This document shows positions 1 through 32,034 of a stretch of DNA of 32,034 bases, piece after piece. The stretch is from the NCBI GenBank assembly GCA_021787985.1, contig JAJYLG010000034.1, positions 1 to 32,034 of the forward strand, in the 5' to 3' direction. The translations under genes were made by a program, and so were the position numbers. Position 1 is the stretch's first letter; every line of letters begins with the position of its first letter. The notes under the pieces are model-generated. The model searched no databases. It was not told the origin of the DNA and saw only the letters and a program-made list of their open reading frames with translations. Source of the stretch: Chloroflexota bacterium (GTDB lineage Bacteria > Chloroflexota > Dehalococcoidia > DSGV01).

Positions 1-169
1 CTATCGTGAGGTCGGCCGCCGCCCGCGCTATTACTCCGACAACCACGAGGACGCGGTGATCATGTCCACGCCCGACCTCCTCGATCCCGCCTTCCGCGCC
101 GGCTGCCAGCGGATCCGCCGGGCGCTCGCCGAGCGCACAGGAGCCGCCGTGGTGGAGCTGCGGGCATGA
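1..169 (+). CDS. rimI: Ribosomal protein alanine N-acetyltransferase, C-terminal end (partial)
   Basis: This is the 3' end of a gene that begins outside the window. The frame starting at base 2 reads YREVGRRPRYYSDNHEDAVI and ends at TGA 167-169. This matches the last strand and helix of RimI, the GNAT-fold enzyme that acetylates the N-terminal alanine of ribosomal protein S18; many bacterial homologues sit beside tsaB/tsaD. The double tyrosine followed by an acidic, asparagine-containing turn and a D/E-A-V-I-M strand is typical, and one of those tyrosines corresponds to the catalytic general acid in the known enzyme. The stop overlaps the next gene's start as ATGA, so the two are probably translated together. 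Only about 55 residues are visible, so the call rests on that C-terminal motif. Confidence 0.72.
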   Translation, partial: YREVGRRPRYYSDNHEDAVIMSTPDLLDPAFRAGCQRIRRALAERTGAAVVELRA

Positions 170-978
170 GTGGAGCACGCCCCACGTACGAGTCCGGCGC
201 GGCCGACTGGGACCAGAAGGTGAGCGCCTTCACCGGCCAATACTCGCCGCTGCTGCTCGACCTGCTCGAGCTGCAGCCCGGCCAGCGCGTGCTCGAGGTG
301 GCCTGCGGCGGCGGACGCACGGCGCTGGCCGCCGGCCCCCGCGTCGCGCCGGGCGGTTCGGTGGTCGCCGTCGACATCGCCCGCGCCATGCTCCAACTCT
401 GCCGCGAGAACTGCGCCGACGCGCCCGTGCCGGTGCTCCCCGCCCAGGGCGACGCCGCGCGCCTCCCCTTCGCGGACGGCGCGTTCGACGTGGTCTTCTG
501 CCAGTTCGGGCTCATGCTGCTCGACGACCACGTGGCCGGCGCGGCGGAGCTGCTGCGCGTCCTGCGACCGGGCGGTCGGCTGGCCGTCGTGGTCTGGGCG
601 GAGGCCGAGACGATGCGCTCCGTCGGCATCCCCGCGGACGCCGTGGACGCGGAAGCGCCCGCGAGCTGGGAGCACGGCCGCCCGGCGCTCTTCCGCCTCG
701 GGCGTGACGGCGCCCTGCCGGACGTCCTCCACCGCGCCGGGGCGGCGCACGTCGAGCTGACCCGCCAGACACACCCCGACCGCTACCGCGACGTCGAAGC
801 GTACCTGCGCGGCCACCTCGAGGGCAGGTTCGGCGTGGCGCGCGTCGTCCAGTCGCTGCCCGTGCACGTGCAGGCGCGCGTGCGCGAGCGGGTGCGGGCG
901 GGAGTGCGGCCCTACGTACGGCGCGACGGCCTGGTGCTGCCCTGCGAGGCGATCTACGCGCGGGCCGTGAAGCCGTGA
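166..978 (+). CDS. Class I SAM-dependent methyltransferase, substrate unknown
   Basis: A 270-aa Rossmann-fold methyltransferase of the UbiE/Methyltransf_11 type. Motif I is VLEVACGGGR (residues 42-51), followed by the acidic strand VVAVDIA and the D-A-A-R-L-P-F segment that usually contacts the adenine. The post-motif region FDVVFCQFGLMLLDD, then LLRVLRPGGRLAVVVW, is the standard motif order of small-molecule methyltransferases. There is no signal peptide or membrane segment, so it is cytosolic. The ATG lies inside the stop of rimI (ATGA), pointing to a shared transcript. The C-terminal half is specific to this protein and does not tell the substrate; ubiquinone/menaquinone or other small-molecule methylation are all possible. 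It ends 12 bases before the convergent helicase gene. Confidence 0.85.
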   Translation: MSGARPTYESGAADWDQKVSAFTGQYSPLLLDLLELQPGQRVLEVACGGGRTALAAGPRVAPGGSVVAVDIARAMLQLCRENCADAPVPVLPAQGDAARLPFADGAFDVVFCQFGLMLLDDHVAGAAELLRVLRPGGRLAVVVWAEAETMRSVGIPADAVDAEAPASWEHGRPALFRLGRDGALPDVLHRAGAAHVELTRQTHPDRYRDVEAYLRGHLEGRFGVARVVQSLPVHVQARVRERVRAGVRPYVRRDGLVLPCEAIYARAVKP

Positions 979-990
979 GCTGAGCGAGCC

Positions 991-3900
991 CTATGCAGGC
1001 GTCATGTCGGCCGGCCGGTCCGCGACGAACTCCCGCAAGCCGCCCGGGCCAGGCTCGCTGACGATAAGCTCCCAAGCCACCAGCTCGAGATCGCGAATCG
1101 ACGGCTGGCGCGTCGCCGGCCGCTCCAGCGGGCGGTCGAGGCCCTCCGACTCGATCGCAGCCCACAAGTCCCGGAGCGCGGGCAGGAGCTCCTCCAGCTT
1201 TGCGCTCGTCCCGACGCGGTTAACGACGCGGACGGGGTCGATCATCGCGCGCCGACGGAGCGCGTCCGACGGGTGTGGCTGGTTCGCCCAATCGCCTAGT
1301 CGCTTCCACGTGAGCTCGTCGGCCTCCAGGAAGTCGTCCCGCTGGAGGAGCCGTTTGAGGCGCTTGACGAACGCATCGGGAGCCTGCGCGGCGATCGCCT
1401 GTTCGTAAGCGTTCCCGATCTGATGAACTGCCGCCTCCAGAGACTCGCGGAGATCGTGGAACGGGTTGACGTCGTCGCCGAGCGGGTGCCTCCGCTCATC
1501 GCGGCCGGCCGCGATGAGGTCGAGGACGTCGTTCGGCGACGTCACCGAATGCGCGGTGTCACCCAGCGGGAAGAACCGCCAGAACACCTCGCCGCTGACC
1601 TCCTCAGGCATGCGCAACATCAGGTAGATGCCCGATTGGCGGCCGCTCCTCACGCTGTACACGCCGTCCGGGATGTCCTGCAGCTCGCGGGTGGCCGTCA
1701 CTCTCATGATGTCGAGGTACTCGTTCAGCACTGCAAGACCCTCATCGAGGCCCTGGGTTCGTTCCCCCTCGAGGTACACTTCGTCGGCCCTCGCGCCGCC
1801 GCTGCGGAGCGTCATGATCTTGTCGAGCTCCCTCGCCTCGATCTGCTCACCGAGCACCGAAGCGTCAAGGGCCACTGCGTCCTCGATCGTCTCGAGCTTG
1901 CGCGTCAGGCTCCTGACGAGGCGCAGCAGGTCCTCCAGACCCTGTTCCGGCATGACGTTGTAGATGTAGACCTTGTCATGCGGCGAGTAGAGACGGTCGA
2001 TGCGCCCGGCCCGCTGGATCATGCGCACCGGGTTCCAGTGCAGGTCATAGTTGATCAGGTACTGGGCGTCCTGGAGGTTCTGCCCTTCGGACAGGACGTC
2101 GGTCGCGATCAGCAGGTCGACTCCTCCCTGGCGGAACGGCTGCACCCGTGCGGCGAGCTGAGGATCGTCCAGGGGCTCGGCGTCCCGGACCGCGGCGAGC
2201 GGGGCGAACCGCTGCAGCACGTCTTCGCGGCGGCGTCGGTCGTCGGTCCCGGTGAGAAGCGACATCCACGGACGGTCGCGCAAGTTGCTCTGCACGCGCG
2301 GCGCGCCGCTGCGCCGGAACTCGTCCGGCTCGCCACCCCCGAGCTGCCGAAAGAGGTACTCTGCCGTGTCGCGATAGTTCGTGAAGATCGCGACCTTCGT
2401 AGGAATACCGCGCGCGTCAGTCGCGGGCAGTCCTTCCAGGAGCTTGCGCACCTCTTGGGCCTTGGGGTCGCCCCGAGCGCCCCACATCTCCTCCAGCCGC
2501 CGCACATTGGAAAGCAGGTTCTTGAGCCGGTCGCGGTCCTCCTCAACGGCCGCCTGCAGCCGAGCGACCAGATCGGGGTCGCGCGGGGCCGGCCTGAGCT
2601 CACGGAGGGCTTCCAGCGCCCTGGGGTCCCAGTCTCCGGTCTCGAGCTCAGAGTCCGGCAGAGCGCCACCAAGCACGGCCCGCAACCGGTACGCCTGCTT
2701 CGGGGTTAGGACCCCGCCCTCGCCGAGTCGCGCCAAGAACAGGTCGAGGTAGCCCACCATCGAGCTGACCGTGCTCGTCAGTGCGGCAACCGAGCTCTCC
2801 ATGCGCTTCAGAAGGATCGTCCGCATGATCCCGACGAAGTTGGCGTTGCGCTGGCGCAGACGCTCCACGGTGTCACCCTCCCCCGTGTCGACCCCATACG
2901 ACTCGAGCTGATACACCGCGAAGTTGAGCTTCTGGACGGCGTCGACCACATCCTGGTAGATGCTGCCGTAGAGGTCCTGGAGGCTGTAGCCGACCGCCCG
3001 CGGGATCTCATGCTCCGGGAAGCGCATCGGCTGCCCGCCGACCTCCATCACCTCGCCGGCCTTCTGCATCGCGCGGATGTCGTGGCGCGTGCGCCGCACC
3101 AGGCTCAGCATCATGGTGTCGAGGAGACCGGCGCCCCCCTCGCCTTTCTCCACCGCCCGGAACGTGCTGCGCAGGTCCGCCACCGGCCCACGACCGGCGT
3201 ACCAGGTGTCGTCTCCGCGCGTGATGAGCATGAGCTGCGTGTAGAGGTCCCAGACGGAGTTGTTGACCGGGGTGGCGGTCAGCAGGACGACGCGTTTGTC
3301 GGGCTTACCATCGCGAACGATCTCCATCAACGCCCGGTAACGCTTTGTCTGACTGTTGCGGAAGTTGTGGGACTCGTCGACGAGCACGATGTCGAAGTGG
3401 TCCTGGTAGTGCCGAAGACGCCGCTCTCGCCGCGCCCGGTCCAGCGGGCTCGTGGCTTCGTCGACGTCGACAACAAGCTGGGCGAGCGACTCCATCGTCA
3501 CGGTCTCGGCCGAGACGCCGTACTGGACGAGCTTCTCTTGGCTCCAGTTGCCCTCGAGCTGGGCGGGACAGACGACCAGGGCGGAGACGCGGCCGTCCCG
3601 GCGCCGGGCGAACTCGCCCAAGATCCCGAGACCCTCGTACGTCTTCCCCAGACCGACCGAGTCGCACAGCATCGCCCCCCAGTGCCGCTCGAGCAGTGCG
3701 ACGCAGCGCTGGACAGCGTGCTGCTGGAAGCCGGCCAGGCGCTCGGCGATGTCTTCCGAGAGCCCCAGCTCGAGGAAGCGCCCGTAGGCCGCGTGCAGCG
3801 ACTTGATGAACACCTGCCAGGGCGTGTAGCGCCGTCCGAAGAGGACGCACTCCTCGAGGCGCCGGATGAACTCGCCCTTGCAATCCTGGCCTTCTTCCCA

Positions 3901-4584
3901 CTTGCGGTCGAACCAGCCCGCTAATCGCGTGGCAAGAGCGTCGTCCGACGAGACGAGGTTCAGCTCGACGTTCTGCTGGAGGCCGCCCTTCGTCAGGTTG
4001 CTCGAGCCGACGGCCGTGAACTGCGCGTCGGGGCCGCTGAGAATGTAGGCCTTCGCATGGAGCCGGGCCCGCGGGGACCTGTGGTCGAGCACCTTCCCGG
4101 GCTCAACCTTCCCCGCGTCGTCTCCCAGGAAACGGCGGACCTCGACGGCGTCGCGGCGAAGGAAGTCCGCTAGCGCGCGCACACGCTCCCAGGCGCTGAG
4201 GTCGAACGCCGACTTGGCCGGGTCTTCGCCGCGGCGCAGCAGCTCCGCCCGCTCCTGGTGCGTCAGCAGCAACCACGGGTAGCCGCCCTCGAGGAACGTG
4301 TACCAGTCGACGGACTCCGCTGGCCCCCGCAGCTCGTCCTCCTCCCCCGGCTGACCGAGCACGTCGGAAGGACCGCGCCGGTTGAGGAAGGGCCGCTCGC
4401 CCAGGAGCAGCCGAACGGTCTGGGCGCCGCCCAGCCCGTTTTTCAGCGTGAGGAAGCCATCCGGCGTGAGGTAGGCGGTGGCGATGCGCACCCGTTCCGG
4501 CCGGACGCGCAGCAACGCTGCCAGCAGGTGTTGCTCCGTGGAGCCGGTCGACGGGTCGTTAGCGATCACCGCCAGGTCAAGCAT
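991..4584 (-). CDS. PLD nuclease-like domain fused to SNF2/DEAH helicase (defence protein)
   Basis: A two-part protein of 1,197 aa. The N-terminal third is a phospholipase-D-like domain with one HKD-type signature: HAKAYIL (about residue 176) followed by GSSNLTKGG (about 193). The rest is an SF2 helicase of the SNF2/HepA type: Walker A DSVGLGKT (308-315), DEAH box as DESH (403-406), motif III TATP, and in the second RecA lobe SEGQNLQDA and QRAGRIDR (857-864). ATG 4584 was chosen over an upstream ATG at 4614 because it overlaps the stop of the toxin gene by 8 bases, and the alignable N-terminus begins there. Fused or adjacent PLD and SNF2-type proteins occur in DISARM, Mokosh and several unclassified methylase-linked defence operons. 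The likely job is ATP-driven DNA or RNA translocation with nucleolytic attack on invading nucleic acid; that role is inferred. Confidence 0.87.
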   Translation of the reverse strand: MLDLAVIANDPSTGSTEQHLLAALLRVRPERVRIATAYLTPDGFLTLKNGLGGAQTVRLLLGERPFLNRRGPSDVLGQPGEEDELRGPAESVDWYTFLEGGYPWLLLTHQERAELLRRGEDPAKSAFDLSAWERVRALADFLRRDAVEVRRFLGDDAGKVEPGKVLDHRSPRARLHAKAYILSGPDAQFTAVGSSNLTKGGLQQNVELNLVSSDDALATRLAGWFDRKWEEGQDCKGEFIRRLEECVLFGRRYTPWQVFIKSLHAAYGRFLELGLSEDIAERLAGFQQHAVQRCVALLERHWGAMLCDSVGLGKTYEGLGILGEFARRRDGRVSALVVCPAQLEGNWSQEKLVQYGVSAETVTMESLAQLVVDVDEATSPLDRARRERRLRHYQDHFDIVLVDESHNFRNSQTKRYRALMEIVRDGKPDKRVVLLTATPVNNSVWDLYTQLMLITRGDDTWYAGRGPVADLRSTFRAVEKGEGGAGLLDTMMLSLVRRTRHDIRAMQKAGEVMEVGGQPMRFPEHEIPRAVGYSLQDLYGSIYQDVVDAVQKLNFAVYQLESYGVDTGEGDTVERLRQRNANFVGIMRTILLKRMESSVAALTSTVSSMVGYLDLFLARLGEGGVLTPKQAYRLRAVLGGALPDSELETGDWDPRALEALRELRPAPRDPDLVARLQAAVEEDRDRLKNLLSNVRRLEEMWGARGDPKAQEVRKLLEGLPATDARGIPTKVAIFTNYRDTAEYLFRQLGGGEPDEFRRSGAPRVQSNLRDRPWMSLLTGTDDRRRREDVLQRFAPLAAVRDAEPLDDPQLAARVQPFRQGGVDLLIATDVLSEGQNLQDAQYLINYDLHWNPVRMIQRAGRIDRLYSPHDKVYIYNVMPEQGLEDLLRLVRSLTRKLETIEDAVALDASVLGEQIEARELDKIMTLRSGGARADEVYLEGERTQGLDEGLAVLNEYLDIMRVTATRELQDIPDGVYSVRSGRQSGIYLMLRMPEEVSGEVFWRFFPLGDTAHSVTSPNDVLDLIAAGRDERRHPLGDDVNPFHDLRESLEAAVHQIGNAYEQAIAAQAPDAFVKRLKRLLQRDDFLEADELTWKRLGDWANQPHPSDALRRRAMIDPVRVVNRVGTSAKLEELLPALRDLWAAIESEGLDRPLERPATRQPSIRDLELVAWELIVSEPGPGGLREFVADRPADMTPA

Positions 4585-4972
4585 GGAAGTCGAAGCCGCT
4601 GGGTATGTCAACATAATGTTGTGAGAGGCACAGGATGTTTACCGTGTCGTCGACGGTGTGGCCGTCGGCGCAACAATCCAGGGTAAACTCACCCCGCGCA
4701 GGGGCGCCCACCTTTGGTTGCCTCATTTCCTCTGCGCGGCACTCGGCGCAGACGCGGTAGATCAGGCGCACGTCGTCAAGCACGCGGGCGCTGCGCAAGC
4801 CCCAGTAGCGGTAGCGCAAACGTTCGGCTCCCGCGGCCGCGTACGGGTCCTTCAGCAGCTCCTCGACGCGGCGCTCGATCCGCTGCCGGCGGGAGCGGTA
4901 GAGACGGTCGCCGAGCTGGTCGACGTACTCGCGCGACCGGCGCACGACCCAGCCAGACCGCTCAGCCGACAC
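4577..4972 (-). CDS. RelE/ParE-superfamily toxin with Cys-rich insertion
   Basis: A 131-aa protein that reads as a RelE-fold toxin: an N-terminal strand (WVVRRSREYVDQL), two helices (RIERRVEELLKDPYAA), then the core LRYRYWGLRSARVLDDVRLI. This matches the usual pattern in which G-x-R-x-x-R-V precedes R-x-x-Y. The final strand is NILCLSQHYVDI. Between the last two strands lies an insertion of about 35 residues with CAEC, then DCC and a histidine, which looks like a metal site and is not usual in RelE. The start is taken as GTG 4972, which overlaps the antitoxin stop by 11 bases; an ATG at 5026 would overlap it far more. The stop overlaps the helicase ATG (ATGCTTGA). Known RelE proteins cut mRNA on the ribosome, while ParE relatives inhibit gyrase; which applies here cannot be told. 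Confidence 0.68.
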   Translation of the reverse strand: MSAERSGWVVRRSREYVDQLGDRLYRSRRQRIERRVEELLKDPYAAAGAERLRYRYWGLRSARVLDDVRLIYRVCAECRAEEMRQPKVGAPARGEFTLDCCADGHTVDDTVNILCLSQHYVDIPSGFDFHA

Positions 4973-5615
4973 GCACCCGGCCGGACCGAAAGTCCTCGAC
5001 CGCACGGCGCAATGGTACGTCGGCACCGGGGCTGAGCGTCAGCGCGAGCGTCTCCAGCCAGCCGCTATCGATCTGGAGCGCAGCGCGCGCCTCGCCCAGC
5101 GGCATCGGCGCGAGCAGCTCCGTGCCCTCCACGATCGCCTCGATCGGGAGCTCCTGTTCGCTGCCCAGCGGGCGAACGCGCATGGCATAGACGGACCTGA
5201 GCAGCGCACCCGTGGACGGGTCTGGCTGCCATTCCGCGGCGACCCCGTCGATGACCGCCCGCACGAGCGCGTTGGGCTCGTCCCGCAGCACCTCGTCGTA
5301 GAAGGCGCGCGCCAGCCTCTCGCCCGCCCGCGTGAAGACGAAGTGCTCTTCCTGGTTCACAAGACCGGCCGCCTCGAGCATGCCCCACGTCTCGTAGACG
5401 TCGTTGGACAAAGGTCCCCACCTCCAGCGATAGAACGAGAGGGTGAGCGCCCGGACTCGTTCCTCCTGGAGACGAAAGGCAGCGAGGAAGGCGAGCTTCA
5501 TCTGGCGCAGCTTGTCGCCGGCGTCCTGGCTCGGGTCCTGGGCGCACCGCGCCCACAGCGCCAGCAGCAGGGTGGCGTCGACACACCGTTCCTCCAAGGT
5601 CCGAACCGCGCTCAT
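4962..5615 (-). CDS. Panacea/SocA-like antitoxin
   Basis: A 217-aa soluble protein. The middle, KLRQMKLAFLAAF followed by FYRWRWGPLSNDVYETWGML, resembles the Panacea (SocA/GepA, DUF4065) domain, where K-L-x-K-L-x-[FY] is followed by an aromatic-rich strand with a G-P turn. A winged-helix-like stretch (EAAGLVNQEEHFVFTRAGERLARAFY) comes next. Panacea proteins are known as interchangeable antitoxins paired with many toxin folds. The gene has a strong ribosome site (GAGGAGG, about 8 bases before ATG 5615) and overlaps the downstream RelE-like gene, the usual antitoxin-first order. It stands directly after a relic of the helicase 5' end. The domain call is by eye and moderately sure; the TA interpretation depends on both partners. 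Confidence 0.55.
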   Translation of the reverse strand: MSAVRTLEERCVDATLLLALWARCAQDPSQDAGDKLRQMKLAFLAAFRLQEERVRALTLSFYRWRWGPLSNDVYETWGMLEAAGLVNQEEHFVFTRAGERLARAFYDEVLRDEPNALVRAVIDGVAAEWQPDPSTGALLRSVYAMRVRPLGSEQELPIEAIVEGTELLAPMPLGEARAALQIDSGWLETLALTLSPGADVPLRRAVEDFRSGRVRVG

Positions 5616-5675
5616 AACGGCGCCTCCTCTCCCACGACTCTACACGACGACCGCTTGGCCACGTACAGGCTAGCG

Positions 5676-5837
5676 TCAGTGCGCGACAGATCGTGACGTA
5701 CGCCCGGGGCCAGCCTGCGGCGCGAGATGGTTGAGGGCGGTCGGCACAGCCCGGACGCGCAGCAGCGCCACCAGCGGCTGCTGCTCCTTGGAGCCCGTGA
5801 TCGGGTCGTCGGCGACCGGGACGGCCAGCCGACCCAC
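5676..5837 (-). pseudogene. Relic of the 5' end of a PLD-SNF2 helicase gene
   Basis: A 53-codon frame from GTG 5837 to TGA 5676. Its residues encoded at 5828-5751 (LAVPVADDPITGSKEQQPLV then ALLRVR) align with residues 4-28 of the intact helicase (LAVIANDPSTGSTEQHLLAA then LLRVR): 18 of 25 positions match with one gap. Similarity stops sharply after RVR, and the frame runs into unrelated sequence and a stop. It lies 10 bases after the 160-aa gene, exactly where the helicase would be expected in a methylase / 160-aa / helicase operon. The best reading is a leftover of an earlier helicase copy cut off when the Panacea-RelE-helicase block arrived. The alternative is that the short frame is still translated as a leader. 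Confidence 0.7.
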
Positions 5838-5847
5838 GGATTCCTGC

Positions 5848-6330
5848 TCAGCTTCCCGGGATCGCCCATGTCTCCAACCGGTTTCGAGCGACTACCTTTT
5901 CCACGCCGCCGCCCGTGACCCGGAGAGATCTGTTTTGCTCCAACCGCACGGTGATGGATTGCTGCTCTCTCTGCGCGCCCGCAGGTACCAGATGCCGGAG
6001 CTCAGCCGGTTCGACGAGGCAGATTTCCTGTCCCCTAGCGTCGACGGTTTGGTCGCCACAGACCAGGGCAACCCAAGTGCTCCCAGACCGGACCCGAGAG
6101 AGTTGGTCCCCGGAGAAGACGAACGTCCAGCTCCGTCCGCGAGAGGGCGGTTTGAGCGGTCTGGGTTTCTTACTGTGCTTCACGAGGAGTTCTACTTCAT
6201 CGTTAATCCGATAGATTGCCCACTCGGTGTTGGGCTTCGTCTCGATCATGCGGAGGGTGACCGGCTTGTCGTTGCGCACGATTTTCGCTAGGACCGCACC
6301 GTGAAACAGTTCGAACTCTCTAACTGACAT
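5848..6330 (-). CDS. Unrecognised 160-aa protein of the defence operon
   Basis: I do not recognise the family. The protein starts MSVREFELFHGAVLAKIVRN and continues with strand-rich segments (TLRMIET, EWAIYRINDEVELLVKHS, SWTFVFSGDQL, TWVALVCGDQTV, ICLVEPAEL), which suggests a compact mixed alpha/beta or beta-barrel fold. There are no membrane segments and no metal-binding cluster. ATG 6330 is chosen because GGAGAGGG stands 4 bases upstream; the frame upstream of it is arginine-rich noise. It lies between the methyltransferase and the helicase, so it is probably a dedicated subunit of that system. Local base composition drops to about 50% GC (for example 6181-6240) against roughly 70% in the flanking housekeeping genes, a sign of horizontal acquisition. 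Its role is unknown. Confidence 0.72.
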   Translation of the reverse strand: MSVREFELFHGAVLAKIVRNDKPVTLRMIETKPNTEWAIYRINDEVELLVKHSKKPRPLKPPSRGRSWTFVFSGDQLSRVRSGSTWVALVCGDQTVDARGQEICLVEPAELRHLVPAGAQREQQSITVRLEQNRSLRVTGGGVEKVVARNRLETWAIPGS

Positions 6331-6379
6331 GAACCCTCTCCATCTCCTGCGGCCTGAACACCTGCTCCCGGTTCCCGGC

Positions 6380-6463
6380 CTAGCCGCGCCGGAACTCCGC
6401 CAGGATGTAGCCGTTCCGCTCGACTTCGCCAATTGGCTCCTGGACCGCTAGCTATGTTGCCAT
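6380..6463 (-). pseudogene. Relic small frame with in-frame TAG after the methylase
   Basis: ATG 6463 shares one base with the methyltransferase stop (TGATG), the usual sign of a translationally coupled gene, but the frame reads M-A-T and then TAG. After that stop it continues for 23 good-looking codons, LAVQEPIGEVERNGYILAEF then RRG, with high-GC third positions, and ends at TAG 6380-6382. It looks like the remains of a very small coupled gene, or a short piece of one, lost by a nonsense change. No known family is evident. It may also be chance. Confidence 0.35.
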
Positions 6464-9400
6464 CAGCCTTCCTCCTCGTCGCCACCTTCGTCTTCCGCCG
6501 TGCCGGCAGCGAGGCTCCTGCGACGGAACCACTCATCGATAACGGAACCTTGCTCCGCGGAAAGCCCGTAGAGGGAACGGACTGCGGCTTCGATGGCTCT
6601 TTCTCCCTGCGAGTCCCCATCGCACCCATTCATCTCACGGACTAGTCCTCGTGCCTCGGCGTCGCCCGGGACGACCAGCGGCAAGCGACGCACAAAGTGG
6701 TCGTACAGCTGCAGGAATCCACCGCGGAGCTGACTCGTGATCATACAAAGGAGGAATTCGACGAGCTCAGAGTTGAGAACTGCCAATGACCACGTTGGCG
6801 CGTCCGCCCAGAAATAGCATTTGTTGTTGAGGTAGACGCCGGCGTCCGCGTAGCAAGACCGAATTCGCCTGGCGAACTCCGGCCACACCACCTTCGGCCG
6901 CTCGAACTCCCGGTAGTAGGAGCAAGAGCGTAGCTCCCACCAGAAGCGCCCCTGATCGGCCCGCGGACGTAGCCTGGCCTCGTAGCGGCTGAGATGATCG
7001 TGGATCAGCGGGTACGTGCTGGCGAAAGTGCGCCGCGCCTCGGCCTCGGTGCGAGCTTTGGCCCACGGGTTGCTCGCGTCTCCGTCGCCGCTGTTCTGGA
7101 CCGCGATGACGTACAGCCCCGCCCACTGGGGCCGCCAGCGCTTGATGTCGCGGCCGCGCAGCCACGGCTTGATCAGCTCCGACGAGCGCGGGTCCGCCGC
7201 GATCAGTTCCGCCCGCTTCGCCGCGTCGATGACGAAGGCCTCGTTCAGGCCAGTCTTGATGCCGTAGTACATGCGGCCCTGGACGAGCTCCCCCAGTGGC
7301 CTGCCCTGCGACATCAGCCGCTCGAAGAGCCGCACCAGCGCAGGGTCCTCCAGTATCCAGCCCCCCTTCTTCAGGAGGACCTGCGGGTAATCCGCTACCT
7401 GTGTGGCCTCGATCAGGACCTCCATATCCTCCAGCGCTTCCCGCACCGTCTCCGGATTGACGCGCTTGCCGGCGTCGTCCAGGGCGCGCCGGACCGGATA
7501 GGTCAAGTCAACGACGCCCAGTCTGTGTTCCGACGAGGCAGCCCCCTCACTACCGACGGAGACGACGGGATAGGCCGCCACGGCCTTGCCGTTCGCCTCG
7601 AATAACGGCAGGTCGCCGAAGTCGACGACGCGTTCCAGGGCCAGCGCCTGGGGCAAATGGGCCCGGATGCGCTCCCCATAGCCGGCGCGCATGTACTTGT
7701 TGCTGGTGATGAACGAGAGCCAGCCGCCGTCGCGCAGGATCTGAATCGCCCGCGCGTAGAAGTAGACCAGGATGTCTGCGGTGCCCGTGTGGACCTCCGG
7801 GAAGGCCTGCGCGTATACTTGTTGGTCCCCCGCCGCGAGCTTCTCCTGTCGCACGTATGGCGGGTTGGCGAGCACGATGTCGAACCCGCCGTGCTGGAAG
7901 ACCTCCGGGAACGCCACTGGCCAGAGAAACGGCTTCTGGTAGGGTGCGTCGGGGCGCAGTCCTCCGATGAACCGTTCGATCTGTTCGACCCGCATCCGGG
8001 CGTGGGCCAGCCCTCGCGCACGTCGCTGCTGCGCTGCCCGCGTGTGCCCGCCCCGCGGCCGGCTGCTGCTGCCTCCGCCTCCCGTACAGAGTCGCGCGCC
8101 CCCTCCAGGTGTGTTTCCAGGTGGTAGCGGATGATGCGTTGCTCGGCGCGAGCGATGTTGTCTCGCAGCACGCGCAGCCGCTGCGGGTTCTCCTGCGTCG
8201 CTTCGAACTCGCGGCGCCACTGTTCGATGTTCCGTTCCTCTCGACCCACGCGGTCCCGCAACTCAAGGTGGGGCTGGTAGACGCCGCGCGGTAGCGACTC
8301 GGCGAAGGGAATGCCAGCGGCCCGGTCGATCAGCGAGTCGCCCGCCACAATGCGGAAGTCCAGGTTTGGCAGCGGCTCGCTGTCCCGCGGCCCGGGCTCG
8401 TCCAGCACCAATGAGAGCCACAGCCGGAGTTGGCAGATCTCGACCGCCTCCGGGTTGATGTCGACCCCGTACAGGCTCCACTGGATGGCGCGCCGTTTCC
8501 ATTCGGCGACACGCTGGTCGGCCAGCTCCGTAAAGCCCTGCTTCGCGTGCGCGATGCCGCGACGCATCAGCACGATCTCCTGCATGGCGCCGAGGAGGAA
8601 TGCGCCAGAGCCGACGGCCGGGTCGCAGATGCGCACGTTCTCCAGCGCCTCGATCAGGCTGCGCTCCGTGTCCCCGTCCAGGTGGCGCTCGTCACCATCC
8701 GGCTCCATGACCAGGCGACGCAGCCAGTCGATCGTCTCCTGGTCGACGCCGACGGTGTCGCGCAGGTAGCCATCGAGCACCTGGCGGCACATGAAATGGA
8801 CGATCTCGCGCGGCGTGTAGTAGGTGCCGGTATCGTGGCGCTCGTCGCCCTGGTAGAGGTTCTCGAACACCCGGCCGAGCACCTCCGGGTCGGGGTCGAC
8901 CGACTGATCGTCCGGGGTGGACTCGCGCGTGGTGAAGCGGTAGCGCGAAAGCAACCAGAGAACGCTGTTCTCCTGGTCCGGGTCAAACACGTCGTCGGGC
9001 AGGGCGATCTCGCCGCCGCCTTCGATACGATCTTCGAGGGCGTTCGGCCGGAACAGCCCACCGTTGAGGTACGGAGTGTACTCCAGCAGCTCCTGGACCT
9101 CCCGGCGGCAGTTGCGCTTGGCCATGGCTTCGAAGAAGAGCGGCACGAGGAAACCGCGATAGAAGCCCCCTTGAACGCGGTGCCTCCGCTCCCACAACCA
9201 GCGCAGGTAGCCGGGCCGGCCACCGCCGGCGCCGCTGCCGCCGAGCCAACCTTTGGACTGCAGGAACCAGAGGAACAGGATGCGGCCGAGCTGGCGGGTT
9301 GCCCAGGCGCTCCGGTCGTACCCGGAGAGCGCGCCCACCGCCGGGTGCTCCGGGTTCGCGTCCAGAAGGGACTGCGCGAGGCGGTCCCGGACGCCTGCGT

Positions 9401-10010
9401 ACTCAAGATAAAACCGCTTGGTCACGCGCTCGACGCTAAACGCCTGCCCCCACTGCCGGGAGATGGCCGCGAGCGACGAGGCGGCGGCGATCACGAGCTG
9501 TTGAAGCAACTCTCGGTGAAAGCGGTTCGGTTCACGGACGTCGATGAGCGCGCGGACTGTCGTAATCGCGCCGCGGCCCGCCCCACCATCCGCCCGCTGG
9601 GCAGCTCTCGGAAACACCATCTCAACTTCAGGCCGAGAGGCCCGCTGAAGCTCGTTCGGGACCAAGAAGAACAGCACCCTGCCGTCGGGCACGTGCTCGA
9701 CGAGCGCCCGCGCCACGCGGCGCCGCGCCCGGTCACGGTCCGAAGATCGCTGGCCCCAATCGTCCAGCACCGCCACGTAGAGGGCCGCGCTGCCGGGGTC
9801 GGCCGCGCGATGGGCCACGCGGTAGAGCTCGCGGACACCGAAGCTATCCGGCCGCTGGAGGAAGAAGCTGCGAAGCGCGGTGAGGCCGTGGAGGAGGTCG
9901 GTGGGCGTGCGCACTGGCTCGAAGCCGACGACCCGGGCGAGAGAATCAGCTCGGCGAGGATCGCCTCCGAACGATTGGAGCGCGTTGGCGATCTCGCCCA
10001 GGTCCGGCAT
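6463..10010 (-). pseudogene. Eco57I-type DNA N6-adenine methyltransferase, frameshifted
   Basis: Two overlapping frames together spell one protein of about 1,182 aa. The first (ATG 10010 onward) has an N-terminal helical region, then TGTYYTPREIVHFMCRQVLD, SAM-binding motif I ICDPAVGSGAFLL (about residue 461) and YGVDINPEAVEICQLRLWLS. The second begins near LAHARMRVEQIERFIGG and holds the catalytic motif IV NPPY (7856-7867), SFITSNKYMRAGYGERIR and a C-terminal TaqI/Eco57I-like target-recognition region. The switch lies between about 8100 and 8005. The span of 3,548 bases is one short of a multiple of three, fitting a single missing base, perhaps in the G/C run near 8010-8020. ATG 10010 follows GGGGGA. 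Such enzymes methylate adenine for host protection or in fused restriction. If the shift is real, motifs I and IV are separated and the enzyme is dead. Confidence 0.8.
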
Positions 10011-10045
10011 GCCGTCCCCCACGTGTGCCCAGCTTGATGGCCATG

Positions 10046-10074
10046 ATGTTGCCAGTCGGCGAACCGTGCGTCAA
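10046..10074 (-). promoter_or_regulatory. Possible promoter of the defence operon
   Basis: Between lon and the methylase, the minus strand carries TTGACG (10074-10069), then 17 bases, then CAACAT (10051-10046). The -35 element is good; the -10 matches the consensus at only three positions. Start of transcription would fall near 10039, leaving a leader of about 30 bases. Transcription reading through from lon is equally possible, as no hairpin is seen between the genes. Confidence 0.3.
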
Positions 10075-10087
10075 ACGGGCCGCCGCG

Positions 10088-12470
<2,383 letters not shown>

Positions 12471-12478
<8 letters not shown>

Positions 12479-12914
12479 GGACGATCACCACGTGCCAGGT
12501 GCCCTCACCGCGGGCTGGTCGCGTCGCGACCTCGATGCGCAGCACGCCGTCCTGGTAGTGGGCGGCAACGCGCTCCGGGTCGATGGCCCGCGGCAGGGTA
12601 ATGGACCGCTCGAAGGGGCCGCAGGCGATCTCCATCTGCAGGTAGCGGCGGCCGGTCTGGGGGCAGCTATCGTCCTTATGCCCGGCGACGCGCACCGTCT
12701 GGCCGTCGACCTGGACATCGAAGGATTCGGGCTGGGCGCCGGGGACCTCCATGACGATGCCGTAGCCCTCCGCGGTCTCGTACACGTCCGTAGGCGGCTC
12801 GAAGGGGCGCTCGGCGTAGCGGCTGCCGCCTCCCAGGCCGAAGGAGTCGAACAGGTCGCGGAAGTGCGCCTCCAGGTGAGAGACCTGCGCGAAGACGTCG
12901 TGCTCGCTGTCCAT
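12471..12914 (-). CDS. Hsp20/alpha-crystallin small heat-shock protein
   Basis: A 147-aa small heat-shock protein. The alpha-crystallin domain runs from about residue 45 to the end: YETAEGYGIVMEVPGAQPES, then the strand VDGQTVRVAGHK, and the conserved closing motif HYQDGVLRIEVATRP, in which the usual A-x-[FY]-x-[ND]-G-V-L is present as AAHYQDGVL. ATG 12914 was chosen because GGAGGA stands 8 bases upstream; an in-frame ATG at 12941 lacks this. Such proteins hold unfolding proteins as ATP-independent chaperones in large cytosolic oligomers. It is the first gene of an operon with lon, joining holding and degradation of damaged proteins. Heat or envelope stress regulation is likely, but no CIRCE element is visible. 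Confidence 0.92.
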
Positions 12915-12949
12915 GGCTGGTGTCCTCCGGCCTCGGGCCATTCACCTGC

Positions 12950-12955
12950 ATTGTA
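12950..12955 (-). promoter_or_regulatory. Possible -10 element of hsp20-lon
   Basis: The minus strand reads TACAAT, close to the sigma-70 -10 consensus, 35 bases upstream of the hsp20 ATG. The -35 position at normal spacing is plain GC-rich sequence with no match, which fits an activator-dependent or alternative-sigma stress promoter. This is a weak call from a single hexamer. Confidence 0.35.
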
Positions 12956-13036
12956 GTCGGCCGGCGCGGGGCGGCCGGAGGCGCTCCTCATCCTCCACCA
13001 CGCTCCCCTTCCACGGCTGGCCTCAGCGCCATCCGA

Positions 13037-13085
13037 TGGACAGGCTCATCCGGATCGCGGAAAATATAAATGCGGACGCGTCCGC
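13037..13085 (+). promoter_or_regulatory. AT-rich promoter-like site with 14-bp palindrome
   Basis: In the divergent hsp20/DUF2157 intergenic region an isolated A/T island (GAAAATATAAAT, 13060-13071) is followed at once by the perfect palindrome GCGGACGCGTCCGC (13072-13085). TGGACA (13037-13042) stands 17 bases before GAAAAT (13060-13065) and could be the -35/-10 pair for the downstream plus-strand gene. The palindrome would then cover the transcription start, a typical operator position. Both the promoter and operator roles are inferred. Confidence 0.4.
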
Positions 13086-13132
13086 TCATCCGTCAGCGGC
13101 GGACCGGGGCGCGATCCGGCCGGAGAGGCGCG

Positions 13133-14104
13133 ATGCCCTCCATTGAGCAGCAGATCGCTCACTGGCGCGACGCCGGGATCATCGACGCCGCCCAGGCCGA
13201 ACGCATCCTCCGTTTCGAAGAGGCCGACCGGGAGCACGCCGCCCGTGAGCGGGTGGAGCGGCCGGGCGCCATCGAGGCGCTCGTCTACCTGGGACTTGCC
13301 GTGGCCGTGGTCGGCGTCGTCACGTTGACCGGCCAGAACTGGCATGACGTGCGCTCATGGGCCCGCGTCGCCTCGCTGGCCGTGCCGGGCGTGCTCACCG
13401 CGATCGCCGGCGTCGCGATGCGGCGCGCGGCGCAGCCGGAGCTCCGCCGCGGCGCGAGCGTCGCCTGGGTAGCGGCCGTGGCGCTCCTCGCCGGTGCGGT
13501 TGCCGTCATCGGCAACGAGGCCGAGTGGGACCGCCAGGCCATCCTGCTCTCATCGGCCGGCACCGCCACCGCGCTGGCGCTGGCCGCGTGGGTGGCCTAC
13601 CCCTCGCATCTCCAGGTCCTGGCGCTCGCCGGCTCGCTGCTTGCCCTGGCGGTGGCGGGCGGCACCACCCCCGATGCGTACAACCAGACCGCCGCCGGTC
13701 TGCTGATGATAGCGTTCGGTGCCGCCGGCCTTGCCCTGACCGAGAAGGGGTTGCTGCATCCGCGACCCTCGGCCCGGATCTTCGCCGCGGCCGGCTTCGC
13801 CTTCGGCGCCTTCCATGCCGGCTACGCTCAATCGCTGGTGGGCGCCGAGCGATGGGCCGAGGCGCTTGTCTTCCTGGCCGGCGCGGCGCTCGTCGCGCTC
13901 AGCCTGCGCCGGGCGTCGTTCATCTACATGGTCGCCGCGGTCGCCGCGGTGTTCGTCGGCCTGGTCTCGTTCATCGAGACCCACTTCGAGCAGCAGCTCG
14001 GCGCGCCGCTGGCGCTCATGCTGAGCGGAGCGCTGCTGGTGGCAGGCGCGCTGCTCCTGGCCCGGTTCCGCGTGCGGCTGCAGGGGCCGGGCGGTTCCCC
14101 GTGA
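13133..14104 (+). CDS. DUF2157-type polytopic membrane protein
   Basis: A 323-aa protein. The first 45 residues are soluble and carry the DUF2157-like start (IEQQIAHWRDAGIIDAAQAE, then RILRFEEADRE). About nine hydrophobic segments follow, beginning at residue 50 (AIEALVYLGLAVAVVGVVTL) and ending with LALMLSGALLVAGALLLARF. ATG 13133 is chosen because GGAGAGG stands just upstream. The family has no firmly known biochemical role; members are inner-membrane proteins. The stop overlaps the start of the next gene as GTGA, so the two are translationally coupled and probably work in the same envelope process. Confidence 0.75.
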   Translation: MPSIEQQIAHWRDAGIIDAAQAERILRFEEADREHAARERVERPGAIEALVYLGLAVAVVGVVTLTGQNWHDVRSWARVASLAVPGVLTAIAGVAMRRAAQPELRRGASVAWVAAVALLAGAVAVIGNEAEWDRQAILLSSAGTATALALAAWVAYPSHLQVLALAGSLLALAVAGGTTPDAYNQTAAGLLMIAFGAAGLALTEKGLLHPRPSARIFAAAGFAFGAFHAGYAQSLVGAERWAEALVFLAGAALVALSLRRASFIYMVAAVAAVFVGLVSFIETHFEQQLGAPLALMLSGALLVAGALLLARFRVRLQGPGGSP

Positions 14105-14838
14105 GGACGCGCCTCTACGCCGCGGGCGTGCTGGCCGGACTGGCCGCGCTCGGAGTGCTGATCGTGCTGCTGGTCGGACCCGGGCGCTATCACCCCTCGC
14201 CGCCGGACATCACGGCGCACCCCCTGCCGGATGCCGCCGGCGAGATCCTCTACGTTGACCCGGACGGCTGCATCGTCCGCGCGCGGGCCTCGGGCGAATC
14301 GCGCCAGCGCGTAACCTGCCCCGGGCCCGAGACGGGCCTGGTCACGTGGGTGGACGCCACGACGATCGGTTTCCAGCGGACCGGCAAAGCGCCCAGCCCG
14401 ACCTGGGTCCAGCACAACTTGCAGACGGGCGCGGAGACGACGACGGCACAGTACCCGCTTTACGGTCCGCCCGACCCGGTCTCCGTCCGCGGTGAGCGCG
14501 CCGAGTTCGACGGCTCCGGCTCGCTGTACCGAGTGACCGGGACGGAGCGCCTGCGCATCTTCCGCTTCGAGGGGCCGAGGGACCAGCGCCCGACGCTCGT
14601 CACCTGGTCGCCCGACGGCGAGTGGCTGCTGCTCGGCTACCGCGGCGAGCTCTGGATCGTGCGCCGCGACGGCACCGAGGCCCGGACGCTGGCGAACGCG
14701 CGCATGTACTGGCAGCCCACGGCCTCGTGGTGGATCGACGGCTACGGCTTTCTGCCGAAGTACACCCTCTCCGACCGCGCCGCAGCAGGAACTCCCCCGG
14801 CAGGAGCCGTGCCCGTCCCAGCGGGCACCACCAGGTAG
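14101..14838 (+). CDS. Membrane-anchored TolB/PD40-like beta-propeller protein
   Basis: A 245-aa protein starting at GTG 14101, inside the stop of the preceding membrane-protein gene. One N-terminal hydrophobic segment (LYAAGVLAGLAALGVLIVLL) is an uncleaved anchor or signal. The outside part has repeated short strand motifs of the PD40/TolB type: GEILYVDPDGCIVRARASGE, VTWVDATTIGFQRT, and the best one, LVTWSPDGEWLLLGYRGELW followed by IVRRDGTEARTL. This is fewer blades than a full six-bladed propeller, so it is a short or divergent member. The tail is rich in Pro, Ala and Thr. Such proteins usually act as extracytoplasmic scaffolds; no specific partner is evident apart from the coupled DUF2157-type protein. 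Confidence 0.65.
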   Translation: MRTRLYAAGVLAGLAALGVLIVLLVGPGRYHPSPPDITAHPLPDAAGEILYVDPDGCIVRARASGESRQRVTCPGPETGLVTWVDATTIGFQRTGKAPSPTWVQHNLQTGAETTTAQYPLYGPPDPVSVRGERAEFDGSGSLYRVTGTERLRIFRFEGPRDQRPTLVTWSPDGEWLLLGYRGELWIVRRDGTEARTLANARMYWQPTASWWIDGYGFLPKYTLSDRAAAGTPPAGAVPVPAGTTR

Positions 14839-15026
14839 CACCGCACACCGGCGGGCCGGCTGTGGGGCGGCGCCCGACGGAGCCCGCGGCGCTTCCCTGA
14901 CCCCGCCTCCGGCCGCTACCCGACTGACACGTCGCGCGCTCGACCGGACGCTAGTGGCAGAGAGCACGTCCGCCGGCACCCAGGCGGGCGCCGCGAACAT
15001 CCCGCGAGCGGAAGGGGGTCCTCGCA

Positions 15027-15209
15027 GTGCAGGCATCGGTCCTCTGGCTGGCCGTGGCGGTGGTCGTGATGGCGCGCTGGAGGCGGGTGGCCCGACGCCG
15101 CGGCATCACCACGCCGCGATGGGCGGCCCCCGCGCGCGATGCCGCCCTGGTGCTCGTCCCGCTCGCTGCCGCGGCGTTCGTCCTCGTGGCGATGCGACGT
15201 CCGATCTGA
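15027..15209 (+). CDS. Small two-helix membrane protein
   Basis: A 60-aa frame from GTG 15027 with a purine-rich ribosome site (GGAAGGGGG) about 8 bases upstream. Two hydrophobic stretches (VLWLAVAVVVMARW and AALVLVPLAAAAFVLVAM) are separated by an arginine-rich loop (RRVARRRGITTPR), so both ends probably lie on the same side of the membrane with the positive loop in the cytoplasm. No family is recognised. It stands alone between the TolB-like gene and the CDF exporter. The 188 bases before it (14839-15026) show no further gene. Confidence 0.45.
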   Translation: MQASVLWLAVAVVVMARWRRVARRRGITTPRWAAPARDAALVLVPLAAAAFVLVAMRRPI

Positions 15210-15291
15210 TCCACGCGTCGCGCGCGGCCCGCCGAGCCGACCGGCTCGCGAACCCGCCCGCCCGCACCGTGCGACAATCGTATTAGGCGCC

Positions 15292-16218
15292 ATGCAACAG
15301 TCAGACCAGGCCACCCTGGGTGGGCGCACCGCTCTCCGCGTCGCGTTCGCCGTCAACGCGGGCTTCGCCATCGCCGAAATGGTCGCGGGCCTGGCGGCCA
15401 ACAGCATCGCCCTCGTCGCCGACGCCACCCACAACGGCGCGGATGTGCTCACGATCCTCATCGGGCTCGTGGCGCTCCGGATGGTGGAAGCCCCGCCGAG
15501 CCACGAGCGCACCTACGGCCTGCGGCGCATGGACGCGCTTGCGGCGATCGTCAACGCCGCCATCATCGCGATGGCCGGCGCCGTCCTGGCGTACGAGGCC
15601 ATCGATCGTCTCCTGCAGCCGCGGCCGCTCGGCGGGCTTCCGGTACTGTTGATGGCGCTGGGCGGCGTGGCCGTCAACGGCGGTGTGGCGCTCATCCTGG
15701 CGCGCACCTCGCGCGAGCTGCTGGCGGCCCGTTCCGTCTTCATCAACCTGGTCGCCGACACATCGATCAGCGCCGCTACCGCCGTCGCGGGCGTGGTGCT
15801 GCTGGCCGGCGGGCCGCCGCGAATCGACGCGGTCGTAGGCCTGCTGGTCGTCGTCGCGTTGGCGATCACCGTGTGGGGGCTGCTGCGTGACACGCTCAAC
15901 GTCCTGCTCGAAGCGACCCCTCGACACGTTGACCTCCACCGCCTGGAGGAGGAGATCGGCACGTTGGACGGCGTGACGAGCGCGCACGACGTCCACGTGT
16001 GGACGATCGGGGCCGGGCTCACGGCGCTCTCCGCGCACGTGGAGGTGGCGGACATCCGGACCGCCGATGCCGTGGTGGCGTGCGTGGGCGCGCTGGCGCG
16101 CCAGCGCTTCGGCATCGCGCATTCGACGGTGCAGGTGACCACGGACGGGGCAGGCGGTCACGACGACCTGTGCACGCCGCCGTGCGAGCCTGCCGCTTCG
16201 CCCCTCGGCCAACAGTAA
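15292..16218 (+). CDS. CDF family cation efflux protein
   Basis: A 308-aa cation diffusion facilitator. Six membrane segments are followed by a cytosolic C-terminal ferredoxin-like domain (DGVTSAHDVHVWTIGAGLTA, LSAHVEV). The TM2 metal motif is intact as HNGAD (His47-x3-Asp51), and the conserved TYGLRRMDALAAIVNA precedes TM3. In TM5 the usual H-x3-D appears as NLVAD (Asn152-x3-Asp156), so one ligand is changed. The C-terminus ends with HDDLCTPPCEP, a possible extra metal site. CDF proteins export Zn, Co, Cd, Mn or Fe by proton exchange. The start is ATG 15292; TATTAG lies at 15281-15286, so the transcript may be leaderless. No metalloregulator gene is adjacent. Confidence 0.92.
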   Translation: MQQSDQATLGGRTALRVAFAVNAGFAIAEMVAGLAANSIALVADATHNGADVLTILIGLVALRMVEAPPSHERTYGLRRMDALAAIVNAAIIAMAGAVLAYEAIDRLLQPRPLGGLPVLLMALGGVAVNGGVALILARTSRELLAARSVFINLVADTSISAATAVAGVVLLAGGPPRIDAVVGLLVVVALAITVWGLLRDTLNVLLEATPRHVDLHRLEEEIGTLDGVTSAHDVHVWTIGAGLTALSAHVEVADIRTADAVVACVGALARQRFGIAHSTVQVTTDGAGGHDDLCTPPCEPAASPLGQQ

Positions 16219-16285
16219 CCCGGCCCGCGCCTGCCTACAGCCCCGCGGGCCAGGTGGGCGGCGGCTGCGCGCGCAACGACCGCCC

Positions 16286-16425
16286 GTCATTCCGGCCAGG
16301 CGAGCGGATACGAGCACGAGCCGGGATCCAGCGGTGGCCACTGGCCGCTCGATGCTGGATTCCCGCCCCCCACCTCCCCGGGGGGGGCAGGCTTCGCGGG
16401 AATGACGAAGGGTGGCGGGAATGAC
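16286..16425 (+). repeat. REP/dRS3-like palindromic repeat cluster
   Basis: The only long gene-free stretch here (16219-16597) holds a nested palindromic element. The outer ends are GTCATTCCGG (16286) and CGGGAATGAC (16397-16406 and again 16416-16425). The inner arms are GGGATCCAGC and GCTGGATTCCC, around a smaller dyad (GGTGGCCACTGG). This matches the widespread kind of dispersed repeat built from GTCATTCCCGCG and GCGGGAATCCAG half-sites, as in dRS3-like and REP-like elements. The single-strand form would fold into a large hairpin, which may also end transcription of the CDF gene. The rest of the gap, including 16500-16597, shows no further gene; it is slightly AT-richer and probably holds the promoter of the next gene. 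Confidence 0.72.
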
Positions 16426-16597
16426 GGCACCCGCTGATCGCCGCGAACGCCTGACTCAAAGAGCCACGGACGCCCGCCCTCGGGCGCGGCATCTTCTGAA
16501 ATTAGGATAACGAGCGCGTAACTTTTTGCCCCGGGCGAGCGTTGTAGTGAACGGGGGTCGTTCGGCGCTCGGACACGGGCCGCACGGAGGATCGGTG

Positions 16598-17641
16598 ATG
16601 CGCGGGTGGAAGCGGGTATGGCCCGCGTCGGCGGCGACGATGGTGCTGGTACTGGCCGCCGCGTGCGTCGCTGGAGCATCGCCCGCCGCAACGACCGCAC
16701 CGGCCGGTTCCGTAGCCAGCGTCGAGGGCTCCCCGCGGGCGCCCGTCGCCTCGCCGGCGTCGCCTTCATCAGTCCCGACCCCTGCGCCCACTCAGGCGCC
16801 TCCTACCCCCACGCCCGCGGATCCGGACCCTGCGCTTACCCCTGACATGGTCGCGCTCGGCCAACGCCTCGCCGATGCGGTCCGATCGATGCGCGGCGAG
16901 GTGGCCGTCTCCGTTGTCGACCTGCAGACCGGCGAGGCCGTGGCCGTCAATGGCGACCGGCAGCAGATGGCCGGCTGCTCGGACAAGATCTACATCATGA
17001 TGACGCTGGCAAAGGCGATCGCCGCCGGCGAGATGCGAGAAGCCGACGTCCACGCGGACGTTCTGGAGATGATGGGTCCCAGCGAGACCCCGCCGGCCCG
17101 CCGCATCATCGCTCGCCTCGGGAACGGCGACGTCGCCGCGGGCCTGCGCCGCGTCAACGCGATGACGCGGGCGGTCGGCGCGGCGCGCTCCATCATGACG
17201 CACCCGCCCGGCTACTACGGCGAGGAGTATGGCTACGAGGTCGAGACCGGCATCATCGACAACCTGGTGACGACCAACGACTACAACCGCGCGCTGGCGA
17301 CGTTGTGGAAGACCGACTTCTTCACGCCGTCGGAGCGCGAGTACATCCTGTGGAGCATGACCATCGCCTCCATCCCGCTTGGTCACCACAAGGGCATCCA
17401 GCTCCCCCTCTGGGGCAACCCGGACGCCACCGTCTACCACAAGCCGGGCGGGATGTTCGAGCCGGACAACACCTGGGCCGACACCGGCATCATTGCCTTC
17501 ACGGTGAATGGCCACCGCTACGCCTACGCGATCTCCGTCCTCGCCCAGCACACGTCGGTCATCTGGGAATCACGAGCGTACGCCGCTCGGCTCTCCGCGC
17601 TGGCCTGGGAAACGATGGCCGCACGCTACGAGTATCGCTAG
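16598..17641 (+). CDS. Beta-lactamase-fold lipoprotein with Cys in place of active-site Ser
   Basis: A 347-aa exported protein. The signal peptide MRGWKRVWPASAATMVLVLA ends in a lipobox, LAAAC (Cys23), followed by a Pro/Ala/Thr/Ser-rich linker to about residue 80. The remainder aligns with the class A beta-lactamase / serine hydrolase 2 fold: VAVSVVDLQTGEAVAVNGD, then the helix carrying the nucleophile, GCSDKIYIMM, where the S-x-x-K serine position is Cys127 and the lysine is Lys130. The SDN-like site reads SET (about 162-164) and the KTG-like site reads KPG (about 282). ATG 16598 is supported by GGAGG 7 bases upstream. All three motifs are altered, so ordinary beta-lactam hydrolysis is doubtful; a thiol enzyme or a binding protein are the alternatives. 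Confidence 0.7.
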   Translation: MRGWKRVWPASAATMVLVLAAACVAGASPAATTAPAGSVASVEGSPRAPVASPASPSSVPTPAPTQAPPTPTPADPDPALTPDMVALGQRLADAVRSMRGEVAVSVVDLQTGEAVAVNGDRQQMAGCSDKIYIMMTLAKAIAAGEMREADVHADVLEMMGPSETPPARRIIARLGNGDVAAGLRRVNAMTRAVGAARSIMTHPPGYYGEEYGYEVETGIIDNLVTTNDYNRALATLWKTDFFTPSEREYILWSMTIASIPLGHHKGIQLPLWGNPDATVYHKPGGMFEPDNTWADTGIIAFTVNGHRYAYAISVLAQHTSVIWESRAYAARLSALAWETMAARYEYR

Positions 17642-17690
17642 CGGTCCCCGATCCGTTGTCACTGCCGGCGAGGACCTGCGCGGCTCACGT

Positions 17691-17719
17691 TTGACTTGCA
17701 CAGAGAATGTGCCGATACT
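17691..17719 (+). promoter_or_regulatory. Sigma-70-type promoter with inverted repeat, histidine kinase gene
   Basis: TTGACT (17691-17696), a 17-base spacer and GATACT (17714-17719) make a good housekeeping promoter; the start would lie near 17726, about 45 bases before the kinase ATG. Inside the spacer is the inverted repeat GCACA-GAGAA-TGTGC (17698-17712), placed where a repressor would block the polymerase. The promoter call is fairly sure; the operator role is inferred. Confidence 0.55.
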
Positions 17720-17769
17720 TCCCGAGAAGCGCTGCGTGCGAGGGTGCACGCGGCGAGGAGAGCGTGACC

Positions 17770-20172
17770 ATGGCAGCAACCCCGGGGGTCGATGGCCCGG
17801 CGCTCGCCGGCCTCGTACCCGAGTTGGATGGGCTGCACCAGGGGTGGACCGCGCTTCGCGCGGTGGCCCGCTTCGACGCCTGCACCATCGAGCTGGTCGG
17901 GGCCGACGAGTCCGGATTGGAATCCATCCCCCTCTACCCTGAGTTCCGGCCACAGGACTCGACCCTGATCAGCGCCGAATGCAGCCTCGCGGGCACCGTC
18001 ATCCGGCTGGCACAGCCGGTCACCCGTTCGCTGGACGAGCGCGACTCGACCGATTGGCACGAGGCGGCGCTGGCGCTCGATGGCTACCGCAGCGTCTGCT
18101 GCCTGCCGCTCCGTGCCGGCGAACGAGTTGTTGGCGCGCTCACCCTGCTCAGCCGCGGGCCGGATTCGTTCGACAGCGAGACGCTCCAGCGCCTCTCTGG
18201 CCTGGCCGAGAGCTACGCCCGCTCCATTCGCGGCGTGCAGCGCTACCGCAGCGCCCTCTTCGCGTCGCGCCGGCCGCTCGTGATGCGCGCCCTGGAGAGC
18301 GCCTCGATGGCCGGGTTCATCGCCGCGAGCCGGCTCAACGACTTGCTCCACGAGGCGTTCGACTTCTCCCACGTCGCCCTTGCGCACCGCGAGCACGACA
18401 GCGTCGGCTACCTCTGGCTGCCGGCGACGGAGGAGCGCTTCCCGCTCGCCGGTTCGCTGGCCGAGACGGTCTGGCGCTCCGGTATGCCTCAGCTCGTGTC
18501 TGACCTGTCCGGCGCGTCCCGCTGGGTCGAGGAGGGAGCGCTCCGGCAGCGCGGCGCACGCAGCCTGATGGCGCTGTTCGTATCGCCGGACCGCGCGCTC
18601 GTCTTCACCTCGGCGCGGCCGCTCCAATTCGCCCCGGCCGACGCGGAAGAACGGGCGCCGGTCACGGCCGCGCTGCGCCACGTGCAGGTGGACCTCGCAC
18701 CGCCCCCGGGCGGAGCCCGCTCGCCGGCCCAGGAGCACGACCTCGATGGGCTGCTCGCCGCCCTGCCCGACGCCGTGGTGCTCGTCAGCGCCGCACGCTC
18801 GCTCGTCGCTGCCAACGGCCGTGGCCACGCGCTGCTCGCCGCGACGGGCGGCACCCCGGGTCCGGACAGCTTCATCCGCGGGCCGGTGGCCGAGCTGGTG
18901 GACCGCGCGCTGGTCTCGGGCCAGCCGCAGCGCAGCGAGGTCTTCACGACGCGCGACGACAACCGCGCCTACGTGCAGGTGCACGTCCACCCGGCCGCCA
19001 TCTCGGGCGCGGCGGCCGTGCTGACCCTGCTCGATGTGACCGAGGAGCGGCTCATCCAAGAGCGGCTCCTCCAGTCGGAGAAGATGGCGAGCGTGGGCCA
19101 GCTCGTCTCCGGGGTGGCGCACGAGCTGAACAACCCGCTGACCGGCATCATGGGCTTCGCCCAGCTCCTGCTGCAGCAGGAGCTACCCGCCCAGGTGGAG
19201 CGCCAGGTCTCCACCATCTTCCAGGAGGCCGAGCGCGCCGCGCGTATCGTGCAGAACCTGCTCTCCTTCGCCCGCCGTCGCCGGCCCGACAAGGAACCGG
19301 TGGACCTGAATGAGCTGATCGAGCGCACCCTGGAGCTGCGCAGCTACGAGCTGCGGGTGCACAACATCGAGATCGAGCTTCAGCTCGCACCCCGGGTCCG
19401 CGCGGTGATGGCCGATCCGCACCAGATTCAACAGGTGCTGCTCAACGTCATCGCCAACGCGGAGCAGGCGATGAAGCCGCAGCGCGGCGGCCTGCTCACC
19501 ATCCGCACCGCCGACCGCCGTGGCTGGGTGGAGTGCAGCATCGCCGACACCGGACCCGGCATCCCGGCCGAGCACTTGCTGCGCGTGTTCGACCCGTTCT
19601 TCACCACCAAGGAACCGGGAGAGGGGACAGGCCTCGGCCTGACGATCTGCTACGGTATCGTCGCCGAGGAGCACGGCGGGCGCATCCGCGCGGAGAACCT
19701 GCCCGCCGGCGGCGTCGGCATCACCATCGAACTGCCCGCGTTCGACGGCGCGGCGCTCGGCGGGGGTGAGGCGATCGACTCGGCGGAGGAGCAGCGCACG
19801 CCCGCGCGGCGCATCCTGGTAGTCGATGACGAGCAGACGATCCGCGATCTGCTCACGGGTATCCTGCAGCTCGACGGGCACGCGGTGACGTGCGCCGAGA
19901 CCGGCGACGCTGCCTGGGAGTTGCTGCGGGAGGGTGGTTACGACCTGGTGATCACGGATGTGAAGATGCCGGGGATCAGCGGGCTCGAGTTGTACCACCG
20001 CATAGAGGCGGAGCGGCCGGAGCTGGCGGAGCGATTCGTCTTCACCACCGGCGACACGGTCAGCCCACAGACGCGCAACGAGCTCGATGCGAGCGGCAGG
20101 GCCGTGCTGGCGAAGCCGTTCAGCCTGCGCGACGTGCGCCACCTGGTGTTGTCGCTGGTCGAGCCGTCGTAG
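17770..20172 (+). CDS. Hybrid sensor histidine kinase (GAF-GAF-PAS-HisKA-HATPase-REC)
   Basis: An 800-aa cytosolic hybrid kinase with no membrane segments. The N-terminal half shows two GAF-like domains (about 25-160 and 180-310) and a PAS-like region (about 325-435). HisKA follows with the phospho-accepting His451 in [10 protein letters not shown]. The ATPase domain has an N box ([13 protein letters not shown]), G1 (IADTGPGIP), F box (FDPFFTTK) and G2 ([10 protein letters not shown]). A C-terminal receiver ends the protein, with DDE near its start, phospho-acceptor Asp730 in VITDVKMPG and the lysine in LAKPF. ATG 17770 follows GAGGAGA. No separate response regulator is next to it, so signal passes through its own receiver to a distant partner. 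The ligand sensed by the GAF domains is unknown. Confidence 0.93.
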
Positions 20173-20176
20173 CCAG

Positions 20177-20207
20177 GCTCGCCTTCCCGCGCGACAGCGG
20201 GGCGAGC
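20177..20207. terminator. Hairpin between convergent histidine kinase and zinc-ribbon genes
   Basis: GCTCGCC (20177-20183) and GGCGAGC (20201-20207) form a 7-bp stem around a 17-base loop, starting five bases after the kinase stop. It lies between two convergent genes and could slow polymerase from either side. There is no run of T on either strand, so it is at best a weak or factor-assisted terminator. Confidence 0.35.
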
Positions 20208-20258
20208 ATCCGCGCCTCCCACATGCAGCGGAGATGCGGCGGACTGGCCGCCGGGCGG

Positions 20259-20384
20259 CTACGGGTCGGAGCAGTCGCGCACCATCCCGCAGCGGCGACA
20301 GATCAGCTTACAGTGCAGCTCCAGCATCGGCGCGCCGCAGCGGTCGCAGCGTAGCGGCTGCCCAGCGTCGCTGTCTCGCTCCAC
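20259..20384 (-). CDS. 41-aa zinc-ribbon protein
   Basis: A very short gene, GTG 20384 to TAG 20259, with an excellent ribosome site (AAGGAG, 6 bases before the start). The protein has CDRC (13-16), then CKLICRRC (25-32) and a final CSD (Cys38). The two C-x2-C knuckles fit a small zinc ribbon of the C-x2-C-G...C-K-L-x-C-x2-C-G kind that recurs as a conserved small hypothetical protein in several phyla. It begins three bases after the stop of the preceding small frame and is the last gene before the convergent kinase, so it is probably in the transcript of the mutasome operon. Function is unknown; DNA, RNA or protein binding are possible. Confidence 0.7.
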   Translation of the reverse strand: MERDSDAGQPLRCDRCGAPMLELHCKLICRRCGMVRDCSDP

Positions 20385-20387
20385 AAC

Positions 20388-20639
20388 TCACTCCTTGCCT
20401 TCTCGCTCCGCCGCCTGCCGGGCGCGTTCCTCCTCCAAGAAGCGGGCGATCTGGCGATCGAGCTCGGCCGCGTCGCTCCGTCGGCGATGCTCGACGCGCA
20501 CCCGGTCGGCGAGGCAGCGCTCACCGGCCAGGTCGGAGTCCTGGCGGTGGTCGGCCCACGCACGGAGCTGGCGGGAGCAGGACTCGATCTCCCCTCGCCA
20601 GCGAGGGGCAGGCGATGTTGGCGCCCCCGGGGGTGAACG
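20388..20639 (-). CDS. Small charged coiled-coil frame after dnaE2, start unresolved
   Basis: A frame open from the dnaE2 stop to TGA 20388, in the same phase as dnaE2. Its last 60 codons look truly coding (GC-rich third positions; QLRAWADHRQDSDLAGERCL, then AELDRQIARFLEEERARQ and AAEREGKE) and predict charged helices or a short coiled coil. No ATG exists in frame; the first in-frame GTG is at 20501 and would give only 37 residues without a clear ribosome site. The better ribosome-like sequence (AGGGGAG, about 20590) has no normal start codon at the right distance. Either a rare start codon is used, or this was once the tail of dnaE2 or a separate gene that lost its start. The coordinates give the whole open stretch. 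Confidence 0.4.
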   Translation of the reverse strand, partial: RSPPGAPTSPAPRWRGEIESCSRQLRAWADHRQDSDLAGERCLADRVRVEHRRRSDAAELDRQIARFLEEERARQAAEREGKE

Positions 20640-23600
20640 CTATCCCCAACTCTTGCCCTCCGGCGTGAGCAGGGCCGCGTCCGGCGTCAGCGGACGCAAC
20701 GCGCGGGCGTGCACCATCGGTACCTGACCGGCGTGACCCTCGAGCAGTCCACGCACGCGCAGGAACGGGCTGGTACGCACCGCGACTCGTTCCCGCTCGT
20801 ACAGCTTGGACGGGACCAGCACGTTCACCATGCCAAACTCGTCTTCCAGCAGCAGGAAGACGATCCCCTTCGCCGTGCTCGGCCGCTGCCGGCAGACCAC
20901 CAGCCCCGCGACGTCCACCACCTGCCCCGGCTCCAACGCCTGCAGGTGCCGCGACGAGCGCACCCCCTCGCCCAGCCTCAGGCGCAGGAACTTCATCGGG
21001 TGCGAGTCCGGCGAGAGCCCCAGCACCTCGTAGTCCGCCGCCATCCGCTCGTACGGCGTGAAGTCCTCCAGCGGCACCTCATCCTGCTCGGTCGGCAGCG
21101 CCAGGCGGAGCTGGTGTGCGGGCGACGGCCCACTGAGCCGGGCCCGCACCAGCCCCGGGCCTTGCAGCCCGAGTTGCCAGAGCAGCTCACGCCGATTCAG
21201 CCCGAACTCGTCGAACGCGCCCACCCGCACCAGGCTCTCCACCGCCTCGCGCCGCAGCCCCGTGCGGTGCGCCAAGTCCGAGAGCGAGCGGTACGGCCCG
21301 ACTCGCGCTCGCTCGGCCGTGATGGCGGCCGTGCCAGCCCGTCCGACGCCCTGCGCGTAGCCGAGGCCAATGCGCACGGCGTCGCCCTCGACCGTGCACT
21401 TCGCCGCGCTGCGGTTGATGTCCGGGCGCAGCACCTCCACACCGTGGCGCCGCGCGTCGTTGGTGAAGACGTGCGGTGGATAGAAGCCCATCGGCCAGTT
21501 GTTGTAGAGCGCACAGTAGAACTCGACGGGGTAGTACTCCTTCAGCCAGGCCGACTGGTACGCGAGCAGGGCGAAGGCGACGGCGTGGCTCTTGGGAAAG
21601 CCGAACTCGGCGAAGCCGAGCAGGCTCTGGAAGACCGCCTCGGCCGTCTCCCGCAGGACGCCCCGCGCCACCGCCCCGCTGATGAAGCGCTCCTCGTAAG
21701 CGGCCATCGCCTGCCGCGAGCGCTTGCGGCTCATCGAGCGGCGGAAACCCTCGGCCTCGCCGGCGCTGAAGCCGCCCATCGCCATCGCCACCTGGATCAC
21801 CTGCTCCTGGAAGAGCACCACACCCAGCGTCTCCTCCAGCGCCTCGCGCACGCACTCGTGCGGCACCTCCGGCACGTAGGCGGGATCCTGCCGCTGGGCC
21901 TCGCGCCGGCGCACGTACGGATTGACCGCGCCGCCCACGATCGGGCCGGGCCGCACGATCGCCACCTCGGTCGCCAGATCGTCGAGCGATCGCGGCCGTG
22001 TGCGCGGCAGCATCTGCGCCTGGGCACGCGACTCGATCTGGAACACGCCCACCGTGTCGCCGCTGCAGATGCGGTCGTAGACCCGCTCGTCGCCGAAGTC
22101 GATGCGCGAGAGGTCCACCAGCACGCCGCGGTGCTCGGCCACCAGGTCCAGGCACTCCTCAACGTGGGAAAGCATCCCCAGCGCGAGGAAGTCGATCTTC
22201 ACCATGCGCGCGTCGTCGACCGAGTCCTTGTCCCAGTGGCAGACGTAGCGGCCCGGCCAGGCGGCCGGCTGCACGGGCACGCATTCCACCAGCGGGTCGG
22301 AGGCGATCACCACACCGCCGACGTGCTGGGAGAGGTGACGGGGGAAGTCGGCCAGCTCGCCGGCCAGCTCCACCAGCTCGCGCCAGCCGGGCGCATCGGC
22401 CAATCCGCCACCGGCGGAGAAACCGGGCGCGCGCAGCATCTCCTCGCGCACGTCGCGGGCCGAGCCGTAGCTCTCGGCGAACTTCGCCAGTCGGTCGACC
22501 TCGCGCGGCGGCAGGCCCAGCGCCTTGCCCAGGTCGCGGATGGCGCTGCGGATGCGGTACGTCGGGAAGGTGGCCACCAGCGCGGCGTGGTCCGCTCCCC
22601 AGCGCTCGTAGACTCGCTCGAAGAGCCGCTCGCGGATATCGCGCGGGAAGTCCAGGTCGATATCCGGCAGGCTCTGCATCTCCTCGTTGAGGAAACGCCC
22701 GAGAAAGAGCCGGTTACGCACCGGGTCGATGTGCGACAGCCCGATCAGGTAGCAGACGATGCTGCCCACGCTCGAGCCCCGTCCGCGGCCGGGCGGCAGG
22801 CTGGTACGGCCACGCGGAGCACTCCCGCGCACCTCGGCCGCCACCTCGCGCGCCAGCTCCAGCACCTCGTGATAGACGAGGAAGAAGCCCGCCAGCTCGT
22901 GACGCGCGATGAGCCCCAGCTCCTCCGCCAGCCGCGCCTCAGCCGCGGGCCGCTCGTGCGAGGCGTACTTCTCCCGCAGCGCCCGGCGACACAGCTCTGC
23001 CAGCCACGAGTCGGGCGTGTGCCCCTCCGGCACGGGAGGCGTCGGCAGCCGATAGTCCAGCTCCTCCGCCAGGTCGAAGGCGCAGCGATCGGCGATGCGG
23101 CGCGCGTTCGCCACCGCCGTCGCGAATGCGGCAAAGCGCGCCGCCTGCTCCTCCGGCGCGCGCAAGAAGAACTCGCTATTCGGCCGCCGCAGCCGGTGAC
23201 TCGCGTCGAGCGTGGTGCAATGCTTGATCGCCACCAGCGCGTCCTGGAGCCGGTGACGCGCGCGGTCGTGGTAGTGCACGTCGCCGGTCGCGACGACGCC
23301 GACGCCGCAGCGGGCGGCGAGGGCGGCGAGCGCGCGGTCCCGCGGCCCGTCGCCATGGACCAGGTTGTCCTGCAGCTCCACGAAAACGCTCTCCGGCCCG
23401 AACCACCCGATGAGCCGGCGCAGTATGGCCTCGGCCGTCCCGGCGTGGCCTGTCGTGGCGAGCCTCGCCAGCTCGCCGCCGCGGCAGCCGGCCAGGCAGA
23501 TCAACCCGTCCGCGTGACCGGCCAGCCGCGCGAGCGGAAGGCATGGGTCGCGCCGCCGCCGCTCGCGGTCGGCCTGTGCGGGCAGGTCGTGGCCGCTGGC

Positions 23601-23939
23601 CAGGCTCACCAGCCGGCAGAGGTTGCCGTAGCCCCGTCGCGACTCTGCCAGCAGCACCAGGTGGTCGCGCGAGCCCTGGTCCGGATCCTCGGCCACCGTC
23701 AGCTCCACGCCCGTGATCGGGCGGATGCCGCGCGCCTTACACGCCTGGGCGAAGGCCATCGCGCCGTACAGGTTGTCGTGGTCGCTGATGGCCAGCGCGT
23801 CGTAGCCCAGCTCGATCGCGCGGTCGATCAGCTCTTCGGGATGCGAGGCGCCCTCCAGCAGCGAGTAGTTCGTGTGCAGATGGAGCTCCACGTACGGAGC
23901 CTCATCGCCTCCGCCTTGCTTCAGTACCGCTGCATCCAC
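20640..23939 (-). CDS. dnaE2: Error-prone DNA polymerase III alpha subunit
   Basis: A 1,099-aa C-family polymerase. It opens with the PHP domain (YVELHLHTNYSLLEGASHP, DALAISDHDNLYGA), then the palm with the catalytic aspartates in PDIDLDFPRD (Asp428, Asp430) and KIDFLALGML (Asp583), the finger region (GFPKSHAVAFALLAYQSAWL), a helix-hairpin-helix and an OB domain (VDVAGLVVCRQRPSTAKGIV). Length and the lack of a beta-binding tail fit DnaE2 rather than replicative DnaE1. With ImuB it makes the damage-induced mutagenic polymerase. Possible starts are GTG 23939 (GGAGG 7 bases upstream, chosen), CTG 23924 (overlapping the upstream stop as CTGA) and GTG 23891. The conserved tyrosine before VELHLH argues against the last one. 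Confidence 0.93.
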   Translation of the reverse strand: MDAAVLKQGGGDEAPYVELHLHTNYSLLEGASHPEELIDRAIELGYDALAISDHDNLYGAMAFAQACKARGIRPITGVELTVAEDPDQGSRDHLVLLAESRRGYGNLCRLVSLASGHDLPAQADRERRRRDPCLPLARLAGHADGLICLAGCRGGELARLATTGHAGTAEAILRRLIGWFGPESVFVELQDNLVHGDGPRDRALAALAARCGVGVVATGDVHYHDRARHRLQDALVAIKHCTTLDASHRLRRPNSEFFLRAPEEQAARFAAFATAVANARRIADRCAFDLAEELDYRLPTPPVPEGHTPDSWLAELCRRALREKYASHERPAAEARLAEELGLIARHELAGFFLVYHEVLELAREVAAEVRGSAPRGRTSLPPGRGRGSSVGSIVCYLIGLSHIDPVRNRLFLGRFLNEEMQSLPDIDLDFPRDIRERLFERVYERWGADHAALVATFPTYRIRSAIRDLGKALGLPPREVDRLAKFAESYGSARDVREEMLRAPGFSAGGGLADAPGWRELVELAGELADFPRHLSQHVGGVVIASDPLVECVPVQPAAWPGRYVCHWDKDSVDDARMVKIDFLALGMLSHVEECLDLVAEHRGVLVDLSRIDFGDERVYDRICSGDTVGVFQIESRAQAQMLPRTRPRSLDDLATEVAIVRPGPIVGGAVNPYVRRREAQRQDPAYVPEVPHECVREALEETLGVVLFQEQVIQVAMAMGGFSAGEAEGFRRSMSRKRSRQAMAAYEERFISGAVARGVLRETAEAVFQSLLGFAEFGFPKSHAVAFALLAYQSAWLKEYYPVEFYCALYNNWPMGFYPPHVFTNDARRHGVEVLRPDINRSAAKCTVEGDAVRIGLGYAQGVGRAGTAAITAERARVGPYRSLSDLAHRTGLRREAVESLVRVGAFDEFGLNRRELLWQLGLQGPGLVRARLSGPSPAHQLRLALPTEQDEVPLEDFTPYERMAADYEVLGLSPDSHPMKFLRLRLGEGVRSSRHLQALEPGQVVDVAGLVVCRQRPSTAKGIVFLLLEDEFGMVNVLVPSKLYERERVAVRTSPFLRVRGLLEGHAGQVPMVHARALRPLTPDAALLTPEGKSWG

Positions 23940-24178
23940 CAGCCGCCCTCCACCAAGTCGCGGTACACCGTCACGGCCCGGCCGTCCTCCAGCACGAGGC
24001 GAAAGTACTGCCGGGAGAGCGGCCCGCCCGCGGTCGACCGCCACCACTCGTCGTCGACGCGCCAGGTCTCGTCCACCGAAGCCACCGTGTGCCGCCGCCC
24101 GCGGAGCACCACCGCGCGCGGGGCTCCGCCGGCGCCTGTCTCGACCTCCGTCCGTCGGAGACGGACCGGCTCGTTCAG
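23921..24178 (-). CDS. DUF6504-like small protein of the mutasome cassette
   Basis: An 85-aa protein between imuB and dnaE2. It is strand-rich with a conserved tryptophan core: LRGRRHTVASVDETWRVDDE, WWRSTAGGPLSRQYFRLVLE and the end TVYRDLVEGGWWMQRY. This resembles DUF6504, a small family often found beside Y-family or DnaE2 genes in high-GC bacteria. No ATG or GTG precedes the conserved part. The frame begins naturally at CTG 24178, whose CTG and the imuB stop form CTGA, the same layout as ATGA coupling, so a CTG start is proposed. It probably assists the ImuB-DnaE2 complex in a role like ImuA', but this is inferred from position. Confidence 0.68.
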   Translation of the reverse strand: MNEPVRLRRTEVETGAGGAPRAVVLRGRRHTVASVDETWRVDDEWWRSTAGGPLSRQYFRLVLEDGRAVTVYRDLVEGGWWMQRY

Positions 24179-25359
24179 AGGTCGAAGTCGATGAGCGCCA
24201 GCCGCCGTTCGGGGATCCGGCTCCATGGCTCCACCTCCACCACCCGGCCCACCGGGCAGTGCCCGTAGCGCGCCTTGAGCTGACGCAGACTCTCCTCGAG
24301 CTGCTCCTGGAGGCGGCCGTGCGCCGAGAGCAGCGCGGCCTGCCGCCCGCGCTCCGCCGTGAGCCCGGACAGCTCCAACTCCAGCTCGCTCACCATCCCG
24401 GGAAGCTGCGCCTCGGCTAGGGCCGTCTTCACCACCAGCCACAGCCGCGCGCGCTCGCAGAGCGCCTCACGAAAGGTCAGCGTCCGCTCCCAGCGACCGC
24501 CGCGCTCCGTCGCGACGCGCAGCGTCACCTGGCGGACGGCCCGTCCGCGCACGGCCGGCTGACGCAGCGCACGGCTCAGCGCCTGTTCGGCGGCCACAAG
24601 CACCGCCTCGCGGCTGGCCAGCGGTGGCGCGAACGCGAGACGTTCCACGACCCGCTCGTGCCATGGTCGCGGGCGCAACGGTTCACGGTCCTCCCCGCGC
24701 GCCAGATCCCATGCCCGCCCGCCCTCGGCGCCCAACTGCGCCGCCACCGCCGACCGTGGCAGCGCCGCCAACCGGCCAAGTGTCTCGATTCCGAGCAGGC
24801 GAAGCCGGCGCAGTGTCTCGGCGGGAAGCTGCAGCAGCTCCACCGGCTGGCGCACCAGGAACGGCGCCACCGCCTCCTCGTTGAGCACGCAGGTCTCCGC
24901 CGGCATGGCGTGATGCGCCGCGACGAGCGCGGCGAACTTGCTCGGCGCGATCCCCAGCCGCGGGCCGAGCTCACGCGGCGCGGCGCCGAGCAGCGCGGCC
25001 GCCAGGGCCTCGGGCGAACCGTAACAGCCCCCAAGACCGCGCAGGTCGGCGTAGGCCGTGCCCTGCGGCCCCGGCTCCACCGCGGGAGCCACACGCTCCA
25101 GCGCGTCGAGGATCGCCTCGACCACCGCCTGGTAGCGCGCCGGGCGCGCCTCGATCACGGCCAGCAGCGGGCAGCGAACGAGCGCCTCACGCAACCGCTG
25201 ACCAGCGACCACCCCACTGCGCTCGGCCGCGGGCGAAGCGGCCCACACCAGCGGGCCGTCCGGCCGCGTCACCACGGCGGGTCGCTCACGCAGGTCGGGC
25301 CGCTCGACCAGCTCGCAGGCGAGCGGGAAACGGGGAACCAGGAGGCACGCCACCGCCAT
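24175..25359 (-). CDS. imuB: ImuB-like Y-family DNA polymerase homologue
   Basis: A 394-aa protein of the Y family, ImuB subgroup. It starts MAVACLLVPRFPLACELVER, where active Y polymerases have an Asp and F-[AS]-x-V-E, and reads TAYADLRGLGG where they have S-x-D-E; the catalytic acids are therefore missing, as in known ImuB. The thumb and helix-hairpin-helix (LRRLRLLGIETLGRLAALPR, SAVAAQLGAEG) and a little-finger region follow. ImuB is an inactive scaffold that links DnaE2 to the beta clamp during translesion synthesis. ATG 25359 is chosen because GAGG stands a few bases before it and the conserved strand begins at once; an upstream in-frame start at 25461 would run through the promoter and LexA-type box. 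It is first in the operon with the DUF6504-like gene and dnaE2. Confidence 0.86.
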   Translation of the reverse strand: MAVACLLVPRFPLACELVERPDLRERPAVVTRPDGPLVWAASPAAERSGVVAGQRLREALVRCPLLAVIEARPARYQAVVEAILDALERVAPAVEPGPQGTAYADLRGLGGCYGSPEALAAALLGAAPRELGPRLGIAPSKFAALVAAHHAMPAETCVLNEEAVAPFLVRQPVELLQLPAETLRRLRLLGIETLGRLAALPRSAVAAQLGAEGGRAWDLARGEDREPLRPRPWHERVVERLAFAPPLASREAVLVAAEQALSRALRQPAVRGRAVRQVTLRVATERGGRWERTLTFREALCERARLWLVVKTALAEAQLPGMVSELELELSGLTAERGRQAALLSAHGRLQEQLEESLRQLKARYGHCPVGRVVEVEPWSRIPERRLALIDFDL

Positions 25360-25407
25360 CGTGCCCTCGCTCCTATTCTTGTGAACGCCCCGGAGGGGGC
25401 AACGCCC

Positions 25408-25436
25408 AGTATACCGAACATTTGTTCTATTCGCCA
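25408..25436 (-). promoter_or_regulatory. SOS promoter of imuB operon with LexA-type box
   Basis: On the minus strand TGGCGA (25436-25431), a 17-base spacer and TATACT (25413-25408) form a promoter, and within the spacer lies GAACAAATGTTC (25427-25416). This is a dyad of the GAAC-N4-GTTC type recognised by LexA in Bacillota and Actinomycetota. LexA bound there would block the promoter until DNA damage. The transcript would start near 25401, about 40 bases before the imuB ATG. Sequence match and gene context agree strongly. Confidence 0.8.
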
Positions 25437-25464
25437 CCGCTGCCCGCTGGTGACCCAACACGGC

Positions 25465-25493
25465 CGTGGCCCCACCGTCCCGGTGGGGCCACG
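25465..25493 (-). terminator. 13-bp GC hairpin at the end of the ribosomal operon
   Basis: CGTGGCCCCACCG (25465-25477) and CGGTGGGGCCACG (25481-25493) pair perfectly over 13 bp with a 3-base loop. It lies 38 bases after the rpsI stop and before the imuB promoter, so it most likely separates the ribosomal operon from imuB. No U-tract follows on the minus strand, which is common in high-GC bacteria. Confidence 0.7.
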
Positions 25494-25530
25494 TCTCATG
25501 CTTCCTGAATGAAGCTCGGCTTCCGCGCGT

Positions 25531-25926
25531 TCAGCGCTTGGTGTACTGCGGCGCCTTCCGTGCGCGCTTCAGCCCGTACTTCTTGCGCTCCTTCATCCGC
25601 GCGTCGCGCGTCAGCAGCCCCGCGCGCCGCAGCGGCTGGCGGTAGGCCTCGTCCACCACCAGCAGGGCGCGCGCGATCCCGTGGGCGATCGCCCCGGCCC
25701 ACGCGGAGATCCCTCCACCCTCGATCTTCACCTGCACGTTGAACTTGCCGGCCGTGCCAGTCGCCTCGAACGGCCGCTCGATCGCCAGCCGGTGCAGCGG
25801 CCGGGTGAAGTACTTCTCGACGGCGTTGCCGTTGATCACGTACGCCCCCGTGCCCGGGTAGAGGCGGACGCGCGCGGAGGCCGTCTTGCGGCGGCCCGTT
25901 CCGTAGAAGTAGTGCTGCGCCGTCAT
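25531..25926 (-). CDS. rpsI: 30S ribosomal protein S9
   Basis: A full-length 131-aa uS9. It shows the typical [20 protein letters not shown] start, the [20 protein letters not shown] core and the invariant basic tail with [20 protein letters not shown], whose last arginine reaches the P-site tRNA. ATG 25926 overlaps the rplM stop (ATGA), the usual coupling of this gene pair. It is the last gene of the operon before the terminator hairpin. Confidence 0.98.
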
Positions 25927-26369
25927 TCACGTCCCTCCTGTGCTTGCGCGCCCATCCCGCGCACCTGCGCCTCGTGCGGGTGCTCCGGCCCGGCGTACAC
26001 CTTCAGATGCCGGTAGATCCTGCGCCCCAGCCGGTTGTGCGGCAGCATGCCGCGCACCGCGTGCTCCACCACCCGCGAGGGGTGCTTGTCGAAAACCCGC
26101 TGGAACGGGATCTCCTTCAGACCGCCGGGATACTGCGAGTGCCGATAGTACACCTTCTGCTGCGCCTTGTTCCCGGTGAGCTGCACCCGGGCGGCGTTCA
26201 CCACGATGACGAAGTCCCCCATATCCAGATGCGGAGCGTAGGTCGGTTTGTGCTTGCCCCGCAGCAGGGTCGCCGCCTCGCTCGCCAGCCGGCCCAGCGG
26301 GCGGCCCGACGCGTCGATCACGTGCCACCGCCGGCTGATGTCAGCCGCCTTCGTGCTGTAAGTCTTCAC
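25923..26369 (-). CDS. rplM: 50S ribosomal protein L13
   Basis: A 148-aa uL13. The protein starts [20 protein letters not shown], continues with [20 protein letters not shown] and the conserved [20 protein letters not shown], and has the usual length. GTG 26369 is the only normal start next to the conserved K-T-Y-S; GGGGGTGG stands just before it. This makes the gene overlap the end of truA by 29 bases, so it must be translated by coupling or re-initiation. Its stop overlaps rpsI. L13 is an early assembly protein of the large subunit and can repress its own operon in E. coli; no leader structure for that is visible here. Confidence 0.97.
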
Positions 26370-27135
26370 ATGCCACCCCCAGGTCACCCCACGGCGCGGG
26401 GTATTCGATGCGCACCAGGCACAACCCGTGCGCAGGCGCCGCCGGCCCAGCCGCGCCATAGCACGGCTCCGCCAGTAGCTCTTCGATTCTCGACGGCGCC
26501 GCCCGGCCGCGGCCAACCTCCACGAGCTGGCCCACCGTCCGCCGCACCTGGTGCGGCAGGAAGGCGTCCGCCTCCATCTCGACCACCAGCTCGCAGCCGC
26601 GCTCCTCGAGCGTACACCGCCGCAGGTGCCTCACGCTGCCGGCATTCGCTCGTGCCGGGCGCGCCGCGAAGGAGGCGAAGTCGCGCCGCCCGGGCAGCGA
26701 CGTCGCTGCCGTCCGCATCGCCGCGACGTCGAGCCGCCAGCGCACCCACCACACCCGCTGCCGGTCGAGCGCCGGCCGAGGCCGGCCGTGAGCCAGCCGA
26801 TAGCGGTACGTTCGCCAGCGCGCGTCACGGCGCGGGTCGAAGCGCTCGTCCACCTCGCGCAGCGCGCGGAGCGCCACGTCCTCCGGCAGGAGCGCATTCC
26901 AGCCGCGGAGCAGGTCGGCGGGCTCGCGCGCCCGTTCCAGCGACACCGCGCCTACCTGCGCGATCGCGTGGACGCCCGCGTCCGTACGCCCAGCGAGGTG
27001 AACGCGTCGCCGCTCGCCGCACAGCCGCTGCAGCGCCGTCTCCAGCTCGTCCTGCACACTCCGGCCATTGCGCTGCGACTGCGAGCCGGCAAACGCGCCG
27101 CCGTCGTATTCGATTGTCATCGCGAACCGGGGCAT
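26341..27135 (-). CDS. truA: tRNA pseudouridine(38-40) synthase TruA
   Basis: A 264-aa TruA. The N-terminus reads [20 protein letters not shown], the active-site motif is [14 protein letters not shown] with catalytic Asp52, and the second domain has RDFASFA and [19 protein letters not shown]. It converts uridines 38-40 in the anticodon stem-loop of tRNAs. ATG 27135 is chosen because the frame upstream is a shadow of rplQ and GGGG stands close before it; it lies 10 bases after the rplQ stop. Placement between rplQ and rplM is the standard order in Bacillota, Actinomycetota and Chloroflexota. Confidence 0.96.
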
Positions 27136-27145
27136 CGCCCCGTGA

Positions 27146-27496
27146 TCACACCAGCTCCAGCACGGCCATCGGCGCTCCGTCGCCCTGGCGCGGGCCCAGC
27201 TTGACGATGCGCGTGTACCCACCGGGCCGGCTCGCGTAGCGCGGTGCCAGTTCGGTGAACACCTTGCGCACCACGTCCTCGTCGTAGACGAAGGCAAGCG
27301 CGCGCCGACGCGCCGCCAGCGACCCGTCCTTGCCGAGCGTGATGATGCGCTCGGCCATGGCGCGCGCCTCCTTGGCACGCGTCTCGGTTGTGGTGATCTT
27401 GTCGTGCTTGAGCAGCTCGGTCACCAGACCGCGGAACATGGCGCGCCGCGGCGCCGTGGCCATGTCGAATTTGCGTCCTGCCACGCGATGCCGCAT
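27146..27496 (-). CDS. rplQ: 50S ribosomal protein L17
   Basis: A 116-aa bL17, a normal length for the family. It begins [20 protein letters not shown] followed by [20 protein letters not shown], the signature block of the family, and ends with [20 protein letters not shown] and VLELV. The gene starts three bases after the rpoA stop, as in most alpha operons. Confidence 0.98.
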
Positions 27497-27499
27497 CGT

Positions 27500-28672
27500 C
27501 TACGCCTCCTCGCCGCCCGTCTTGCCGCTCTTGCGCGAGCGCAGCGCCTGCTTCAGCGCCAACCCGATGGGCCCGATCTCCTCCGGGCCGGTCTCCGGCA
27601 GCGGCAAGACGACCTCCTTCTCTGCGGGCTGGGGTTCCTCCGGCTGGAGCCGTGGCGGGGCCGCCACCTGCTCCTCGGCCAGCTCCTCTTCCTCCTCGAA
27701 GGCGGCACCGATCTCCCGCTCGAGCACGCTCTTGTCGAGGAAGCCCACCTCCACGAGTCGCTGGCGCAGCTCCTCATACGACTTGCGACCGAAGTTGCGC
27801 AGGGCAAGGAGCTCCTCTTCGCTCTTGTCGAGCACCTGGCCCACCGTCATCAGCCCGGCGCGCTTCAGGCAGTTGTGTGCGCGCACCGAGAGGTTGAGGT
27901 CCTCGATCGGCATGTTGTAGCGGTCGGGTGGCAGGGCCAGGGTGGAGCCCAATCCGCGGTCGACCGGCGACGCCGCGGTCCGCCCGATGCTCGTGAAGTA
28001 GCCGAAGTGGTGCATCAGGATATCGGCAGCCTGGGCCACGGCGTCCTGGCCACTGAGGCTACCGTCCGTCCACACCTCGAGCATCAGGCGCTCGAGGGTG
28101 GCCTCCTGCCCGACGCGGTCCGGCTCGTGAGTGAAGCTCGCCTTGCGAACGGGCGTGAAGATCGCATCCACCGGCATCACGCCGATCGCCAGCCCGGCGA
28201 CGGCAGTAGCGGGCTGGTAACCGGTGCCGCGCTCCACCGTGAACTCGACCTGCAGGCGCGCGTCCGGCTCGTCGAGCGTCGCCAGGTGGAGCTCCGGATT
28301 CACGATCTCGTAGTCGGCGCTGACCGAGATCATCCCCGCGGTCACGTTGCCCTCGCCCTGGACGTCGAGGAACATCTTTCCCGGGCGGTCGGAGAGCCCG
28401 CGTAGTCGGATCTCCTTGACGTTGAGCAGGAACTCGGTGACGTCTTCCGCCATACCGTAGACGGTGGAGAACTCGTGCTTGATCAGCTCGCGCGCGTCCT
28501 CGATGCGCACCGTCGTGACGGCGGCGCCGGGCAGCGAGCTCAGCAGCACGCGGCGCAACGTGTTCCCCAGCGTCACCCCGAAGCCGCGCGGAAGCGGCCG
28601 CACGACCACACGCGCGTACGTCGGCGTGCTCTCTTCGACCTCAAGCTGCGGCGCTTCTTGCTGCGTAACCAA
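27500..28672 (-). CDS. rpoA: RNA polymerase alpha subunit with long acidic C-terminal tail
   Basis: A 390-aa alpha subunit. The N-terminal assembly domain has PLPRGFGVTLGNTLRRVLLS and HEFSTVYGMAEDVTEFLLN. The C-terminal DNA- and activator-binding domain (about 255-312) reads LNLSVRAHNCLKRAGLMTVG and LRNFGRKSYEELRQRL. A further 78 residues follow, first strongly acidic (FEEEEELAEEQ), then proline-rich, ending in a short basic patch (ALKQALRSRKSGKTG); standard alpha stops near 315-340. The start is TTG 28672 behind a strong GGGAGGA. It lies 70 bases after rpsD, with a stable hairpin between them. Confidence 0.97.
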   Translation of the reverse strand: MVTQQEAPQLEVEESTPTYARVVVRPLPRGFGVTLGNTLRRVLLSSLPGAAVTTVRIEDARELIKHEFSTVYGMAEDVTEFLLNVKEIRLRGLSDRPGKMFLDVQGEGNVTAGMISVSADYEIVNPELHLATLDEPDARLQVEFTVERGTGYQPATAVAGLAIGVMPVDAIFTPVRKASFTHEPDRVGQEATLERLMLEVWTDGSLSGQDAVAQAADILMHHFGYFTSIGRTAASPVDRGLGSTLALPPDRYNMPIEDLNLSVRAHNCLKRAGLMTVGQVLDKSEEELLALRNFGRKSYEELRQRLVEVGFLDKSVLEREIGAAFEEEEELAEEQVAAPPRLQPEEPQPAEKEVVLPLPETGPEEIGPIGLALKQALRSRKSGKTGGEEA

Positions 28673-28691
28673 CGACGTCCTCCCTAAGCCG

Positions 28692-28729
28692 GCCGGCGTC
28701 CGCGCCCTGGCGGATCCGCCGACGCCGGC
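28692..28729. promoter_or_regulatory. Hairpin between rpsD and rpoA
   Basis: GCCGGCGTC (28692-28700) and GACGCCGGC (28721-28729) form a 9-bp outer stem, enclosing a separate 12-bp palindrome GGCGGATCCGCC (28709-28720). It fills most of the 70-base gap between rpsD and rpoA and ends about 20 bases before the rpoA TTG. It could modulate the ratio of S4 to alpha by mRNA processing, pausing, or S4 binding; the role is inferred. Confidence 0.4.
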
Positions 28730-28742
28730 TCGCTGCGCGCGT

Positions 28743-29372
28743 CTAGCGCGAGTAATACTCGACGATCACGTTCTCGTCGAACGTGGTGTCGCCGTCGCCC
28801 CGCTCCGGCAGCGCGACCACCCGTCCGGTGAGCGTTTGCCGGTCCAGATCCAGCCAGTGCGGGACGCTCTTGCTCTCGATCACCGCCAGCCGGTCCTTGT
28901 AGAAGGCGCTGCGCACCCCCCGCTCGGTCCAACCGATGGCGTCACCCACCTTGACCTGGGCCGAGGGGATGTTCAGCTTCCGCCCGCTGACGGCGACGTG
29001 ACCGTGGCGCACCAACTGGCGCGCCTGGTCGCGCGAATCCGCCAGGCCCAGCCGGTAGACCGTGTTGTCCAGTCGCGTCTCCAGCAGCCGCACCAGGTTC
29101 TCGCCGGTGCGGCCCGACATCCGGATCGCCCGGTCGTAGTAGCGGCGGAACTGCGCCTCCATCACGCCGTAGGCGAAGCGCGCCTTCTGCTTCTCGCGGA
29201 GCTGCAGGCCGCGGTCGCTGACCTTGCGCCGCCGAGGCAGCTTGTCCCCCGGTGGCCGCTCGTTGCGCTTGGCGAACGGGCACCTGGGTGTGAAGCACTT
29301 GTTGCCCTTCAGGTACAGCTTCGCGCCGTAACGGCGGCAGAGCCGGCAATCCGCGTCCGTGTATCGTGCCAT
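28743..29372 (-). CDS. rpsD: 30S ribosomal protein S4, zinc-binding type
   Basis: A 209-aa uS4. The N-terminus carries the zinc-type four-cysteine set (Cys9, Cys12, Cys26, Cys31 in DADCRLCRR and KCFTPRC). The S4 RNA-binding domain follows with LETRLDNTVYRLGLADSRDQ, ARQLVRHGHVAVSGRKLNIPS and the end FDENVIVEYYSR. S4 begins assembly of the 30S body by binding 16S rRNA. The location directly between rpsK and rpoA is the common arrangement outside the Bacillota, where rpsD is often elsewhere. It follows rpsK by 18 bases. Confidence 0.98.
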   Translation of the reverse strand: MARYTDADCRLCRRYGAKLYLKGNKCFTPRCPFAKRNERPPGDKLPRRRKVSDRGLQLREKQKARFAYGVMEAQFRRYYDRAIRMSGRTGENLVRLLETRLDNTVYRLGLADSRDQARQLVRHGHVAVSGRKLNIPSAQVKVGDAIGWTERGVRSAFYKDRLAVIESKSVPHWLDLDRQTLTGRVVALPERGDGDTTFDENVIVEYYSR

Positions 29373-29390
29373 CGTGTGCCCTGTCCTCCG

Positions 29391-29795
29391 CTACACCCGT
29401 CGTCGCTTCGGCGGCCGGCAGCCGTTGTGCGGCACCGGCGTCACGTCGCGGATGCTGGTGATCAGCAGCCCGCTCGCCGCCAGCGAGCGGATCGCCGCCT
29501 CGCGGCCGCTGCCCGGCCCCCGCACGTAGACGTCGACCTGCCGCATCCCGTGGTCCATCGCCCGCTTGACGGCGTTCTCCGCGGCCACCTGAGCGGCGAA
29601 CGGCGTGCTCTTGCGCGAACCCTTGAAGCCCGAGGCGCCCGCGCTTGCCCAGGCGACCACGTTCCCGTTGGGGTCCGTCATCGTCACGATCGTGTTGTTG
29701 AACGTGGAGCGGATGTAGGCCCGCCCGCGCGGCACCATCTTCCGTTCGCGCTTGCGCACCTTCCCACGTTGTCCTCGACGCTGCGTCTCCGCCAT
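29391..29795 (-). CDS. rpsK: 30S ribosomal protein S11
   Basis: A 134-aa uS11. Conserved blocks are [56 protein letters not shown] and the C-terminal [20 protein letters not shown] 29795 is chosen over an in-frame ATG at 29828 because GGGGTGA stands upstream and family members start with a short basic leader such as this. S11 forms the platform of the small subunit at the E site. Confidence 0.98.
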
Positions 29796-29842
29796 TCGCT
29801 CACCCCTTCGCGGGCCGGCCAACCGCACGGCCCCGTTCCCGG

Positions 29843-30226
29843 TTACTTCTTCGCCGCGCTGCGCCGCTTGCCGGCCACCGTCTTGCGCGGACCGCGCCGC
29901 GTGCGCGCATTGGTGCGCGTGCGCTGGCCCCGCACCGGCAGGCCGCGCCGGTGCCGAATCCCGCGGTAGCAGTTGATCTCGATCAACCGCTGGACGTTCT
30001 GCCGCAGCTCGCGGCGCAGGTCACCTTCGACCACGTACTCGCGGTCGATCACTTCGCGGATGCGATTGACCTCGTCGTCGGTCAGGTCGCGCACCCGCGT
30101 ATCCGGGCTCACCCGCGCCTTGGTCAGCACGTCCCGCGTGTTGCTGGGACCGATCCCGAAGATGTAGCGCAGCGAGACCTCGACGCGCTTGTCCCGCGGG
30201 ATGTCAATGCCGGCGATACGCGCCAT
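29843..30226 (-). CDS. rpsM: 30S ribosomal protein S13
   Basis: A 127-aa uS13. It starts [20 protein letters not shown], has the helix-two-turn-helix [20 protein letters not shown] and the invariant [18 protein letters not shown] near the basic tail that contacts tRNA. ATG 30226 has GGAGG upstream and begins 10 bases after the rpmJ stop. A gap of 47 bases separates it from rpsK. Confidence 0.98.
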
Positions 30227-30236
30227 GCTGGGCCTC

Positions 30237-30350
30237 CTATCCTTGCCGCTGCTTGTGCTTCGGGTTGTCGCAGATGACCCGCACCACCCCGTGGCGCCGG
30301 ATCACCTTGCACTTCTCACAGCGCGGCTTCACACTCGCCTGTACCTTCAT
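30237..30350 (-). CDS. rpmJ: 50S ribosomal protein L36
   Basis: A 37-aa bL36 from ATG 30350 to TAG 30237. The protein starts [20 protein letters not shown] and ends [11 protein letters not shown], with the zinc ligands Cys11, Cys14, Cys27 and His32 all present, so it is the zinc-binding form. It sits between infA and rpsM as usual. Confidence 0.96.
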
Positions 30351-30369
30351 GCCCGCACCCCCGCCGCCG

Positions 30370-30615
30370 TCACTTGAACCGATACGTGATCCGGCCACGG
30401 GTCAGGTCGTACGGCGACAGCTCCACCAGCACCCGGTCGCCGGGCAGGATCTTGATGTAGTGCAGCCGGATCTTGCCCGACACGTGCGCCAGCACCTGAT
30501 GGCCGTTCGCCAGCTCCACCCGGAACATGGCGTTGGGCAGCGGCTCCTTCACCACCCCCTCGACCTCGATCACATCCTTCTTCGTTGTCGCCTTGCGCCC
30601 ACCGGTTCCGCTCAT
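30370..30615 (-). CDS. infA: Translation initiation factor IF-1
   Basis: An 81-aa IF-1 with a single OB fold: [40 protein letters not shown] and the invariant [18 protein letters not shown]. It is about nine residues longer than the usual 72 because of a flexible basic leader ([13 protein letters not shown]). The ATG overlaps the map stop as ATGA. IF-1 binds the ribosomal A site during initiation. Confidence 0.97.
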
Positions 30616-31361
30616 GGCAGCGTCAGCACCTCCGGCTCACCATCCAGGATCGCCAGCGTGTGCTCGAAGTGGGCTGACAAGCTGCTGTCGGCCGTCACCA
30701 CCGTCCACCCGTCGCTGAGTACCCTGGTCCGCCAATCGCCCATCGTCAGCATCGGCTCGATGGCGATCACCATCCCTTCCCGCAACAGCGGGCCCTTCCC
30801 CGGCGTACCGTAGTTCGGGATCGCCGGGTCCTCGTGCATCTGCCGGCCCACACCGTGGCCGACGTACTCCCGCACCACGCCAAAGCCGGCCGCCTCGGCC
30901 GTCGTCTGCACGGCGTAGCCGATATCGCCCACGTGGTTCCCGGCGCGCGCCTGCCGCATGCCGGCCTGCAGCGCCTCGCGCGCCACGTCGATCAGCCGCT
31001 GCGCCTCGGGCGATGCCCGGCCGCAGGCCACCGTGACCGCCGCGTCACCGACGAAGCCGTTCGCCGTGGCGCCCAGGTCGATGCTGACCAGGTCGCCGTC
31101 CTGCAGCACCCGCCGGCCCGGAATCCCGTGCACGATCTCCTCGTTCACCGACACACACACCCTCGCCGGGTAGCCGCGGTAGCCGAGGAACGTGGGCAGC
31201 ACCCCCCGACGCGCGAACTCGCGCCGAACGGTCTCGTCCAGCTTGTCCACCGCCAGACCGGGCCGAACCTCCTCCGCCAGCATCCGCAACACCTGTCCGA
31301 CCACACGCCCCGCCTCGCGCATCTTCGCGATCTCGTCGCGTGACTTCAGCACGATCGGCAT
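30612..31361 (-). CDS. map: Methionine aminopeptidase, type I
   Basis: A 249-aa type Ia enzyme that removes the initiator methionine. All metal ligands are present: Asp95 (VSIDLGA), Asp106 (FVGDAAV), His169 (VGHGVG), Glu202 (AIEPML) and Glu233 (HFEHT). The substrate-pocket histidine is His78 (IVHGIPG). Length is normal and there is no N-terminal zinc-finger extension. ATG 31361 begins seven bases after the adk stop, and the stop overlaps infA. The adk-map-infA order is typical of the spc-alpha junction in Gram-positive and related phyla. Confidence 0.97.
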
Positions 31362-31368
31362 GCTCCCG

Positions 31369-32025
31369 CTACGTCCCCAAGGCGCGCTCGAGCTCCGCGC
31401 TCACCTCGTCGACGCCCCGCGTCCCGTCGACACGCCGCAGCACGCTCCTGCCCTCGTAGTAGGCGATCAGCGCGTCCGGCGGGCGCTGCTTCGCCAGCCG
31501 TGTCCGCACTGTCTCCGCCCGGTCGTCCTCACGCTGCGCCAGCGTGGCACCGCAACGGTCGCACACCCCGGCGCCCTTCGGCGGGCTGTTCACCTCGTGA
31601 TACACCGCGCCACACTGCGGGCAGCTCCATCGCCCGGTCAGGCGCCGCACCAGCTCCTCATCCGGCACCTCGATGTACAGCACCCGCTCGATCCGCCCGC
31701 CGCGGGCCTCGAGCGCCCGGTCCAGCGCCACGGCTTGCGCCGTCGTGCGGGGAAAGCCGTCGAGCATGTACCCTGCCACGCCGTCGCAGGGCTGCACTCG
31801 CTCCAAGATCATGCCGATGACGACGTGGTCGGGCACCAACTCTCCGCGATCCATGAGCTCCTTCGCCTTGCGGCCCAGCTCCGTGCCCTGGCGCACCTGC
31901 TCGCGCAACAGGTCACCCGAGGAAACCTGGACCAGCCCCGTGCGCTCTTGCAGCACCTGAGCCTGAGTCCCCTTGCCCGCGCCCGGCGCGCCCAGCAGGA
32001 TCACGTAGCGGCAGCTCACGGCCAT
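31369..32025 (-). CDS. adk: Adenylate kinase, zinc-lid type
   Basis: A 218-aa long-form adenylate kinase. The P-loop is GAPGAGKGT (12-20), the NMP-binding part has SSGDLLREQV and DGFPRTTAQA, and the LID carries four cysteines (Cys135, Cys138, Cys155, Cys158 in CPQC and CDRC), so it binds a structural zinc as in many Gram-positive and thermophilic enzymes. It catalyses ATP + AMP to 2 ADP. ATG 32025 is preceded at once by CTG so that TGATG could be the coupled stop of an upstream gene, normally secY, lying outside the window; the nine remaining bases cannot prove this. Confidence 0.97.
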   Translation of the reverse strand: MAVSCRYVILLGAPGAGKGTQAQVLQERTGLVQVSSGDLLREQVRQGTELGRKAKELMDRGELVPDHVVIGMILERVQPCDGVAGYMLDGFPRTTAQAVALDRALEARGGRIERVLYIEVPDEELVRRLTGRWSCPQCGAVYHEVNSPPKGAGVCDRCGATLAQREDDRAETVRTRLAKQRPPDALIAYYEGRSVLRRVDGTRGVDEVSAELERALGT

Positions 32026-32034
32026 CAGCGGATG

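Follow-up and report, generated by a model that had tools for sequence, protein, structure and literature searches.

The gene described here encodes a predicted lipoprotein, modeled with the class A β-lactamase/PBP-A fold, in which a cysteine (Cys127) stands at the place of the catalytic serine, Ser70. Its relatives, mainly from Dehalococcoidia (Chloroflexota) and about 30% identical to it, share the cysteine. In our estimation the chances are about evenly balanced that the protein is a cysteine-armed, PBP-A-like cell wall peptidase or acyltransferase, working through a thioester intermediate and lipid-anchored outside the membrane.

Gene, fold and motif register

The gene lies in a 32,034-nucleotide stretch of DNA, analyzed whole and called the window below, from a genome (G000) of 3.5 Mb in 189 contigs that is 95.6% complete. 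Its open frame spans 16526-17641, and the ATG at 16598, from which residues are numbered, is the likely start (Table 1). By this numbering Cys127 is encoded at 16976-16978 and Lys130 at 16985-16987, with Ser128 and Asp129 between, and Lys282-Pro-Gly at 17441-17449. The lipobox (LAAAC, with Cys23) was a pattern spotted by eye. GC content by codon position (0.65/0.55/0.88) is similar to that of the two neighboring genes (0.74/0.53/0.88 and 0.74/0.49/0.91). The upstream neighbor encodes a cation-efflux transporter, the downstream one a GAF/PAS hybrid histidine kinase; neither has an evident link to the gene.

Table 1. Positions of the Cys-type gene and its features in the window
Feature	Position	Strand	Basis or detail
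Cys-type class A β-lactamase-fold predicted lipoprotein gene	16598..17641	+	347 aa; open frame; Pfam Beta-lactamase2 45.5 bits, cut-off 22
GGAGG, likely ribosome-binding site, 7 bases upstream of ATG	16586..16590	+	sequence; inference
Predicted signal peptide ending at lipobox Cys23 (LAAAC)	16598..16666	+	sequence; inference by eye
Linker rich in Ala/Pro/Ser/Thr	16667..16831	+	sequence
Core domain, class A β-lactamase/PBP-A fold	16832..17638	+	AlphaFold pLDDT 91.0, pTM 0.90; LRA-5 8eo7_B match
C-S-D-K: Cys127 at Ser70 place, Lys130 at Lys73	16976..16987	+	alignments
S-E-T: Ser162 at Ser130 (conserved), Thr in place of Asn132	17081..17089	+	alignment rows
T-H-P-P, omega loop: His202, Pro203, Pro204; one proline at Glu166 place	17198..17209	+	alignments
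H-K-P-G: Lys282 at Lys234	17438..17449	+	H, K, G in 45/45 readable Cys-type rows

Elsewhere in the window, a gene at 991-4614 (-) combines PLD (HKD) and SNF2 helicase domains, with HKD+Snf2 as its top PADLOC match. Overlapping frames at 6463-8220 (-) and 7503-10022 (-) match consecutive parts of type IIG restriction-methyltransferase models and look like a single gene broken by a frame change; together with the HKD+Snf2 gene they look like a small defense island. A 1161-residue open frame at 20709-24194 (+) lies opposite a 1135-residue frame at 20640-24047 (-), and the plus-strand frame had no Pfam or NCBIfam match at E 0.001.

The original prediction of a class A β-lactamase fold was borne out by structure prediction and overlay. 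The AlphaFold model of the core, built with 36 aligned sequences (mean pLDDT 91.0, pTM 0.90), found its best solved match in LRA-5 (8eo7_B; Z 30.3, rmsd 2.1 Å over 235 residues) and also matched PBP-A (2j9o_D; Z 28.7, rmsd 2.2 over 237 residues). A model of the family member L034, which carries C-x-x-N (31 sequences; pLDDT 97.5, pTM 0.94), matched 8eo7_B at Z 31.6 (rmsd 2.0 over 232 residues). With Z scores of 28.7-31.6 against LRA-5 and PBP-A, the two models indicate that the window core and L034 share the class A β-lactamase/PBP-A fold. The sole Pfam family found in the window protein at E 0.001 was PF13354 Beta-lactamase2 (45.5 bits against a cut-off of 22), whose match covers residues 183-314 and leaves the nucleophile motif outside; no L,D-transpeptidase (YkuD) domain was found by Pfam at that threshold. 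The NCBIfam model bla_class_A scored the window protein at 19.6 bits, below its 200-bit cut-off, and matched 31 rows of our alignment at E 0.001, including L034 at 36.2 bits.

Two alignments set Cys127 at the Ser70 place, as had been claimed. In phmmer, C-S-D-K of the window protein aligned with S-T-I-K of 3cjm, and the family profile placed the cysteine at Ser70 of LRA-5 and the +3 residue at Lys73 (the N-terminal stretch alone is weak, i-Evalue 0.01-0.03). C-S-D-K, S-E-T and K-P-G are thus class A motifs in register, the latter two being the counterparts of S-D-N and K-T-G, and K-P-G retains the lysine and glycine. In the model the cysteine (core residue Cys49) sits at the start of helix 48-64. 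With an open frame, a sound register and a cysteine common to relatives, the observation of Cys-x-x-Lys in this fold holds. Class A enzymes rely on Glu166 to activate the water for deacylation. Its place is taken by Pro204 in alignments with 6nvu, 5tfq and 6v4w, given the residues of these chains that we take to be Glu166, and by Pro203 according to LRA-5. The window protein has the fold and Lys73 of class A enzymes and lacks Ser70, Asn132, Glu166 and K-T/S-G; the missing Glu166 deprives it of class A β-lactamase status by motif.

A cysteine family in Dehalococcoidia

A search of 119 genomes with the window protein gave matches in 22, its own genome counted. Ten loci in nine other genomes, every one with the cysteine, matched at E 1.2e-22 or better; those weaker matches that were read were of Ser-type or linker kind. 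A profile built from nine of the ten strong loci was then run on named genomes, for which the scan patterns did not include the cysteine, so that this search did not select for it. It returned 38 loci, comprising L027-L060 of Cys type (L039 starts past the site) and the Ser-type L061-L064 from Myxococcota. The same profile matched in 64 of the 393 genomes of the class. A scan of the phylum gave matches in 204 of 400 genomes, and among 25 loci from other classes (L097-L121) all 24 that could be read were Ser-type. No closer kin of the window protein was found in a genome-contig scan with the window core alone. A mobile origin of the Cys-type gene was rejected, as two viral-contig scans, plasmids and phages yielded no relatives.

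Removal of identical and contained rows left a final set of 118, with the nucleophile readable in 103: S-x-x-K in 55, C-x-x-N in 44, C-x-x-K in two, and C-x-x-M and C-x-x-S in one each, where the number of Ser-type rows is no census because they were drawn from matches of Cys-weighted profiles. C-x-x-K occurs, among the 48 Cys-type rows, only in the window protein and one partial relative (L136). The lysine at +3 is lost in 46 of the 48 (Asn 44, Lys 2, Met 1, Ser 1) versus none of 55 Ser-type rows, and this comparison did not support Lys130 as a fixed partner of the cysteine, a point raised with the original observation. Since labeling rows as Cys-type by their cysteine is circular, the fair count is that of a group recovered with the trait columns masked. 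In that tree the C-x-x-N group held 45 rows (support 92/60), and the cysteine is present in all 44 that are readable. This retention by homologues fits a thiol acyl-enzyme, one of two readings first offered for Cys127, better than a decayed remnant. The presence of cysteine in every readable family member points to a switch of catalytic chemistry that arose in nature, of a kind we otherwise encountered only in engineered enzymes. As 45 of 48 Cys-type cores contain a single cysteine, there is no shared disulfide partner inside the core.

A few members depart from the common pattern. In L130 and L131 the Cys-type domain ends proteins of about 800 residues, with NHL/YNCE β-propeller matches in L130 and a similar appearance by eye in L131; both have two extra core cysteines. 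Two Cys-type contigs bear other taxonomic labels, Woykebacteria for L032 (46.7% GC) and Acidobacteria for L048, which adjoins L037 in the tree; these labels may reflect transfer or misbinning.

Order of the active site changes

Four kinds of active site can be set side by side: L133 (genome G139) with S-V-I-K, S-N-D (off by one column in the profile alignment) and T-H-H-P; L136 (G288, cut by a contig end) with C-T-I-K, S-N-N and T-H-A-P; the window protein with C-S-D-K, S-E-T and T-H-P-P; and the main family with C-x-x-N and mostly D-H-x-P. The series reads like an earlier change from serine to cysteine and a later one from lysine to asparagine, an order that the trees back in part only. With the trait columns included, all Cys rows fell on one side of a starred branch (98/96), the window protein branching first and the rest grouping at 88/48. 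Masking these columns lowered the all-Cys split to 93/76, and the starred split (97/87) now separated C-x-x-N rows from the window protein plus Ser rows. When L133 and L136 were added to the masked tree, the window protein, L133+L136, the Ser-type L032b and L013/L014 formed an unresolved base beside the C-x-x-N group. There L136, with its cysteine, paired weakly (85/82) with the serine-bearing L133, which allows for two origins of the cysteine or a reversal; a single Cys clade was not rejected by the AU test (p 0.292). L136 had been considered as the closest relative of the window protein (42% in a three-row alignment) and was dismissed, as the tree puts L133 nearest to it; its highest identity among tree rows is 39%, to L035. 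The window branch is long and isolated, at 1.4-1.7 changes per column, and the window protein may thus itself be decaying.

Proposed function and its alternatives

A penicillin-binding transpeptidase (PF00905) is encoded in all 41 tabulated Cys-bearing genomes, whereas in the class as a whole 169 of 393 genomes have one. The hypergeometric value of 4e-17 is an overstatement, since the 41 genomes represent ten family codes and the co-occurrence follows lineages rather than 41 independent events. Among genomes with weaker or partial matches, 21 of 23 have PF00905, including G141 and G288, which are of Cys type. At L032 the Cys gene is flanked on one side by a gene for a polysaccharide deacetylase with a similar N-terminal region and on the other by a Ser-type paralogue of the β-lactamase fold; the three-gene run extends over 4893-8540. 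No gene neighborhood function was common to the whole Cys-type family. In the L049-L060 sub-branch, neighbors are common to many loci, those of L059 being two FAD-linked oxidases, an Fe-S protein and an FGGY kinase; these glycolate-oxidase-like genes, conserved in one sub-branch and not of cell wall type, were taken as unrelated.

Several known systems bear on function. L,D-transpeptidases have a fold unrelated to the β-lactamase fold. They carry a natural cysteine nucleophile, as the window protein would, and LdtMt2 is described as acting on the cell wall (PMC6391942). PBP-A of Thermosynechococcus (2j7v, 2j9o) resembles the window protein in fold (Z 28.7) and in lacking the omega-loop glutamate, and is reported to be a D,D-carboxypeptidase and endopeptidase; it differs in its serine nucleophile, S61 (PMC11189452), where the window protein has cysteine and most relatives C-x-x-N. 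The class A β-lactamase precursor LRA-5 (8eo5-8eo7), the top structural match, also lacks Glu166, having Val166, and its activity is described as biologically insignificant, a property that the authors link to Tyr69 as well as to the missing Glu166 (PMC12777564). LRA-5 differs in that Ser70-Lys73, S-D-N and K-T-G are all intact. Engineered S70C variants of OXA-48 and KPC-2 place cysteine at position 70 of a serine β-lactamase fold, as in the window protein, and hydrolyze and fragment penicillins, explained by their authors through a thioester (PMC6391942); this turnover shows such chemistry to be possible. They are laboratory mutants of an otherwise serine-type site, whereas the window protein is natural and its surroundings have changed too. 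Searches of open-licence papers turned up no cysteine branch of the class A β-lactamase/PBP-A fold that is natural.

The loss of Glu166, the comparison with LRA-5 and PBP-A, the co-occurrence with PF00905 and the context of L032 therefore favor a wall enzyme, peptidase or acyltransferase, that works by way of a thioester. The lipid anchor and flexible linker would hold the predicted lipoprotein outside the membrane. There the thiol of Cys127, kept reactive by the helix N-terminus and the Ser162-Lys282 pair, would attack a peptide-type bond of the cell wall by D,D-peptidase or acyltransferase chemistry, as in PBP-A, to yield a thioester acyl-enzyme that water or an acceptor amine would resolve. 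Lys130 may be an extra base still present in the window protein and replaced by Asn in most relatives.

The same residues could belong to a non-catalytic descendant whose cleft binds wall peptide or another ligand, with the cysteine kept for packing or binding. Loss of Lys73 (46 of 48 Cys-type rows) and Asn132 (47 of 48, kept in one) and the absence of Glu166 count against catalysis and would also suit a binding protein, and the long branch of the window protein points the same way. However, the motif serine equivalent to Ser130 is present in 48 of 48 Cys-type rows and H, K and G of H-K-x-G in 45 of 45 readable ones; the serine, the His-Lys pair and the glycine are invariant across 43 long rows. 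Their joint retention with a cysteine, a rare residue yet present throughout the masked-column group (44 of 44 readable rows), is unexpected under drift, and we regard the non-catalytic reading as unlikely, though a serious one. A redox switch, in which the cysteine would be oxidized or bridged to lysine (N-O-S type) to turn the protein on or off, appears improbable. Lys130 is one helix turn from Cys127, Lys282 belongs to the same motif set and Lys-Cys NOS bridges have been termed ubiquitous (PMC8964421), but a bridge to Lys130 cannot be the family function when only two of the 48 Cys-type rows retain that lysine.

Slightly more improbable still is a papain-like site, a Cys-His-Asn set completed by the omega-loop histidine (T/D-H-x-P) and the Asn of C-x-x-N. 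The histidine does mark the family, being present in 43 of 48 Cys-type versus 6 of 55 Ser-type rows, 16 of which are gapped there. Yet profiles with 6nvu, 5tfq and 6v4w place it at position 164, as does the V166E mutant of LRA-5, and LRA-5 itself at 165; position 164 points away from the cleft. Tyr also replaces the histidine in L130 and L131, and T-H-x-P occurs in the Ser-type L133. That Ser128, which does follow Cys127 in the window protein, is the true nucleophile of an ordinary β-lactamase after a one-residue slip has next to no probability, since the +1 residue varies over the family (T 23, V 19, S 4, I 1, L 1) and the alignments set the cysteine at Ser70.

A thioester-forming wall enzyme would touch on a wider question. 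That cell wall D,D-enzymes rely on serine but L,D-enzymes on cysteine is said to lack an explanation, and S70C mutants have served to explore the point (PMC6391942). A natural lineage with a serine-to-cysteine switch, a re-tuned site and possible intermediates still alive would make this question testable by comparing relatives, and could reveal wall enzymes with a different response to β-lactams. We tentatively propose, at less than even confidence, that a thiol branch of the serine D,D-peptidase/β-lactamase superfamily exists naturally in Dehalococcoidia, made up of thioester-forming wall enzymes in which nucleophile, base and omega-loop glutamate have all been replaced, the steps from L133 through L136 and the window protein to C-x-x-N possibly being kept in living sequences. 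If so, these β-lactamase-fold enzymes would form a class whose response to β-lactams is probably unlike that of serine enzymes.
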